From: Verrucomicrobiota bacterium
GTDB lineage: Bacteria > Verrucomicrobiota > Verrucomicrobiia > Chthoniobacterales > Xiphinematobacteraceae
Assembly: GCA_023269545.1 (NCBI GenBank)
Contig: JAHFTB010000001.1
Location: forward strand, 1 to 64,000
DNA length: 64,000 nt
Direction of reading: 5' to 3'
The notes beneath the pieces are model-generated. The model saw only the letters and a list, made by a program, of their open reading frames with translations. It had not been told where the DNA came from and made no database searches. The position numbers and the translations under genes are program-made. Positions 1 through 64,000 of the stretch are shown in pieces (positions within the stretch are counted from its first letter, which is position 1; each line of letters opens with the position of its first letter).

Positions 1-160
1 ATGCGGGAGTTTGCCTTTTTTTGTTTCCGTTTCCTCTCTTCTCTCTTCAGCCTCTTTTCACCTACTCATTTTTCTTTTTATTCCTAAAGTCTTATTTCCT
101 TTTTCAGGGACGACTATGTATCACAAGCAAAGGGCATGTCCTGGTTGATATAGGAGGTTC

Positions 161-194
161 TATAGCAAAATCCGGCAAAGTCCGTATAAAATGA
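161..194 (+). repeat. Family D end, divergent copy
   Basis: The stretch begins TATAGCAAAATCC and ends AAAGTCCGTATAAAATGA. It resembles the D consensus (TATAGCGAARYCCGTATAAA followed by ATGA) with an insertion in the middle. It is the only D copy here not next to a recognised gene. Confidence 0.5.
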
Positions 195-233
195 TAACAA
201 GCATTTTATGTCCTACCTAATATAGACATGGAA

Positions 234-330
234 TTATTAACTGACATTATGCACTTTGAGAAGCCCTGGGAGCAAAAAAACCATTTTAGCCTACAAGGTT
301 TCTCTTTTTTGCGTCACATCACTTATTAAC
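234..330 (-). repeat. Family A fold-back element with 8-bp duplication
   Basis: An 81-bp unit (242-322) is flanked by the direct repeat TTATTAAC at 234-241 and 323-330. The unit carries the family A core: GGGAGCAAAAAAACC, then a 14-nt spacer, then GGTTTCTCTTTTTTGC, ending GTCACATCAC. The two A/T runs can pair to form a hairpin. Unit length and duplication size match the other full copies in the window, so this is probably a mobilised non-autonomous element. No transposase is present in the window. Confidence 0.8.
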
Positions 331-469
331 ACAAGATGTTGAAAAACATCCAGATGACTATCCCACCCTCTCTTCTTTTTACTTGGTCCTTTTGGCATAG
401 AGCTCATCAAGCTTGGACTCAATTTTTCCATTCTAAAAAAACGCAACTGTAACGCTAGATTTAGCTTTA

Positions 470-741
470 GAGGCAGTCCAAAAAGACTATAGCGTGGGTG
501 TTTTACCAGAAGTTTTTCAGCTTAGGGAGGCTCGGCTCATATCCGTGGTGATATGGGCCGGTTTTGCCAACACTCCTCAGCGGGAAAAGAACGGCAATCC
601 TTTGGGCGATCATTCTTTCAGCGGAGGACGCTGTTCTCAGTCAGCGTGTATCTATCATACACTCCTTCCTTCTTCCTTTGGGTCTTGTTCTACGCTGAAA
701 TCCCTGATCGCGCCGCCACTATAGTCTTTTTGGACAGGCTC
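470..741. mobile_element. Family C element, long form (272 bp, terminal inverted repeats)
   Basis: The left end GAGGCAGTCCAAAAAGAC continues into TATAGCG. The right end reads CTATAGTCTTTTTGGACAGG then CTC, so the two are inverted copies of about 23 bp with two or three mismatches. The right-hand 60 bp, containing CCTTGTTCTACGCTGAAATC-like sequence, recurs near 19.7 kb and 34.9 kb. Short frames inside do not resemble any protein I know. I infer a MITE or the remnant of an insertion sequence that lost its transposase. Confidence 0.65.
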
Positions 742-845
742 TGAGGGAAGTTTCCTCGGATGACTCGGCTTAATTTTTACGGGAATTTGCAAAAAAACAC
801 AACGCGTGTATATTTCAATTCCTTAAATTAAAATATACATTTTAT

Positions 846-2042
846 ATGTCCATAGCATTAATTAGTTTAATAAATTACTTAATAAACACCAATCCAGTTG
901 ATTCAACTCCGTCTATTAATAAAGATAAAGAGTCAACACAAGATAGAAATCCTGAAATGGCAGAACCTCATCCGCAACAGACTCCTGCCAAAACTCAACA
1001 ACTTAATAATAAAGTACTCCAAAAAACAACCGGCACCACAGATTATAATCAATACGAAAATACATATAATGATTTCAAAATCGCTCAAGAAACTTATAAA
1101 GCCAGGTTGGAAGATATTACGAGAACAAAGAAAGCTGTCCATTCGGCGCCTATCAAAGGAAGCGAAAAGAGGCATTTAGAGGAAAATTTGCAAGCAATAG
1201 AGAAGAATTTTAAAATGGGAAATTTGCATCATACTGAGATGTCTGATTTAAATTTCGGAAAGGTACAATTAAACATTTTATCTTCGGAAGTACTTCCGGA
1301 GATATTCTCCTACACAAATGAATGGGGACCCATGATACATCCCAGCACCGATATGATGGACCAAGTTTATCAAAATACGGTCGAAGTGTCGGATTTTAGA
1401 AACGCCAATGTGAGACTAGAGAATACCGATGACAATGGGCATAATAAAAAATCTCAAGCATTCAATAACACAGGCAGGAAGATGGCAGATGAAATTGCGT
1501 CAAAAACTCCGATCGTAATGCCGAAAGGAACAGAATATTTCATTACAACTCATGGGAGTGAAGGCAAAGAAAATCAATCATTTAAATTTGATGTAGATGC
1601 GGTGGTAATGCACAAATCACTAGTGCCTAAAGGGGTTAATATACTACAAGAGCTGCCCGCTATATTTATAATTACTCCGCGTCCGCTGGGGGAAGGCAGA
1701 TCACAAGCCCTTCTCCTAGGTGATGGAATTAAATTACTTCCCAATGGTAGGTTAGTGCCCACATATAAGACAGAAGGCGCTCATGTCGTGGTGGAGAAAC
1801 CAATTACCATTACGAAAGGAAGAGACTTTTACATTGAAAATATAGATGGCACATATGGCCTGCCTCAAAGGGAGAATGGAGATGTGATATTGGTTCCAAA
1901 AAATCAAGTGCCTAAAGATGTTAATATACTACAAGAGTTTCCCGCTGGTTCTGCTATTTTTGATACGGATTCCGCAGGAGGCGCACCATGGTCTAAGATT
2001 CCTGTCGACCCAAATACTGACTATGTTTTGCTAAGTATTTAG
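846..2042 (+). CDS. Orphan 398-aa protein with an internal repeat
   Basis: I do not recognise this protein. It opens with a short hydrophobic stretch (residues 2-14), followed by a Gln/Asn/Lys-rich hydrophilic segment to about residue 110 that looks helical. The C-terminal half contains two related units: one near residues 220-275 ending VPKGVNILQELP and one near 315-365 ending VPKDVNILQEFP. Each begins with a P-I-x-x-x-KG-x-x-[YF]-[FY]-I pattern. The DNA of the two VNILQE blocks is almost identical, so the duplication is recent. The region is visibly more A/T-rich than the neighbouring housekeeping genes. A strong hairpin follows the stop. It could be secreted or surface associated, but nothing proves it. 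The start is the only upstream in-frame ATG, and there is no strong ribosome-binding site. Confidence 0.7.
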   Translation: MSIALISLINYLINTNPVDSTPSINKDKESTQDRNPEMAEPHPQQTPAKTQQLNNKVLQKTTGTTDYNQYENTYNDFKIAQETYKARLEDITRTKKAVHSAPIKGSEKRHLEENLQAIEKNFKMGNLHHTEMSDLNFGKVQLNILSSEVLPEIFSYTNEWGPMIHPSTDMMDQVYQNTVEVSDFRNANVRLENTDDNGHNKKSQAFNNTGRKMADEIASKTPIVMPKGTEYFITTHGSEGKENQSFKFDVDAVVMHKSLVPKGVNILQELPAIFIITPRPLGEGRSQALLLGDGIKLLPNGRLVPTYKTEGAHVVVEKPITITKGRDFYIENIDGTYGLPQRENGDVILVPKNQVPKDVNILQEFPAGSAIFDTDSAGGAPWSKIPVDPNTDYVLLSI

Positions 2043-2074
2043 CTAAAAATATCATCCAGCATATATGTCACGAA

Positions 2075-2107
2075 TTTATCACTCAGGACTATTTCCTGAG
2101 TGATAAA
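2075..2107. terminator. Hairpin terminator-like palindrome
   Basis: A perfect 14-bp stem (TTTATCACTCAGGA and its complement) closes over a 5-nt loop, 33 bp after the stop of the orphan gene. No long T run follows on the plus strand, so intrinsic termination is likely but not certain. The palindrome could also stabilise the 3' end of the mRNA. Confidence 0.6.
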
Positions 2108-2169
2108 TCACACAATGCGCGCTACTTTATAGAACCTGCTATACTTTAAAGATTGACAATTTTATTTTA

Positions 2170-2475
2170 ATGCCACAGATACAACCTGTACTGTTGAATA
2201 CAAATTTTTATCATTCAAATGATTATTGCGTTCGGGAGCAATCGCTCCTAAACAAGCAGATTATAGGCATAGCAACCCTTTCTGTGACGGCTCGAAGTCG
2301 GAGTGATGGAATTCTGAGAAAAGGAAACGTCTCGGTGGTAAAGGTAAGAGATCTGGTCACAGGGAATCTCGAATTTATTCCCAGAGAACGTTGTGGTGGA
2401 AAAGGACAACGGCAGATTAACGACGCCATCCCGGCAATTCTTACGCCGAAAACTCTCTCCGGTACTACAATTTAG
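2170..2475 (+). CDS. Doubtful small hypothetical protein (101 aa)
   Basis: This open frame lies between the hairpin at 2075-2107 and the convergent sugar isomerase gene. A TTGACA-like hexamer lies about 20 bp upstream of the ATG. The product is basic, with no membrane segment and no motif I recognise. An open frame of 68 codons overlaps it on the other strand, so coding is not secure. It may be a remnant of an older gene. I keep it because no other gene explains the 2.1-2.5 kb stretch. Confidence 0.25.
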   Translation: MPQIQPVLLNTNFYHSNDYCVREQSLLNKQIIGIATLSVTARSRSDGILRKGNVSVVKVRDLVTGNLEFIPRERCGGKGQRQINDAIPAILTPKTLSGTTI

Positions 2476-2520
2476 AATATTCCAAAAATATAAAAGAGGA
2501 GCTAGTGCTCTTAACTTTTT

Positions 2521-4119
2521 TTATTCGAGATCTCCGCAGAAGGATACCTGCATGCCTAGTTCTTGCATTGTGGCAGCCTTGACTTTGAGTCCATGGATGG
2601 CTTCTTCTTTTCCGGGAGTATAAACTACGTGAATATGATTGGATTTGTGACGCGCCATCATTTGATCACGGTTAATGCCAGGTAATACAGCGTGAAGAAT
2701 GGGCCATTGTGACGTGGTAAGATTCCAACGTTCTTCAGTTTCCTTTGCTGGCAATTCCACTGCCTGCAAGAGACCCGTATCATAAGCTAATTTTCCATCT
2801 TCGATATAGATGCGACTCCATACCAGCCACCCGGGTTTGGAAACTCCCTTTACGGTGCTCCCCCCTAGACGGAAATACATCGCAGGCTGTCTTTCACCCG
2901 TAGCTTCAGCCCAGCCCTTTGCAAAATGCGCGGGAGGCACACTTCCGGAAATTAATAATACCCAGACATAAGCATCGAGTTTTTCGTCCCGATAGTGCCG
3001 TCCCCATCGGAGATCATGCAGAGTATTTTCAGGCGGATAGCCTAGTTTGCGCCAGAGGTGATAAGTCACGAGCCCGTCCAAACCTGCACATTCATCCACT
3101 TCGTTAAAGTGAGGGAGAGCTTCTCCCAGAAAAAGTTCACGTCCATCTTCGGAATAAACGGGCGGCCGGTCGACATTATTAAGGGTGCCCTCAACAAGAT
3201 CGGACGCTGGGGTCAGATCCGTCAGTCCAAGCTGATATTGGATACCAATCGTCCCGCAGCCAAACTGATCGGCCAAACGAACTGCCGCAATATACATTTT
3301 ACATTGCTGGAGAATTTGCTGTTCGGTGAGATCTGATTCTTCATTGGTTCCCAGCTGGAATTTCATTCCTTTTTTGAGATACCATTCGTATGTGGCGCGC
3401 GCCTCATCATCCTTCACTGTCAGCATTTTAGCATAGAGGGTAGATTGACTCAGACGCTCTTTGAAGACTCCTGTCTGATGTAACAATTCATCGGGAATAA
3501 TAGCATTGTACATCCCCATACAGCCTTCATCAAAAACGCCCATGATGACTTTTCTCCTTTTAAGGTCGCGTGCAAATTCCACTCCAATCTTTTCCGTAGT
3601 TGCAGGCACTTTTCCCTGTTCGTAGGAACGAATGTGTGATTGATCGTGTTTTACGACGCCGTTTTTCAGCCATTCGCGCAACCCTTTTACAAAGAATTCG
3701 TCGGTAAAATCTTCACTCCAGAGGGAGCTAAATTTTACACCCGCCTTAGTCAAACTGGCATTTAAGTTTAATAATCCCACCAAACCCGGCCAAGTACCAC
3801 TCCAGTTGGCGATGGTCAAAATGGGTCCTCGATGGGACATCAAGCCGGCAAGAACATGGTTACTGTACATCCAGACCGCTTCAGCAACGATGAGCGGGGC
3901 ATCCACCGGAATTTTCTCGAATACTTCCATTCCAAACTTCTGGCTGTCGATAAAACCGTGCTGCTTAACGGGATCGAATGGGTGGGCGCGTTGCAGAGAG
4001 CAACCTTCCTTTTCAACAGCTTTAACAATAAGAGTTTCCATAGCCGCTTGAGCAGGCTGGCAAACACGGTTTGCAGAGAGGCGTACATCTCCATTAGCAA
4101 CCAGATAAATAGTTTTCAT
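2521..4119 (-). CDS. L-fucose/L-arabinose isomerase-like protein
   Basis: The 532-residue product resembles the fucose/arabinose isomerase family, which interconverts aldoses and ketoses in the cytoplasm with a divalent metal. The N-terminal Rossmann-like domain (residues 1-170, starting MKTIYLVANGD) contains the segment GPILTIANWSGTWPGLVG, typical of fucose-isomerase-like proteins. The middle part carries acidic residues in VFDEGCMGMYNAIIPDE, and the C-terminal domain ends in the substrate-binding region. It is slightly shorter than classical FucI (about 590 aa). No fucose kinase or aldolase is adjacent, so the substrate is unknown. The gene is convergent with the upstream orphan and its 5' end faces the 5' end of alr. 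I am confident of the superfamily but not of the sugar. Confidence 0.75.
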   Translation of the reverse strand: MKTIYLVANGDVRLSANRVCQPAQAAMETLIVKAVEKEGCSLQRAHPFDPVKQHGFIDSQKFGMEVFEKIPVDAPLIVAEAVWMYSNHVLAGLMSHRGPILTIANWSGTWPGLVGLLNLNASLTKAGVKFSSLWSEDFTDEFFVKGLREWLKNGVVKHDQSHIRSYEQGKVPATTEKIGVEFARDLKRRKVIMGVFDEGCMGMYNAIIPDELLHQTGVFKERLSQSTLYAKMLTVKDDEARATYEWYLKKGMKFQLGTNEESDLTEQQILQQCKMYIAAVRLADQFGCGTIGIQYQLGLTDLTPASDLVEGTLNNVDRPPVYSEDGRELFLGEALPHFNEVDECAGLDGLVTYHLWRKLGYPPENTLHDLRWGRHYRDEKLDAYVWVLLISGSVPPAHFAKGWAEATGERQPAMYFRLGGSTVKGVSKPGWLVWSRIYIEDGKLAYDTGLLQAVELPAKETEERWNLTTSQWPILHAVLPGINRDQMMARHKSNHIHVVYTPGKEEAIHGLKVKAATMQELGMQVSFCGDLE

Positions 4120-4224
4120 CAGGGTAATTCTTTTTTAATCTGTATTGAAAGGACTTACAGGAACACCGCAAAGCCTTCCTTTACAGAGGAAAAAATCCTA
4201 ATATATAACTTGTCGGCTGACAAA

Positions 4225-5325
4225 ATGTTTCGAAGTTGGACGGAAATACGCTCGGATTTTTTAAAAACGAATTTGAAGGAACTTCGCTCGCAACTTCCAT
4301 CGAATTGTGGGGTGATAAGTGTCTTAAAAGCAAATGCCTATGGCCACGGGGCAGTTGAAGTTGCCACCGCTCTAAAAACTGACTCCCAAGCCTTTGCCGT
4401 GGCTTGTCTCTCCGAAGCTCTCACCCTTCGACAATCAGTTCCGGATCGCGACATCTTCATTTTGGGTCCTTCCGTCCCCACGGAACGCGGAGACGTGGTA
4501 AAGAATGGTTTCATTCCAACTGTTTCCTCCGCGGAAGAAGCCACTGAATATGCACAATATGCCGGTTCCCATCGTATCCGCATCAGTGTGAAAATTGACA
4601 CTGGCATGGGAAGAATAGGAATTTGGCAAGATGATGCCCAAGCTGGCCTTGAGGCCATTTCACGGCTGCCCGCAATATCAGTTCATTCTATCGCAACCCA
4701 TCTCCCTTCGGGGGACAAAGATCCTGTGTTCAGCCAGCAACAATTAGAGTGGATGCAGAAACACAGCGATGCTTTTCGCAAACTCTTCCCCGGCGTCCTC
4801 CTCCATGCATTAAATAGCGCCGGAATTCTGGAGTTTCCTCACTATGCCTTTGACTTAGTTCGACCCGGATTGGCGCTTTACGGCATTGCCTCTCCTCGAA
4901 AGCATCAACACCGACTCAAACCCGTATTATCTTGGAAAGCGCGCGTCATCAATGTTCGTGATGTCAACAAAGGACGCAGTATCAGTTATGGCCGAACTTA
5001 TATCACCTCTAAGCTTTCCCGTTTGGCCACTCTCTCAGTGGGTTATGCGGACGGATACCCCTTGCAACTCTCCGGCAGCTCCGCATATGTTTTGATTCAT
5101 GGACATCGTTGTCCGGTGGTAGGATGCATTACTATGGACCAAACTATTGTGGATGTGTCCGAGCATCCTACGGTTTCTCCGGGTGACGAAGTGGTTTTGA
5201 TCGGGGAGCAACAGGCGGAAAAGATTACTGCATTCGATGTCGCAGACTGGGCAAACACGATTCCTTGGGAAATTCTGACGCGTATTCACCGAAGAGTCAG
5301 ATGCGTATTTCTACCCTTGTATTAA
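4225..5325 (+). CDS. alr: Alanine racemase
   Basis: This is a PLP-dependent enzyme converting L-alanine to D-alanine for peptidoglycan. The PLP-binding lysine is Lys35 in the motif VLKANAYGHG. The (alpha/beta)8 barrel follows, with the second catalytic base Tyr in VGYADGYP and the conserved GCITMDQTIVDVS segment in the C-terminal beta domain. The chosen ATG gives 366 aa, the usual family length. The open frame runs 131 codons further upstream, but that part overlaps the divergent sugar-isomerase gene and lacks family similarity. The stop is followed immediately by a family A element, which separates alr from manA. Confidence 0.95.
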   Translation: MFRSWTEIRSDFLKTNLKELRSQLPSNCGVISVLKANAYGHGAVEVATALKTDSQAFAVACLSEALTLRQSVPDRDIFILGPSVPTERGDVVKNGFIPTVSSAEEATEYAQYAGSHRIRISVKIDTGMGRIGIWQDDAQAGLEAISRLPAISVHSIATHLPSGDKDPVFSQQQLEWMQKHSDAFRKLFPGVLLHALNSAGILEFPHYAFDLVRPGLALYGIASPRKHQHRLKPVLSWKARVINVRDVNKGRSISYGRTYITSKLSRLATLSVGYADGYPLQLSGSSAYVLIHGHRCPVVGCITMDQTIVDVSEHPTVSPGDEVVLIGEQQAEKITAFDVADWANTIPWEILTRIHRRVRCVFLPLY

Positions 5326-5414
5326 GTGATGTGACGCAAAAAAGGGAAACCTTGTAGGCTAAAATGGTTTTTTTGCTCCCAGAGCTCCTCAAAGTGCATA
5401 ACGTCAGTGATTAA
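5318..5414 (+). repeat. Family A fold-back element
   Basis: An 81-bp unit (5326-5406) starts GTGATGTGACGC directly after the alr stop region and ends ACGTCA. Inside are GCAAAAAAGGGAAACC and GGTTTTTTTGC, which can pair. ATTAA occurs at both flanks at the 89-bp spacing seen in the other copies, a partly decayed duplication. Confidence 0.8.
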
Positions 5415-5415
5415 T

Positions 5416-5433
5416 GAAGCCCGTATAAAATGA
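5416..5433 (+). repeat. Family D end supplying the manA start
   Basis: The sequence GAAGCCCGTATAAAATGA matches the D consensus, and its ATG is the first in-frame ATG of manA. A second ATG lies two codons downstream at 5436, so the gene does not depend on the repeat. The repeat nevertheless sets the 5' leader. Confidence 0.7.
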
Positions 5434-6377
5434 ACATGAATTTAGAAAAACCTTTGATTTTTGAACCAATTCCCATGGAACGCGTCTGGGGAGGCAGAAA
5501 ATTGAGTACTTATGGAAAATCACTCCCTGAGGGAGTTCCTATTGGAGAGCTTTGGGAATTGGTGGACCGAGAAGACGCCCAGAGCATCGTGCAGTCTGGT
5601 CCTCTTCATGGTCAAACCCTGAATGCTCTTTGGAACAGCAAAAGAAAAGAAATATTCGGAGCTCGTTTGCTTGAATTTCCTTCTTCAAGATTTCCACTTC
5701 TTTTGAAGCTACTCGATGCCCATGAGCGTCTTTCCGTACAGGTTCACCCCCCCGAGCGGGTCGCTAAGGCCCTCAATGGCGAACCGAAGACTGAGGTCTG
5801 GTATTTCTTAAATGCAGCTCCCGATGCGAAAATCTATGCCGGCCTAAAAAAAGGCACCTCTCAGAGCACTTTTGAAACACTTCTCAAATCAGGCCGCGTT
5901 GAAGAAGTACTGCATGAAATTCCCGTTCATGTCGGAGGTTCCATCTTTATTCCCAGTGGGAGGATCCATGCCATTGGAGAACATAATGTTATCGTAGAAA
6001 TTCAACAAAATAGCGATACGACTTTTCGAGTATACGATTGGAATCGCTCAGGCCTCGATGGCCGCCCGCGTCAGCTACATATTCAAGAATCCCTGGCTTC
6101 CATCGATTTTAGTGACTTCGAACCGCAATCCCAACCTGTAGCTCAGGATCTCGTGGCGGATTGCCCATTTTTCCGGGTCCGCTTCATGAAGATTTCCCAG
6201 CCAGTCCCGGCCTTCTCCACACCGGAATTTGCTCTCTATACTGTCGTCTCCGGAACTATTTTTTGTGGAGGAGAAGAATTTTCCGTCGGACAATCCTTCT
6301 TAGTGCCAGCACAATTATTCACAATGGAACTACATCCCAAAGGGGACGCCTCAGTTTTGCAAACCACCCTTGCCTAA
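5430..6377 (+). CDS. manA: Mannose-6-phosphate isomerase, class I
   Basis: This cytoplasmic zinc enzyme interconverts fructose-6-phosphate and mannose-6-phosphate, feeding GDP-mannose and surface glycan synthesis. The 315-aa product is the short bacterial form of the cupin-type enzyme. Visible metal ligands are the Gln/His pair in LSVQVHPPE (near residue 100), the Glu in KTEVWYFL, and the His in PSGRIHAIG followed by VEIQQNSDTTFRVYDW. The N-terminal FEPIPMERVWGGRKL is typical. The start lies in a D repeat; an ATG two codons later is equally good. The gene cluster at 37-44 kb could use its product, but it is not linked to it. Confidence 0.93.
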   Translation: MNMNLEKPLIFEPIPMERVWGGRKLSTYGKSLPEGVPIGELWELVDREDAQSIVQSGPLHGQTLNALWNSKRKEIFGARLLEFPSSRFPLLLKLLDAHERLSVQVHPPERVAKALNGEPKTEVWYFLNAAPDAKIYAGLKKGTSQSTFETLLKSGRVEEVLHEIPVHVGGSIFIPSGRIHAIGEHNVIVEIQQNSDTTFRVYDWNRSGLDGRPRQLHIQESLASIDFSDFEPQSQPVAQDLVADCPFFRVRFMKISQPVPAFSTPEFALYTVVSGTIFCGGEEFSVGQSFLVPAQLFTMELHPKGDASVLQTTLA

Positions 6378-6734
6378 TATTCATTAAGCTTATACTGCAC
6401 AACCTGTTACACAAAATTATTTTTGTGTCTGAGATCTATTCAAATGGCTATGCGGATTCCATCTGTAGGATACCTGGAAATTACAATTTCCATCGATCTA
6501 ATATGGCTCTTTTCGAGCGGCATAACCGGTATTTTTCATCCTCTTACTTAGGGGCCAAAAGTTTGCCTTGCAAATTTTCCTATTGAGAAGAAAATAGGGA
6601 CCGTTAGAATCGATTAGATATGTTGGTTGCGTGGCGAATCGTCAGGTGAGTTAGTCTCGATGGTGATTTGAAACCCGATACTCGGGGACAGCTTTGCAGC
6701 AGTCAGTTGCTTCTTTCACTCAAGATACAGATAT
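6378..6734. other. Intergenic leader region, no gene seen
   Basis: These 357 bp separate manA from the RNA-binding protein gene. I see no convincing coding frame or repeat-family member. The last 130 bp could be a long 5' leader, as is common for cold-inducible RNA-binding proteins. It has several short self-complementary stretches but no family I can name. Confidence 0.4.
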
Positions 6735-7103
6735 ATGAGACTATACGTTGGAAATCTTTCCTTTGACACCTCGGAAGACGAGCTGCGCACAGCGTTTGAG
6801 CAGTTTGGCACTATTACAGACGTGAAAATTATGCGCGATCATGACACCGATCGTTCCCGTGGATTTGGATTTATCGCCATGTCAAACGCTAGCGAAGGTG
6901 AAGCCGCTATCAATGGCTTACATGGAAAGAATCTTCATGGCCGCAATTTGACCGTAAACGAAGCTCGTCCTCGTGAAGACCGTGCTCAGGGTGGTGGCGG
7001 TGGCGGTGGCGGTGGCGGCGGTGGTGGTGGTGGCGGACGCCGTTTCCATGGAGGCGGAGGAAAACGTCCTTTCAGTGGATCACGTCGTTCCCAAGATTCT
7101 TAA
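6735..7103 (+). CDS. RRM-type glycine-rich RNA-binding protein
   Basis: The protein has a single RNA-recognition motif followed by a glycine tail. RNP2 is LYVGNL (residues 3-8) and RNP1 is RGFGFIAM (42-49), with the aromatic residues needed for RNA stacking in place. After about residue 86 the chain becomes almost pure glycine for about 16 residues, then an Arg/Gly/Ser-rich basic end. Proteins of this type in cyanobacteria and other bacteria act as RNA chaperones, often cold-induced. It lies directly upstream of infA and an RhlE-like helicase on the same strand, which suggests a translation or RNA-remodelling group. The 64-bp gap to infA would allow co-transcription. Confidence 0.93.
   Translation: MRLYVGNLSFDTSEDELRTAFEQFGTITDVKIMRDHDTDRSRGFGFIAMSNASEGEAAINGLHGKNLHGRNLTVNEARPREDRAQGGGGGGGGGGGGGGGGRRFHGGGGKRPFSGSRRSQDS
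6990..7037 (+). repeat. GGTGGC simple repeat coding polyglycine
   Basis: A run of GGT/GGC triplets codes the uninterrupted glycine tract of the RRM protein. The near-perfect GGTGGC hexamers in the first half suggest slippage-prone expansion, so length may vary between strains. Confidence 0.8.
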
Positions 7104-7167
7104 ATGGCATTTTTGGGAAAAATCTGCTTCAAAGCCCTTAGAATAAATCTAAACTTTTGTCTCTCTA

Positions 7168-7383
7168 ATGGCTGAACGAGCGATTGAAACTGAAGGAACT
7201 ATTGTAGCCGTTTTGGCAGGCACTATGTTCCATGTTGAACTAGAAAATAAACACCGGGTTTTGGCTCATATTTCCGGAAAAATGCGCAAGCGTTTTATCC
7301 GCCTTACCTTGGGTGACAAGGTAAAGATGGAAATTTCTCCATACGATTTAGACAAAGCTCGTATTACTTATCGCCTCCGATAA
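7168..7383 (+). CDS. infA: Translation initiation factor IF-1
   Basis: The 71-residue OB-fold protein binds the ribosomal A site during initiation together with IF-2 and IF-3. It shows the family pattern: [19 protein letters not shown], then [18 protein letters not shown], then [20 protein letters not shown]. The length matches other IF-1 proteins (71-72 aa). It sits between the RRM protein and a DEAD-box helicase on the same strand, with gaps of about 64 and 44 bp. No oddities were seen. Confidence 0.97.
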
Positions 7384-7427
7384 CTAAGAAAATGTCCGTT
7401 GCCGTTTTCGCTTCTCTGTGATTTTAC

Positions 7428-8663
7428 ATGTCTTTTCGTGACCTCCGGCTTGGGGATTCTATTTTTCAAGCCATTCAAGAGGCTGGCTATATTGAGCCTA
7501 CCCCTATTCAAGCGTCAGCCATTCCTGTAATCCTTGCTGGTCATGATTTGATAGGAATCGCACAGACTGGAACGGGTAAAACGGCAGCCTTTACTCTTCC
7601 CATTCTCGCCCGGCTTGCAGCTAGCAACCGGGCGAATTTGCCAAAGGCTCTCCTCCTGGCTCCCACTCGCGAACTCGCATTACAAATCGAGGAAAGCGTG
7701 AGGACGTATGGACGCCATCTTCCCTTGCGGGTAGCTACCATTTATGGTGGCGTGAGTGAACGCCCTCAAATTCAAGCCCTGAAAACGGGAGTCGATATCC
7801 TCATCGCCACTCCCGGTCGGCTACTTGAATTAGTTCGAGCAGGACACGGCAAATTAACTGAGATCAGTTTTCTGGTTTTGGATGAAGCGGATCGGATGTT
7901 GGACATGGGTTTTCTTCCGCAGATTCGGCGTATCATTAAAGCACTGCCCATTAAGAGGCAGACGCTTCTTTTCTCCGCCACACTTTCTCCGGAAATCGAA
8001 GTTCTCACCAAGGAATTTCTGCAACTGCCAAAAATCGTTCAAATTGGCCGTCGGTCGAACCCTGCCGAATCCGTCACCCAATTTATATACGAGGTGCCGC
8101 ATCATCTCAAACAATCCCTGCTCATTCACCTCCTGGCGAATCCAAGAATGAATATGGTTCTTGTTTTTTCCCGTACTAAACACGGAGCTAATCGAATCGC
8201 TAGCAAATTAGAGAGCGCTGGAATTACGACTAGTGCCTTACATTCTAATCGTTCTCAAAATCAAAGATTGCGAGCCCTTCGCGATTTCAAATCGGGTGTC
8301 GCACGCGTTCTTGTCGCTACGGATATTGCCGCAAGAGGCATTGACGTGGATGGAATTTCTCATGTAGTCAATTTCGACTTGCCCATGCATCCGGAGGACT
8401 ACGTTCACCGTATTGGGCGCACGGGACGCGCTCAGGCAATAGGAGATGCTATTAGCTTTGTTACGCCAGAAGACATGTCAGCTCTCCGCTCTTTGGAACG
8501 TTTTATTGGACGAGGAATCGTTCGGTCGCAAGCCGAAGGCTTTGACTTATCGGTGCCAGCACCTCCCCGAACTGAGGAAGAAAGACCTGCCCGTAGAGGC
8601 GGACAAGGCAATCATCAGCGGCCATATTCATCTCGCTCACAAAGGCAAAAACCTAAAAGGTAG
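7428..8663 (+). CDS. DEAD-box RNA helicase, RhlE-like
   Basis: This is an ATP-dependent RNA helicase that remodels rRNA or mRNA. The 411-aa chain begins at the Q motif (SFRDLRL with Gln28). Walker A is AQTGTGKT (residues 45-52). PTRELALQI, VLDEADRMLDMGF and FSATL follow, and the second RecA domain carries ATDIAARGIDVDG and HRIGRTGRA. The C-terminal tail of about 35 residues is Arg/Gly/Gln-rich and basic, as in RhlE proteins, and probably binds RNA nonspecifically. There is no DbpA-type domain, unlike the second helicase at 33-35 kb. Location behind infA and the RRM protein suggests a shared transcript. Confidence 0.94.
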   Translation: MSFRDLRLGDSIFQAIQEAGYIEPTPIQASAIPVILAGHDLIGIAQTGTGKTAAFTLPILARLAASNRANLPKALLLAPTRELALQIEESVRTYGRHLPLRVATIYGGVSERPQIQALKTGVDILIATPGRLLELVRAGHGKLTEISFLVLDEADRMLDMGFLPQIRRIIKALPIKRQTLLFSATLSPEIEVLTKEFLQLPKIVQIGRRSNPAESVTQFIYEVPHHLKQSLLIHLLANPRMNMVLVFSRTKHGANRIASKLESAGITTSALHSNRSQNQRLRALRDFKSGVARVLVATDIAARGIDVDGISHVVNFDLPMHPEDYVHRIGRTGRAQAIGDAISFVTPEDMSALRSLERFIGRGIVRSQAEGFDLSVPAPPRTEEERPARRGGQGNHQRPYSSRSQRQKPKR

Positions 8664-8712
8664 CTCTCGGTTACTGCTTCGTCGCAAGTAGATCCATTTT
8701 AGGCTCCAGGGT

Positions 8713-10272
8713 CTACGAACTCATTGCTTCTTCAATTCTGGGAAATACCGGAGTTGCTGCACCTACTGTAAAGGGCACATTTAAGGCAAGATCAAGTTCA
8801 GTCAAGCTGAGGGAGGTCATGTTTAATTGACGCAACATCGCAGTGGATTCCTGCGGTACTATAGGAGCTAATAAGCTAGCAATCAGCCGTGTGCTTTCGC
8901 AGAGCATTTTTAGTACTCCCTCCAAACGGTCTTTTTGACCGGGATCTTTGGCTAAGCGCCAAGGCGCACAAGTCTCCACAAAAGTATTCGAACGGGTAAC
9001 AATTTTTCCGATAGCCTCGATTGCAAGATTGATTTCGAAAGATTCCATATGAATAAGATATTCCTTCGAGTCCTGTATATTCTCTTTACTCAAGGCTTCT
9101 CCTTCAGGAAATTCATATCCGGATCGAATAGTTCCTCCCAAGTAGCGGTGGGTCATATTAAGAGTCCGGTTCAGAAGATTCCCTACCCCATTCGCCAATT
9201 CAGTATTATAAAGCATCACAAGCCGTTCTTCGCTAAAGTCCGCATCCTGGCCAGTGACAATATCGCGCACGAAATAATAGCGAAGTGCTCCCATCCCATA
9301 CCGTAGAGCAAGTTCAGCCGGATCCACAGCATTTCCAAGGCTCTTACTCACCTTCATACCTTTTCGATTCCACCATCCGTGAACGAGCAAACGCGGAATT
9401 TGCTCATCGGAAAACCCCATGGCATGTAACATAATGGGCCAATAAATGGCATGCGCCGGCACCATGATATCTTTCCCAATGATGTGCAGTGCGGGCCAGC
9501 GGCTCCAAAAGTTTTTTTCTTCCTCCGGATCTTCGGAAAGATAGCCGGAAAAGCTAATATAATTAATGAGAGCATCGAACCAGACATAGGTCACGAATTC
9601 GGAATCAAATGGAAATTCTATTCCCCAGGACAGTCGCGATTTAGGACGCGAAATGCATAAATCTTGTCCTCCTCTTTGAATCGCATTGATTACCTCCGTT
9701 TGCCGAAAAGTGGGGGTCACAAACTGAGGATGATTCTTAATAAATTCCAGAAGCCAAGGAAGATGAACTGCCAATCGAAAATACCAATTTTCCTCTTCCA
9801 AAGAAATTACTTCCCCCCATTCTAGCCCAAATTCTCCGGCCTCATTCCGGTCTTTATCGGTTAAAAACTGCTCTTGTCGAACACTATAAAAACCCGAATG
9901 GGTAGATTTATAGAGATTTCCTGCTTCATAAAGTTTCTGTAAAATTTTACGAACCGTCTGCTGGTGGAGTGGATCCGTGGTAGCAGCCCAACGATCGTAT
10001 GAAATTTCCAAAGAACTCCAAAGGGCAGTAAATTTTGCGGTTACTGAGTTCGAAAATTCCTGAGGAGAGATCCCTTGTTTTTCAGCTGCCTGTTTGACCT
10101 TTTGTCCATGCTGATCCACTCCGGTAATAAATAGAACCTCTCGTCCTCGCAAACGCTGAAAACGTGCAATCACATCAGCAAGAATTTTTTCGTAAGCATG
10201 CCCGATATGAGGTGCCGCGTTGGTATAATCAATCGCGGTAGTAAGAGTAAATAGTGGATGGTGAGATTTCAT
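8713..10272 (-). CDS. metG: Methionyl-tRNA synthetase
   Basis: This class I synthetase charges tRNA-Met. The HIGH motif is exact at residues 22-25 (NAAPHIGHAYEK), and the KMSKS loop appears as GMKVSKSLGN near residue 305. The connective peptide lacks the cysteine pairs that bind zinc in the E. coli enzyme. The 519-aa chain ends after the anticodon-binding helical domain, so the C-terminal Trbp111-like dimerisation domain is absent. Both features are known for short bacterial MetRS forms. The gene is convergent with the RhlE-like helicase gene. The TPR gene lies 32 bp upstream on the same strand and could share a transcript. Confidence 0.96.
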   Translation of the reverse strand: MKSHHPLFTLTTAIDYTNAAPHIGHAYEKILADVIARFQRLRGREVLFITGVDQHGQKVKQAAEKQGISPQEFSNSVTAKFTALWSSLEISYDRWAATTDPLHQQTVRKILQKLYEAGNLYKSTHSGFYSVRQEQFLTDKDRNEAGEFGLEWGEVISLEEENWYFRLAVHLPWLLEFIKNHPQFVTPTFRQTEVINAIQRGGQDLCISRPKSRLSWGIEFPFDSEFVTYVWFDALINYISFSGYLSEDPEEEKNFWSRWPALHIIGKDIMVPAHAIYWPIMLHAMGFSDEQIPRLLVHGWWNRKGMKVSKSLGNAVDPAELALRYGMGALRYYFVRDIVTGQDADFSEERLVMLYNTELANGVGNLLNRTLNMTHRYLGGTIRSGYEFPEGEALSKENIQDSKEYLIHMESFEINLAIEAIGKIVTRSNTFVETCAPWRLAKDPGQKDRLEGVLKMLCESTRLIASLLAPIVPQESTAMLRQLNMTSLSLTELDLALNVPFTVGAATPVFPRIEEAMSS

Positions 10273-10304
10273 TATCTTAAAGCACAGTCAGTAAACGGAT
10301 CTGC

Positions 10305-10670
10305 TCATGGGTGAGAAGAAGAATCCTTTTTGATTTTCCCTCCCCAGGAAAGGATACGGGCTTTGGCGCCGGCGGCTTCCGCTTCCTTAATTTGTTGATT
10401 TCTGACATAAAACAGCGAAAGGCTGGACCATGCCAGTTGGTCGTTCGGCCGCAATTCTATGGATCTCAGCCCTGCTTCTATTGCTTCTGAGTATCTTCCT
10501 ATCTTCATAAGCGCCATTCCCAAAGCATGCCAGGCGTCAAAGTAGTCCGCTTGCATCTCCACACAACGCCGATATTTTTCGGCAGCAGCCTCTAATTCTC
10601 CAAGAGCAATATCAGCAGTGGCTTCGTCAAAAATCTCTTCGGGAGAAAGCCGGGCATCTTGGTCATCCAT
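10305..10670 (-). CDS. Small tetratricopeptide-repeat protein
   Basis: The 121-residue protein consists almost entirely of about three TPR units: around residues 15-45 (EIFDEATADIALGELEAAAEKYRRC), 46-80 (DYFDAWHALGMALMKIGRYSEAIEAG) and 81-115 (NDQLAWSSLSLFYVRNQQIKEAEAAG). TPR proteins of this size are usually protein-interaction modules. There is no signal peptide, so it is probably cytoplasmic. It sits just upstream of metG on the same strand, but I cannot assign a partner. The region upstream is filled by two family A repeats. Confidence 0.85.
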   Translation of the reverse strand: MDDQDARLSPEEIFDEATADIALGELEAAAEKYRRCVEMQADYFDAWHALGMALMKIGRYSEAIEAGLRSIELRPNDQLAWSSLSLFYVRNQQIKEAEAAGAKARILSWGGKIKKDSSSHP

Positions 10671-11022
10671 AGGGCCGATTTCGGTATCTGGCTAGTGTCA
10701 TCCATCGGACAGACTGCATTTTATTTACTCCTGAGATTCTCCAATTTTTACGTTCTGTTTCCGTAAGTTTCATCACTCAGGAGGCTCGGATTCACATCTT
10801 TTGCCATATCTTTTATAACTGCCGTTAGGCATTTTTAGGAGCTCTGGGAGCAAAAAAACTATTTTAGCCCACAAGGTTTCCCTTTTTTGCGTCACATCAC
10901 TTTTATAACTGACGTTACGTATTTTTAGAAGCTCTGGGAGCAAAAAAACCATTTTAGCCCACAAGGTTTCCCTTTTTTGCTCACATCACTTTTATAAGAT
11001 CAAATCTGTTTGGCGGCCTCCA
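10671..11022. other. Intergenic region occupied by tandem A repeats
   Basis: This gap between the TPR gene and the periplasmic chaperone gene contains two tandem family A units (10811-10997). The remaining 140 bp on the TPR side show nothing I recognise. An open frame of 63 codons through the repeats is an artefact of the duplicated sequence. Confidence 0.6.
10811..10997 (-). repeat. Two tandem family A elements sharing an 8-9 bp duplication
   Basis: Units at 10820-10900 (81 bp) and 10910-10989 (80 bp) are separated and flanked by TTTTATAA (10811-10818, 10901-10908, 10990-10997). Both have the same core, CTCTGGGAGCAAAAAAAC then CCCACAAGGTTTCCC, ending CACATCAC. They differ by a few substitutions and a missing G in the second. 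Three copies of the target sequence fit either insertion of a second element into the duplication made by the first, or unequal recombination between duplications. Confidence 0.85.
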
Positions 11023-12522
11023 CTAGTTGATGTGAATATTGGCTCTCTTTCGAGCGCCCTGCAACCACTCCAAAAACAGGAGGGTTTGTTTATTTTTTAG
11101 AAGCTGCGCTTTCAGCGAATCTTTTTTTTGAGCCAGTTCTGAAGAGTTTATGGCTTCGCGTGTTCGTAAAAAGACTGAAAAAGCTCCTTTTGGCGAAGGT
11201 TGAAGGGAGCTCAGCTGGCCCGGAGAGAGAAACAAAGCCACCTCATTATAAAGGGCATTTTCGGGCGAGGAGCTAGAATAGAGAGCTGTTCCCGAAATAT
11301 TTTGGACTTTACCTCCTATCTTGGCGGTGGCTTCCGCGAGAGATTGTCCTTGGTAAAGTTGTTTGGAAATTGACGCTAATGCTGAACCTCCCTCTTCATA
11401 TAATAGTTTTCTGGCAGCTTGCTTACGAAGAAAATCGAGCAACTCAGGATGTGCCTCTTCGAAGGAAAGTGGTCGCGAAGGAGTGATTGAATTCAATTCG
11501 AATACATAAAAATGTGTTTTTTGGGAACCTTCCAATGCTTCGCTGTGAGGTTCTTTTTGACTTAATTGGAATATGGCAGGCACTAAGTTCGGTAGATCTC
11601 CCTGAAAAGCCTCCGCACTCAGGCCACTTCCCGTTCTATCAATTGGCAAGGAAGTGTGGACGAGCAATCCGGCTTGGTGGGCGGTTTCCTCCAAGGAAAT
11701 TTTATTTTCAGAAAGAGATTCGGAAAAGCCAGCCGCTTGATCCGCCACTGCTTGCAGAGCCTCCACCCGCTCCTTTCCTTGCAGCAGCTCTTTCTCTTTA
11801 GGCACCTTAAATACTACATACCGTACCGTTCGCGTCTCCGGAGATTTGAGCTCCGCAGATTGTTTTTCATATAGCTGTTTGATCTGATCTTCCGGAATTC
11901 GGACCTTATTTGCGTAGTTTTCCAAATCAAATGTGACTACTTGGAGGTTTTGCTTTTGATAACCGCGAAATGCGTTGCGGATTTCTTGATCAGACACAGT
12001 AACCGATCCGGTAACAATCTTCCGTACACTTGCAACTCGCAAAGAATTACGAATCAATTCCTCCAACTGATTTTCTCGTATCCCACGAGGAATGAGCTGA
12101 TTCTTAATAAAACCGCGATATTTATCCGAATCAAATCGTCCCCCTGTCTGAAAAATTGGCCGCTCTGTAATAGCCAGTGCTACCTGACTATCTTTTGGCT
12201 CCACTCCCAAGGTTTTGGCTTCATGTTCAACAATCAGCTGGTTCAATATAAAATTATTCAGAGAAACGGATTCATCACGAGTCATGCCTCCAAGGGACTC
12301 CAGCATCTCATCGAGTCCCAATACAATGGCAAGCTGGTAATTCTCAGCAAGTCGGTGAACATCTTCCGGAGTCATCACGCTGCCATAAGCGGAACCCACT
12401 TTTCTTTTTCCTTCGTAGTCAATTGAACTCGTGCGGGTATAGAAAAATGTAAAAGCAAGAATCGTGAGAATCACTACAATCAGCATGAGAATACGCTGAT
12501 GTTTACGAATGGCATTAAACAT
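11023..12522 (-). CDS. SurA/PpiD-like periplasmic folding factor
   Basis: The 499-aa protein has one N-terminal membrane anchor (residues 12-28, LMLIVVILTILAFTFFY) and then a large periplasmic part. Residues 60-180 form a SurA-N-like helical domain (LNNFILNQLIVEHEAKTLGV and the repeated x-x-F-x-x-x-GRFD pattern). This is the arrangement of PpiD, which helps folding of exported proteins at the Sec translocon. A parvulin PPIase domain should lie around residues 240-400, but I do not see its usual signature, so catalytic activity is doubtful. The outer-membrane porins and the autotransporter in this window are plausible clients. The gene is preceded by a D-type end about 25 bp upstream and followed by tandem A repeats. 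Confidence 0.8.
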   Translation of the reverse strand: MFNAIRKHQRILMLIVVILTILAFTFFYTRTSSIDYEGKRKVGSAYGSVMTPEDVHRLAENYQLAIVLGLDEMLESLGGMTRDESVSLNNFILNQLIVEHEAKTLGVEPKDSQVALAITERPIFQTGGRFDSDKYRGFIKNQLIPRGIRENQLEELIRNSLRVASVRKIVTGSVTVSDQEIRNAFRGYQKQNLQVVTFDLENYANKVRIPEDQIKQLYEKQSAELKSPETRTVRYVVFKVPKEKELLQGKERVEALQAVADQAAGFSESLSENKISLEETAHQAGLLVHTSLPIDRTGSGLSAEAFQGDLPNLVPAIFQLSQKEPHSEALEGSQKTHFYVFELNSITPSRPLSFEEAHPELLDFLRKQAARKLLYEEGGSALASISKQLYQGQSLAEATAKIGGKVQNISGTALYSSSSPENALYNEVALFLSPGQLSSLQPSPKGAFSVFLRTREAINSSELAQKKDSLKAQLLKNKQTLLFLEWLQGARKRANIHIN

Positions 12523-12547
12523 GAAAAGAAAACTGGAAAATACCTAT

Positions 12548-12574
12548 TATAGCGAAACCGGTATAAAATGAGCA
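12548..12574 (+). repeat. Family D end
   Basis: TATAGCGAAACCGGTATAAA followed by ATGAGCA lies just upstream of the SurA/PpiD-like gene. This is the intact version of the sequence that is split by a family A element at 46.4 kb, and so serves as the empty-site reference for that insertion. Confidence 0.75.
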
Positions 12575-12708
12575 TACATTTTCCTGGAATTTTTGATTCC
12601 AGCGAGGCGCAAAATAGAGGCCATATCTGAAGATACAGGCTTTAACGACACCTCTGCCTATTTCGGTTCCTTCGATTCTATGCCTCGTGCTATGGCGACC
12701 ACTCATAT

Positions 12709-14475
12709 TCACTTTTTATCAGGTAGAAATCCACCAATTTGCGCATTCCAAAGTATTCTATATAAACCTTGTTGCGTCAAAAGTTTCTCATGTGAACCAT
12801 CTCCAACAATCTTCCCTTGGTCAAAAACTAAAATTCGATCCATGTGCAAAAGTGTGGAAAGGCGATGGGCAATCACAATGGTGGTCTTACCCTGCATGAG
12901 TTCCCACAAACTTTCTTGAATATTTTTCTCGGTTATCGAATCCAATTGAGAAGTGGCTTCGTCTAAAATTAGAATTGGAGCAGTTTTCAAAATAGCCCGC
13001 GCAATGGCAATCCGTTGGCGTTGACCACCCGACAGTTTAATACCTCGTTCTCCCACCAAAGACTCATAACCCTGTGGTAAGTTAACAATAAATTCGTGGG
13101 CATGCGCACGTTTTGCGGCATCAATAACTTCCTCATCGGTCGCTTGGATCCTCCCATAGCGGATATTTTCCATGAGCGTTCTATGAAATAATGATGGATC
13201 CTGCGGAATCATAGCGATGTAGCTCCGCAAGCTATCCTGAGTACAATTACGGATATCCTGTCCGTCAATGAGAATCCTTCCATCGTTTACATCATAAAGT
13301 CTGAAAATCAGATTTACGAATGTGGATTTTCCACTTCCTGAATAGCCAACCAGGCCAACTTTTTGGCCGCCTTCAATCACAACTGATTTTTTTTGAAAAA
13401 AGGGGTTGGCACTTTGATAGTAAAACTTAACTTGAAAAAAGGTGATCTCTCCCTTTGTAATGAGCAAATTTGAGGCATTTTCCTTATCCGTGATCCCCCA
13501 GGGAAGCAAAAGTCCGGCAAGACTCTGCTGACATTTTCCTACGGCTTTATTTAACTCATCCACTTGTTCCAGCGCCCACCAGGTCATATAACCGACTTCG
13601 ACGGCCAGACCCAAAATCAGCGCAAAGTCACCTATACTGACCATCTGCTTCATCCTGAGTTCAATCAGGAAATAAAGCATAAATCCGAGCATGGCTGAGA
13701 GCGATAAGCCCTGAAGCATCTTAACTTTTAAATCAAACATTTCTTTTGTTCGAAATGTTCTTTTGGTTAAGAGCAATGCTTTTCCGAGGTATGATCCCTC
13801 ATAAATACGTCTGGCAAAAATTCGGACGTTGTTGGCATTAGTAATACTATCGACCAGCTGTCCTGAAACAAGGGATTCAGAAGTAGCATGCAATTGCGAA
13901 AAATCGATCATACGTTTCGACATGCGCAGACTCAGTATGACAAATACCACTAACCATATGAGCAAAGCGTAAAAAAATCTCGGATTCACATAGTACATGC
14001 TGATGAAGGCCACTATGAGCAATGAAATACTTCTCAGAATGTGTCGGGATAGTTCATGGATGATACGCTCCATATTATCCGCCAGAGTATTAATCTGACT
14101 GGAAATCCGACCCGCCAGATTATCTTGAAAAAATTGATACGACTGGTTGTGAACATACTCAAATGTTTCGCTAATAATTTGATTTTTGATGACCGGCTGA
14201 AATTTATAATTCAGATACCCCATTCCTCTCCAACAGAGATTATGTATCTCAAAATTTACAATGAGTAGAACAGCCAGTAGAAATATCCGAGATGTCACCT
14301 GATCGACCTGCGCTGCTCCAAAAAAATCGATCATATACTTAATAAGTATATTATTAATCGGAGCCCAAAATCCGGTAATCACAGCAAGGCAACAAAAAAG
14401 TATAGTAAAAAACTGATACTCCTTTAAAAAGTGCCATATAAATGGCCATAAGTGTCTCGGTAACGTGGACTTCAT
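12709..14475 (-). CDS. ABC exporter, MsbA-like half-transporter
   Basis: A fused permease-ATPase of 588 aa. Residues 1-310 contain about six membrane helices of an ABC type I exporter. The nucleotide-binding domain follows: Walker A GYSGSGKS near residue 375, signature LSGGQRQRIAIARAIL, Walker B ILILDEATSQLD and the switch His in IVIAHRLST. Half-transporters like this work as homodimers or paired heterodimers and move lipids, peptides or drugs. No partner half-transporter is adjacent. The substrate cannot be read from the sequence; lipid A flipping or drug export are both possible. The minus-strand start has AAGGAAG about 3 bp upstream. Confidence 0.92.
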   Translation of the reverse strand: MKSTLPRHLWPFIWHFLKEYQFFTILFCCLAVITGFWAPINNILIKYMIDFFGAAQVDQVTSRIFLLAVLLIVNFEIHNLCWRGMGYLNYKFQPVIKNQIISETFEYVHNQSYQFFQDNLAGRISSQINTLADNMERIIHELSRHILRSISLLIVAFISMYYVNPRFFYALLIWLVVFVILSLRMSKRMIDFSQLHATSESLVSGQLVDSITNANNVRIFARRIYEGSYLGKALLLTKRTFRTKEMFDLKVKMLQGLSLSAMLGFMLYFLIELRMKQMVSIGDFALILGLAVEVGYMTWWALEQVDELNKAVGKCQQSLAGLLLPWGITDKENASNLLITKGEITFFQVKFYYQSANPFFQKKSVVIEGGQKVGLVGYSGSGKSTFVNLIFRLYDVNDGRILIDGQDIRNCTQDSLRSYIAMIPQDPSLFHRTLMENIRYGRIQATDEEVIDAAKRAHAHEFIVNLPQGYESLVGERGIKLSGGQRQRIAIARAILKTAPILILDEATSQLDSITEKNIQESLWELMQGKTTIVIAHRLSTLLHMDRILVFDQGKIVGDGSHEKLLTQQGLYRILWNAQIGGFLPDKK

Positions 14476-14681
14476 ATCTTCCTTCTTAAATATCCCAGTG
14501 ATTCGTTACGAACAACCCTCTTTCCATAGCCCAACGTTGTTGCATTTCTCTTGCCCTCAAATTTATAGGAATCATGCACCAAGGAACTTTCAAAGTCTGA
14601 AACAGGCCTTTCCTTATCCCCTTTGAATTTTACAGTAAAGAAAGGGAATAGAAAAGGAAAAAATACGGCGTCCCTGATCAT
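14472..14681 (-). CDS. Doubtful 69-aa hypothetical upstream of the ABC exporter
   Basis: This open frame starts within a D repeat (the ATG of its AAAAATGA) and its stop overlaps the ABC exporter start by 4 nt (ATGA). It has a hydrophobic N-terminal segment (VFFPFLFPFFTV) and a basic remainder, with no similarity I know. The 4-nt overlap would allow translational coupling, but it may be chance. I regard it as more likely a leader peptide or a spurious frame than a functional protein. Confidence 0.2.
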   Translation of the reverse strand: MIRDAVFFPFLFPFFTVKFKGDKERPVSDFESSLVHDSYKFEGKRNATTLGYGKRVVRNESLGYLRRKI

Positions 14682-15020
14682 TTTTACGGACTTCGCTATA
14701 TGTCATCTCCGAAGTGTTTCAATACATCCGGAAATAGATTGCCATACGATCTCATCCTAAGAGGAGGTGGCTCTCCAAATTGAGTCAATCCTGAAACATG
14801 CCGAACTAAGTTACTTACATCGTTATTATGCCTTTTCGTATCTGACAGGGCATTTATAAAGCCTACAGCTTAAAAAAAGCTGCAAATTTCTTGGCAAGAG
14901 CTGTGCAGAGCAAATGACAACCGTAATTGCCAGTTTTAACTTCGGACTTGCCACGGGAATTTTAGCATTGGAATTCCTATGCTTATAAAAACTTAAAAAC
15001 TTCTTCATATTATTTAATTT
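14476..15020. other. Divergent intergenic region
   Basis: A 545-bp gap separates the divergent ABC exporter and L,D-transpeptidase genes. It contains the D repeat at 14678-14700 and the doubtful small frame at 14472-14681. Between about 14840 and 15000 there is a hairpin (CAGCTT, A-rich loop, AAGCTG) and a plus-strand stretch that could be a decayed coding fragment (MTTVIASFNFGLATGILALE). I cannot identify it. Confidence 0.4.
14678..14700 (-). repeat. Family D end, reverse orientation
   Basis: On the minus strand the sequence is TATAGCGAAGTCCGTAAAAA then TGA. It matches the D consensus with two changes. Confidence 0.7.
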
Positions 15021-15542
15021 ATGATTACCACCAATAAATATTTGTTATGCGTATTCCTATCATTTATTATAGTTCATACAGCCAGCGCTACGGGAGGGAA
15101 ACGCATCTATATTAATAAAAACAACCAAACATTAACCGCGTACGAAGGGGATCGGGTTGTTCTTAGTAGCAAAATCAGCAGCGGAAAATCCAGGAGTCCC
15201 ACACCAAACGGAAGCTTTCAAGTGGGCGTAATGGAAAGAATGCATCGATCCAGACTCTATAAGAATGCTCCCATGCCATATAGCATGCAGTTCTCCAACC
15301 ACTACTTCATTCATGGTTTCAGTAGTGTCCCTAACTACCCAGCCTCTCATGGTTGCGTGAGGATGCCTATTGGCAATGCTCAGAGACTCTTTAACTGGGC
15401 AACGCCGGGAACTCCCGTTACAGTTGGGAACAAGCAAAGCGGCGCACGGAAAAAAATGGCCGCTACTACCCCACGAAAGGTTAAAGTGATTAAGGTAAAG
15501 ACTGTCCCAAAAAATCAAGATGACTTCGAAACCCTGGAATAA
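15021..15542 (+). CDS. L,D-transpeptidase (YkuD domain), exported
   Basis: A 173-aa protein with a signal peptide (residues 1-23, cleaved after ASA). The YkuD domain follows. The catalytic signature is complete: His98-Gly99, then SHGCVRM at 109-115 with nucleophile Cys112. Such enzymes make 3-3 peptidoglycan cross-links or attach proteins to the wall in the periplasm. The C-terminal 30 residues are Lys-rich and outside the domain. The gene is convergent with folA, and the two 3' ends overlap by 28 bp (the first stop lies inside the other gene), so the Lys-rich tail is encoded opposite the end of folA. Confidence 0.94.
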   Translation: MITTNKYLLCVFLSFIIVHTASATGGKRIYINKNNQTLTAYEGDRVVLSSKISSGKSRSPTPNGSFQVGVMERMHRSRLYKNAPMPYSMQFSNHYFIHGFSSVPNYPASHGCVRMPIGNAQRLFNWATPGTPVTVGNKQSGARKKMAATTPRKVKVIKVKTVPKNQDDFETLE

Positions 15543-15991
15543 CGGACTATCTTCATTTGCGAATTTTCTCGAAGGGTGAGACTCTGGTAAAATTCTTTTT
15601 CAAAAACAGGAAAGAAGGTGTCACCTTTCAGAGAGCCTTTTCCTTTTACATGTGTCACAAAAATCTGGTCGCACCAGGGCAGCAGAGCTCGATAAATCAA
15701 TGCCCCTCCAATCACGAATGCTTCGACTGTTTCGCATAGTTGAACTACGGACTGCAAGTCGGATACATAAAGCACGTCCTGCAAGGACAGTTTTTTTGGT
15801 TGCTGCGAAAGCACGATATTTTTTCTACCCGGCAGGGGACGTCCGATGGATTCATAGGTCTTGCGTCCCATGACCACGGTCTTGCCCCAGGTCGTTTCCT
15901 TAAAAAATCTCAGATCTTCAGGAAGGTGCCAGGGAATTTTTCCGTCACAACCGATCACGCGATTGTCTGCCATCGCAACAATCGCTTTCAT
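15515..15991 (-). CDS. folA: Dihydrofolate reductase
   Basis: This NADPH-dependent enzyme reduces dihydrofolate to tetrahydrofolate. The 158-aa length is typical. Family landmarks are the Met20-loop segment [21 protein letters not shown], then [20 protein letters not shown] with the nucleotide-binding residues, and [14 protein letters not shown] near residue 95. It overlaps the upstream thyA stop by 4 nt (ATGA), so the two are translationally coupled. ThyA generates the dihydrofolate that FolA reduces. The last codons overlap the convergent L,D-transpeptidase gene. Confidence 0.97.
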
Positions 15992-16782
15992 ACGGCGATA
16001 GGAGCCTTGATAGGGGGATGGGGATCGTATCCGAGGAGGGCAAAGTCTTCGAAAGAAAATTGACGAAGTTCCCGAATGTCAGGGTTGAGCTGCATTTGAG
16101 GTAAAGGACGGCATTTTCTTTGAAGTTGCCGCCGTGCCTGCTCCAAGTGGTTTTGGTAAAGATGGAGATCTCCGAAGGTATGAATAAACTCACCGGGGCG
16201 AAGTCCGCAGACCTGGGCTATCATGAGCGTCAAAAGTGAATAGGAAGCGATATTGAATGGAACCCCTAGGAATAAATCCGCACTGCGCTGATAAAGTTGA
16301 CAACTCAGTTCGCCGTCTTGAACGTAAAATTGAAAAAGTGCATGACAGGGGGCTAAACTCATGCGGTCCAATTCCCCCACATTCCATGAGGAAACGACCA
16401 GACGTCGACTGTCCGGATTATTTTGAATCTCACTGACCACCGAATCAATCTGATCGATCGAGCGCCCTTCTGGCGTCCGCCAATCGCGCCATTGAGCGCC
16501 ATAAATGCGTCCCAGATCGCCGGAAGCATTGGCCCATTCGTCCCAGATATGGACCTGATGGTCCTTTAAGTATCGAATATTGGTATCGCCCCGCAGAAAC
16601 CAGAGGAGTTCGTAAATAATTGAGCGTAGGTGCAATTTCTTTGTGGTGAGAAGCGGAAAGGACTGGCGCAAATCAAAACGTTCCTGCGTACCAAAAACGG
16701 ATAAAGTACCGGTTCCAGTGCGGTCAGATTTGAATTTTCCTTTTTCGAGGACGCATTGAAGAAGTCGTTGATACTGCTCCAT
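15988..16782 (-). CDS. thyA: Thymidylate synthase
   Basis: Converts dUMP to dTMP using methylene-tetrahydrofolate. The 264-aa product has the same length as E. coli ThyA, and the catalytic Cys is residue 146 in [10 protein letters not shown]. The dUMP phosphate site ([18 protein letters not shown]) and the folate-binding ends ([11 protein letters not shown] near residue 21) are all present. It forms a two-gene operon with folA through a 4-nt overlap. The gene is divergent from the metallo-hydrolase gene, with 91 bp between the two starts for both promoters. Confidence 0.98.
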
Positions 16783-16873
16783 CGCACGATTCTATCGAAA
16801 AGAGAAGAGAAACTGAAATGTCTGATTGCAAAAATCTTTACCCCCGAAAATCCCCTGCGTTACATTTTAAGAA

Positions 16874-17656
16874 ATGTTTGATCTGAGAGTACTGGGAAGC
16901 GGTAGCGCCGGAAATGCCATGCTGATCCAGTCAGATTCGACAGCACTGCTTGTGGATGCGGGGTTAAGTGCAAAACAGCTCACCACACGTTTACAACAGT
17001 GTGGCGTACATCCCTCCGCTCTCAGCGGCTTGCTTCTTACTCACGAACATTCCGACCACGCCGCGGGACTGCGTATCTTTTGTGCCAAGTATGAAATCCC
17101 TTGTTATTGTAATCCGCTGACCGCCGAAGCCCTAAAAGTGGCGCTCGTGGATGTCCCACGCCGCCTTTTTACCAATGGAACAGAATTTACGATTGGCGAC
17201 ATTGAGATTCGCCCTTTTTCCGTTCCGCATGATGCTGCCGATCCTCTCGGATTCTGTTTGGCACATGATGGAGTTTTCTTCGGAATTCTTACCGATCTTG
17301 GACATGCGACTCGGTTGGTATTGGAATCGCTTCGTGGAATTCACGGATTATTCATCGAAACTAATTATGATGAAACCCTTCTTCAGCTCGATAGCAAGCG
17401 ACCCTGGTCCGTCAAACAGCGTATTCTTTCGCGACATGGACATCTTTCCAATACCGGAGCAGCACAAGTAGTGCGACAGCTCTTGGATTCTTCTCCCTTA
17501 AATCAAGTGATTTTGGGACACCTCAGTAAGGATTGCAACCGTCCGGAACTGGCCATCCGGCAAATGCGTCAGGAATTCGACACCGCAGGTCGGTCCTCTA
17601 CAAAAGTCTGTTGCGCCACCCAAGAGGTGATCTCTGAAAAAATCCTTATCCAGTAA
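16874..17656 (+). CDS. Metallo-beta-lactamase-fold hydrolase, YycJ/WalJ type
   Basis: A 260-aa hydrolase. The zinc motif HxHxDH appears as LLTHEHSDHAAG near residue 57, preceded by LLVDAGLSAKQL. Further ligands are in FSVPHDAADPLGF and ILTDLGHAT, and in FIETNYDE. The C-terminal HLSKDCNRPELAIR with the conserved His is typical of the YycJ group, whose members are putative nucleases or phosphodiesterases. It is monocistronic and divergent from thyA. No histidine-kinase operon (walRK) is nearby, so the Walk-pathway name should not be carried over. Confidence 0.9.
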   Translation: MFDLRVLGSGSAGNAMLIQSDSTALLVDAGLSAKQLTTRLQQCGVHPSALSGLLLTHEHSDHAAGLRIFCAKYEIPCYCNPLTAEALKVALVDVPRRLFTNGTEFTIGDIEIRPFSVPHDAADPLGFCLAHDGVFFGILTDLGHATRLVLESLRGIHGLFIETNYDETLLQLDSKRPWSVKQRILSRHGHLSNTGAAQVVRQLLDSSPLNQVILGHLSKDCNRPELAIRQMRQEFDTAGRSSTKVCCATQEVISEKILIQ

Positions 17657-17666
17657 AAGCGAAGAC

Positions 17667-18074
17667 TCAGCCTCGGTGGGGGTATTTCAAAATTAAATAA
17701 ATCCAATTCAGCGCCGCTGCGGACAGAAGAATCGTCCGAAAAACAGTGTGTTGCCGTTGGGAAAAACTCATGCGCAGCGCAGGCAACCGTAAAAACAGCA
17801 CTCCCGAAGCATAGAGCACGTAAAGCGATCCTGCTCCGCAGGTTAACACCACCAAAGGATTCCAAAAAAATGCTTCCGCGATTTTTCCTTCCATCAACAT
17901 TGAAATCGCATGCGTCCCTCCACAAGTGGAACAGGGCCATCCCGTCAATCTATGGAAAAGGCAGGGGGGATGAATAAACCCATACCCTCTCCACAGAATG
18001 AGAACTATGAGAGTGGAAATCACTACCATCAGCCCTAAAAACTCGGGCCTGGAGCGAGCACTTTGTGAATTCAA
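17667..18074 (-). CDS. DUF2752 membrane protein
   Basis: The 135-aa protein carries the DUF2752 signature, PCLFHRLTGWPCSTCGGTHA (residues about 37-56), with paired cysteines, between a first membrane helix (residues 14-30) and one or two later hydrophobic segments. The family has no settled function. It follows the GYF_2/Yip1 gene by 4 bp on the same strand, and such small membrane proteins are often co-encoded, so the pair is probably one operon. It converges on the metallo-hydrolase gene with 10 bp between stops. Confidence 0.85.
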   Translation of the reverse strand: MNSQSARSRPEFLGLMVVISTLIVLILWRGYGFIHPPCLFHRLTGWPCSTCGGTHAISMLMEGKIAEAFFWNPLVVLTCGAGSLYVLYASGVLFLRLPALRMSFSQRQHTVFRTILLSAAALNWIYLILKYPHRG

Positions 18075-18078
18075 AACT

Positions 18079-18948
18079 TCAATGCGGTTTCGCTAGAGAA
18101 AATCCTGCAAAGGCGATTCCTGCCGCCACAAAGGCACAACAACAAAGGGGAAGAAAAAAAACGGCCAGAGCGGCACGCCAACCTTCAATTCGATTCACTT
18201 GTTTCAGGCCGACAATCAACAACCACAAGTCGAGTACTATTGCAATCAAAACGCCTAAGAAAGGAATCACACGAAAAATAGCGGTACTGGCATCCGAATA
18301 ACAGGCGACCCGAAACGTGGATTCAAACCCTTTATGAGCTCCTCCCGTAAGGTATAATACCATGTGGAGTAAACCGGCTCGAAGAAAACTGCCGACCGTC
18401 GCCAGGACGGGCATTAATACAATTGCCATAGCCACATTGGCCAAATTGAGAGATTGTACTTCAAAAAAATTCGCCGGATAGTCAGCTGCGTTAGGCAGGT
18501 TCCGGACAAAATGTTTGAGGACAGTGGTATATAAGGAACCATAAGGGAGCGTCAATATTCCCACTGCGACCGACAGCAAAATTGTGTAAAGGAGGGGAGA
18601 GACTAAATCGCCTTCCGTCCGCATCTTCGAAAAAACCTGCTTGGGTTGAGTCAGGATTCTCCCGATTGTCCGTAACAGCGCTTGTAAAAATCCCACCTCC
18701 TGTCTTCTCTCCCAAGGAGGTTCTAGAGGAAGGATCGCAGGTGGCACTTCTTGGACAGGTAACAGGGGTGCCACTTCTACGACAGAAGGAAGATCCTGAA
18801 ATTCGGAAAGGGTTTTCCAGGCTTCCATGCCCGGCGACCATCCCAGGTCAGTAGGAAGAAAACGTCCGGATACCAAACCAGCAGACACGTCCTCCGGAGA
18901 GAATTGGCCAAGGGATTGCCGGTCTCTATTAATGTGGATGGGGCTCAT
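18079..18948 (-). CDS. GYF_2 plus Yip1-type membrane protein
   Basis: A 289-aa protein in two parts. Residues 1-50 form a GYF_2/DUF4339-like domain (INRDRQSLGQFSPEDVSAGL, then DLGWSPGMEAWKTLSEF), which usually binds proline-rich peptides. After a Pro-rich linker (residues 60-80), residues 95-285 contain five or so membrane helices of the Yip1/YIF superfamily, including GGAHKGFESTFRVACYS. The function in bacteria is unknown; related proteins are common in Verrucomicrobia, Planctomycetes and Bacteroidetes. It is probably co-transcribed with the DUF2752 gene. Confidence 0.82.
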   Translation of the reverse strand: MSPIHINRDRQSLGQFSPEDVSAGLVSGRFLPTDLGWSPGMEAWKTLSEFQDLPSVVEVAPLLPVQEVPPAILPLEPPWERRQEVGFLQALLRTIGRILTQPKQVFSKMRTEGDLVSPLLYTILLSVAVGILTLPYGSLYTTVLKHFVRNLPNAADYPANFFEVQSLNLANVAMAIVLMPVLATVGSFLRAGLLHMVLYLTGGAHKGFESTFRVACYSDASTAIFRVIPFLGVLIAIVLDLWLLIVGLKQVNRIEGWRAALAVFFLPLCCCAFVAAGIAFAGFSLAKPH

Positions 18949-19050
18949 ACTTATTCGTGCCTAACCCAATAGCAGCCCCCTGTCCATAATTCGTTCACAC
19001 ACCCAGGTAAAAGTTGAAACAACAATGCCCCTTTGTTATCTATCCGTAAT

Positions 19051-19617
19051 ATGCCAACTATCGCTTCTGATTCGCTACCGCTCGGCCACACCCTTCCTTC
19101 TTTTTCATTGCCAGACGTAGTCGAAGGAACTGTGGTATCTGATCAAAATGTATGCGCATCGAAGGCACTGTTGATCTCATTCCTATGCCGGCATTGCCCA
19201 TATGTAGTTCATATCCGAGAGGCACTTATGCAGTTAGCTGCGGATTACCAACCGAGAGGCACGATTTTTCTGGGAATAAGTTCCAATGACCCAGAACAAT
19301 ACTCCGACGATGCGCCAGAAAAGCTTCGGGAAATGGCTATGAACTGTGGGTTTTCATTTCCCCTTCTTTTTGATGAAACCCAACAAGTGGCGCGAGCTTT
19401 TACAGCAACTTGTACCCCTGATTTTTTCCTTTTTGATTCCCAAAGCAAACTGGCTTACCACGGCCGCTTGGATGACAGCACTCCTGGCAATGGGCGCCCT
19501 CTCACTGGAAAAGATCTCCGCAATGCACTGGATGCTGTTTTGGCCGCGCAGCCTGTTCCCGGCACTCAGCTTCCAAGCATGGGCTGTGGTATTAAGTGGA
19601 AAGCGAAGCCCGTATAA
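19051..19617 (+). CDS. Thioredoxin-fold redoxin (AhpC/TSA-like)
   Basis: A 188-aa cytoplasmic redoxin. The active-site segment ALLISFLCRHCPYVVHIREA resembles the thioredoxin-family group with a C-x-x-C motif (CRHC near residue 50). The conserved GTPDFFLFD-like segment is CTPDFFLFDSQSKLAYHGRLDD, and the end motif is PSMGCGIKWK. An upstream in-frame TTG adds six residues, but the ATG at 19051 is preferred. The last codons (KPV and stop) come from a D repeat, so the native C-terminus may have been replaced. Peroxide or disulfide reduction is likely, but the partner is unknown. Confidence 0.85.
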   Translation: MPTIASDSLPLGHTLPSFSLPDVVEGTVVSDQNVCASKALLISFLCRHCPYVVHIREALMQLAADYQPRGTIFLGISSNDPEQYSDDAPEKLREMAMNCGFSFPLLFDETQQVARAFTATCTPDFFLFDSQSKLAYHGRLDDSTPGNGRPLTGKDLRNALDAVLAAQPVPGTQLPSMGCGIKWKAKPV

Positions 19618-19622
19618 AATGA
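19603..19622 (+). repeat. Family D end forming the redoxin stop
   Basis: GCGAAGCCCGTATAAAATGA; AAG-CCC-GTA-TAA within it is the final K-P-V-stop of the redoxin gene. Confidence 0.75.
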
Positions 19623-19636
19623 GTTCGAATTTACCC

Positions 19637-19695
19637 AGGACTTACGCAGATTCCGGAGAAAAGCTCGCTCGTTTTCCTCTGTTTTTGCGGAAGTC
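19637..19695. repeat. Family B element
   Basis: It begins AGGACTTACGCAG and ends TTTTTGCGGAAGTCT, an inverted repeat of about 12 bp with mismatches. The inside carries GAAAAGCTCGCTCGTTTTCC, which is shared (in either orientation) with the other B copies. It abuts the C copy that follows. Confidence 0.7.
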
Positions 19696-19770
19696 TACTC
19701 CTTCCTTCGGGCCTTGTTCTACGCTGAAATCTCTGATCGCGCCGCCGCTATAGTCTTTTGGGACAGGCTC
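19696..19770. repeat. Family C right end
   Basis: The right part of family C: GGCCTTGTTCTACGCTGAAA, GCTATAGTCTT, then GGACAGGCTC. The left end is missing. The end abuts the VapC-like toxin gene stop (19771-19773). Confidence 0.65.
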
Positions 19771-20208
19771 TCAGGTATTTTTATCGAAGTAGATGGGTAC
19801 TCCCGCCTTCTTGGCAGCTTTGCGAAGATCCTTGTCTAGTGTTGCAATCGGTAGGCTCAGCCTGCGTGCCAACTCAAGATATTGGGCATCGTAACCAGAA
19901 AGCTTAAATTCCCTAGATATCGCAGCGACTGTTAACTGGACGCGTGAGGGAGCCGCTGCGTCGCGTTCGATTGGCAACTGTCCTAACTGGTAGATAAAGT
20001 TCGTAAAGGCAGATTCACCGAACTCACCAGCATCCTCAGCACAACGAAGTATGTGAATAATTTCCGTATACCAGAGTGCCGGGACCGTAGCGCATGTCAC
20101 ATCGAATGAATCGAGCACCGCGTCAGCATAAGCACGATCGGTTATTGATCCGTCTTGCATTGCCCAGCGAATTGTGACGGACGCATCCAAGATAAAATTA
20201 CTGGTCAT
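19771..20208 (-). CDS. PIN-domain toxin, VapC-like
   Basis: The 145-aa protein fits a PIN ribonuclease: first acidic residue Asp8 in FILDASVTIRWA, a mid Glu near TEIIHILRCAE, then YDAQYLELARRL and ATLDKDLRKAAKKAGV, which carry the remaining acidic cluster. Such toxins cleave tRNA or rRNA and are held by an antitoxin. The antitoxin gene precedes it with a 4-nt overlap (ATGA). The stop codon lies flush against a family C end. The system may stabilise this repeat-rich island or be inactive; the toxin looks intact. Confidence 0.88.
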   Translation of the reverse strand: MTSNFILDASVTIRWAMQDGSITDRAYADAVLDSFDVTCATVPALWYTEIIHILRCAEDAGEFGESAFTNFIYQLGQLPIERDAAAPSRVQLTVAAISREFKLSGYDAQYLELARRLSLPIATLDKDLRKAAKKAGVPIYFDKNT

Positions 20209-20462
20209 CCGCGTCGTCCTCGCAGGCGCATTGCAGAGAATTGCCGTTGATCAATCCTACCTGTACGCATGGCTTTAATTGCAGCGACTGCTTTTTCCGT
20301 CTGTTGCGTCGCACGACTGGCCGCGGGCACCAGATCTGCCACAGGCTCACCCCGATTTGTGATGGTGACTCGTTCGCCCTGCTCTACCTGCTTGAGAATA
20401 GCGGGCAGTTTTGTCTTTGCCTCATAGACACCGTATTCGTGTGTAATTACTTCCGCTTCCAT
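20205..20462 (-). CDS. Phd/YefM-family antitoxin
   Basis: An 85-aa antitoxin. Residues 1-45 carry the DNA-binding Phd/YefM pattern (EYGVYEAKTKLPAILKQVEQ, GERVTITNRGEPVADLVPA). The C-terminal part would block the PIN toxin. An upstream start adding 13 residues is possible, but the ATG at 20462 gives the family-typical N-terminus. The stop overlaps the toxin start by 4 nt, so the proteins are translationally coupled. Proteins of this family normally repress their own promoter, expected within 20463-20510. Confidence 0.87.
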   Translation of the reverse strand: MEAEVITHEYGVYEAKTKLPAILKQVEQGERVTITNRGEPVADLVPAASRATQQTEKAVAAIKAMRTGRIDQRQFSAMRLRGRRG

Positions 20463-20549
20463 AAGAAGATCTAGTCTACATATCAGATCAGATTGTTGCA
20501 AGGCATAATTTTTGAGAATGTTGCCCTATGGATAGTGATTGGAAATTCT

Positions 20550-20612
20550 CAGAACTTACGCAAAAACAGGGGAAACCCAGCAAGTTTTTCTTCGGAATCT
20601 GCGTAAGTCCTG
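20550..20612 (+). repeat. Family B element
   Basis: CAGAACTTACGCAAAAACAG at the left and TCTGCGTAAGTCCTG at the right form an inverted repeat of 12-13 bp with one mismatch. The loop region matches the other B copies in part (GTTTTTCTTCGGAA). Confidence 0.75.
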
Positions 20613-20710
20613 ATTTAAAATATTTTCACGAAATACGTCCCCTTCGGCAGACCGATAAGACGTGATCCGTTATCAACAGAATTCATCCAGGCTGATAGCC
20701 TTCTGAATTC

Positions 20711-20917
20711 TTAGATTTTCGTACCCGTTCTTTGCGTTAAACCATAACTCGTTTTCCATTGACGTGTGGCACGGTCCTCTCGATTATCCCGCGATTCGGA
20801 AAAAAGACGTTCTGATTTATGGGAAGTAACAGCCTTTTCGATCAAAGGCGTCGCTTGTTGAAGTCTTGTACGCGTCTTTGCAAAAACAGTATTTTTTTTG
20901 ATTTTCTTTTTCATCAC
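20711..20917 (-). CDS. Doubtful small basic protein (68 aa)
   Basis: An open frame of 68 codons starting MMKKKIKKNTVF, highly basic and without membrane segment. Preceded on its strand by GGAAACAAAAAACGTG, a weak ribosome-binding context. I do not recognise it. It might be a small DNA-binding or ribosome-associated protein, or non-coding. Confidence 0.3.
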   Translation of the reverse strand: MMKKKIKKNTVFAKTRTRLQQATPLIEKAVTSHKSERLFSESRDNREDRATRQWKTSYGLTQRTGTKI

Positions 20918-20942
20918 GTTTTTTGTTTCCCAAAAGTGCTCC

Positions 20943-21105
20943 TATAGCGAAATTCCCCTAAAATAAGTATGAGTGGTCCGGAATTTTATTTCAGAATTTG
21001 TTCCAAAAAATTGGCCATCTCCGTAGAGATGGACAGTTTTGGGGAACAAGGCTTGGGGCAAAAATAACAACAAGGCATACTCATTTCAAAAGAATTTCGC
21101 TATAC
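20943..21105. mobile_element. Fold-back MITE-like element with D-type ends
   Basis: Left end TATAGCGAAATTCCCCTAAA and right end (reverse complement) TATAGCGAAATTCTTTTGAA; 24 of the first 29 positions match, including AGTATG at 24-29. The two halves also pair in the middle: TTGTTCC with GGAACAA, and CCATCTC with GAGATGG over a 4-nt loop. The whole 163 bp can fold into one long imperfect hairpin. The ends share TATAGCGAA with the D repeats. No open frame of note. Confidence 0.7.
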
Positions 21106-21423
21106 TAAAAGATAGCGCGAAAATAAGGAAAAACAGGGTTTTTTTTGGAAATGGAAAAAACTCTTTGCGGAGGGCGGATTGAGAAAAGAAAATTCCCTGA
21201 AGTGCTTGAATGAGAGGCTACTGCCAGATCCGCAGAATTCTATTACGGCAAAGTACAGATTGCTAAATTTAAAAATAATTCCTGGCTCTTTGCGCTAAGA
21301 ATCAGGCGGATATATTACTACCACTTTAGCGACAGAGTCCACTGAAATACCCATCTTTTAAGATGAAATGCGGTTGCTCTATTTCGAATCCATTCACATT
21401 TTTATTTATTATTATTTACCTCC

Positions 21424-22395
21424 ATGAACGCCATCCCCAGTCAGTCCCTTTATCTTACATCACCCCCAAAAAATAATTTCTCCTCAAGAAATTTTGAAGT
21501 TCATTCCGATCCACCCATACCGTTCGTTGCGCGGACTTCCTCAGATAATACGAAGCGAAATTCCCAATTAAACTGTCATCTTCATCTCGGAAAATTTTCC
21601 GAGAGGACCTATCGACTGAAACGCGAGGCCACTCCTTCCTCTGATCATCCCTCCGCAACAGCTTTCCCTCGACGGCAGCAACAAAAGGCAATCGAAATAT
21701 TCACTCGCTATTCGGAAAAAATTCAAACGATTTTGAGCTCATCCGTATTTACCCCCCAACAAAGAGCAAAACTAGAGCCTCTCATCGAGCGCTCACGTGA
21801 GATTCTTTTCCATGCTACCCAAGAACTAAAAAATGTTTCTTCCCTTCAAACAGAAAAATTAATCCAATTAGGACAGGATATCACGCTTCACCTCACCCCG
21901 GCCTGGAAAACGATCTTGTCACCTTTTGGCTATGCATTCGGAGAACAAGCTCAGACTTTTTTGTTGAAACTCGGCGAACGTGTCGACAATGAATTAAACG
22001 CAATCGGCCTGACACAACCCCTACCTGACGCAGACAAATGGAAGTTCATTCAACGCATTCAAACATGCATCGACGAAATCAAATTGTCCAAACACCTAGA
22101 CACCGATCCCCTTCCACAGAATTCAGTGGCACAACTTCGAACAGCCTTTGATCAACGGAAAAATCTGTTTGTTAATGCGGCGGAGCAGATCAGACGCGCT
22201 CGATCCTGTTTGGAAGCTTATAACGTCCTCCATACTCTTCGGGATAGTATCTCTCAAGGGAGCTCCGGATTGCAGCACCTCCTCAGATCACCTCAAAGCG
22301 ATCTCTTAGACAATTGGATCAATGGTTTTTCAGCAGAGATTCTTGTGTTGCTGCAGACGATCTCGCCAAGGCATAGCGAAGCCCGTATAAAATGA
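21424..22395 (+). CDS. Orphan 323-aa helical protein
   Basis: I do not recognise this protein. Residues 1-70 are Ser/Pro/Asn-rich and probably disordered. From about 80 to 320 it is strongly helical, with heptad-like stretches (for instance near residues 90-150 and 240-275) but no catalytic motif, signal peptide or membrane segment. The final residues (SEARIK and stop) are contributed by a D repeat, in a different reading frame from that used in the redoxin gene. It is flanked by repeats on both sides. Its size, helical content and disordered start would suit a secreted effector or cytoplasmic scaffold, but that is guesswork. Confidence 0.65.
   Translation: MNAIPSQSLYLTSPPKNNFSSRNFEVHSDPPIPFVARTSSDNTKRNSQLNCHLHLGKFSERTYRLKREATPSSDHPSATAFPRRQQQKAIEIFTRYSEKIQTILSSSVFTPQQRAKLEPLIERSREILFHATQELKNVSSLQTEKLIQLGQDITLHLTPAWKTILSPFGYAFGEQAQTFLLKLGERVDNELNAIGLTQPLPDADKWKFIQRIQTCIDEIKLSKHLDTDPLPQNSVAQLRTAFDQRKNLFVNAAEQIRRARSCLEAYNVLHTLRDSISQGSSGLQHLLRSPQSDLLDNWINGFSAEILVLLQTISPRHSEARIK
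22372..22395 (+). repeat. Family D end at orphan gene stop
   Basis: CATAGCGAAGCCCGTATAAA then ATGA. It supplies the terminal codons of the 323-aa orphan. It forms an inverted pair with the copy at 22908-22931, enclosing the glyoxalase-fold gene. Confidence 0.8.
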
Positions 22396-22446
22396 TTGAT
22401 ATGAAATTTAGGTTGAGGTTCCATGGCCCTGGTTCAATGTGAGTAC

Positions 22447-22827
22447 ATGGTCACAAAACTACTTCACACTCGCTATCGAGTCCATGATCTGGATAAAACC
22501 ACAAATTTTTATCGTGAGGTTCTTGGATTGAAAGAAGTTAGCCGCTCCACGAGTGACCGAGGGTCACAGCTTGTCTTTTTTAAGGCACCTTGCAGCGAAG
22601 AGCTCATTGAAATCTGTAAATACGATGCGAGCGGTCCTGTCCAAGTAGGATCCGACCTCACACATCTTGCATTTGAAGTAGAGGACATGAAGGCCTTTGC
22701 AGCACACGCCGAAAAATTAGGCTATCCTCTTTCTGATGGTCCTCAGGAAACCTCAAGCGGGTCTCTCATCGCTTTCATAGATGCACCGGAGGGATATGAA
22801 ATCGAATTGATCCAGCCAAAAGCCTGA
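22447..22827 (+). CDS. Glyoxalase I-like VOC-family protein
   Basis: A 126-aa protein of the vicinal-oxygen-chelate fold with two beta-alpha-beta-beta-beta units. The metal-binding pattern of glyoxalase I is visible: His near residue 6 in LLHTRYRVHDLDKT, Glu in ELIEICKYD, His in LTHLAFEVEDM near residue 77, and Glu in GYEIELIQP near the end. It is therefore probably a lactoylglutathione lyase or a close relative. An upstream ATG (22423) adds eight residues with no family match. The gene lies between two inverted D repeats together with a B element. Confidence 0.85.
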   Translation: MVTKLLHTRYRVHDLDKTTNFYREVLGLKEVSRSTSDRGSQLVFFKAPCSEELIEICKYDASGPVQVGSDLTHLAFEVEDMKAFAAHAEKLGYPLSDGPQETSSGSLIAFIDAPEGYEIELIQPKA

Positions 22828-22842
22828 CAAATATTAAAGATC

Positions 22843-22902
22843 GGACTGACGCAAAAATAGGGGAAAACGAGCGAGCTTTTCTCCGGAGTTTGCGTAAGTC
22901 CT
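22843..22902 (+). repeat. Family B element with flanking AAAGAT
   Basis: GGACTGACGCAAAAATAGGG at the left and GTTTGCGTAAGTCCTG at the right are inverted ends. The inside is GAAAACGAGCGAGCTTTTCT. AAAGAT stands directly before (with one extra base) and after the element, compatible with a short target duplication. Confidence 0.75.
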
Positions 22903-22907
22903 GAAAG

Positions 22908-22931
22908 ATATTTTATACGGGCTTCGTTATA
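22908..22931 (-). repeat. Family D end forming the kamA stop
   Basis: On the minus strand: TATAACGAAGCCCGTATAAA then ATAT. AAG-CCC-GTA-TAA within it ends the aminomutase gene with K-P-V-stop, as in the redoxin gene. Confidence 0.8.
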
Positions 22932-24127
22932 GGAAGTTCCGGATATTCTCTATGATTTGAGGAATCCGTCTTCTCGGGAGAAGACATGGTGACTTCGGGA
23001 TATTCGAAGACTCTCCCCTCGTAATTACGAATCACCACCTTCTCTTCGTTATGCAGTAGCACATATTCGGGATTGATAGGAACTTTGCCCCCTCCTCCCG
23101 GAGCATCAATGACATACTGGGGAATAGCGTATCCTGAAGTATGTCCACGAAGTCCTTCGATAATCTCGATTCCTTTACTGACAGGCACCCGCAGATGATT
23201 CGAGCCTCGAATCAGGTCGCATTGATATAAATAATAGGGTCTCACTCGACAGAGCAGCAACTTGTGTACGAGCTCGCGCATGACCTCCACATCGTCATTG
23301 ACACCGGCAAGTAACACACTTTGATTTCCCAATGGAATTCCATGGTTCGCAAGACGCTCCAGCGCTTCCCGGACCTCCAAAGTCAGCTCCTTGGGATGAT
23401 TGACATGGACACTCATCCAAAGAGGATGGAATTTTTGTAGCATGGCACAAAGTTTCGGCGTGATCCGCTGCGGAAGAAAAATGGGAATGCGTGTTCCAAT
23501 CCGTAAAAACTCAAGGTGTGGAATCGCTCGCAAGCGACTCAACAATTGTTCTAATTTTTCATCGGAAAAGAGAAGAGCATCACCTCCCGAAAGGAGAACA
23601 TCCCGTACCTCCCGATGTTCTGCCAAGTAGGCCAGAGCCTGCTCAAAATCAGTATGCAATTCTTGTTCCCCCACTCCGCTGACCACCCGACTTCGCGTGC
23701 AGTATCGACAATAAGCCGCACAGCGATCCGTCACTAAGAAGAGGACTCGATCCGGGTAACGATGTACGAGACCCGGCACCGGCATATGAGAATCCTCTCC
23801 ACAGGGATCTGCCATCTCGGCTACCGACGTCTGCCCTTCCTCGAATCGAGGAATCACTTGACGCCGAATCGGACAGGCAACGTCTTGGGTGTTTATCAAA
23901 TTAAAGAAGTGCGGTGTAATTGCCATGGCCAGTTTGTTTCCGGCCAACAATACCCCAGCACGTTCTTCCGCACTCAAGTGCAAGCGCTTCTCCAATTCCT
24001 TGAGATCAATCACCCGATTACGCAATTGCCAGTGCCAATCCGCCCAATCCTTTTCGGGAGCCGTTGGCCAATGCCCGGGAGCGTGCGAAACAAACCGGGC
24101 TGCTCCCCTAGCTAAATTATGGTCCAT
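22913..24127 (-). CDS. kamA: Lysine 2,3-aminomutase family radical SAM protein
   Basis: A 404-aa radical-SAM, PLP-dependent enzyme. The cluster motif CxxxCxxC is at Cys136, 140 and 143 (DRCAAYCRYCTRSR), followed by the SAM motif VLLSGGDALL. The PLP lysine lies towards the C-terminus, in or near VIDAPGGGGKVPI. The N-terminal DWADWHWQLRNRV is typical of KamA. Products could be beta-lysine (osmolyte or antibiotic precursor) or EF-P modification; no efp or epmA is adjacent, so KamA proper is favoured. An upstream in-frame ATG at 24211 adds 28 residues with no family match. The C-terminus has been rewritten by a D repeat. Confidence 0.9.
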   Translation of the reverse strand: MDHNLARGAARFVSHAPGHWPTAPEKDWADWHWQLRNRVIDLKELEKRLHLSAEERAGVLLAGNKLAMAITPHFFNLINTQDVACPIRRQVIPRFEEGQTSVAEMADPCGEDSHMPVPGLVHRYPDRVLFLVTDRCAAYCRYCTRSRVVSGVGEQELHTDFEQALAYLAEHREVRDVLLSGGDALLFSDEKLEQLLSRLRAIPHLEFLRIGTRIPIFLPQRITPKLCAMLQKFHPLWMSVHVNHPKELTLEVREALERLANHGIPLGNQSVLLAGVNDDVEVMRELVHKLLLCRVRPYYLYQCDLIRGSNHLRVPVSKGIEIIEGLRGHTSGYAIPQYVIDAPGGGGKVPINPEYVLLHNEEKVVIRNYEGRVFEYPEVTMSSPEKTDSSNHREYPELPITKPV

Positions 24128-24447
24128 ATTCAGTAGCTCGTGAAGGGTAAGCAACCAGTTTAATTTGTCAACCGATGTGAATACATTCTTTGTCCTACAT
24201 GATATTCGCAAATGAAGGACCCTGTACGCTGCCTAAAAGTTAAGGAATTTTGAAGACTGAGAACTCCCTGTGAGGCAAGAGATGTACAGTATTTAGCATA
24301 TCTTGCTTATTTGTAGTGAGATGCATTTATTTTCTCTGTCTCCTCCTCCGATGCAATGACTCCTATTGATGAGAGAGCAGGTGGTTGGAAGCAAAATTCC
24401 GAAGAGAAAAATCCCGGATAAATTTTATCAGCAACCCCGCATATCTA

Positions 24448-26013
24448 TTAAAATGTGTAGTTTAAGCCAATAAGTACACCATGCGACACAATGTCCCCTC
24501 CGCCAAACTGGGGGTTGTAGTAACAATAGCTGCCCAGCCGAGGGTTGAGTTGCGCAACGAAACCAGCCGTACCGAAAGCGTTGTTGCGCGCTCCGGTAAC
24601 ACTGGTCAACTGAAAAGAAGAACCGGAGTTCCATGTCGCGATAAACTTCTGTCCATAATTGAGATATTCATGTTGCCAGGCAAGCCCGAGCACAGGGATG
24701 ATTTTGCAATTAGGGAATATTTCCCAAAGATAAGAGAGAGTGCCACCCAAAGTGGAGACCAGTGAATTTGCACTCTGTCCGCTTCCTCTCAGGTTGAGGT
24801 TGCCTGCCCCCGTTTCCTGGAAAGAAGAGATTGCCAAATAGGTATACTGAATCGATAGATTCATCCCCAATCGCCACTTTCCCCACAACGCCTCGTATCC
24901 GCCCCCTAGCAAGGAATTCAATTCGCCTGCAGAGGGATAACTACGAGCGGCCCAATTTTTGCTTCCAAAATTTAGGGAGCGATTCAGCCCAATACTGTGA
25001 AAACCGCCACCCACAATTCCATTCATATAGAATCCATTCCAGCGGCTCGTCCCATAGAGACCAAATTTTATACCGTTTGCCCTGAGCCAAAATCCATCCG
25101 CATACCAAGCCTTGGTACCTTGGTATCCTCCATAAATACCAACGCTACTGTTTTGACTGAGCCGATAGTCAGCCCCTGTACTAAAGTAGCCTGTCACTGC
25201 ATTTAATCGCGGCAAATCCGTTACATTCGTAATTGTGGAAAACACGCCCGATGCGTTCGCAAAAATATTCCACGGCGAAGTTTCAGCCACCGTGTATAGG
25301 ACTTTTTTCCCGAATAGGGCTGTCTCATGAGCATTTCTTTGCTCCATCATGGGTTCTTGATTTAATCCATTCAAGGAAATGCCTCTCGCTCCTGATCGAA
25401 GATCTCCTAACCGTTCTGCAAGTTGTCCATATTGTGTATTGGAAATATTAAGGAAAATTTCCTTAATACTAAGAGCCATTTGTGGAGTTAATTTATCTAA
25501 ATAACGTCCTAAATATTTTCCAGGTACGGACTCCAAAATCTTAACCACCTCACCTAGTTCTCCATAAGCGTTGCCATTGACGATCGTTTCATTCAGTGCT
25601 TTCGCCACCAACTTCCGCTCCGGAGTAGCTCCTGAAATTTTGCTATCGGGAATTAGTCTATTACTCTCCTTACCTGATGATTGCGGCGAGGGAGCCGTTT
25701 CGGAAACAAGTGGCTCGACAACTTCCGAATTTACAGAAGGCTCCTTGTTTGATTCATGTGATTGAGCACCCAGAAGTTCATACTCCATAGAATAAACTAT
25801 CTCGACTGCCTGATCATTCGGATCCCCAAAAAATTCCGGCTCCTTAAATTCCTTGTCTTCCGAGAAATAAAAAGTGTGAGATACGACATTATATCCTCCT
25901 TGGTCTCTTTCCTGTATGATTACGGAGGCTCTAGCGAAACTTATAGAAAGAATGTAAGTGAGTATTATAAAAAAATATAAAAAAAATTCTTTGAATTCAG
26001 AAAGTGCAATCAT
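24448..26013 (-). CDS. Autotransporter-type outer-membrane beta-barrel protein
   Basis: A 521-aa exported protein. An N-terminal hydrophobic segment (residues 9-28, ending SFARA) is a probable signal peptide. A short passenger-like region (30-250), Ser/Glu/Pro-rich in the middle, is followed by a beta-domain of about 270 residues. That domain has alternating amphipathic strands (YRLSQNSSVGIYGGYQG, WRLGMNLSIQYTYLAI, FVAQLNPRLGSYCYYN) and ends in an aromatic residue (LIGLNYTF), the typical outer-membrane insertion signal. It resembles the autotransporter barrel superfamily. The passenger is short for an adhesin, and I cannot give its function. Confidence 0.85.
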   Translation of the reverse strand: MIALSEFKEFFLYFFIILTYILSISFARASVIIQERDQGGYNVVSHTFYFSEDKEFKEPEFFGDPNDQAVEIVYSMEYELLGAQSHESNKEPSVNSEVVEPLVSETAPSPQSSGKESNRLIPDSKISGATPERKLVAKALNETIVNGNAYGELGEVVKILESVPGKYLGRYLDKLTPQMALSIKEIFLNISNTQYGQLAERLGDLRSGARGISLNGLNQEPMMEQRNAHETALFGKKVLYTVAETSPWNIFANASGVFSTITNVTDLPRLNAVTGYFSTGADYRLSQNSSVGIYGGYQGTKAWYADGFWLRANGIKFGLYGTSRWNGFYMNGIVGGGFHSIGLNRSLNFGSKNWAARSYPSAGELNSLLGGGYEALWGKWRLGMNLSIQYTYLAISSFQETGAGNLNLRGSGQSANSLVSTLGGTLSYLWEIFPNCKIIPVLGLAWQHEYLNYGQKFIATWNSGSSFQLTSVTGARNNAFGTAGFVAQLNPRLGSYCYYNPQFGGGDIVSHGVLIGLNYTF

Positions 26014-26149
26014 TTAATCCGGGGCAACCATTAGCAAACGGCCCCGACACAATCATGATTCCTTGATTTTGTCTGTTTTTTTTTAAACTTAAATTGAGTA
26101 AAGCATACAGATAAGGCATTTATTGTGAACCTATCTATACACTTTTACA

Positions 26150-26632
26150 TCATCGTCTGAACCGACTGCGCAATCGCTTGATGAGTGAGAGTTGTGGTTC
26201 TGTAATTACAATTGTTGTCTTATTGTACCCTTCCTTTATTTTTACCCGCCACCCCTTTTCATTGAGATATTCCACGCAATAGGGAATAGCAATACGTGAC
26301 ATTCCGGGGTTATAGTCACACTGCCTCCCCACAATCATCGACCATCTTTTCTTCGTGAGCTCATAGTGTAAGTCACACAAGCTCGTATTCCAATTTTTGG
26401 AAGCGGGGAACCTCCCTCCTTTGAGCTGGGCACTTGCTTGTCTCTCTCCACTCTGCATTCCCTTTCTTCCAGTTCCCATAAGACGAGTAGCGGGAGGAAC
26501 ACTCCGTTTAGTCGCCACAATCATGGCAGTATGCCCATGACCGGTTCTCACCACCCACCCTTTCGCAGTAAGTTCACGCTGTAAATCATCCCAGGGAGAC
26601 TTATCCGCATTTTCTACCGCTATTTTTTTCAT
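26150..26632 (-). CDS. Orphan 160-aa protein of three related modules
   Basis: I do not recognise the family. Three segments share the pattern L-x-x-E/Y-L-x-x-K-x-W-x-V/M: near residues 14-41 (DDLQRELTAKGWVVRTG, then HTAMIVAT), 86-105 (CDLHYELTKKRWSMIVG) and 116-143 (YCVEYLNEKGWRVKIKEG, then KTTIVIT). Each looks like one helix followed by two strands. The first two modules are joined by a basic Gly/Ser linker, and the C-terminus is Arg-rich. There is no signal peptide, so it is probably cytoplasmic. The fold may be an RNA- or DNA-binding alpha-beta-beta module, but that is inference. Confidence 0.65.
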   Translation of the reverse strand: MKKIAVENADKSPWDDLQRELTAKGWVVRTGHGHTAMIVATKRSVPPATRLMGTGRKGMQSGERQASAQLKGGRFPASKNWNTSLCDLHYELTKKRWSMIVGRQCDYNPGMSRIAIPYCVEYLNEKGWRVKIKEGYNKTTIVITEPQLSLIKRLRSRFRR

Positions 26633-26748
26633 ATTCTTAAGAATAGAGAAAATTAAAATTTATTCAACTGGTTGCTCAAATGCTTCTTTAGGTATCTGCT
26701 ACTTACTGTTTTAGAAGTACAGTGATATCCAAAAATGCAACGAGGGTG

Positions 26749-28812
26749 TCAGGGCAATGTCTGTTGTTTTCTTCTTCTTTGTGCATCAGCAAGGAATTCC
26801 GCCTGAGCATCGAAGCGAGGCCCCTCAGAATGAATAGGGTGGTAAATACCCTCACAATCCATCCTTCGTGCTTTTACATTGTCTCTCCAAAGCCAATCGA
26901 GAATTTCCTCCATATGTTCTTTCATTTTAGGAGAGATGATGGGGAAACAGAGTTCCACACGTCGAAAAAGATTTCTGGGCATCCAGTCGGCGCTGGAAAG
27001 AAACAAGTGAGGAGCATCCGCATTTTGAAAGCGATAGATTCGGCTATGTTCGAGGAAGCGACCGACGATACTACGGACCTCAATATTTTCGCTCAATCCG
27101 GGCACCCCTGGGATCAGCGAACACATGCCACGTACAAGAAGGCGGACAGGCACTCCCGCATTTGAAGCTCGGTAAAGTGCGCGAATCATATCCTCCTCAA
27201 TCAAAGAATTTAGTTTTGCATAGATTCCCGAGGCACGACCCGCTTTAGTATGCCCAATTTCATTTTCGATTAATTGGATCAGCCCTTCTTGCAAATTATA
27301 AGGGGCTATCGCGAGCTCATCAAATCCGATAAATTTGGAAACACCGGTTAATAGATTGAAGGTTTCCGCTAATTCAGTGGTCACTGGCTCGCGGCAGGTA
27401 AATAGACTTAAGTCAGTATAAATTCGCGCCGTCGAAGGATGATAGTTCCCTGTCCCCAGATGGGCGTAACGGCGGATGATATCTCCTTCACTGCGGACGA
27501 CGAGCATTCCCTTTGCGTGGGTCTTTAATCCTGAAACCCCATAAACCACATCCACCCCGGCTTCTCTCATCATACGTGCCCACTTAATATTAGCAGCCTC
27601 ATCAAAGCGTGCCTTTAATTCGATAACCGCCGTCACCTGTTTTCCGTTTCGCGCCGCAGTAATTAGTGATTGTACAATGGGTGAATCGGAACTCGTCCGA
27701 TATAGGGTTTGCTTGATTGCCAAAACATGAGGGTCTTCCGCCGCTTGCCCGAGAAAATCCACCACCGTCTGAAAATTGTCATAGGGATGATGGAGCAAGA
27801 TATCTCCCTTGCGAATGTGGAAAAAGATATCCGAATTGACGTCGAGCGATACGACCGTCGCCGGTTTAAAGCGCTTATATCGCAAATCCGGCCGGTCCAG
27901 CTGAAGCGCAAGGGGCATAAATCGTACCAGATTCAGAGGGCCCTGAATTCGATATACGTCTTCTGAATCCAAGGAAAAGACTTCCAACAAGCGTCCGACT
28001 AATTCCTTGGGACAGTCTTCTTGGACTTCCAATCGCACTGCCGCTCCTCGATTTACTCGCCGTAATTCACTTTCGATGGCATGAAGCAAATTATGAACCT
28101 CTTCCTCATCTATATACAAATTACTGTTTCGGGTAATCCGAAACATGTGTGCCCCTTTCACCTCAACCCCCTTGAACAAAGAACTCACATGGTGCTTAAT
28201 CACATTTCCTAATAAAACAAAGTCGTCTCCCTCTCGCTTTTGTGAAAAAGGCACCACCCGCGGAAGAATACGAGGAACCTGGACAACCGCCAAATCAGTA
28301 TCGAGATCTTCCCCCTCCAATTGAACAATCACATTCAAGCTCTTATTCAGGAGCTGAGGAAAGGGATGAGCCGGATCCACAGCTAACGGAGTCAGTACGG
28401 GATAGATAGAATGCTTAAAAAAATTCGCAAAATATTCGAACTCATTGGCGGGAACTTCCGGATAGAGATGAAAACAGATCGATTCCTCGGCCAGTTTGGG
28501 CATCAGGTCTTCTCTCCAACAGCGATACTGGTCTTCGACCAGCCGACGGACACGGGGCGCAATCAAAGCAAGCTGATCTGTCGCCGAAAGACCATCGGGG
28601 CCGGTTTCCAAAATATGTGTTTGCTTCTGCTGCTTTAGGCCAGCCACTCGCACTTCAAAAAACTCATCAAGATTGGCACTGACGATGCAGAGAAATTTTA
28701 AGCGGTCGAGCAACGGATTAGATTCATCCAGAGCTTGTTCCAATACACGCTGATTGAATTCCAGCCAGCTGAGCTCGCGATTCAGAAACACCTTTGATGT
28801 ACCGATTGCCAC
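26749..28812 (-). CDS. ppk1: Polyphosphate kinase 1
   Basis: A 687-aa enzyme that makes inorganic polyphosphate from ATP at the cytoplasmic side of the membrane. The N-terminal domain is diagnostic (FLNRELSWLEFNQRVLEQAL, then LLDRLKFLCIVSANLDEFFE). The two phosphorylated or catalytic histidines lie in LKTHAKGMLVV and FLEHSRIYRF. HLGTGNYHPSTARIYTD and SSADWMPRNLFRRVE complete the active site. Length is as expected. It is a single gene with no ppx beside it. The gap to the deoxyhypusine-synthase-like gene contains a decayed fragment. Confidence 0.96.
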   Translation of the reverse strand: MAIGTSKVFLNRELSWLEFNQRVLEQALDESNPLLDRLKFLCIVSANLDEFFEVRVAGLKQQKQTHILETGPDGLSATDQLALIAPRVRRLVEDQYRCWREDLMPKLAEESICFHLYPEVPANEFEYFANFFKHSIYPVLTPLAVDPAHPFPQLLNKSLNVIVQLEGEDLDTDLAVVQVPRILPRVVPFSQKREGDDFVLLGNVIKHHVSSLFKGVEVKGAHMFRITRNSNLYIDEEEVHNLLHAIESELRRVNRGAAVRLEVQEDCPKELVGRLLEVFSLDSEDVYRIQGPLNLVRFMPLALQLDRPDLRYKRFKPATVVSLDVNSDIFFHIRKGDILLHHPYDNFQTVVDFLGQAAEDPHVLAIKQTLYRTSSDSPIVQSLITAARNGKQVTAVIELKARFDEAANIKWARMMREAGVDVVYGVSGLKTHAKGMLVVRSEGDIIRRYAHLGTGNYHPSTARIYTDLSLFTCREPVTTELAETFNLLTGVSKFIGFDELAIAPYNLQEGLIQLIENEIGHTKAGRASGIYAKLNSLIEEDMIRALYRASNAGVPVRLLVRGMCSLIPGVPGLSENIEVRSIVGRFLEHSRIYRFQNADAPHLFLSSADWMPRNLFRRVELCFPIISPKMKEHMEEILDWLWRDNVKARRMDCEGIYHPIHSEGPRFDAQAEFLADAQRRRKQQTLP

Positions 28813-28887
28813 ACTATAGATGCTCTAATTCCAGCCTAATGGGTCAAGCCTATGTTACAGACATCTTTAATAAATGTATAACTCTCT

Positions 28888-28990
28888 TTAAAAAAGCCAC
28901 TTGGATTGCAAATATTCACCTCCCCTAAATGCTCCTGTTCCCACCATGACACCATCTTGGCCGAGAGCTATAGTGAAGCCCGTATCACGT
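28888..28990 (-). pseudogene. Short decayed coding fragment (unidentified)
   Basis: On the minus strand, directly after the deoxyhypusine-synthase-like stop, a frame reads IALGQDGVMVGTGAFRGG and continues to a stop at 28888. The composition looks protein-like but it is too short to identify. It is interrupted at its 5' side by a D repeat (28969-28985). It may be the lost end of a neighbouring gene or chance. Confidence 0.25.
28969..28985 (+). repeat. Family D end, 8 bp past a stop codon
   Basis: TATAGTGAAGCCCGTAT, a D copy lacking the AAAATGA tail, just past the stop of the deoxyhypusine-synthase-like gene. Confidence 0.6.
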
Positions 28991-28992
28991 TT

Positions 28993-29988
28993 TTACCAGC
29001 CAAGAACCACAGCGAAAATCAACGGAGCTACAATAGATGCATCTGATTCAATGATAAATTTTGGGGTATCCATGCTCAATTTGCCCCAGGTAATTTTTTC
29101 ATTTGGGACTGCTCCCGAGTAGCTTCCATAACTTGTCGTGGAATCGCTGATCTGACAAAAATAGCCCCAGAGCGGAACCTCTTCGCGTTGCAAGTCTTGG
29201 TGAAGCATGGGAACCACACAAATGGGAAAATCCCCTGCAATTCCACCCGCAATCTGAAAAAAGCCCACGGATCCCGCTTTCCCCAACGGCTTAGCCGTGG
29301 CGGAATACCAACTTGCAAGCTCCATCATATATTCAATGCCACTGCGCATCGTAGAAGGATTCCGGACGTCTCCGCTGATGCAGTGTCCCGCATACATATT
29401 GCCTAATGTGGAATCCTCCCAACCCGGGACAAATAAGGGAAGGTTTTTTTCCATCGCAGCCAGAAGCCAGCTGTGATCAGGGTTAATTTGGTATTGCAGT
29501 TTTTTCTTGCGGAGGATGCGATACAGAAATTCATGAGGAAAATAGCGTTCACCCGCTTGATCGGCTTCCATCCATTCCTCTAAAACAGCAGATTCGATCC
29601 GACGCATGGCTTCCATTTCCGGAATACAAGTATCCGTCACTCGATTCATATGCCGATCGAGAAGTCTCTTTTCATCTTGCGGCGTGAGATCACGATAATG
29701 AGGAATACGCTCGTAAAAATCATGAGCAACGAGATTAAAAACATCTTCTTCCAAGTTCGCACCCGTACAACAGATCGCATGGACCTTGTCTTGACGAATC
29801 ATTTCCGCAAGAGACAGACCGAGCTCGGCCGTACTCATCGCACCCGCAATCGTCACCAACATCTGACCTCCTTGTTGCAAATGTGAGCAATAAGCATTCG
29901 CTGCGTCTTTAAGCGCAGCAGCATTAAAATGGCGAAAATGGTGTGCTATAAAGTCACTCACGGCGCCAGAGTATTGAGCTGTCTTCAT
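28993..29988 (-). CDS. Deoxyhypusine synthase-like protein
   Basis: A 331-aa member of the deoxyhypusine synthase family. In eukaryotes and archaea the enzyme transfers aminobutyl from spermidine to a lysine of eIF5A. The NAD-binding and active-site parts are recognisable: LVTIAGAMSTAELGLSLAEM near residue 42, GANLEEDVFNLVAHD, then SDSTTSYGSYSGAVPNEK. The catalytic lysine is conserved in KITWGKLSMD near residue 305. Bacteria lack eIF5A; bacterial members are thought to act in polyamine metabolism, such as homospermidine formation. No other polyamine gene is adjacent. A structured sequence lies 30-110 bp upstream of the start. Confidence 0.87.
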   Translation of the reverse strand: MKTAQYSGAVSDFIAHHFRHFNAAALKDAANAYCSHLQQGGQMLVTIAGAMSTAELGLSLAEMIRQDKVHAICCTGANLEEDVFNLVAHDFYERIPHYRDLTPQDEKRLLDRHMNRVTDTCIPEMEAMRRIESAVLEEWMEADQAGERYFPHEFLYRILRKKKLQYQINPDHSWLLAAMEKNLPLFVPGWEDSTLGNMYAGHCISGDVRNPSTMRSGIEYMMELASWYSATAKPLGKAGSVGFFQIAGGIAGDFPICVVPMLHQDLQREEVPLWGYFCQISDSTTSYGSYSGAVPNEKITWGKLSMDTPKFIIESDASIVAPLIFAVVLGW

Positions 29989-30288
29989 CTTTTTAGAAAC
30001 CGGTCATTTTCCGGACCAGTAACGGGTTGCCTTTCATTCGGTAGCCAAGCTACCGGCTGAAGCTACGAGGGGAGTGCCCCCACCCGTTTTCAGCCGGCTA
30101 TTGCAGTAATCCTCTCCTTCAAACATCGCAAGTGTTTTTACAAACCGAGGGAGAAAAAAATGTCATCTTCCGCCAGCAAGGATATGGAGTATTCGGAAAA
30201 TCTTTTCACAGTCCTTTCAATAAAATTCATTATTTGAGTTATTGACAAACTGTTTGCATAACATCTTCATTTTAAATTAAATGCATTT
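29989..30288. other. Divergent intergenic region with nested inverted repeats
   Basis: The gap between the deoxyhypusine-synthase-like gene and the HTH gene. The part at 30021-30098 contains several interlocked inverted repeats (see separate entry). From 30100 to 30288 there is A/T-rich sequence with a TTGACA at 30243-30248, a possible -35 element for the HTH gene; I could not pick a matching -10. Confidence 0.5.
30021..30098 (-). ncRNA. Candidate structured RNA or REP-like palindrome cluster
   Basis: Read on the minus strand the order is CCGGCTGAA, AACGGGT, hairpin GGGG/CCCC, TTCAGCCGG, hairpin GGTAGC-TTG-GCTACC, CGAATG, then ACCCGTT. CCGGCTGAA pairs with TTCAGCCGG (9 bp), and AACGGGT pairs with ACCCGTT (7 bp) across it, giving a pseudoknot. 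This is the topology of HDV-like ribozymes, but the last two bases of the first stem also belong to the GGTAGC hairpin, so the assignment competes with itself. A REP/BIME or IS200/IS605-type palindrome is an equally good explanation. No riboswitch family matched in my reading. Confidence 0.45.
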
Positions 30289-30672
30289 GTGAACCACTTT
30301 GCTGAAGCCCTCGCCACCGCATTAGATACCTCCAATTCTCACCCAGCTACCCTCTCCAAAAAAGTGGGTCTGTCTCCGTCCGAAATTCTGCAATATTGCC
30401 AAGGCAACGAACTTCCCGAGATAAAATCGCTCAACCAGATTCTTGGATATTTTGAAAGAGCTGATCGTCTGAAGCTCATTGCCGCATATCTGCAAGATCA
30501 TATCCCATCCGAAGCGGTCGATGTGGTGAATGTAGAGACCACTGACACTCAACATGTGGAAGTACGAATAGCCCATGAAGCTGCTTCAAAGCTTCCTGAG
30601 GATATCCATTTCGCTATTGCAAACCTGAATACGGAAACACTCGTTTCCGCCAACGCCTCTCCCTCCCGTTAG
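30289..30672 (+). CDS. Helix-turn-helix (XRE-like) protein
   Basis: A 127-aa protein with a GTG start. Residues 5-55 match a Cro/C1-type helix-turn-helix: LATALDTSNSHPATLSKKVG, then LSPSEILQYCQGNELPEIKS and LNQILGYF. The rest (60-127) is acidic and could be an oligomerisation or effector part. It probably regulates transcription; the target cannot be read. No ATG is available in frame at a better position. It is followed after 6 bp by a D-type end. Its plasmid- or phage-like character would suit the surrounding repeat accumulation, but this is inference. Confidence 0.75.
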   Translation: MNHFAEALATALDTSNSHPATLSKKVGLSPSEILQYCQGNELPEIKSLNQILGYFERADRLKLIAAYLQDHIPSEAVDVVNVETTDTQHVEVRIAHEAASKLPEDIHFAIANLNTETLVSANASPSR

Positions 30673-30677
30673 ACTGA

Positions 30678-30694
30678 TATAGCGAAAGCAGTAT
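30678..30694 (+). repeat. Family D-like end
   Basis: TATAGCGAAAGCAGTAT, a divergent D end just past the HTH gene stop. Confidence 0.5.
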
Positions 30695-30766
30695 CAAGAA
30701 GAAAGAGGCTTTGCCTCATTCGTGCTGCCTGATATCTATACCCATTCCACATGAAGAAACCGTCTG

Positions 30767-30886
30767 AATGGCACGGAAGTTGTCGTTGATACGAGAGATC
30801 CAGTCGTCGGTATCTTCAATGGCGATGGGGATATCTGCCTCGTGCTATTGAGTAAACCACTCAGTAACTTCATTGTTTTTACTTCA
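30767..30886 (+). pseudogene. Possible recD-like helicase fragment
   Basis: One frame reads TEVVVDTRDPVVGIFNGDGD followed by ICLVL. It resembles the RecD C-terminal segment with the conserved RND...GLFNGDIGI pattern. The upstream frame is closed by a stop, and the fragment ends at a truncated A element. About 40 residues remain, so it would be a decayed relic. Confidence 0.4.
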
Positions 30887-30905
30887 GTGATGTGACGCAA
30901 AAAAG
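30887..30905 (+). repeat. Truncated family A element
   Basis: GTGATGTGACGCAAAAAAG, the left 19 bp of the A unit, with no right half. It stands at the border of the recD-like relic. Confidence 0.6.
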
Positions 30906-31284
30906 TGTTCTTCCTTTGAGGCTGCTTCCGGAAATCAAAGTCTTTGATGTGGAAAAATACAGGGATATCAAGAGGAAGCCGGCATTGCCTCACTCAAGGA
31001 GTATCCGTTGATAATAAATAACTTATATTAGATGCAAACGCTTTCTGAAAAACTCTCACGATTCGATTGGGTGAAAACCGATGTTTGAAACACTGGTTTA
31101 GAATATTCGCAACAAATTAATAATTAGATATTAATATTAATTAATAGCTAACTGAATATTTTTTTGATGAAATTTATTGCGAACTAATAAATTTCTTATT
31201 ACACACGTGTTTGTGCTTCGAGTCGCTATATTTAGCTTCTCATTAGAGCCTCCAGCAAATTCCCTTCTTAACAAGTTCCCTTCT

Positions 31285-32871
31285 ATGAAACTAGCGGCAA
31301 ATCGCAAATGCGATGGGCTCGCGCAAGTCGCGAGCATTATTAGCGTTTCTCTCCTTTTAGTGGCATCCCCTGCAGCCGCTCAAGTGGCATCACCTCCAAC
31401 CCAATCGCTCATCCGTACCACTTCTAATACCGTGGTCTCTGATCAGCCATTTTCCATGTGTGACGACCCCTCATGCCCGACTCCCCATCCTCTCCAGTCC
31501 AGCCAGTGTCTTCCACATCCGGGATTCGGCCCTGGTGAAAGCCCCGTCTTTCCTCGTAATACTAATTGGTCTCTCATTTATCGAAATAAAAATGGCGACT
31601 TAGGTCTGACCCTTCCCATGGCCGAAGGCGTTTGGGGAACTGGAGATTGGTTCGGGCTTCGTCATAGATTAGTCGAGCACGGCGTGAATATCATAGGGGG
31701 CTATGCTAATAATATGCTAGGAAACGTTGTGGGGGGGAAAAAGCGGGGCTTTTCCTACGCAGATCAATTGTACCTACAATCAGACTTCGACTTACAAAAG
31801 CTCATAGGATGGCAGGGAGGACACTTTGTGGTTTCAGTATTGGATCGGAATGGCACGAATGTATCGAACAAATATACCGGAAATCTATTCAATCCCAACC
31901 AAATTTATGGTTCCCAAAGTTTTGAATTATACAATATCTATCTTCAACAGAATCTTTTAGATGGCTGGGTAAGTGTCAAAGCCGGCCGCCTGTCGGCAAC
32001 CGATGACTTTTGTAATTCGCCCATCTTCGGATTGTATGTCAGTAATGGCATCGACGGGCAACCAGGTGGAATTTGCATTAATGGTTATGTCAATGCATGG
32101 CCAGCTTCCAGATGGGGCGGACTCATACGTGTGAACGACAAGAAGGACAACCTCTATGGCCAGGCAGGCATCTATCAGACAGATGGACGTCTCTACAACC
32201 CAAATGGCCATGGGGTGGACTTCAGTATACGTCCCTATGATGGCTTTGTCCTCATCGGCGAGGTGGGATGGACTCCCGAATTCCAGCCTCACCCCCAGCC
32301 TACTGCGAACTCAAAAGACACCGTTGATTCCTGCGATGATAACGAATGGCATGGGATGCCTGGTCATTATAAATTCGGCGGCTACTATACTCACTGGGCT
32401 CAAATTCCAACATTCAATGGCTCGAGCGCTACAGGCACCTACGGCTTGTACTGGATGTTCGATCAAATGGTTTACCAAGCTCAACCGGGCAGCGAGTGTG
32501 GTCTCACACTTTGGGGTACCTTTATATTATCGCCAGATCAGGCGATCGCAAAAATTCCTTATTCATTCTACACAGGCGCCTTTTATACAGGTCTCATCCC
32601 AGGCCGTAGCGAAGACAAAACCGCTGTGCAAATCACCTATGGATCTTTCAGTGATGTCTATGCGCATTCCGGTGATCCGAGTTTTGCCAAAGACTCAGAT
32701 GGTGTCCCCGGAACCCCGACCTACGAACTCGTCTTGGAAGCCTGCTATACTATCCAAGTTTCTAAAGCCCTCCGAGTGCAACCAGATGTGCAGTATATTA
32801 TCAGCCCAGGTGGAACCGGAAATATCCCGAATGCCCTAGTCATAGGAGCCCAAGTCGGTTTCAGTTTCTAA
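31285..32871 (+). CDS. OprB-family carbohydrate porin
   Basis: A 528-aa outer-membrane porin for sugar uptake. The chosen ATG is followed by a signal peptide (residues 1-32, ending SPAAA). A linker with Cys and Pro residues follows, then the OprB domain: NWSLIYRNKNGDLGLTLPMA, GTGDWFGLRHRLVEHGVNI, then LIGWQGGHFVVSVLDRNGTN and KAGRLSATDDF. The chain ends in VIGAQVGFSF with terminal Phe, the outer-membrane insertion signal. It is about 55-60 % alike by eye to the porin at 55.4-57.3 kb, so the two are paralogues. A further upstream in-frame start gives no sensible leader. A terminator hairpin follows. Confidence 0.92.
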   Translation: MKLAANRKCDGLAQVASIISVSLLLVASPAAAQVASPPTQSLIRTTSNTVVSDQPFSMCDDPSCPTPHPLQSSQCLPHPGFGPGESPVFPRNTNWSLIYRNKNGDLGLTLPMAEGVWGTGDWFGLRHRLVEHGVNIIGGYANNMLGNVVGGKKRGFSYADQLYLQSDFDLQKLIGWQGGHFVVSVLDRNGTNVSNKYTGNLFNPNQIYGSQSFELYNIYLQQNLLDGWVSVKAGRLSATDDFCNSPIFGLYVSNGIDGQPGGICINGYVNAWPASRWGGLIRVNDKKDNLYGQAGIYQTDGRLYNPNGHGVDFSIRPYDGFVLIGEVGWTPEFQPHPQPTANSKDTVDSCDDNEWHGMPGHYKFGGYYTHWAQIPTFNGSSATGTYGLYWMFDQMVYQAQPGSECGLTLWGTFILSPDQAIAKIPYSFYTGAFYTGLIPGRSEDKTAVQITYGSFSDVYAHSGDPSFAKDSDGVPGTPTYELVLEACYTIQVSKALRVQPDVQYIISPGGTGNIPNALVIGAQVGFSF

Positions 32872-32882
32872 GCAGCCTGTTG

Positions 32883-32930
32883 ATCTCGCCTCCGCATGCT
32901 CTTTTGGGCATCAGAGGCGAGATTTCTTTT
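32883..32930. terminator. Rho-independent terminator after the porin gene
   Basis: The stem ATCTCGCCTC/GAGGCGAGAT (10 bp) has an inner ATGC/GCAT stem in the loop and is followed by TTTCTTTT. It is placed 12 bp after the porin stop. Confidence 0.85.
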
Positions 32931-32951
32931 GAGACTCCTCCATTTATAAAC

Positions 32952-33015
32952 AGGACTTACGCAAAAACAGGGGACCCCAAGCGAGCTTCGCTATAGCGAA
33001 ATCTGCGTAAGTCCT
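32952..33015. repeat. Family B element with internal D-type end
   Basis: AGGACTTACGCA at the left and TGCGTAAGTCCT at the right are perfect inverted repeats of 12 bp. The interior CGCTATAGCGAA contains the TATAGCGAA end of family D, suggesting recombination between families or a common origin. Confidence 0.8.
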
Positions 33016-33067
33016 TTCCTAGTGTTTTTTGTTATGAGCAGACTGTCGTCTATTGAGCAGGGATCCA

Positions 33068-34867
33068 TCACGCCTTCTTCAGGCTGAGTTTGTAGCCCTT
33101 AAAACGCGTGCCCCCCATCTTTTTAAGAACGTCGGCTACATGCTCGGTAGCGATATCTATCAAAGCGGTCTTGGGAAAAAGGTGAATGGCACCAATGTGA
33201 TTGCGATCCAGTTGGGTGGTTCCCAGAACCATTCCGACAATATCGCCGGGACGAATGCGATGTTCACGGCCGACATTCATAGAGAGGCGGGTCATTCCTT
33301 CTTCATGTGAAATGTGGCTCATTTTACTTTTATCCGAAGAGGCGCGATCCTTGCGCTTACCTTTCCCCATATCCTCCTTACCGTCGTCCTCTTCCTCGTG
33401 AATTTCGGTACGGCTTTCCGGATCTTCAGGATTAAGAAAGTGAATCAAGGCGGAGGCAATATCCGTCGGACTATGCCCTTGATCCAGAAGGCGTTCAATG
33501 AGTGCATCCTGACGTTTATATTTTCCGCTCTCCAAAGTTTCGCGCAGAGACTCAAAAAAAAGATTGGCTCGTTTTTCTTCCACTTCTTCCATTGAAGGAA
33601 CACGCTCGCGACGAATTCGGCCTTTTGTAAAGCGAATGATATTTTGTAGTTTATAAATTTCACGACCGGCAACAAATGTGACTGCTTTTCCAGCTCGTCC
33701 AGCTCGCCCGGTTCGTCCGATACGATGCACATAATCCTCCCCATCGTGAGGGAGATCGTAATTGAAAACAATTTCGATATCGTCCACATCCAGTCCACGA
33801 GCCGCGACGTCTGTTGCGACGAGAAATTCAAAACCGCGCTTGCGAAATTTAGCTACCACACGTTCGCGCATGTGTTGAGAAATGTCGCCATGAAGTTTGT
33901 CCGCCGAATAACCGCGAGCCACAAGATGATCGACTAATTCATCTACCATCATTTTTGTAGCGCAAAAAATAATGCCCAATTTCACATCGTGTAAATCGAT
34001 CAAACGACACAGAACCTCCAATTTGGAGCGCCTATCCACTTCGTAATAAACCTGATCAATCGCCGGAACGGTCAATGCCTGCGCTTCTATACGTACTCGG
34101 ACAGCATCATTGGTAAATGTATGGACTAATTCGAGAATGGGTCGAGGAAGAGTGGCAGAAAACAGGACCGTCTGTCGCTTTTCGGGAACTTGGCTCAACA
34201 CCTTCTTGATGTCATCCAAAAATCCCATGTCGAGCATGCGATCAGCTTCATCGAGAATCACCGTGCGAATTTCCTCTAACTTGAGTGAGCCGCGTTCAAG
34301 ATGATCCATCACACGCCCCGGCGTTCCAATAATGATCTGAGCACCTGCCTCTAGTCCTCGGAACTGTCGCTCGTAAGATTGACCACCGTAGATGGGAAGT
34401 TCGCGAACTCCGCGCTTGAAAGTAGCCAGTTTGGCCACTTCTTCCGCCACTTGCACTGCCAGCTCACGAGTGGGACACAAAATGAGGACCTGTGGAGCGC
34501 GCAGGGAAGCGTCTACCCTTTCAATAGCAGGAATTGCAAAAGCAAGGGTTTTTCCTGATCCAGTTTGGGACTGTCCCACAACGTCTCGGCCTTCTAATAA
34601 ATAGGGAATAGCCTGAGATTGGATAGGGGAGGCCTCCTCAAAACCCAGGCGATTGATAGCTTTGAGGACGTCCGGCGACAGACCGAGTTCAGTGAAAGGC
34701 TTTTTCTGCACTGGATGACTATACCAATCAAATGGCTTTAGCCAATGAGAGATTGAGGACTCCTTCTTAGGCGAAGATTCCCTATCACTTCTTTTGCAGA
34801 ACTTCCGCAAAAACAGGGGAAAACGAGCGAGCTTTGCTCTATTGCATAGCGACAATTCCCCATTCAT
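33068..34867 (-). CDS. DEAD-box RNA helicase, DeaD/CsdA-like
   Basis: An ATP-dependent RNA helicase of the DeaD/DbpA group. The Q motif is in FTELGLSPDVLKAINRLGFE near residue 58; SQTGSGKT, PTRELAVQVAEE, ILDEADRMLDMGF, LFSATL, ATDVAARGLDVDD and HRIGRTGRAGR follow. The C-terminus is a DbpA-type RNA-binding domain (about 520-599, with HLFPKTALIDIATEHV and TRFKGYKLSLKK). The annotated ATG (34867) falls in or beside repeat sequence: residues 11-24 are coded by a truncated B element (34798-34840). The ancestral start is probably further in, perhaps the GTG in HPVQKKPF; no other ATG exists between. Confidence 0.9.
   Translation of the reverse strand: MNGELSLCNRAKLARFPLFLRKFCKRSDRESSPKKESSISHWLKPFDWYSHPVQKKPFTELGLSPDVLKAINRLGFEEASPIQSQAIPYLLEGRDVVGQSQTGSGKTLAFAIPAIERVDASLRAPQVLILCPTRELAVQVAEEVAKLATFKRGVRELPIYGGQSYERQFRGLEAGAQIIIGTPGRVMDHLERGSLKLEEIRTVILDEADRMLDMGFLDDIKKVLSQVPEKRQTVLFSATLPRPILELVHTFTNDAVRVRIEAQALTVPAIDQVYYEVDRRSKLEVLCRLIDLHDVKLGIIFCATKMMVDELVDHLVARGYSADKLHGDISQHMRERVVAKFRKRGFEFLVATDVAARGLDVDDIEIVFNYDLPHDGEDYVHRIGRTGRAGRAGKAVTFVAGREIYKLQNIIRFTKGRIRRERVPSMEEVEEKRANLFFESLRETLESGKYKRQDALIERLLDQGHSPTDIASALIHFLNPEDPESRTEIHEEEDDGKEDMGKGKRKDRASSDKSKMSHISHEEGMTRLSMNVGREHRIRPGDIVGMVLGTTQLDRNHIGAIHLFPKTALIDIATEHVADVLKKMGGTRFKGYKLSLKKA
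34798..34840 (-). repeat. Truncated family B element in the helicase 5' end
   Basis: AGAACTTCCGCAAAAACAGG then GGAAAACGAGCGAGC, the left two-thirds of a B element. The right end has been lost. It is read through by the helicase frame. Confidence 0.7.
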
Positions 34868-34883
34868 AGGGATGATTGTTTAA

Positions 34884-34962
34884 GAGCCAGTCCAAATTCG
34901 GGCCTTGTTCTACGCTGAAATCTCTGATCGCTCCGCGCTATAGTCTCTTTTTGGACAGGCTC
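34884..34962. mobile_element. Family C element, 79-bp short form
   Basis: The left end GAGCCAGTCCAAA and the right end TTTGGACAGGCTC are inverted copies, and the interior matches the right part of the long form. It is flanked by TTAA on both sides, compatible with a 4-bp target duplication. It is an internally deleted derivative of the 272-bp type. Confidence 0.75.
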
Positions 34963-35011
34963 TTAAGGAGGTGACAGGTGTTTTTTAATGGTCGCGCGTC
35001 AAACACACGGA

Positions 35012-35788
35012 TTAATTTACGCGGTAAACCTTTTCTGAAGAAGCTACATTGGCTCTTGCCCTAATCAACTCTTCGATGTCGGCATCTCCGTTTTGCTCTT
35101 CTCGTGGTGCAAAAAGCGCTCTTCCTCTGAAATCTACATTCACGGGTGGTTCACAAAGGAAATAGGCTGCTAAACTTTTCCGATAAATTCCCTCTGGTTG
35201 AGTCAATTTACGACTTAACCCATGCCATGAATTTTGCGTGGTATCAAAAATAACGGCTCTCGCAAATTTTGGCTCAATCTCGCAAACGAGTTTCCCAAGG
35301 TGGTCTGTGACCGGGTCATGTTCCCAAAGTCCCAGATGTCCTCCGTGCTCGTGCTTTAATGCTGAAGACACATAAAGAATGATATTTAACTTTCGCTGCA
35401 AACCGAGTTTGGGATGAATGGAATAATCTAAGTGCGGATTGAGATTACCACCGGTTCCATGTATGTGCCAGCCAGCGCCATGGAGCCCAGGATCGCAGAA
35501 TAATTGCACTCCAGCGAGCTCAGAGAGAAATTCAATAAACTCAGGCGAGTTTAAAGATTGAAAAAATTGATACGTAGTGGATGGGAATGAATTCCAATCG
35601 TTTAATGCCCTTTTGTCTTCAATCTTATTTTTGTAGACATACCATTTCGGTGAATCGTAATTCAAAAACTCATTTTCCAACCGTTCAGCTAATTCTTGAG
35701 ATATGAAATTATCAATGACGCAATGTGGAAAGGGGCGGCCGGCTTTGAAAGCCAGAAATGCAGAAAGGAGTTCCTTGCGGTTGATCAT
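35012..35788 (-). CDS. 2-oxoglutarate/Fe(II)-dependent oxygenase
   Basis: A 258-aa cytoplasmic oxygenase. The iron ligands are His and Asp in NLNPHLDYSIHP near residue 115 and the distal His in TTQNSWHGL near 196. The Arg binding 2-oxoglutarate is in IYRKSLAAYFL. The central beta-helix follows the prolyl-4-hydroxylase-like pattern (GGHLGLWEHDP). Relatives act on small molecules or glycans; the leuA or glycan genes nearby give no firm clue. It stands between two outward-facing C ends (34962 and 35897), so it is not inside an element. Confidence 0.88.
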   Translation of the reverse strand: MINRKELLSAFLAFKAGRPFPHCVIDNFISQELAERLENEFLNYDSPKWYVYKNKIEDKRALNDWNSFPSTTYQFFQSLNSPEFIEFLSELAGVQLFCDPGLHGAGWHIHGTGGNLNPHLDYSIHPKLGLQRKLNIILYVSSALKHEHGGHLGLWEHDPVTDHLGKLVCEIEPKFARAVIFDTTQNSWHGLSRKLTQPEGIYRKSLAAYFLCEPPVNVDFRGRALFAPREEQNGDADIEELIRARANVASSEKVYRVN

Positions 35789-35894
35789 GATGGCTTCAGT
35801 GCATGTTTCTCAGTATGTTTCTTAAATTGAAGCAATTCCGAAATTAAGTAAACCGGATTTTAGAGCGATTTTGAAGCGCCGACTCCCTTGCCTT

Positions 35895-35935
35895 TAGAGC
35901 CTGTCCAAAAAGACTATAGCGGGGGCCTTGCCTCT
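35895..35935 (+). repeat. Family C left end, solo
   Basis: TAGAGCCTGTCCAAAAAGAC then TATAGCGGGGGCC. It is a left end with no matching right end; CTTTAGAG before it is shared with the left end of the long form at 466-473, perhaps part of the repeat. Confidence 0.65.
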
Positions 35936-35986
35936 CCTATACTTTGTATCTCTAGAGAAGCTTATGCGATTCTGCGGAGAACGTGG

Positions 35987-37642
35987 CTAGACCATGCGAT
36001 TTAAAGCACTCAGAATTGCTTGGATAGATGCAAGTTCGATATGGGTATTCACTCCGGCTCCCCAAACAGAGCGTTCCCCGATCCGTAACTGAATATAAGC
36101 GATGGCATTGGCTTCGGATCCAAATCCCAATGCATGCTCTTTATAGGTGGCTACTTGAAAAACAGGAGTGCCGGATTTGATCAATGCATTGACAAATGCT
36201 GCAATCGGGCCGTTGGACTCCCCTGTCAGTTGCAGGGGCTTCCCATGATGCAAAACTGTTGCTTTACATCGAAATTGTCCCTCTGTTCCGTCCACATGGA
36301 AATGCTGTAATTCCCAGGTATCGCTTCGGTTGACATACTCACAGAAAAAAATGTCGCGCAGCTCAGTCGCATTGACTTCCCTCCCAATACGATCCACTTC
36401 CTCATTGGCAAGGGGACCGAATTCTCTCTGCATTTCCTTGGGTAATTCGATGCCATACTCGCTTTCTAACAGGAAGGCTACGCCTCCCTTGCCGCTCTGA
36501 CTGTTTACGCGAATGACTTCACGATATTCCCGTCCCATGTCCCGAGGATCCAGTGTTAAATACGGTACATCCCAGAGATGGCGCTCCCCCCGCTCCCATT
36601 CTCCCAATCCTTTTTTAATAGCGTCCTGATGAGATCCGCTAAATGCGGTAAAGACTAGTTCACCGGCATAGGGGTGACGGAGCGGAACGGTCATGCCCGT
36701 ACAGCGTTCATAGAGCTCCACCAATTCGTTCAAATTACCAAAATTCAAACCCGGGGAAATGCCATGCATATAGAGGTTAAGAGCAACTGTTATAATATCC
36801 AAATTCCCCGTACGCTCTCCATTGCCAAAAAGAGTCCCCTCCACACGGGCCGCACCAGCTAATAAAGCAAGTTCGGTAGCAGCAACGCCACAACCCCGAT
36901 CATTATGTGTATGTATGCTAATGGTTGCGGAATCTCGATTCTTAAGATTTCGGCAGAACCATTCAATCTGATCCGCATATACATTGGGCATAGTGACCTC
37001 CACTGTGGCTGGAAGGTTCAGGATAATTTTTTTTTCGGGAGTGGGTTGCCACTCTGCCATAACGGCTTCGCACACATCTCGAGCAAAATCCACTTCTGTG
37101 CAGGAAAAGCTCTCCGGTGAATATTGAAAGGTGACTTCGGTTCCCGAGAGTCGATGGATTCGCTCTTTAATCCAGCGGGTTCCTTGTACCGCTAATTGCA
37201 ATATTTGTGATTTTTCTAAACGGAAGACTATCCGGCGTTGTGCCGGAGACACAGAGTTATAAAGATGAATAATCACTCGTTTGGCACCCTTTAAAGATTG
37301 GATAGTCCGCTCGATCAGATCTTCTCTGGCTTGAACCAATACTTGTACGGCAACATCTTCCGGAATTCTCTCTTCCTCAATGAGATGTCTATTAAAAGCG
37401 TATTCCGTGTTTGATGCTGCGGGAAATCCGATCTCAATTTCCTTGAAGCCACAGCCTACTAAAGCCTGAAATAATTCGAGCTTTTGTCCTACATTCATAG
37501 GGACAGGCAAAGCTTGATTTCCATCTCTCAAATCAACGCTACACCAGATGGGCGGGTGCTCTAAAAAACGATCCGGCCAAGTACGATCCTTCAAACTGAG
37601 TGGATGAAATCGGGTATATTTATGGGAAGGTTGTTCTAACAT
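35987..37642 (-). CDS. leuA: 2-isopropylmalate synthase
   Basis: First committed enzyme of leucine synthesis: acetyl-CoA plus 2-oxoisovalerate. The 551-aa chain is the long LeuA type with N-terminal extension (SHKYTRFHPLSLKDRTWPDR). The DRE-TIM signature appears as SVDLRDGNQALPVPM near residue 36, and the metal-binding HTHNDRGCGVAATELAL near 245. The C-terminal allosteric domain (about 430-551, including GNAIAYIQLRIG-like AIAYIQLRIGERSVWGAGV) binds leucine for feedback inhibition. No leuB, C or D is adjacent. The start is the first ATG; the 5' region faces the A element and a GT4 gene. Confidence 0.95.
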   Translation of the reverse strand: MLEQPSHKYTRFHPLSLKDRTWPDRFLEHPPIWCSVDLRDGNQALPVPMNVGQKLELFQALVGCGFKEIEIGFPAASNTEYAFNRHLIEEERIPEDVAVQVLVQAREDLIERTIQSLKGAKRVIIHLYNSVSPAQRRIVFRLEKSQILQLAVQGTRWIKERIHRLSGTEVTFQYSPESFSCTEVDFARDVCEAVMAEWQPTPEKKIILNLPATVEVTMPNVYADQIEWFCRNLKNRDSATISIHTHNDRGCGVAATELALLAGAARVEGTLFGNGERTGNLDIITVALNLYMHGISPGLNFGNLNELVELYERCTGMTVPLRHPYAGELVFTAFSGSHQDAIKKGLGEWERGERHLWDVPYLTLDPRDMGREYREVIRVNSQSGKGGVAFLLESEYGIELPKEMQREFGPLANEEVDRIGREVNATELRDIFFCEYVNRSDTWELQHFHVDGTEGQFRCKATVLHHGKPLQLTGESNGPIAAFVNALIKSGTPVFQVATYKEHALGFGSEANAIAYIQLRIGERSVWGAGVNTHIELASIQAILSALNRMV

Positions 37643-37752
37643 AAGAAAAATTTAAATCTTTTATGGTCCAAAAAGAGCTGGGTATTATCTCTATCACATC
37701 CCAATGCATTGTTAAAGTTAAAGCGACTCTTGATACGTGTGAAATTATCCTT

Positions 37753-37849
37753 CTTAAAATTTAAGGTTACGCAAAAAAGAGAACCCTGGTGGATGAAAAT
37801 GGTTTTTTTGCTCCCAGAGCTCCTCAAAGTACGTAACGTCAGTTAAAAT
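37753..37849 (+). repeat. Family A fold-back element
   Basis: The unit 37761-37841 carries GGTTTTTTTGCTCCCAGAGC and a left part degraded at its first bases (TTAAGGTTACGC). Flanking 8-mers CTTAAAAT and GTTAAAAT differ by one base. The element lies between leuA and the GT4 gene, upstream of both. Confidence 0.75.
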
Positions 37850-37869
37850 TATAAAATAGGCAGAGACCG

Positions 37870-38988
37870 ATGCGGATAATTATTCTTCAGGGTGCCTTTT
37901 TTCCAGTTCCTCCTCTTCTTGGAGGGGCGGTGGAAAAAATGTGGTTTCGCCTTGGTCAGGAATTTGCATTGGCTGGCCACAACGTAATTCAAATTTCGCG
38001 CCGGCATCCTGAATTAAAAAATTTGGAAGTGATTTGCGGGGTGCAGCATATACGCATCAGTGGCTATGAGACTCCTGCTTCGATGCCACATCTCAAATGG
38101 TGCGATCTTTGCTATACTTTGCGAGCGATGCCGCACATAAAAGGAAACGCAGATATTATAGTCACCAACACATTCTGGGCTCCGCCGGTCCTTTCCCTTT
38201 TTTCGAAAATTCCTATTTATGTGGATGTCGCTCGAATGCCTAAAGGACAGATGCGCCTCTACGTGGGCGCAAGCCGGTTACGAGCAAATTCGGCAGCAGT
38301 CGTTTCTGCCATCTTACGAGAATGGCCCGCTGCAGCCCCCAAGATACGGATGATACCTAACCCATTGCCGTTCAATTCTCCTGCTCTAGGATTAGACATA
38401 GCTCATAAAAGCCCTACGGTCTTATATGCTGGCCGTCTTCATGAAGAAAAGGGCCTCATGCTTTTACTAAAAGCATGGTCTCGGCTTCCCGCCAAACTAG
38501 CTGCGGAATGGAAATTACAAATCGCTGGGTCCTGGCAGGTTGCCATGGGGGGCAGTGGACAAGCATTTTTCAACAAACTACATTCGTTGATCGGCAAGGG
38601 TCACATCGAGTTTACTGGCTTTGTACAAGATCCTTCCGACCTAAATAGCTTGTATAAAAAAGCTTCTATTTTTGTATATCCTTCGTTGGCGGAGTCCGGA
38701 GAGACATTTGGACTATCCGCTCTTGAGGCTATGGCTTGGGGCTGTGTGCCCGTAGTTTCCTCGATGGATTGCTTTAAGGACTTTATCCATAGTGATATCA
38801 ATGGATTAGTATTTGACCATCGAGCTTCCCATGCTATTGAATTACTCGCTGAGTGCTTGATGAGTTTAATGAGGCATGACAAAAAACGCAAAAAGCTCGC
38901 TGCTGCAGCGATGCAGGTGGGTGCGACTCATTCTGCTCCTGCCATTGCCAGAGAGTTCCTTAAAGATTTTGAAAGTATCCTCCTTTGA
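37870..38988 (+). CDS. Glycosyltransferase family 4
   Basis: A 372-aa GT-B glycosyltransferase. The N-terminal half contains the GGAVEKMWFRLGQEFALAGHNV acceptor-side motif (from residue 19), and the C-terminal half the nucleotide-sugar site: VLYAGRLHEEKGLMLLLKAW near 180 and the acidic ESGETFGLSALEAMAWGCVPV with the retaining E-x7-E. It probably adds sugar to a growing lipid-linked glycan at the cytoplasmic membrane face. It starts the glycan cluster but points opposite to the rest, which is on the minus strand. The sugar is unknown. Confidence 0.9.
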   Translation: MRIIILQGAFFPVPPLLGGAVEKMWFRLGQEFALAGHNVIQISRRHPELKNLEVICGVQHIRISGYETPASMPHLKWCDLCYTLRAMPHIKGNADIIVTNTFWAPPVLSLFSKIPIYVDVARMPKGQMRLYVGASRLRANSAAVVSAILREWPAAAPKIRMIPNPLPFNSPALGLDIAHKSPTVLYAGRLHEEKGLMLLLKAWSRLPAKLAAEWKLQIAGSWQVAMGGSGQAFFNKLHSLIGKGHIEFTGFVQDPSDLNSLYKKASIFVYPSLAESGETFGLSALEAMAWGCVPVVSSMDCFKDFIHSDINGLVFDHRASHAIELLAECLMSLMRHDKKRKKLAAAAMQVGATHSAPAIAREFLKDFESILL

Positions 38989-39155
38989 GAATAAGGAAAT
39001 TTCCCTCCACATGTCTTTTTAATAGACTTTTTTACGGGCACTTCCGGCTTGCCCTGCTACAGGGTTCCGGATATTTCTGAGGAGGTTCTTTTTGCTATCA
39101 ACAGATCCCCTCAATGTAAGTACCTGGAACTATCCCCCCCTAACACCTTGCTCCT

Positions 39156-39527
39156 ATGTGCGACCGAGACTGTTCCCAATCTGCGCTAAGCTCGCCCGTA
39201 TTAAAGGTTTCTGAGCCTGATATTCAGAGATTTACGCTCAGACCCCCTTCCCTCATCCTTCGCATGGGTTGGATGGCTTTTTTAGCAGGAATCATCAGCC
39301 TGGTATTTGTTTCTCACCATCCATTAATTTTTAGCAGTTTTCTGGCAACTGCCGGGATGGCCAGCGTCATTGCACTCTGCCAACGTCGTATTTTGGAAGC
39401 AGCTACCTTATTGATGATAACGGTTTTTCTCCCCATGTTACTGTTTCTCATCATCTCGGGATGGCGTCCTATCCAAGCTGAATATGGACTTGCTAAATCG
39501 GATGTGAAAGCCACCACCCTCCGATAA
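39156..39527 (+). CDS. Small hypothetical membrane protein
   Basis: A 123-aa protein with a polar N-terminus (1-38) and three hydrophobic stretches (about 40-57, 61-80, 87-106), so probably inserted in the cytoplasmic membrane. I do not recognise a family. It lies between the GT4 and sugar-transferase genes, 4 bp from the convergent 3' end of the latter. It may be a regulatory or accessory part of the glycan cluster, but that is only a location argument. Confidence 0.55.
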   Translation: MCDRDCSQSALSSPVLKVSEPDIQRFTLRPPSLILRMGWMAFLAGIISLVFVSHHPLIFSSFLATAGMASVIALCQRRILEAATLLMITVFLPMLLFLIISGWRPIQAEYGLAKSDVKATTLR

Positions 39528-39531
39528 GTTT

Positions 39532-40935
39532 TTATTTGGCTGTGTTTGGAGTACGAACCATTTGCAGTATGGTACGACCGATGATCACGAGATCCATCCA
39601 AAGAGACCAATGTTCGAGGTAGAAAAGATCTGAGCGAGTACGTTTAATAATATCTCTCTCCTCCACGGTTTCTCCGCGAAATCCTCGTACTTGGGCAAAG
39701 CCGGTGATGCCTGGTTTTACCAGTGCTCGGATCCGGTATGCGTGATAAATTTTCGCGAATTGTTTGTCGTGAGCGGCAAGATGCGGGCGAGGTCCCACTA
39801 CGCTCATTTGACCAATCAGTACATTAAAAAACTGAGGCAACTCGTCCAAGCTAGTACGTCTTAACCACCGTCCCATTGGATAAACCCGTGGATCCGCTTT
39901 CGTTGCTTGGCGGGCTGGGTCTGGGTTATCCACATGCATGGTGCGAAATTTCCAGACAAAAAAAGTGCCCCCATTAAGACCTGTGCGTTCTTGTAAAAAG
40001 AATAAAGGGCCCGGAGACTGGAACCTTTGGGCAATCCATACTGCCAGAGCCAGGGGTGGAATCACTAAAATAGCCGCTATCAGCGCTACCGAAATATCGA
40101 GTGCCCGCTTCATAGCAAGATTTGAGGGACACTCGAGCGGTTCTTCGCGGAGACTCATCATTTCCACTCCCTCTTCCTGCCAAAGGCTCACTGGTCTTCT
40201 GTAACTTTGTCCAAAAGTAAAGGCGATGACCAACCGTGCTCCGTATTCATCGCAAATTCGTTGATACCTCCGGATCATCTGTGTGTCATCCGACGCACCA
40301 TTTAACATCACAAGATTGCAAGCTTTCTGAGAAAGCAGTTTCTCCAGATCTTTGATTTTGCCCACTACTTCATACCCTCCGATATGGGATTCATAAGTAT
40401 CCGCCAGCACTCCTATGATTCGGAAGCCATAGTTAGAGCGCTTTTCTATCCAACGCACCACACGAGGTTGAATCTGGAAAGAGGTCACTAGTAACACACG
40501 GAATGTTGCCGTCCGTTTAAACACCCATTCAGATAGTAATCGCGGCAGATAGCGATTGACTAATAGCAATGTGCCAAAAAGCGCTCCACAAAATGAAGCC
40601 AAGAACACCCGTGAAATTGCAATATCCTTAGCAATAACTAGAAATGTAAACAAAAAGATAAGAGCAGTACCTGTTTGGCGCACGGCGACACGTGGTTGCC
40701 AAGTCTGCTGAGCAGACAGGATTGCCGTACGCAGAGTTGCCTGGTGTCGAAGGTAATCATAAAAGAGGGCCGCAGCAACAATCAGTGCATAGCCGTCGTA
40801 ACGTAGGTAGCCTGCGATGGGAATTTGTAGGATGTAAAAAACGAAAAAATACCACAACCAGAATACCGTATATGCACTCAGCGCGGTACTGATTCCAATG
40901 AGATAAACCAACCCTGTGATACGGCGCAAAACCAT
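39532..40935 (-). CDS. Undecaprenyl-phosphate sugar phosphotransferase (WbaP/WcaJ-like)
   Basis: Initiates surface polysaccharide synthesis by transferring a sugar-1-phosphate to undecaprenyl phosphate. The 467-aa protein has four to five N-terminal membrane helices (about residues 10-130), a CoA-binding-like domain, and the C-terminal bacterial sugar transferase domain. That domain holds LQERTGLNGGTFFVWKFRTM near 335, the catalytic Asp/Glu in RRTSLDELPQFFNV and VVGPRPHL. It would transfer glucose or galactose. Its location opposite WecG/TagA, GT2 and GT4 genes is as expected for an exopolysaccharide or O-antigen cluster. Confidence 0.93.
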   Translation of the reverse strand: MVLRRITGLVYLIGISTALSAYTVFWLWYFFVFYILQIPIAGYLRYDGYALIVAAALFYDYLRHQATLRTAILSAQQTWQPRVAVRQTGTALIFLFTFLVIAKDIAISRVFLASFCGALFGTLLLVNRYLPRLLSEWVFKRTATFRVLLVTSFQIQPRVVRWIEKRSNYGFRIIGVLADTYESHIGGYEVVGKIKDLEKLLSQKACNLVMLNGASDDTQMIRRYQRICDEYGARLVIAFTFGQSYRRPVSLWQEEGVEMMSLREEPLECPSNLAMKRALDISVALIAAILVIPPLALAVWIAQRFQSPGPLFFLQERTGLNGGTFFVWKFRTMHVDNPDPARQATKADPRVYPMGRWLRRTSLDELPQFFNVLIGQMSVVGPRPHLAAHDKQFAKIYHAYRIRALVKPGITGFAQVRGFRGETVEERDIIKRTRSDLFYLEHWSLWMDLVIIGRTILQMVRTPNTAK

Positions 40936-40973
40936 TGATGCAAAAGTTTATTTATTGAATGCTATCAATGCTA

Positions 40974-41834
40974 TCATCCATTCGTTTCTTTATTTTGAGG
41001 CGCCATCGGTATGGGCACACGTCCGTATAGCCAATAAAGAAACATCACCTTAATAAGACACAAAGATCGAAAATACCTGGGAACAAAAATCTTGGGATTA
41101 TTGATACAGCGGAGCAGCCATCCTAGGAATAGCGTGTCCGCCCACTTTGGAATCCGGGCTTGGGTTCCACTAAGAAACCCAATGGCCGCTCCGGTGCAAA
41201 GTATAGACGTAGTCTTTCCTAAGCCATTCCGAAGGAAATACCCCAGGCGTTCCTGAACTCCCCCTCCGATACACAGTATCACAAACCGAGGATGCCTCTT
41301 TTTTAAAATCTCCAATAGTTCCGGATCTTCCACCGAGCCCGGAGCATATACCGGCGCGCAATAGCAATCCTCTTCAGAAATAGGCAGGGCTGCGGTTTCT
41401 CTGAGCCACTGCAAACCGATGTCCTGTTGGGCGAGCGAAGGCATCACCCAAAAAGTAGCCCCTTTTTGGCAAAAGACTGGTTGTCGCAGCATTTCCGTAA
41501 GCGTTTTGAGCCCAGAGTGTCGAAAGATTCGTTGTCCGGAGAGAATTCTCCAAAGAAGAACCATAGCTCCGCTATCAGTAAAAGCCATGTCCGCCATCTG
41601 TACGGCTAAACGATATTCCTCATCGATCCATAGATCTCGTGCTAAGCCAGGGCCGGAAGGAAATACGACCAGTCCGCATTGCTCGCCTTCCGTAAGAGCT
41701 TCCAGTGCTTGTTGAAAAGAACCGGAAAAAAATCGAACCCCAAGCAAAGACACGGTTTTCTGATGAGGAAAGCCTTGCTCCCGAGATGAGAGCGTAAGCG
41801 GTATCTGAAGCAGATGATCCGAATCTGATTTCAA
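40974..41834 (-). CDS. WecG/TagA/CpsF family glycosyltransferase
   Basis: The 286-aa product transfers a HexNAc-type sugar, such as ManNAcA or ManNAc, to a lipid-linked acceptor. Family landmarks are LLGVRFFSGSFQQALEAL, FTDSGAMVLLWRILSG near residue 85, and VILCIGGGVQERLGYFLRNG-like RFVILCIGGGVQERLG. The upstream frame to 41906 overlaps the GT2 gene. I favour the TTG at 41834: it overlaps the GT2 stop (TTGA) and AGAGGAGG stands 4 bp before it, a strong ribosome-binding site. This is therefore coupled to GT2. It follows the phosphotransferase gene by 38 bp. Confidence 0.85.
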   Translation of the reverse strand: MKSDSDHLLQIPLTLSSREQGFPHQKTVSLLGVRFFSGSFQQALEALTEGEQCGLVVFPSGPGLARDLWIDEEYRLAVQMADMAFTDSGAMVLLWRILSGQRIFRHSGLKTLTEMLRQPVFCQKGATFWVMPSLAQQDIGLQWLRETAALPISEEDCYCAPVYAPGSVEDPELLEILKKRHPRFVILCIGGGVQERLGYFLRNGLGKTTSILCTGAAIGFLSGTQARIPKWADTLFLGWLLRCINNPKIFVPRYFRSLCLIKVMFLYWLYGRVPIPMAPQNKETNG

Positions 41835-42703
41835 TGGGCCTCCTCTTTTCTTCCCTGTAGCTTCAGAGAGGGATGCTTCTTTAATTCGAATGTCTTCACC
41901 ACACAAAAAAATTCGTATATCCCATGAAGCCGCGCAAAGTAATATCCCTCATATCCATCTAGAAAGCCTTTCTGCCAAAAATAAACATACAAGAAACGTA
42001 ACAGGGGTCGGAAGGGTAATTTTTGAGAAGCCTGTTTCAGGCGACGTCGGATCCGTACTCGGAAACTCTGCAGGCTACGAAGGTGTTTTTGAGGGGTCAG
42101 CCCTACACGTGCTTCCCAATTAGAATAGCGATTGTGTTTCTCAATAAAGACCTCTACGGAAGGAAAGGCATAGTGGGCCATCTCGCATCGAAGTGAATCC
42201 GTAATCCCACAAACTATAATATGCTCATGTACTTCGTTATCACCGCTCTCTGTAGGGACATCTGTCAACTTTTCATAACGGCCTAATCGGTGCCGGAAAA
42301 GGCGGAGATTCCAATTGGGGTAATAAGCGTGGCGAAGCCATTTTCCCATAAACATAAAACGGCGGTTGATCCAGAAACCATCTGTTTTCGATGAGGCTAT
42401 CGCTTCACGAAATTCGTGTTCCGCAATTTCCGGAAGCACCTCATCCGCATCGAGAATAAATACCCATTCATTTCGAAAAGGCAAATTTTCCAGTGCCCAA
42501 TTTTTTTTCTTGGGCCAGACACCATTAAATAGGAATTGCACCACGTGAGCTCCCCGCTTTTCAGCGATCTCCACTGATCCATCAGTACTCTGAGAATCTA
42601 CCACAAAAATTTCATCCGCCCAAGAAACTGAAGTCAAACAGCGAGGTAAATGGTGCGCTTCATTTCGAATAGGGATTAAAATGGAAACCGGAACTTTGCT
42701 CAT
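41831..42703 (-). CDS. Glycosyltransferase family 2 (WaaE/KdtX-like)
   Basis: A 290-aa GT-A enzyme. SILIPIRNEAHHLPRCLTSV starts the nucleotide-binding domain, with ADEIFVVDSQSTDGSV and the metal-binding FILDADEVL near residue 90. The second half contains KWLRHAYYPNWNLRLFRHRL and a C-terminal amphipathic segment. This subgroup resembles WaaE/KdtX proteins that decorate the LPS inner core. The ATG at 42703 is chosen; an upstream start would overlap the acetyltransferase gene. The stop overlaps the next gene start, so translation is coupled. Confidence 0.9.
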   Translation of the reverse strand: MSKVPVSILIPIRNEAHHLPRCLTSVSWADEIFVVDSQSTDGSVEIAEKRGAHVVQFLFNGVWPKKKNWALENLPFRNEWVFILDADEVLPEIAEHEFREAIASSKTDGFWINRRFMFMGKWLRHAYYPNWNLRLFRHRLGRYEKLTDVPTESGDNEVHEHIIVCGITDSLRCEMAHYAFPSVEVFIEKHNRYSNWEARVGLTPQKHLRSLQSFRVRIRRRLKQASQKLPFRPLLRFLYVYFWQKGFLDGYEGYYFARLHGIYEFFCVVKTFELKKHPSLKLQGRKEEAH

Positions 42704-42711
42704 GGAGATGT

Positions 42712-43254
42712 TCAGATGGGAGAAGCTGGATTTCCAGCCACCCGGATACCTGGCGCGACATTTCGAGTGACCACGCTGCATGCCCCCACCACGGAGCTTT
42801 CCCCTAGGCTAATACCAGGCAGAATAAAAGCCCTGGCACCCACAAAAGCGGCCGCGCCTATAATGATGGGAGCGGTTATTAGCGGGCGAACCTCCGAAGA
42901 AAGATCATGTGTTCCCGTACAAAGATAGGCTTCCTGAGCTACGATACACCCTTTTTCAAGACGGATCAGATCCAGACTATAAAGATGCGTTCGATCTCCC
43001 ACACAAGCGCCTTCTTCAATCTCTAAGTTCCATGGAATTTGAATGCGCACTCGTTGATGGACAAAGGGTTGGCCTTGAATTCGAGCTCCAAAAGTTCGCA
43101 GTATCACAAGACGCCATCGATTGAAGGGCTTGGGAGTCCACGCACATAGCAAGGCCCAAGCCCATTCCCAAAGAAGCAAACGTATCCGGAAGCCGAAACT
43201 CCACGGAGAAGCGCCCCTTTGTTTTGTGGAAGCAAAATTCCGGGTCAAGGACAT
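42712..43254 (-). CDS. WcaF-like acyltransferase (left-handed beta-helix)
   Basis: A 180-aa acetyltransferase of the colanic acid WcaF type. The N-terminal membrane-proximal segment (RIRLLLWEWAWALLCAWTPKP) is followed by hexapeptide repeats (QIPWNLEIEEGACVGDRTHL, then ITAPIIIGAAAFVGARAFIL) and ends SVVTRNVAPGIRVAGNPA. It probably O-acetylates the glycan. The start at 43254 overlaps the gmhA stop by 10 bp; a start at 43275 would add seven residues with no match. It lies in the minus-strand glycan operon. Confidence 0.88.
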   Translation of the reverse strand: MSLTRNFASTKQRGASPWSFGFRIRLLLWEWAWALLCAWTPKPFNRWRLVILRTFGARIQGQPFVHQRVRIQIPWNLEIEEGACVGDRTHLYSLDLIRLEKGCIVAQEAYLCTGTHDLSSEVRPLITAPIIIGAAAFVGARAFILPGISLGESSVVGACSVVTRNVAPGIRVAGNPASPI

Positions 43255-43832
43255 GGGCAATTTCGCTCGATCCATTCACAGAGAGTGTGACCACAAATCA
43301 TATGACATTCCTGGACATGTGCGGTCACTTCCGAGGGCACCGCTAAAATAGCATCCGCACATTCTCTGAATGAGTCAGGATTTTTTCCACAAAACACCGT
43401 TACCTTGAGCCCTCTTTGGTACGCTACTTGAGCTGCTTTGAGCACATTAGGACTTTTTCCCGATGTTGAAATGGCCACCAATACATCTCCCGGATGGCCA
43501 AATGCTTCCACTTGACGAGCGAAAACCTCTTCAAATCCAAAATCATTCGAACATGCTGTCAAAATGCTGGTATCCGTAGACAATGCTAAGCCCGGCAGCG
43601 CTCGCCGATTCACACGAAAGCGCACCACCAATTCAGCTGCCAGATGTTGAGCATCCGCCGCACTTCCACCATTTCCAGCAAATAAAATTCGCCCTCCTGC
43701 AGTGAGACTTTCTCTCCAGATTTCCGCGATACGTTCCAGTTCCGAACTGCACTGCGAAACTAAGGCTTCGAGACTTTCGCGATGCAGCTGTACAGCAGTT
43801 TGAAAAAGAGAATGAAACGATTCTGTGATCAT
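43245..43832 (-). CDS. gmhA: Phosphoheptose isomerase
   Basis: A 195-aa SIS-domain isomerase that makes glycero-manno-heptose-7-phosphate from sedoheptulose-7-phosphate, for the LPS inner core or heptose-containing glycans. The family pattern is clear: FAGNGGSAADAQHLAAELVV near residue 51, ALSTDTSILTACSNDFGFEE, and GDVLVAISTSGKSPNVLKA. Catalytic Glu/His residues are in AAELV and VQECHMICGHTLCEWIE. The rest of the ADP-heptose pathway (hldE, hldD) is not in this window. It follows the GT4 gene and overlaps the acetyltransferase start. Confidence 0.94.
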   Translation of the reverse strand: MITESFHSLFQTAVQLHRESLEALVSQCSSELERIAEIWRESLTAGGRILFAGNGGSAADAQHLAAELVVRFRVNRRALPGLALSTDTSILTACSNDFGFEEVFARQVEAFGHPGDVLVAISTSGKSPNVLKAAQVAYQRGLKVTVFCGKNPDSFRECADAILAVPSEVTAHVQECHMICGHTLCEWIERNCPCP

Positions 43833-43849
43833 AAGGTCATCTTATCCAA

Positions 43850-44848
43850 TCATCCGGAGACACAGGAATCAAACAGATCAAGGTATCGGGTAGCGGATAT
43901 TTCAGGAGAAAATTGCGCCAAGTGAGCTGGAGCAGCCGCACGAAATGCATCTAAATGCTCAGGGTGAGCGAGAAGAGAAAGAAGAGTTTCTGTCAATTTA
44001 TCCACGTCACCATTCGGAAAAGTTTTCCCGCAAGGGCCAATCGCTTCAGAAAGTCCACCACCGCCAGATCCTACTACCACACAACCGCAGGCAATTGCTT
44101 CCACTGCAACAAGGCCGAAGGGTTCGTTCCATAAAGAAGGTACTACTAGAATTCGATGTCGACGTAATTCCTGCGCCAATGATTCTCCACACAGCTCTCC
44201 GCGAAATATTACCAGTTCCTTCAAGCCCAGATTCCGACTCAATTCATAAAATGCTTCGATACCCTTTCCTACAATGGTTAATCGGGTGGAAATGCCTTTA
44301 TCTACTATTTGACGCAGGGATCTTAATAATATGTCCAACCCCTTATCAGAAACTAGCCGACCCACAAAAATAAGATCCCGCTCCCTCGTTTCTTGCTGGG
44401 ACAAGCAAAAGACTGACTTTTCGTAAGGATTATAAATCACTTGTCCAGAAAGCCCCACCTGCAACTCGAGTGCTCGACTGGCATAGACGCGATGGGAGAA
44501 ACGAAGGAAGCCTCGCTTGATCCGGGAAGTAACATCCTCTTTCAACCAGGTATGAGTGGCAACTACCAGAGGTTTTCTTGCGAAAATCCCAGGTGCTAAT
44601 GTTCGCAGTCCAATCTGATTTTGAAAAAAAATATCGCACCATCGCATCCAATTCGAGAGTTCCGATTTTCCTCTGTCATTTTTGGAAAGTCGGAGAATCG
44701 GATAATTCGCTTCAGCTTGCCCCGGAGTAAAAGTGACTACTCGGACCTCATGACCCGCCTTTAAGAACTCACGCACTAAGAGTTTCGAAACCGTTTCAAT
44801 ACCTCCCACACTTGGCATAAAATGATGACTAGCCAGGAGAATATGCAT
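43850..44848 (-). CDS. Glycosyltransferase family 4
   Basis: A 332-aa GT-B enzyme. The N-terminal acceptor domain begins HILLASHHFMPSVGGIETVS. The donor domain contains LIFVGRLVSDKGLDILLRSL, then the E-x7-E segment NEPFGLVAVEAIACGCVVVG. It is the first gene of the minus-strand run 44848-39532 and probably shares a promoter with gmhA, which follows 17 bp downstream. Paralogous with, but different from, the GT4 enzyme at 37.9 kb. Confidence 0.92.
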   Translation of the reverse strand: MHILLASHHFMPSVGGIETVSKLLVREFLKAGHEVRVVTFTPGQAEANYPILRLSKNDRGKSELSNWMRWCDIFFQNQIGLRTLAPGIFARKPLVVATHTWLKEDVTSRIKRGFLRFSHRVYASRALELQVGLSGQVIYNPYEKSVFCLSQQETRERDLIFVGRLVSDKGLDILLRSLRQIVDKGISTRLTIVGKGIEAFYELSRNLGLKELVIFRGELCGESLAQELRRHRILVVPSLWNEPFGLVAVEAIACGCVVVGSGGGGLSEAIGPCGKTFPNGDVDKLTETLLSLLAHPEHLDAFRAAAPAHLAQFSPEISATRYLDLFDSCVSG

Positions 44849-44990
44849 GAGTGAGGTGTGTCAAAATCTTAGAGCATGACATTAAATTCGCGTTCAACTT
44901 TAGGAATATACTCGAGAGATATTAAAATGAGGATTGGGGATATAGTCCCAGCCCCTTCAAGGGGAAGCCACCACTTCTACCCACCACTCA

Positions 44991-46295
44991 CTAAAGTTTG
45001 GGGCGCTGTTGAGGAGCCTGATGGACAGCAGAAGCCACTCGCAGCCGCAGAGCATTTAGGCGAATAAACCCCGTGGCATCGGACTGATTATAGGAATTTG
45101 TAGGATCAGCCTCCATAGTAGCGATATGAGGATTATAGAGACTCATCGTACTCTTGCGTCCCGCCGCAATGATGTTTCCCTTGTAGAGCTTAAGCCGCAC
45201 CGTACCTGAGATGTACTTTTGGCTTTCTGTCACCAAAGCCTGGATGACCTCACGTTCAGGCGCAAACCAAAAACCATTATATACTAATGTACTGTAGCGA
45301 GATATCAGAGAATCGCGGAGGTGCATGACTTCTCGATCCATGGTAAGGGACTCCATTTGACGGTGCGCAAAGTGCAGAATGGCACCTCCTGGCGTTTCAT
45401 ACACTCCTCGGCTTTTCATGCCTACAAAACGATTTTCCACCATGTCGACTCGACCAATTCCATGTTTCCCACCCAGCTTGTTCAGTACCCGCATGATCCA
45501 AAGTGGATTTAAAATGGCGTCGCTTTTGCTTTCATAACCCAGATTAGCCAAAAATTCCCACAATTCCGGATGCACCAGACCCACACAATTTCCTTTTTCG
45601 AAAACGAGTTCTATATACTCTGGTTTATCCGGTGCATCTTGAGGCGAGACGCTGAGGCGAAACATCTCTTTGTTCCCTTCCTCAAAAGCGTCAAACCATG
45701 GATCTTCCAAAATCCCGCTTTCATAACTAATGTGTAGAAGGTTGCGATCCATCGAATAAGATTTCTTCGCTGACGCATCTACGGGAATTTCATGTTTCTC
45801 AGCATAAGCCATGAGTTCTTTTCTGCCGGGAAATTTTTCACGGAAGCGCTCCTCACGCCAAGGAGCGATGACTTGCAATTCGGGTGCCAATGCCGCCGCT
45901 ACCAACTCAAATCGAATCTGGTCGTTTCCTTTTCCTGTCGCCCCGTGGGCTATGGCATCGGCTCCCTCCTCCCGCGCAATCTCCACCATCCGCTTGGCAA
46001 TTACAGGACGTGCAATACTAGTTCCAAGAAAATATTGCCCCTCGTATAAAGCGCTGGCTTGCATCATCGGAAAGATGAAATCCCGGGCAAATTCCAATCT
46101 CAAATCTTCCACATAACACTTGCTGGCCCCCGTCCGGAGGGCTTTGTCCACCAATCCATCTAATTCTTCTTCCTGCCCCACATCCGCACAAAAAGCAATC
46201 ATCTCAGCGAAATAGGTCTCCTTCAGCCATTTTAAAATGACCGATGTGTCCAAACCGCCGGAATAGGCTACTACAATCTTCATCATACCGCTCAT
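44991..46295 (-). CDS. argG: Argininosuccinate synthase
   Basis: Joins citrulline and aspartate in arginine synthesis. The 434-aa product has the PP-loop ATPase motif [17 protein letters not shown] near residue 8. [34 protein letters not shown] and [11 protein letters not shown] follow in the usual order. A GGAG stands 6 bp before the chosen ATG (46295); a second ATG three codons in is possible. The extra 25 residues at the end ([20 protein letters not shown]) are somewhat longer than in many homologues. The 5' region carries the A-in-D nested repeat. Confidence 0.96.
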
Positions 46296-46352
46296 ACACC
46301 GCTCCGCTTTTTGATGCCAGCTTGATTACACTCCGGATGAACGAAAATTTTT

Positions 46353-46468
46353 GCTCATTTTATACCGGTGATGTGACGCAAAAAAGGGAAACCTTGTAGG
46401 CTAAAATGGTTTTTTTGCTCCCAGAGCTCCTCAAAGTGCGGCATATCAGTGATACCGGTTTCGCCATA
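46353..46468. repeat. Family A element inserted in a family D copy
   Basis: The sequence splits a D copy in two: its one half (46353-46369, TGCTCATTTTATACCGGT) lies before, and the other (46452-46468, ATACCGGTTTCGCCATA) after an A unit starting GATGTGACGCAAAAAAGGG. The 8-mer ATACCGGT occurs at both junctions. Without the insert the sequence restores the D end seen intact at 12548-12574. This shows that A transposes with 8-bp duplication and inserted after D. Confidence 0.88.
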
Positions 46469-46546
46469 CCACGTCAAACCCAGTCAAGATTGCAGTGTGG
46501 GTATTGACCCAATCTTTAGTACCGCATAGGGTACAAATCGTCTCTC

Positions 46547-47182
46547 ATGAATTTCAAAACCCTGAACGAAGCCCGCTGGATTTTGGGCCCTCTCCTGATA
46601 TTATGGATTTTTAGTTTTCTTTTCTTTCCTATCTTCACCCTGCCCCTTGCTGCCGCACTGCTATTCACCGTATATTTCTTTCGGGATCCGGAGCGTACCG
46701 TTCCTACAGAACCTGGATATGTGGTTTCGCCTGCGGATGGCAAAGTCGTCGCCATTGAAGAGGTGGAAGAAATCGAATTTCTGCACAGGAAAATGAAGCG
46801 AGTTTCCATCTTTCTCTCGGTATTAGATGTTCATGTCAACCGAGCGCCGATTGAAGGTACCGTCTTACGATCTGATTTCAAAAAAGGCAAATTTTGGGAT
46901 GCACGAGACGCCCGCTCCTCCACAGCCAATCAGGCTCAGTCTTGGTTATTTTCCGATGGAAAAGATGATATCGTGGTTCGTCAAATTACTGGCGCAATCG
47001 CACGTAGGATTGTGGCTTGGTCGCAAATTGGAGACAAGCTTCAACGAGGAGAGCGCTTTGGGATGATCCGATTCGGCTCTCGAACGGAATTGTACCTTCC
47101 CCTCCGCGCAGAAATCACCGTAGAAGTAGGTGCTCGAGTGCAAGGAGCACAATCTGTCGTAGCTCGACTTCTTCCTCCATGA
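46547..47182 (+). CDS. psd: Phosphatidylserine decarboxylase, short type
   Basis: The 211-aa proenzyme makes phosphatidylethanolamine from phosphatidylserine. A membrane-anchoring N-terminus (residues 12-40) is followed by YVVSPADGKVVAIEEVEEI, then FLSVLDVHVNRAPIEG. Self-cleavage to form the pyruvoyl group occurs at Gly177-Ser178 in FGMIRFGSRTELYL, the variant of the short (PSD-B/archaetidylserine-like) family. The stop overlaps pssA by 4 nt (ATGA). Together the two genes form the complete branch from CDP-diacylglycerol to phosphatidylethanolamine. Confidence 0.95.
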   Translation: MNFKTLNEARWILGPLLILWIFSFLFFPIFTLPLAAALLFTVYFFRDPERTVPTEPGYVVSPADGKVVAIEEVEEIEFLHRKMKRVSIFLSVLDVHVNRAPIEGTVLRSDFKKGKFWDARDARSSTANQAQSWLFSDGKDDIVVRQITGAIARRIVAWSQIGDKLQRGERFGMIRFGSRTELYLPLRAEITVEVGARVQGAQSVVARLLPP

Positions 47183-48048
47183 AAATCAAAGAGCCCAAAA
47201 TTTATCTCTTGCCGAATCTCATGACGGCAGGGAATCTGTTCTGTGGCTTCGCTGCGGTGCTACGGATTATCGAAGCTTCTCTCCGAGTTTCCAATGGTGA
47301 GCCTGCGGCAGACGTATATCATCAGGCGATTTTATTTATCCTGGGCGCTTGCCTTTTCGATCTATTAGATGGCCGTTTAGCACGATTAGGAGGTCATGAA
47401 AGTGCCTTCGGCCGGGAGTTTGACTCCCTGGCAGATGTCATTTCCTTTGGCATTGCCCCAGCACTCCTAGTGTATCAGATCGTTTTGCAGGATTTTTCCC
47501 ACAGTGGATGGTTCATCGCTTTTTTCTATCTTCTCTGCGGAACCATGCGTCTTGCCCGTTTCAACTGTTATGCTGCGGCATTGCCTGCTGAAAAGGATTT
47601 TAAAGGGTTCCCCATTCCCGCTGCGGCGGGATTGATTGCCTCGCTGACGCTCTTCATGCTTTGGTTGGAGGAAGGAGAAAAAAATATCGGTCGCTGGAAA
47701 TTTGTCCTCCCTCCTCTTATGGTCTTTCTTTCCCTCATGATGTTTAGCCGGGTAAAATACCCAAGCTTCAAAGCTGTAAATTGGAGGACACAGCGTTCCA
47801 TCCCTCGTTTTCTTTTCATCATCCTCATACTCGTCTTTAGCGCGATGAATTTCGAATGGATGCCACCCATCTTATTTACACTCTACCTCTTATATGGCTT
47901 TGTGCGTCCCTTTGCTTCCAAAGCACTGCGACGGGAATTGGAAGACGAAGAGGAAGAAATTTCCGCTGGCACTATGGAAAAATCCACTTTACCGGAAGCT
48001 ACCGAAGATTCCAAACCTCCTCCGCCTCATTCTTCAAATCTGCCTTAG
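47179..48048 (+). CDS. pssA: CDP-diacylglycerol-serine O-phosphatidyltransferase
   Basis: A 289-aa membrane enzyme making phosphatidylserine. The CDP-alcohol motif is complete, DLLDGRLARLGGHESAFGRE followed by FDSLADVISFG, the pattern D-G-x2-A-R-x8-G-x3-D-x3-D. About six membrane helices are visible from residue 20 to 245. The last 45 residues are acidic (LEDEEEEISAGTMEKS) and unusual. The ATG at 47179 overlaps the psd stop; upstream in-frame codons lie inside psd and do not match the family. Confidence 0.94.
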   Translation: MKIKEPKIYLLPNLMTAGNLFCGFAAVLRIIEASLRVSNGEPAADVYHQAILFILGACLFDLLDGRLARLGGHESAFGREFDSLADVISFGIAPALLVYQIVLQDFSHSGWFIAFFYLLCGTMRLARFNCYAAALPAEKDFKGFPIPAAAGLIASLTLFMLWLEEGEKNIGRWKFVLPPLMVFLSLMMFSRVKYPSFKAVNWRTQRSIPRFLFIILILVFSAMNFEWMPPILFTLYLLYGFVRPFASKALRRELEDEEEEISAGTMEKSTLPEATEDSKPPPPHSSNLP

Positions 48049-48070
48049 GCAAAGTGGAATAATAAGACAT

Positions 48071-49231
48071 CTACTTCTTCAATATGGGGTTTCCCAGCCA
48101 AAAAGGTGATGCTACTCCCGCCCGATAAGCTTCCAGCGACTCTAAAGAAGAGGTCACCCGCAGGTTACTGAAACTCTTGTCATCATTTTGCCAACGTTCG
48201 TTCCAAACTATGGCTGCCTTAAGACGCGGAAATTGGCTGGAGAGCATCCCAAATGCCTCAGTCAGCCAAGCGGCCTTATCTCCGAACTTAGGGAAATCTG
48301 CGATTCCCCATTCCGCCATCATAATCGGTTTATGAGGATCTAATGCGCAGACGGCAAGATAAGGATAATAGAAAGTATCTTTCACTGTCACCCAAGACTC
48401 ATCCTTAAATTGAATCCCATAAGCACTCAGTCCCAGCCAATCCACATAATTCGGACCGGGGTAGTACTGCGCTATCATATTCCAATTATCCAAAGGATAG
48501 GAGTAACTATTCACGTGAAAAACCCAGAGAATGTTTTTTGCTCCACATTTTCGAACCCTATTCACCACATAACGGTACGCGCTCTTATATATCTCCGGTC
48601 CGATAGCTTTTTGCACATTTGGACTTTGGGGACCGCCGGTATGCACCGGGGTTTTAGGAGCCCCATAAAAGCAGCCTGACCAGGGGAACCAGGTCCCATT
48701 CATTTCAAGTCCCCAGGATACAAAAAGAGGATGTCCGAATTTCTTGGCACTTGTCGCCCACATATCAATATAAGCATCCCACTGACCGGATAAAATAGCA
48801 TGGAGATTAAATCGATCCGGGCCTTTATCTTGTTCATAAGGCCGGTCCCATGGAGACCAATAAATCAGTGGCATGGAGCCGTGCCTCGAAATGATGTCTA
48901 AATTATGGCTTGGAAACGTCTGTTCGCCCCAAAAGCTAGAAAATGCAATAATAGCCTGATGTTTGCCCACATTTTTTTCGAATTGTTCTATCTTTTCCAA
49001 AGACAGCTGGTCTTCCGTATCTCCAAATGCCAAATAGCTGCCTGTGTAAGCGGATCCGGCAGGTGGAATGACCAGGGAACCCTCTCCCAGGGGATATTGA
49101 TTCACTAAAGGACTGGATAATTGTTTCTTACAACCCGAGCAAATCGTAATGAGAATGAGAATGGCAACAAAGACCCATTCTCGAATGCAGCTCTGATCAG
49201 AATATTTTCGAAAAAACATGGAAGATAACAT
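48071..49231 (-). CDS. GH26-like beta-mannanase lipoprotein
   Basis: A 386-aa lipoprotein. The signal peptide has a lipobox, ITICSGC, near residue 34, so the chain is anchored in a membrane. The rest resembles GH26: the acid/base Glu in SWGLEMNGTWFPWSG near 178, and the nucleophile Glu in PIMMAEWGIADFP near 305. Family members cut mannan or related beta-glycans. It starts at the TAATG of the preceding synthase gene, so translation is coupled and it probably trims the same polymer. Whether the substrate is a mannan or some other glycan is not certain. Confidence 0.82.
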   Translation of the reverse strand: MLSSMFFRKYSDQSCIREWVFVAILILITICSGCKKQLSSPLVNQYPLGEGSLVIPPAGSAYTGSYLAFGDTEDQLSLEKIEQFEKNVGKHQAIIAFSSFWGEQTFPSHNLDIISRHGSMPLIYWSPWDRPYEQDKGPDRFNLHAILSGQWDAYIDMWATSAKKFGHPLFVSWGLEMNGTWFPWSGCFYGAPKTPVHTGGPQSPNVQKAIGPEIYKSAYRYVVNRVRKCGAKNILWVFHVNSYSYPLDNWNMIAQYYPGPNYVDWLGLSAYGIQFKDESWVTVKDTFYYPYLAVCALDPHKPIMMAEWGIADFPKFGDKAAWLTEAFGMLSSQFPRLKAAIVWNERWQNDDKSFSNLRVTSSLESLEAYRAGVASPFWLGNPILKK

Positions 49232-52200
49232 TAAGGAGATGTGGTCTGAGGAGTACGAACATTCCCCTTACGTTCTAATTTTCCCCACTCTACCCACACT
49301 CCTCTCAGACAGTGGAGAATGGAAAGCCACACTACGTAGCTCAGCAATGGACGGTACAAAAATCTCATAGGGAAAATATACAGCGCCTTATGAAGAGGCT
49401 CTTTATCTAACCAACAAGCTAATCCGGCTAAAACGAAATCCGTCATAAGGAAAACGATAAAATAAATGATTAAGGCGCTGCCATTTCCTATAAAAAGAGA
49501 AATAAGCAAAAGTGTATCCACCACGGGAATCGTAGCCACAAGGATCATCTGGAAGAACCAGACATTTGGGAGAGAAAACCACCCTAATGCACCATATCGA
49601 ATATTAAAGAGCATATCCCGGTGTTTCCAAAGACATTGCAAGGTTCCAAAAGCCCATCGAAGTCTCTGGCGGGTGAGCATGGAAATAGTTTCCGGTGCTT
49701 CTGTCCATGCAAAGGCTTCCGCTGCATAAGCCACTTGCCATCCACTCCGGTGCAAACTGAGGGTGAGATCCGTATCTTCAGCCAACGTATTTCCGCTGAT
49801 ACCGCCTGCTTCAATAATAGCTTGTTTACGAAAAGCACTGATCGCTCCGGGAACGACGGTGATCGCATTGAGGAATCCGTAAGCACGTCGGTCTAAATTG
49901 AATCCACAAATATATTCCAATGATTGAAAACGTGCGATCCAGCTCCGGAGATTTCCTACCCGAGCATGTCCGGACACTGCTCCGACTTTTCCTCGCACAA
50001 ATGGCACGAGTAAAGCAGGAATTGTTTGTGGTTCGAAGTGAGTATCCGCATCCAGAAAAATGACGATTTCTTCTTTGCAAGTAGTTAAGCCACGACGCAA
50101 AGCATGTGCTTTCCCTCGGTTTTCCTGTCGGATCAACCGGAGGCGGGGCTCTTGTTTTGCTAATTCAGTCACCTTTGCCGCTGTATCGTCTTTGGATCCA
50201 TCGTCGACAACAATCACTTCGAGAGTCCCTACGAAATTTGTTCGAAAAACCGAGGCTAATGTCCGCTGAATGACTTTCCCCTCATTATAGGCGGCAATCA
50301 CTATGCTAATAGCAGAAATTTCTCCACCTGATAACAATAGATTCTGACACAATTGCCGGCGCTTATCCAGAAAGGCTAACATCACTACCACTAAAGTACG
50401 AATAAAGAGCAATACAGTGGCTATTACCATAAAGGACCACACAAATTCCTCCAACCATTGATAAGCAAGCAATCCTATATTTGCAATGACCCGAGGCATG
50501 GTGGCACTCGATTGTTTCACCCGCGGCATCAGAACATTCCGAGACACTCCCAAGAGAGTTTCTACGGGCACGATTTTGTCACCTCGTGCACGCAAATATT
50601 CAATGATCCGAGGCAGAGCCTCAACTGTCCCCGAACGGTCTCCACCACCGTCATGCATTAATATCACGTTGCCGAGCGTACGACGTTCGCGGAGTCGTTC
50701 CAAAAGAACGCTTGGAGGAGGACGCTCCCAATCTTCCAAATCCACACTTTCGCAAACGCTCAGATAACCCATGCTGCCGGCTAATGCTAATGGCCGCACA
50801 TCGGCAATATTCTGCGGATAAGAATCCGCATTATAAGGGGGACGAAATAATAGGCTGGATTTTCCGGTGAGCCACTCAAATAAACGCTGGGTTGCATTGA
50901 GCTCGAGAATAATCTGTTCCGCAGAAGATTCATTGAGATTATGGTGTGTATAAGTATGGCTGCCGATGGTATGTCCTTCCGCAAGAATACGGCGTACTAA
51001 TTTGGGGTATGCTTCACATTGTTTTCCTAATAGAAAAAATGTGGCGCGCACATGGTATCGAGCGAGGATATCCAGAATTTGAGGGGTATAAGGGCTAGGG
51101 CCATCATCAAAAGTAAGCGCCACTTGATTTGGCTTACCTGCCCCCTGATGGTAAAGGGTGACATAGTGTGGATATGTCTTGTAGTTGACGCAGATTCGCC
51201 CTTCGCTATCCCTAGAAAAGGCGCGTTGTCCTGGCGAAGTGGTCAGATCCACTTGGATAAAATCTCCTTCTCCGATATTGGCAAGCGTTTCACCGGGTTT
51301 AATATCCCGCATCTTATCTAAAGTGGCTGGAGTCTTCAGTGAATCTTGAGGTAATTCCAGTAGCTTCCAAATGGAGGAGTCTTCGGAACCGAGATGGTCG
51401 ACCATGATGCCTCCACATCCTTGCTGCTCCACTTCTTCGAGCTGATTCAGGAATGTGGAACTATCGAGAAACCAAACGGAATGAGTGGCTCCCTCATCGG
51501 TTTGATAAGAAAAGTGCGGATTATATTCGGGTTCTCCACTGGTACAGGATCCCAAACCGGCATGATCGGCACGCGCCATCACGTCAGGAAAACTCAGTTG
51601 AGTTGCGCCCGATTTCGTCCAGTCATATCCATATGATCCTAAGGAAATAATCCATTTTTCCGGATCGCTATATCCTAAAATTACATGTAACCAACCTTCA
51701 AACCAAGCTTGGGATGCAATAGGACCGGGCTCATCGTCAGAAGCGTTTTCTGCCTCCAAATTGGCGACGAATTTATCTGTAAATTCATCCAATGCAGTGA
51801 GATCAAATGCGCTTAGACCATCATCCACCGGAATGCTAATCCAAAGTTTCATGTCGCTAGCATGCAGCCGAGTTGCTAATCGCTGAAAAAAAGCTGTCAA
51901 CTGCGGCGAATATGAGGGATCCATCCCTTCCCAATTCACAACAACACCGCCCGCTTTGATTTTGGTCAACCCAGTTAACAAGCGGTTGATAAATGCATCC
52001 TGCTGCTCCGGACGAGCGCGAATTAAGGCTTCGACAGGATCTGTCATCGCTTTATTGCCGAGTAAGTTAGTGAGACACGGCATTAAAGCAATGTGTTTGT
52101 CCTTCAAGAATGCCAAGAGCTCGCTGTCCAACGATTCATGAAGGATGAGGTTCATCTCTGTCAGAGAAAACCATTCGGGTACTACATGCGTAATTAAATC

Positions 52201-52596
52201 CTTATGCTCCTTAAGGGATTGCAAACCAGCCGCATCACCATTGAACAGCATTGCGGCACGCACATCGGTATCGGGCGAGGGTATAACGGCGGACTTGGAT
52301 ACTTTCTGATTCAGAGGATGGTGTTGCCCATCATGCGAAGCGAAGCGCAGCCATGGCTGAGTATTTGCCCGCGGTATAGGATCCGTCCGCACTGATTCCA
52401 CTACATGCAATTTTCTCTTCAGATCCCGAACACTGGCGGGCAGTGTGAGCTGTGGCCAGATAAGCAGCTCCTGTACAAATACTACTGCTGCAATGATGGC
52501 CGCGACAGATAAAATTAATGCTAAAATACGAATTCGCCGCCACCTCGAACCCCGGTGGTCAAGAAATACAAAATCAGAGTTCATTGGTTGAGTCAC
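49231..52596 (-). CDS. Fused glycan hydrolase-like/deacetylase/synthase (PgaB+PgaC-like)
   Basis: A 1121-aa membrane protein with three catalytic modules. After one membrane helix (residues 24-48), residues 110-430 are a GH18-like domain (GGVVVNWEGMDPSY), lacking the first catalytic Asp of GH18. Residues 485-680 are a NodB-type polysaccharide deacetylase (VALTFDDGPSPYTPQILDIL, then HTIGSHTYTHHN). Residues 740-1100 are a GT2 processive synthase with ISIVIAAYNEG, VVDDGSKDD, FLDADTHFEP, EDTDLTL and RQRLRWAFG, with membrane helices after it. The combination joins PgaB-like and PgaC-like activities, so poly-N-acetylglucosamine or a similar polymer is likely. The TAATG overlap couples the GH26-like gene to it. 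Confidence 0.92.
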   Translation of the reverse strand: MTQPMNSDFVFLDHRGSRWRRIRILALILSVAAIIAAVVFVQELLIWPQLTLPASVRDLKRKLHVVESVRTDPIPRANTQPWLRFASHDGQHHPLNQKVSKSAVIPSPDTDVRAAMLFNGDAAGLQSLKEHKDLITHVVPEWFSLTEMNLILHESLDSELLAFLKDKHIALMPCLTNLLGNKAMTDPVEALIRARPEQQDAFINRLLTGLTKIKAGGVVVNWEGMDPSYSPQLTAFFQRLATRLHASDMKLWISIPVDDGLSAFDLTALDEFTDKFVANLEAENASDDEPGPIASQAWFEGWLHVILGYSDPEKWIISLGSYGYDWTKSGATQLSFPDVMARADHAGLGSCTSGEPEYNPHFSYQTDEGATHSVWFLDSSTFLNQLEEVEQQGCGGIMVDHLGSEDSSIWKLLELPQDSLKTPATLDKMRDIKPGETLANIGEGDFIQVDLTTSPGQRAFSRDSEGRICVNYKTYPHYVTLYHQGAGKPNQVALTFDDGPSPYTPQILDILARYHVRATFFLLGKQCEAYPKLVRRILAEGHTIGSHTYTHHNLNESSAEQIILELNATQRLFEWLTGKSSLLFRPPYNADSYPQNIADVRPLALAGSMGYLSVCESVDLEDWERPPPSVLLERLRERRTLGNVILMHDGGGDRSGTVEALPRIIEYLRARGDKIVPVETLLGVSRNVLMPRVKQSSATMPRVIANIGLLAYQWLEEFVWSFMVIATVLLFIRTLVVVMLAFLDKRRQLCQNLLLSGGEISAISIVIAAYNEGKVIQRTLASVFRTNFVGTLEVIVVDDGSKDDTAAKVTELAKQEPRLRLIRQENRGKAHALRRGLTTCKEEIVIFLDADTHFEPQTIPALLVPFVRGKVGAVSGHARVGNLRSWIARFQSLEYICGFNLDRRAYGFLNAITVVPGAISAFRKQAIIEAGGISGNTLAEDTDLTLSLHRSGWQVAYAAEAFAWTEAPETISMLTRQRLRWAFGTLQCLWKHRDMLFNIRYGALGWFSLPNVWFFQMILVATIPVVDTLLLISLFIGNGSALIIYFIVFLMTDFVLAGLACWLDKEPLHKALYIFPMRFLYRPLLSYVVWLSILHCLRGVWVEWGKLERKGNVRTPQTTSP

Positions 52597-52835
52597 TGAA
52601 GTTACGCACTATTTGCAGTTCGTAGAGTCCACAGCATAAAGAAAGCTGCAAATTGCTCTCAAGAACTGAATGGATCAAGGAGACTTTGTCTCTTTTCTAT
52701 CTTCGTCTCTTTCTCTCTTTTTAAAGAAAGACCAGTTCCTGGGCAGAGGCATCACGCCGAATCACAATGTGCAAACCCTATACATTGAAAAACCCCTGGG
52801 AAAGAGCAATGATAGAAAAAATAGAACATCCACTA
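52597..52835. other. Divergent intergenic region upstream of leuS
   Basis: A 239-bp gap. It contains the inverted repeat ATTTGCAG/CTGCAAAT with a 29-bp interior near 52611-52655; a related stretch is found near 14866. A T-box or attenuator cannot be recognised. The segment 52660-52760 is pyrimidine-rich. Confidence 0.4.
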
Positions 52836-55394
52836 ATGTCCAATACGCAACGCAAACAATTTCCTTTCAGTGAATATGAGCCTCAATGGCAGACCTTTTG
52901 GCTGGAGAATAATGCCTTCAGTGTGCCCAATCCGGGAGAGCTCGAGTTTGATCCTCAACGCCCTAAATACTATGTCTTGGATATGTTTCCTTATCCCAGC
53001 GGAGAAGGACTGCATGTCGGTCATGTGGAAGGCTATACAGCCACTGATATTCTCGCACGATATAAGCGTATGTGCGGATTCTATGTCCTTCACCCAATGG
53101 GATGGGATGCTTTCGGACTGCCGGCTGAGCAGTATGCGTTAAAGACAGGACAACATCCGGCTATTACTACAAAGCGGAATATCAGTCGTTTTCGTAATCA
53201 GCTGCAATCCTTGGGATTTAGCTATGATTGGAACCGAGAGATTAATACGACTGATCCCAACTATTTTAAATGGACTCAGTGGATCTTTCTTCAACTCTAT
53301 GGCTCCTGGGTCAATCCGGCGAGTGGAAAAGCTGAACCAATTTCCACTTATAATGGCAAAGATCCTGACTCCGTACGTCTTGCATACGTAGCGGAAATGC
53401 CCGTAAATTGGTGTCCCGCATTGGGTACTGTTCTTGCCAACGAAGAAGTGGTGAATGGCCGCAGTGAAGTGGGAGGTTTTCCCGTGGAACGACGTCCGAT
53501 GCGCCAATGGATGTTACGCATCACGGCGTATGCTCAGCGGCTCATAGAAGAATTAGAGGGTTTGGATTGGCCGGAATCCATTAAATTGCTGCAAAGGAAT
53601 TGGATAGGACGCAGTGAAGGTGCTGAAGTGATTTTTCGTACGGATTCTTCCACTCTCAACGTCTTTACCACACGTCCGGATACTCTTTTTGGAGCAACTT
53701 ACTTAGTCATTGCACCGGAACATCCTCTGACAGGTGTTCTGACAACCTCTCATCGTCAGGCCGAAGTAGGCGCCTATAAGAAAGCAATATCATCCAAATC
53801 CGATTTGGAACGCACTGATCTAAATAAAGAGAAAACCGGCGTGTTTACAGGTTCCTTTGCAACGAATCCTGTTAATGGAGAAAAGATTCCTATTTGGATC
53901 GCTGATTACGTCTTAATGGGATATGGGACTGGAGCCATTATGGCGGTGCCTGCTCACGATGAACGGGATTTTGAATTCGCCACCAAATTTAGTTTGCCGA
54001 TTCGCTATGTGGTAGCGCCTACGGCAACAAAAAGCTGCGAACCGATATCAGGCTGCTTCACGGGAGAAGGCGCTGCGATTCATTCTCCATTAATTGAAGG
54101 TCTCCCCACTGCTGAAGCTAAAAGACAGATTACAGCGTGGCTCGAAAAAGAAGGAGCGGGACGCCTAGCTATTCATTACAAACTTAGAGACTGGCTTTTC
54201 TCTCGACAACGCTATTGGGGGGAACCTTTTCCTATTATTTGGGAACAAGGTCAGCACTATCCGCTCGATTCCACTTCTCTTCCACTTTGCCAACCGGAGG
54301 TCGCAGATTTTAAGCCTACCGACACCGGAGAACCTCCGCTAGCACGAGCTAAAGAATGGGTGCATTATTCAGACGCAGCTCATCGTGAAACAAATACGAT
54401 GCCTCAATGGGCTGGTTCCTGTTGGTATTATCTGCGTTTCTGCGATTCTTCAAATTCATCGCGCTTCGTTAGCCAGACCGCAGAACAATATTGGATGGGC
54501 GGTGGCAAGCCAGGGGGTGTGGATCTTTATGTGGGAGGAACGGAACATGCTGTTTTACACCTTCTCTACGCACGCTTTTGGCATAAAGCACTCTTTGATC
54601 TCGGACAACTCTCTACACCCGAGCCATTTCAAAAACTTGTAAATCAAGGTATCATATTAGGATCAGACGGGCAAAAAATGTCTAAAAGCCGAGGAAATGT
54701 TGTCAGCCCGGAACATGTGATAGAACAGTACGGAGCCGATTCCTTGCGGCTTTATGAAATGTTTGTGGGGCCGCTGGAACAGATGAAGCCCTGGAGCATG
54801 AAGGGTGTCGAGGGGGTTTATCGCTTTCTTGCACGGGTGTGGCGCCTGGCTTTCAAAGAAGATCAGGAAGGACACTGGGATGTCTCTTCCGAATTGAAGG
54901 ACATTCCTATGACGTCCGGTCAGTTGCGAATAGTGCATGGCACGATTAAAAAGGTCACCTCGGATATTGAATCACTCTCTTTTAATACAGCGATTTCGCA
55001 GATGATGATTTTCACAAATGAATTCACATCAGCTTCTCCATGTCCCATAGAAGCACTTCACATTTTACTCCGATTGTTGAGTCCGTTCGCTCCTCATCTT
55101 TGTGAAGAAGCATGGTCCAAGCTGGTTCTCCGTTTTCCAAATTTTGAATCCAGTGCATCTCGTCAAGTTTGGCCGGAATATGATGAATCTCTATTAATTG
55201 AAAATGAGGTGGAATTGGTTGTTCAAATTAATGGTAAGGTACGGAGCCGCCTTCTCATCAATCGATCTGCTACTTCTTCTGAAATTGAATCTGCCGTTCT
55301 GGCTTTACCGAAAGTGATGGAAGATTTGGCAGGCAAGCTTCCTATTCGGGTTGTTGTGGTTCCAAACAAATTAGTTAATATTGTTGTTCACTAA
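52836..55394 (+). CDS. leuS: Leucyl-tRNA synthetase
   Basis: Charges tRNA-Leu in the cytoplasm. From the chosen ATG the protein has 852 aa. HIGH appears as HVGH at residues 60-63 ([18 protein letters not shown]). The CP1 editing domain carries [19 protein letters not shown] near 285, and KMSKS is in [16 protein letters not shown] near 610. The anticodon-binding and C-terminal domains end the chain. The frame is open to 52767 and other ATGs exist (52767, 52809), but homologues begin near [11 protein letters not shown]. Divergent from the synthase gene. Confidence 0.96.
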
Positions 55395-55454
55395 GAAATT
55401 TTTATATATAGCGTTCATACGCAATTAGTTTCACATTATCATTCTGTTCCTCCC

Positions 55455-57269
55455 ATGAAGCAAACCACCCATCGCAGAGGTGATGGACTTCTACAAATTG
55501 TTAGCATTCTCAGTGCTTCTGTAACTCTCACCGCACTTTCCGCTACCGCCCAGCCTCCTCCTTCGGGCATCGATGTCCGCCCTCGCGGAGTGGAAGAATC
55601 TCACGAGGAAGCGGACAATTCTCCTCAACCGCTCTCCTCACCTTCAACCGCTCCGAGTGGCGTACCGCCCACCTCCCCCATCAACACAGTTGCTGCCACT
55701 CCTTCTCCTACCCCTACGGAAACTCCGCCAGCCGGAAATCAGCCAGGTGCTCCACTGCCTCAGAGTAATCACCAACACACACCATTGCCTTTTTTGAGTC
55801 GGCAGCCCCAGCAACCAGCCCCACCAGTAATACAGCAAGAAGCTACGGAAGGTTATCGAATATTTCCTCTCGAACAAACGGAGGCGCCCCCCCATGTATG
55901 TGCACCCCATCCCGGATATGGGCCAGGAGAGCGAATTTTATTTCCCCCCACCCTCGGGTTTCAAGATGTCTGGGCATTGTTTTATTTAGATAAATATGGG
56001 GAATGCTATTTCGCCCTTCCTATGTCCGAAGGCAATTGGGGAACAGGAGATTGGTGGGAATTGCGTCATCCGCTAGTGGACCATGGTATCAATATCATTG
56101 GGAGTTATGGCTCTGATATCCAAGGTAACGTAGCCGGAGGACTCAGCCCGGGATTTGGTTACGCGGATTGTATCGACCTACGATTGGATTTGGATCTGCA
56201 AAAGTTAGTCGGATGGAATGGAGCCCATTTTGTAATTTCCGGCATAGATCGTAATGGCAACAACCTCACCAAGCAGCATGTCGGCAATGTATTTAATGTT
56301 GCCCAAATTTGGGGCGATCAGACCATCAACTACTATGCGCTCTGGCTGACTCAAGATCTTTTTGATGGTTGGTGGAATATTAAATTAGGACGGATAGCAG
56401 CTACGGATGACTTCACCTCTAATCCTCTCATATATGGTCTCTATCTGAGCAATGCTATTGATGGACAACCTTTTGCGGTTGCTGCCAGCGGATTTGTAAG
56501 TGCATATCCGGCAGCCGTCTGGGGGGGGCGCTTACGATTCAATGACAAAGAGCACAATCTCTATGCAATGTTCGGCATTTATCAAACGAGTGACCGCTTG
56601 TATAAACCAAAATATCATGGAGTCGATTTCAGTATGCGTCGCAATGACGGTATGAATTTATTGTGGGAAGTCGGCTGGCTTCCGGAATTTCAGCCTCATA
56701 CTCCGCCTGCATCCTTCACAGCCCAAGCATCAGCTCCAACTCCCTCCTCCGTAACACCGGAAACGTGGCACGGTATGCCAGGCCACTATAAATTCGGAAT
56801 CTTTTATACGCCTTGGCAAAATATCCCCCAGTTTCTTCCTGGCAATACTTTCTATTCCTATGGATTTTATTGGCTCTTCGATCAAATGGTTTACCAGGCT
56901 GCACCAGGTTCCACCCGTGGGCTGACGCTTTGGAGCGCATTCATCTATGCTCCTGCACAAAATACGTCCTTGATCCCCTTCCAAGCTAGCGGGGGCGCCA
57001 TATATACCGGGCTCATCCCGAGGAGGAGCAATGATCAATTGGTCTTTGGTTGCTTTTATGGAACTTTCAGCAGCAATTATGCAACTACCCAACGGATTGC
57101 AGGCAATGGAAATCCCACGTATGAACTGGTTTTGGAAGCCGGTTATCGCATTAATCTGTCCACGTTTTTCTACATAGAACCAGACGTCCAATACGTGATC
57201 CATCCCGGGGGAACCGGCCGAATCCCCAATGCGTGGGTAATAGGGGCTCAAATTGGTTTCAGTTTCTAG
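55455..57269 (+). CDS. OprB-family carbohydrate porin with proline-rich linker
   Basis: A 604-aa outer-membrane porin, paralogue of the one at 31.3-32.9 kb. A signal peptide (residues 1-33, ending SATA) is followed by a Pro/Ser/Thr-rich linker to about residue 125, missing from the other porin. It may span peptidoglycan or hold the porin to it. The OprB domain matches: GNWGTGDWWELRHPLVDHGI, LVGWNGAHFVISGIDRNGNN, LGRIAATDDFTSN and the end VIGAQIGFSF. It follows leuS by 60 bp, but a separate promoter is possible. The substrate is not shown. Confidence 0.93.
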   Translation: MKQTTHRRGDGLLQIVSILSASVTLTALSATAQPPPSGIDVRPRGVEESHEEADNSPQPLSSPSTAPSGVPPTSPINTVAATPSPTPTETPPAGNQPGAPLPQSNHQHTPLPFLSRQPQQPAPPVIQQEATEGYRIFPLEQTEAPPHVCAPHPGYGPGERILFPPTLGFQDVWALFYLDKYGECYFALPMSEGNWGTGDWWELRHPLVDHGINIIGSYGSDIQGNVAGGLSPGFGYADCIDLRLDLDLQKLVGWNGAHFVISGIDRNGNNLTKQHVGNVFNVAQIWGDQTINYYALWLTQDLFDGWWNIKLGRIAATDDFTSNPLIYGLYLSNAIDGQPFAVAASGFVSAYPAAVWGGRLRFNDKEHNLYAMFGIYQTSDRLYKPKYHGVDFSMRRNDGMNLLWEVGWLPEFQPHTPPASFTAQASAPTPSSVTPETWHGMPGHYKFGIFYTPWQNIPQFLPGNTFYSYGFYWLFDQMVYQAAPGSTRGLTLWSAFIYAPAQNTSLIPFQASGGAIYTGLIPRRSNDQLVFGCFYGTFSSNYATTQRIAGNGNPTYELVLEAGYRINLSTFFYIEPDVQYVIHPGGTGRIPNAWVIGAQIGFSF

Positions 57270-57276
57270 AATATCG

Positions 57277-57307
57277 AGGGACACCGCAAATTTTGCACTC
57301 TGTCCCT
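57277..57307. terminator. Bidirectional hairpin between porin and folC
   Basis: The outer stem AGGGACA/TGTCCCT has an inner GCAAA/TTTGC stem. It lies 8 bp past the porin stop and 17 bp before the folC stop on the other strand. It lacks a T run. Confidence 0.55.
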
Positions 57308-57323
57308 GCACCGCGAGAAACGG

Positions 57324-58520
57324 TCACTGTTTGCTGACCTGGTAGGACATGCTTTTATGCTGCGCTAAAACTTCTCCGACTAAAAAGAGAGATCCCGTCA
57401 CCAGCACGAGTTCCCCGTCTTTCAGAGCAGCATGGAGTGCGACTCCGGAATCCTCAAAATACCGACAATAAACATCGGTCGGAGGTTCATGTGCAACAGA
57501 AGGTTTCGAACGAACATTTTCGAGAGAAACGAATAAAAATTCTTTGGCAATATCAGACAGAAGAAACAGCATTTTCTCGCTCTCTTTGTCCTTCAATGAT
57601 CCGAATACGATATGAGCTTGCTGATTACCAAAAACTTCTCGCCACGTGGCAATCAGCATACTGATAGCGGCAGGATTATGGGCCCCATCCACTATCAACT
57701 GGTTCGAAAGCATTTGAAAACGACCAGGCCATTGCACATTGGCTAGGCCTTGGCAAATGGCGTCATGGGAAATAGGGAGTCTACTTTCCTGTATCACCGC
57801 TACAGCTAAAGCCGCATTCCATTGCTGATGTGGCCCGAGTAATCCGATTTTGGAAGTGGTCCATGGATTTTCCACAAAACGAAGAGGCGCCTGTTTTAGC
57901 TGAGCTACCCGAGACAATTCGAGCGCAACTTCAGGCAATTGAGGGGCGGAGGCTGAAGGGATACCAGGTTTTAAGATTCCCGCCTTTTCGGAAGCAATTT
58001 TGGTTAACGTATCGCCTAACCATTCTTGGTGATCAAAAGAAATAGAGGTAATTACAGACACTAAAGGTGCGGTGACTATATTGGTGGCATCCCAGCGCCC
58101 ACCCAAACCAGTCTCCCAAACCACTATTTCGACGTTTTGTCGGGAAAAATGCCAAAGGGCAAGCGCTGTGGTGAGCTCAAAAAATGTAGGCGAGCCGGTA
58201 ATTTGTAATCCCTTGAGGAGAGTTAATCCTTCAGCAATTTCTGTCGAAGAGATCGGAATTCCATCAATGCAGATCCGCTCTTGAAATTCGATAAGATGCG
58301 GCGATGTAAAAAGTCCGGTCCGATATCCTTCTGTCCGCAGGATGGAATCCAGCAATGCGCAGACAGATCCCTTTCCATTCGTCCCCGCAACATGTAAAAA
58401 TCTCGTCCGCTGATCCGGAGCTCCTAACAAATTAAGCAAGGCGCGGATGTTCTCCAACCCCAATTTGACGCCAAATCGCTGAGTGGAATATAACCAGTTC
58501 AGAGCCTCATGAAAATTCAC
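57324..58520 (-). CDS. folC: Folylpolyglutamate/dihydrofolate synthase
   Basis: Adds glutamate to dihydropteroate and folates. The 398-aa Mur-ligase-like protein has the P-loop HVAGTNGKGSVCALLDSIL near residue 43, the substrate loop GLFTSPHLIEFQERICIDG, and SFDHQEWLGDTLTKIASEKAG. The C-terminal domain includes LIVDGAHNPAAISMLI. It overlaps the accD stop by 4 nt (ATGA); the accD-folC order is common in bacteria. It pairs functionally with folA-thyA at 15-17 kb. Confidence 0.95.
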   Translation of the reverse strand: MNFHEALNWLYSTQRFGVKLGLENIRALLNLLGAPDQRTRFLHVAGTNGKGSVCALLDSILRTEGYRTGLFTSPHLIEFQERICIDGIPISSTEIAEGLTLLKGLQITGSPTFFELTTALALWHFSRQNVEIVVWETGLGGRWDATNIVTAPLVSVITSISFDHQEWLGDTLTKIASEKAGILKPGIPSASAPQLPEVALELSRVAQLKQAPLRFVENPWTTSKIGLLGPHQQWNAALAVAVIQESRLPISHDAICQGLANVQWPGRFQMLSNQLIVDGAHNPAAISMLIATWREVFGNQQAHIVFGSLKDKESEKMLFLLSDIAKEFLFVSLENVRSKPSVAHEPPTDVYCRYFEDSGVALHAALKDGELVLVTGSLFLVGEVLAQHKSMSYQVSKQ

Positions 58521-59365
58521 TTTTTCTTCTGATCAAGATATCCCAGGATCTGTGAGAGAATGGGACGCAACTTATTACGATGTACAATGGAGTCGATCAA
58601 TCCGTGCTTGACGAGGAATTCCGCGGTTTGAAAGCCTTGCGGCAAATCCTGATGAGTGGTTTCCCGAATCACGCGTGGTCCGGCAAAGCCGATCATGCTG
58701 CGCGGTTCAGCAAGAATGATATCCCCCAATGAGGCGAAGCTCGCCATGACTCCCGCATAGGTGGGATTTGTCAGGATAACGATATAGGGAAGCCTCGCTT
58801 GGGCATGGAGAGCCAGAGCACCACTGGTTTTCGCCATCTGCATGAGGCTCAGCATACTTTCGTACATGCGAGCACCTCCCGACGCACAGACAGCGATTAC
58901 GGGACACCGTTGCCGGGTGCTGTGTTCGATGATACGCGTAATTTTTTCTCCGACTACCGAACCCATGGTGGCGGCGAGAAAATTAAAATCCATTACGGCC
59001 AGTCCCATCCGATGTTCACAGAGGGAAGCTGTTCCTGTAATCACTGCATCGACGAGTCCGGTTTTCTCACGATAAGTCTTCAACCGTTCTTCATAAGTGG
59101 CCACTCCCTTAAATTTGAGAGGATCTACCGCTGCCATGCGAGCGTCGTGTTCTTCAAAGGAACCGGGATCAACGAGATGGGTAATTCGTTCCCGAGAACC
59201 CATGGTAAAATGATAGTCGCATTTAGGGCAGACAAAGAGATTTTCTGCTAAAACCAGATTATGGATCACTTCCCGGCAAGCAGGACAATTGGTCCATAAA
59301 CCTTCCGGAATATCTCTGTTTTTGTTTCCTAAGGGATTAAAGACAGGCTTTTTAAAAATGGGCAT
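58517..59365 (-). CDS. accD: Acetyl-CoA carboxylase carboxyltransferase subunit beta
   Basis: The 282-aa beta subunit works with AccA to carboxylate acetyl-CoA, the first step of fatty acid synthesis. The N-terminal zinc finger has four cysteines at 27, 30, 46 and 49 (TNCPACREV, FVCPKCDYHF). The crotonase-fold domain follows: VMDFNFLAATMGSVVGEKIT, CASGGARMYESMLSLMQMAK and the oxyanion-hole GFAGPRVIRETT. No accA is nearby. It is the first gene of an operon with folC. Confidence 0.97.
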   Translation of the reverse strand: MPIFKKPVFNPLGNKNRDIPEGLWTNCPACREVIHNLVLAENLFVCPKCDYHFTMGSRERITHLVDPGSFEEHDARMAAVDPLKFKGVATYEERLKTYREKTGLVDAVITGTASLCEHRMGLAVMDFNFLAATMGSVVGEKITRIIEHSTRQRCPVIAVCASGGARMYESMLSLMQMAKTSGALALHAQARLPYIVILTNPTYAGVMASFASLGDIILAEPRSMIGFAGPRVIRETTHQDLPQGFQTAEFLVKHGLIDSIVHRNKLRPILSQILGYLDQKKK

Positions 59366-59583
59366 TTTCTTGCAAGATGCTCCCGGAGGTGTTACCGCAT
59401 GGGAATAGGTGGCGCGAGAAGAATTTACGACGGTTGTTGTTCAAATAATAAAAGCCTTTGGTATTTTAGTACGAACAAGCTCGCCCAGGAATTGGGCTTT
59501 CTGCTTTCTTTAAGGAGAGCACTTCTTTATCCATTCAGTTTTTGGCGCAATTCGCAGCTTTTTTAGGAGGGGGGGCTTTTTTT

Positions 59584-59611
59584 AGAGAGGGCTTTTTAGA
59601 GAGGGCTTTTT
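59584..59611 (+). repeat. Two tandem 14-bp units, purine-pyrimidine biased
   Basis: AGAGAGGGCTTTTT twice, followed by AGGGATGG and preceded by GGGGGGGCTTTTTTTAG, a partial third unit. It lies in the gap between comF and accD (59366-59629), which otherwise has no feature I recognise. Confidence 0.6.
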
Positions 59612-59629
59612 AGGGATGGGGTTGCGGGT

Positions 59630-60346
59630 CTACGCTCGTACTACCGTAATTGCCTTCACGGTACGTGCTCCCCCAGCCAGCAACGTTTTGGAACATTCTT
59701 CCAAAGTCGTCCCAGTTGTCAACACGTCGTCCACCAACATCACATTGGCACTGACAATTGGCCGATGAGAACGTAAAGCAAAAGCACCACGCAAGTTTTG
59801 TCTGCGTTCGTGTCGACTCAGTAAGGTCTGCGATTGGGTGAAGAGAGATCTTTTCAGGTACGACTTACAGGGAATCCCCGTATGCTGAGAAAGTGCTTCG
59901 GCTAATATCGCAGCTTGATTAAATCCACGTTCGCGTTGACGCAGCGGGTGAAGCGGAACAGGTACTAGCACATCCGGAGGACTAGCCGCTATCCGATTAT
60001 CTCGCCATGCATGAAAAAGCAAACGGGAAAGAATACTCTCCAAACGTGTGTTCCCTAGATATTTAAATCGGTGAATCAATCCGCGTACTACTTCCTCGGC
60101 TTCACATCCGCACACGGCAAACTGAAAAGAAAATTTGCGAACCCGACAATTGGCACAAACAAAAGCTCGGGAAATATGTCCGCACACAGATAACGAACAG
60201 ATCTGGCAATACGGGGCACGCACCCAACGGATGCGTTTTATACACTGCTTACAGAAGAGACTTCCCGGTTTTTCACAACATTCACAGTGCGGAGGATAGA
60301 GAATATCAAGCGCACTTCGTAGCAGAAATTTTACGCGCCCGGCCAT
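59630..60346 (-). CDS. ComF family phosphoribosyltransferase-like protein
   Basis: A 238-aa protein of the ComF/GntX group, linked to DNA uptake in naturally competent bacteria. Paired cysteines lie in the N-terminal zinc-finger-like part (CECCEKPGSLFCKQC, CQICS, CANCR). The C-terminal PRTase-like domain carries VLVPVPLHPLRQRERGFNQA and the PRPP-binding loop VMLVDDVLTTGTTL. The chosen ATG overlaps the end of the CPBP gene by 41 bp; starts further up lie deeper in that gene. No other competence genes are visible. Confidence 0.9.
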   Translation of the reverse strand: MAGRVKFLLRSALDILYPPHCECCEKPGSLFCKQCIKRIRWVRAPYCQICSLSVCGHISRAFVCANCRVRKFSFQFAVCGCEAEEVVRGLIHRFKYLGNTRLESILSRLLFHAWRDNRIAASPPDVLVPVPLHPLRQRERGFNQAAILAEALSQHTGIPCKSYLKRSLFTQSQTLLSRHERRQNLRGAFALRSHRPIVSANVMLVDDVLTTGTTLEECSKTLLAGGARTVKAITVVRA

Positions 60347-61223
60347 GGAGGTATTGTCCACATAGGAGAAATGTGGTGCATATTGCCAGAATCGCAAATA
60401 TTCCAATGGGCACCATACCCGACACCACATTGGGCCCCACCCAAGGCAGGACACCAGGAGCTTTCAGACGAAAGCCTATAAGCAAATTAATCGTTTGAAT
60501 GGCAAAAATCCATCCGACATGCAATCCAATCGGCAATGCCAGGGAATGCGTCCGTTCCACGGTCCAACAAAGCAATAAACTAATGAAAAACAAACTGGCC
60601 AAGCCAAAAGCCAGAGTAAGAGGAGGTGGAGCCGCGCTAAAAATACGGCCGCACTCCCGAAATCCACTCCAAGCGTCCAGTGGATGAGCGGAAGGTCCCG
60701 CAGAGCGTATGAAGTGTACGATAGCAAAAAATGCAGACGTCCACAGCGCAGAAAAAAAAGCACCGAAGGTACGTCGACTGAGACCATAGAGCAATCCTCG
60801 GAAAAGTAGTTCTTCTAAGATAGAAACTCCCACAGCTGTTCCAGCCACCCGAAGCACGGAGGTCAGCTCAATTTGGTGATCCCGTACCCCACACACATCA
60901 AAATAGACATATGCCATCATGAGAAATGTCATGGGCAGCAACCCCATCAGCAGCCCCCAACTAAAATCACAGGCCCATCGGGAGTTTTTTTGCAGTCCTA
61001 ATTCCTTAAAATTTGAAATCCTGAGAGCAATTAACAAAGGCCCCATTGCCAAAAGAAAGCATATTAGTAATAAGCGACTAAATACCCGATGAAAGGGAAT
61101 ACTTGCTAACCAAGGACAAATTTCCGTTCCCACCTGTATTAAGCAGTAAATGGGGGGCGACAGCAAAGCCGCCCCCACGCCCACTCCCACTATGGTCAAA
61201 ATAATTTTTATAAGAGGAGCCAC
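60306..61223 (-). CDS. CPBP-family intramembrane metalloprotease
   Basis: A 305-aa membrane protein with about eight helices. The Abi/CAAX-protease motif is present: SILEELLFRGLLYGL (E-E-x3-R) near residue 137, and the following AFFAIVHF and LHVGWIFAIQTINL with the His residues that bind metal. Related bacterial proteins process prenylated or peptide substrates or give immunity to bacteriocins. It is followed in the same direction by comF, overlapping. The upstream gene is the Gln/Ala-repeat protein, 310 bp away. There is no direct evidence of a pair. Confidence 0.85.
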   Translation of the reverse strand: MAPLIKIILTIVGVGVGAALLSPPIYCLIQVGTEICPWLASIPFHRVFSRLLLICFLLAMGPLLIALRISNFKELGLQKNSRWACDFSWGLLMGLLPMTFLMMAYVYFDVCGVRDHQIELTSVLRVAGTAVGVSILEELLFRGLLYGLSRRTFGAFFSALWTSAFFAIVHFIRSAGPSAHPLDAWSGFRECGRIFSAAPPPLTLAFGLASLFFISLLLCWTVERTHSLALPIGLHVGWIFAIQTINLLIGFRLKAPGVLPWVGPNVVSGMVPIGIFAILAICTTFLLCGQYLHGRARKISATKCA

Positions 61224-61533
61224 TATTTTAACCTAATGTAAAAAAATAAAATTACTTCTCGTTCAATAGGAGAATACTTTGCATGAGAAATTGAGCAATA
61301 TACATTTTTCAATCTGTTTTTAATGAGGTTACCCTGGAAATTTTGCCCTCAGGTTTTGTTGCCCCAAGCGGGCTATACCGCAAGGGCATGGACCACTTGT
61401 TGTGTCGTGCCTGGGGGCAAAAGACTGGCAATCTTCCAGCGAATTTCCTCGCGACATGTTTATACTGAGAGCTTGTCCGGAAAACACTCTCATATTCATA
61501 TATGAATATCAGTTGAGTCAAGACTCTCTCTGA
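61224..61533. other. Intergenic region, no gene seen
   Basis: A 310-bp gap between the CPBP gene and the Gln/Ala-repeat gene. It contains the perfect 18-bp palindrome ATATTCATATATGAATAT (61492-61509) and, near 61470, GAGAGCTTGTCCGGAAAA, which resembles a worn C end. I see no gene. Confidence 0.45.
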
Positions 61534-63990
61534 TCACAAGCCTGTTGGAAATATCGTCATGATTTGGCTATCAATCAAACGACCTTTTTTTTCTGAATAC
61601 ACCGCCACCTTGTAAGATTTTCCTTCGTATGAGGCATCGATGGCAACCTTTTCCTTACCGCCAATTGGCATGTTCTGTATGTTACGATAATGAGCACTCA
61701 GTTGATTCATGTTCATATTACGCCCAATTCCTCTAAATGTGCGCAAAATCCGCACAGGGCTCTTGAAAGGAAACACAGTATTTATCGGTTTCTCCGCTGT
61801 TGACCATGAATCATTGTACACATGATCCCTGAAAATATGTTTGATAGCTGCCGAGCTTAAAAAAAGTGAGATGTGGTTGTCCGATGTCTCAAGGTCAAGA
61901 CCTTTAAATCCATTTTTTTCAACAAAATAATTACGAAAATTCACCTCTACCATCCGATCGATCTCCTTAGTAATTTCCGGGGTGCCAACGGGTCCTTGTT
62001 TTTTGTCCCCTCGTGTTTTTTGCACTACTGGTGCCTGCCGCTGTTGTATCTGCTGTTGTGCCTGCTGTTGTGCCTGCTGTTGTGCCTGCTGTTGTGCCTG
62101 CTGTTGTGCCTGCTGTTGTGCCTGCTGTTGTGCCTGCTGTTGTGCGTCTGCTTGTCTTTGCTGCTCTATTCGTTCCTCTTCTTTGAACCGATCCTCGTAC
62201 TGCTGAATCCACAAATCTTCGCTTTCTTTGATTTCCTGGATTCTTTGTTTGACTACCTGAGATTTCGAAAACGCATCCTCGACTTCAAGATTAAGTTGCG
62301 CTAATCCCTCCTTAGCACTCTTGATAGAGTCGGAGGCATTCTGAAGCTTTTGACCGTATGCTAGTTGCATGAGTATCATTTTCATACGTTGACCTAAAGG
62401 CTTTCCGTCGGGCATCAAATCTCTTTGTTTTGCCTCGAAGGACGCCCATAACGCTTGAGGCAAGGCGCCTTGATTGTTTTTCAATATCTCCTCCGTCCGC
62501 AATTTTTGTACTTGCGCCAGAATCACAGAATATCCCATTTGCCAATATTTCAGAATATTTGGATTAATATCATTCTGCAGCATTTTTTTAAGGCTGTTTT
62601 GTATCCTAGTTACGTCGACGGCATCTCCTTTTAAATGCGCATCCATCAGTCGCTGGACGAAAAGTTGAAATGTTACAAGGAAATTTTCCCTGGCACCTAC
62701 GCCTTGCTGAGCAAGAACATTTATTATATTCTTAGCCTCATCGTTTCCCTGAGCAGCATCCTCCTTCAGCTGCTTATCAGCAGCCTCTATCAGACGCTTA
62801 GCCCAGGGACGGAAAGCATAATTCTTTGAAAAGTAGGCAATATCAGAGAGAAAATTTAACTTGTCATTGAGATCTATTACTAACCTATTAATTTTCTTAT
62901 CGTCTACCCTTACATTTTCTTTCATGAATGCGATCTTTTGTTCATATGTTGCTGTCGCTATCGCTTCTGGGCTTGGAAAGAATACATCCACAAAGCAGGG
63001 TCCCAAAGGCGACTTTTCTAGTTCCTCTATGAGCTTTATTCTATCCTGAGGACTTTCGGTAACGCTTCGTACTAATCCCTCTTCATTTCGTAATGTCGGA
63101 CTCCATCGAAATTGATCTGCTTCATTCAGATTACGAATTAAATACTGTTGTAAATAATTCTTTATCTCCACCGAAGCAGGTTGTCCACTGTGTAAAAATG
63201 CAAACAACTTAGGCTCGTCCAAATTATCGGGCACACCGGAATCGTCCCACATTTGAAATAACTTTTCTATGTACTGCTTAAACTCTTCAATGTATTCCAA
63301 GGCTTGGAAAAAATTTTTATTTCGATCTATTAGGAATATGAGTGCTCTGCTCAAACGGATTTGTTGACCTAACCTTTCTTTGATTGTACCGTTTATATTT
63401 TGTTCAAGTCGATGAATTCCATCCACACCCTGCGATAATAGTTCCCCAATGACTTTAGATTTTATACGACCTTGATATCGAGGGTTACCTGCCAAAAAAA
63501 CTCTCAGATTCGAACCTTGCGTGTTTGCTTCGCGGAAGTTTTTCAGACTTAATACGAACTCTTCCAAGTCTTGAATTAAATTATCATTCTGAGACATCAA
63601 TTCTTTTGCAGTAACCTCGGTAGGAAAAAGCACCGCAGCCTCCGCAGAGTGTTTCTCGAAATACTCTGCATGATTATGGCCTTCACTTATGAAATCCGTA
63701 TATGTTTTATGCGCTAAATCATAATCCGGATCGATGTTGAGAAAATTTTTAATATGGGCTATTCTTTTTAGAGCCCTTACATTAACAAATGATATGCTTT
63801 CCATTAGATGTGTGTTAATATCTTCACTGGATGCCTTCTTTTTAATCAATGTTTGAATTTTATCCTCCCGTTTTTTCAATTCCATTAGAAATAGCTGATC
63901 TGTCAAATCATTGACACGTACCTGCTCATCAAAGTACTCAAGCTCCTTACCCTCCAAACCTACTCTGAGGCGTTCGTTTATTGCATCCAC
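61534..63990 (-). CDS. Large helical protein with Gln/Ala repeats, probably 5'-truncated by the window
   Basis: I do not recognise a named family. The visible 818 codons begin at a GTG, but the frame stays open to the window edge, so the true start may lie outside. Residues 1-620 are helical and charged. Residues about 625-665 are a Q-x-Q-Q-A repeat coded by 12-bp DNA units. The last 130 residues are globular: VEVNFRNYFVEKNGFKGLD, SSAAIKHIFRDHVYND, then YKVAVYSEKKGRLIDSQIMT followed by IFPTGL. That end recalls the closing strands of BECR-type nuclease toxins (I-x-T-x-F-P), with a His in the front helix. This is weak evidence and the similarity could be superficial. Confidence 0.6.
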   Translation of the reverse strand: MDAINERLRVGLEGKELEYFDEQVRVNDLTDQLFLMELKKREDKIQTLIKKKASSEDINTHLMESISFVNVRALKRIAHIKNFLNIDPDYDLAHKTYTDFISEGHNHAEYFEKHSAEAAVLFPTEVTAKELMSQNDNLIQDLEEFVLSLKNFREANTQGSNLRVFLAGNPRYQGRIKSKVIGELLSQGVDGIHRLEQNINGTIKERLGQQIRLSRALIFLIDRNKNFFQALEYIEEFKQYIEKLFQMWDDSGVPDNLDEPKLFAFLHSGQPASVEIKNYLQQYLIRNLNEADQFRWSPTLRNEEGLVRSVTESPQDRIKLIEELEKSPLGPCFVDVFFPSPEAIATATYEQKIAFMKENVRVDDKKINRLVIDLNDKLNFLSDIAYFSKNYAFRPWAKRLIEAADKQLKEDAAQGNDEAKNIINVLAQQGVGARENFLVTFQLFVQRLMDAHLKGDAVDVTRIQNSLKKMLQNDINPNILKYWQMGYSVILAQVQKLRTEEILKNNQGALPQALWASFEAKQRDLMPDGKPLGQRMKMILMQLAYGQKLQNASDSIKSAKEGLAQLNLEVEDAFSKSQVVKQRIQEIKESEDLWIQQYEDRFKEEERIEQQRQADAQQQAQQQAQQQAQQQAQQQAQQQAQQQAQQQIQQRQAPVVQKTRGDKKQGPVGTPEITKEIDRMVEVNFRNYFVEKNGFKGLDLETSDNHISLFLSSAAIKHIFRDHVYNDSWSTAEKPINTVFPFKSPVRILRTFRGIGRNMNMNQLSAHYRNIQNMPIGGKEKVAIDASYEGKSYKVAVYSEKKGRLIDSQIMTIFPTGL
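62051..62146. repeat. Eight 12-bp tandem units coding the Gln/Ala repeat
   Basis: TGCTGTTGTGCC is repeated seven times without change, and an eighth unit differs only in the last base. On the coding strand this gives AQQQ-type repeats. The lack of drift shows recent expansion and the number may vary between strains. Confidence 0.9.
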
Positions 63991-64000
63991 CTGGAGGTTT

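Follow-up and report, generated by a model that had tools for sequence, protein, structure and literature searches.

Does the sequence at positions 10811 to 10997, where an 8-bp string recurs around two copies of a short repeat, record the insertion of a mobile element, and if so, what moved it? The locus lies in a 64,000-nucleotide stretch of DNA from a Verrucomicrobiota bacterium (here, the window). The window belongs to contig C42; the genome assembly comprises 59 contigs, measures 2.55 Mb, and is 98.4% complete. TTTTATAA is present three times and alternates with one 82-bp and one 81-bp copy of the repeat, designated family A. The initial annotation had described two A units between three identical 8-bp repeats, and this arrangement is confirmed; its claim of a constant unit size also stands, although the units measure 81 to 82 bp rather than the 80 to 81 bp given there.

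The DNA examined for further copies comprised the window and 120 stretches around family A cores and ends (numbered with the prefix L), together 484 kb; the 190 bases read from the start of contig C53 (L298) are N throughout. A profile search of the 484 kb returned 168 family A matches, approximately 150 of them near full length. Both flanks could be analyzed for 149 of the 168, the others being truncated copies, interrupted copies, or copies next to the boundary of a stretch, and an apparent extra copy in L244 represents the same place as the copy in L133 and was counted once. Across the whole genome, the family A core was matched 112 times with up to 3 mismatches, compared to 0 times for a reversed control pattern, and an initial search using the full unit yielded 182 candidates, only part of which were scored. 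There are about 150 or more insertions of family A in this bacterium’s genome. Family A occurs at many loci and is not embedded in a longer conserved unit, an outcome that supports the initial annotation: no longer unit with family A ends was detected in the 484 kb, save for copies interrupted by other sequence. One interrupted copy lies near a 33-base tandem repeat (GGCTCACCGAAAAAATAGCCCAGGTGGAAATAG; L127:1860-2244).

The consensus of family A, CTGACGTTACGCACTTTGAGGAGCTCTGGGAGCAAAAAAACCATTTTAGCCTACAAGGTTTCCCTTTTTTGCGTCACATCAC, is 82 bp long and has no coding capacity. Its termini are imperfect 12-bp inverted repeats, CTGACGTTACGC and GTGATGTGACGC (the latter read on the opposite strand), which are identical at 9 of 12 positions (the ends are also given as GTGATGTKACGC and CTGACGTKACGC). 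Copies diverge from one another by 9.1% on average, and the median difference from the nearest neighbor is 2.6%, which indicates that some copies spread fairly recently.

Six family A copies, including the tandem pair, and one solo end are located in the window (Table 1), and a 19-mer from the family A core matches it six times, compared to 0.20 matches expected in shuffled sequence. The single copies reported earlier near 234-330, 37753-37849, and 46362-46459 are all real, but the list was incomplete, as the copy at 5326-5407 had been overlooked. The duplications assigned to these single copies required revision. The 8-bp TTATTAAC at 234-241 and 323-330 is a 7-bp duplication, because its eighth base on the left is the first base of the element. 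A duplication is indeed present at 46362 and 46452, but ATACCGGT takes in two bases of the element end; in the register of the family, the duplication is 8 bp with one mismatch. For the copy near 37753-37849, the one-mismatch duplication is replaced by an exact 8-bp one (TTAAAATT on the + strand, at 37754-37761 and 37843-37850), and it is the right end of the element that is damaged. The window also contains members of a second palindromic-ended repeat family, CAGGACTTACGCAAAAACAGGGGAAAACGAGCGAGCTTTTCTCTGGAATCTGCGTAAGTCCTG (∼63 bp), which matches the examined DNA at 26 places.

Table 1. Family A copies, their target duplications, and a second repeat family in the window
Feature	Position	Strand	Remark
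Left target duplication TTATTAA	234-240	.	Read in the sequence
Family A copy, 82 bp	241-322	+	Profile match
Right target duplication TTATTAA	323-329	.	Read in the sequence
Family A copy, 82 bp	5326-5407	-	Abuts alanine racemase stop codon 5323-5325 (gene 3832-5325)
Target duplication TTTTATAA, first copy	10811-10818	.	Exact match to the other two
Family A copy 1 of tandem pair, 82 bp	10819-10900	+	nhmmer match 1-82, E 7e-26
Target duplication TTTTATAA, second copy	10901-10908	.	Exact repeat
Family A copy 2 of tandem pair, 81 bp	10909-10989	+	nhmmer match 1-82, E 1.3e-23
Target duplication TTTTATAA, third copy	10990-10997	.	Exact repeat
Solo right end, GTGATGTGACGCAAAAAAG on + strand	30887-30905	-	Apparently truncated family A copy
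Family A copy, right end damaged	37762-37842	-	Exact 8-bp AATTTTAA flanks
Family A copy, 82 bp	46368-46449	-	Duplication CGGTATCA/CGGTATAA
CAGGACTTACGCAAAAACAGGGGAAAACGAGCGAGCTTTTCTCTGGAATCTGCGTAAGTCCTG repeat family	19636-19695, 20551-20612, 22843-22903, 32952-33015, 34798-34840		

The target duplication had been taken to be a constant 8 bp; genome-wide, it is mainly 7 bp, and the tandem pair in the window, unlike the majority of family A, belongs to an 8-bp minority. Exact 7-bp repeats flank 59 of the 149 copies (39.6%), compared to 1.5% of shuffled pairs (maximum, 5.4%), and exact 8-bp repeats flank 8.7% of the 149, compared to 0.2% after shuffling. When up to 2 mismatches are allowed, the best-fitting duplication is 7 bp in 111 copies and 8 bp in 23 (∼15%). 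Tallies of the flanks on both sides give the palindrome TTANTAA as the target, so that the insertion sites are AT-rich and TTANTAA-like.

To look for empty sites, the two flanks of every copy were fused, a single duplication being retained, and the product was compared to all fetched DNA. The joined flanks of the copy at L073:2043 match L287:1373-1500 (128 bp, 98.4%) with no gap, and the empty site in L287 has a single TGAATAA, reading GAGCTGAATAAGATG, versus GAGCTGAATAA-element-TGAATAAGATG at the filled site; the two loci are copies of a duplicated genomic stretch, with family A present in one and absent from the other. In a second case, the copy at L108:1481 lies inside a member of another repeat family, of which the copies in L075 and L103 are without family A. 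The empty sites are direct evidence that family A inserted, and with them, the proposal of a constant-size unit inserted with target duplications at many loci is upheld. A third repeat family, containing TATAGCGGAATTCC, was observed at 12548-12628 of the window, L075:2490-2570, and L103:4011-4091, with family A inserted into one copy.

Family A is therefore very probably a MITE, 82 bp long and transposable but non-autonomous, as the initial annotation held on the strength of the constant unit and the duplications, to which the empty sites are now added. It is a short, non-coding unit present at many loci, its terminal inverted repeats are recognizable if imperfect, and it is flanked by target duplications of mostly 7 bp.

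The arrangement at the window locus recurs elsewhere. At seven loci, two or three family A units follow one another, separated by the duplication, and all nine adjacent pairs in these seven arrays are in the same, head-to-tail orientation. At the six loci outside the window, array mates are among the closest 0 to 11% of all pairs, and several arrays share private variants, e.g., GAGCTCAGGG or CATCCC. Because of the private variants common to mates and the uniform orientation, the likeliest explanation of the arrays is local duplication rather than repeated insertion into one target. The window pair differs by 6.2%, a value in the 21st percentile for pairs overall, and is not specially close. 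This would suit an origin by two separate insertions, with the duplication made by the first serving as a preferred target for the second; TTANTAA-like duplications are themselves good targets, and the window has 24 TTANTAA sites. We regard this origin as rather unlikely, since a palindromic site should accept both orientations, yet every adjacent pair points the same way, and private variants are common to mates in the other arrays. By analogy with the other arrays, local duplication is the likelier origin of the window pair as well. The arrays would arise after insertion, when the unit of element plus duplication (∼89 to 90 bp) is duplicated locally, probably by replication slippage between short direct repeats.

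The left junction shows an asymmetry that a clean duplication does not explain. Two bases before the left end, 14 copies have C where the right-hand counterpart has A, and the reverse holds in 2; the recurrent C-for-A left junctions (e.g., at 5408-5410 and 46450-46452 of the window) occur in unrelated copies. The cut may therefore be 5 to 6 bp plus AA, or 7 to 8 bp. If the real duplication were 5 to 6 bp, the element would start with AA or CA on the left, and the AA on the right would reflect target preference, which would explain part of the asymmetry. This is in keeping with the A found immediately before the left end in 147/149 copies (versus 139 at the matching right position) and with the 16 informative cases, in 12 of which CA on the left is paired with AA on the right. 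A CA belonging to the element would, however, predict a subfamily. The CA copies do not cluster by body sequence, are more diverse than random sets, and in no case have another CA copy as nearest neighbor, which counts against the shorter duplication; moreover, TTANTAA is palindromic around a 7-bp stagger, whereas TTANT is not palindromic. We consider the 5- to 6-bp duplication unlikely. The idea of CA as an inherited subfamily mark was discarded because the CA copies are unrelated in body sequence.

An insertion sequence with family A ends, for which the initial annotation had suggested looking, was not found in searches with six transposase families (DDE_Tnp_1, ISL3, IS66, IS256, IS1595, and IS982-type) or at contig ends. 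The PF01609 (DDE_Tnp_1) elements of the genome are IS5-like and ISAs1-like, labels that were read from their ends and sequence. ISL3 is represented by degraded transposase genes and IS66 by two loci; a transposase of IS256 is absent from the genome. ISL3 and IS66 insertion sequences duplicate 8 bp. Since the family A duplication is mainly 7 bp, the earlier argument from an 8-bp duplication for IS66, IS256, or ISL3 as the source loses its force, and no family A ends were found around the IS66 and ISL3 genes or remnants present here. Derivation from IS1595 was rejected because no resident transposase matched, and derivation from IS982 because the sole PF13612 matches are two IS5-like PF01609 loci with ends CTAGAGCGTGTTATGAAC. 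Contigs C35, C39, and C55 (L281, L285, and L306) end in the same element, IS3-like by our own reading, whose terminus, GTGATGTGTCTTTGAAATTG, matches the family A right end at eight bases; as only these first eight bases are common, we read the match as coincidence and rejected this element as the parent. The family C repeat (CAGGACTTACGCA...TGCGTAAGTCCTG) was rejected as a relative, as it has no common interior and no comparable duplication was seen. Possible reasons are that the parent has been lost, that it falls within a gap of the assembly, or that it belongs to a family other than those searched (e.g., IS1, IS6, or IS21). It is improbable that the mover represents an undescribed transposase family, defined by a 7-bp duplication at TTANTAA and by A changing recurrently to C at the left junction.

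Almost all copies are located between genes. Outside open reading frames of at least 120 amino acids lie 139/150 copies, compared to 136/990 random positions (86% of random positions fall inside such frames), and 54/150 copies are within 30 bp of a stop codon, compared to 19/136 random intergenic positions. A frame of at least 100 codons has its stop in the TAA next to the left end in 13 cases and in the codon next to the right end in 5. TTANTAA holds a TAA stop on each strand, so insertion at a gene’s own TAA stop codon can spare the gene. Copies may be kept between genes by selection or by a preference for AT-rich intergenic DNA. The surrounding genes are co-directed in 88 cases, divergent in 31, and convergent in 23, a mixture that would not be expected of a terminator. 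Predicted folding carries little weight in either direction, being slightly better than that of shuffled sequences on the minus strand (z -2.0) and unremarkable on the other (z -1.2), and an Rfam search of the window returned no match. A repeated extragenic functional element, such as a terminator, a regulatory RNA, or a REP-like palindrome, that owed its spread to selection rather than mobility would account for the intergenic location, the enrichment near stop codons, and the minus-strand folding, but is very improbable given the insertion documented by target duplications and empty sites, the copies in all gene arrangements, the ordinary folding of the other strand, and the negative Rfam search. 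Family A resembles the REP elements that are associated with RAYT transposases in being short, intergenic, and high in copy number; REP elements make no target duplication, and family A does.

The distribution of family A is narrow. In a survey of 38 genomes, namely, that of the window and 37 relatives, matches were confined to a single further genome, a member of the same genus, where they are partial and decayed (79 to 93% over ∼29 to 47 bases, some keeping the terminal bases). No copy was found in two 0.9-Mb, one-contig genomes of this genus. The exact core was not found in a collection of species genomes or in viral contigs, similarity searches of plasmids and phages returned nothing, and the open-licence literature yielded no paper with the string TTANTAA and no description of family A. 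The nearest named sequence to the methionyl-tRNA synthetase is from an Amazon metagenome Verrucomicrobia MAG (79% identity), and a Xiphinematobacter genome has been reported to contain little repetitive DNA (PMC4607532). The best parallel that we found is MITECca01 of the symbiont Cardinium cOegib, an element of ∼240 bp that has 169 copies and stems from a resident IS982 element (PMC9769881). Like family A, it is gene-less, inverted-repeat, mostly intergenic, and lineage-specific; family A differs in its 82-bp length (a third of that of MITECca01), in its occurrence in Verrucomicrobiota, and in that no IS982 parent was found, the two having been compared by description. The most fitting classification of family A is as a new MITE family, of an already known kind, with its parent not found in the searches made.

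Under the proposed mechanism, a DDE transposase acting in trans would bind the 12-bp ends and cut the target with a 7-bp stagger centered on the palindrome, and gap repair would leave the duplication; the source insertion sequence would have been lost, have diverged, or have been missed. A target compatible with stop codons and arrays seeded by duplications are neat, if unsurprising in principle, and family A, though real, is mobile DNA of an ordinary kind. It has been successful as a MITE in its Verrucomicrobiota genus. Two one-contig genomes of 0.9 Mb belong to the same genus, which allows a 2.5-Mb genome carrying about 150 or more copies to be set beside strongly reduced relatives in which no copies were found.
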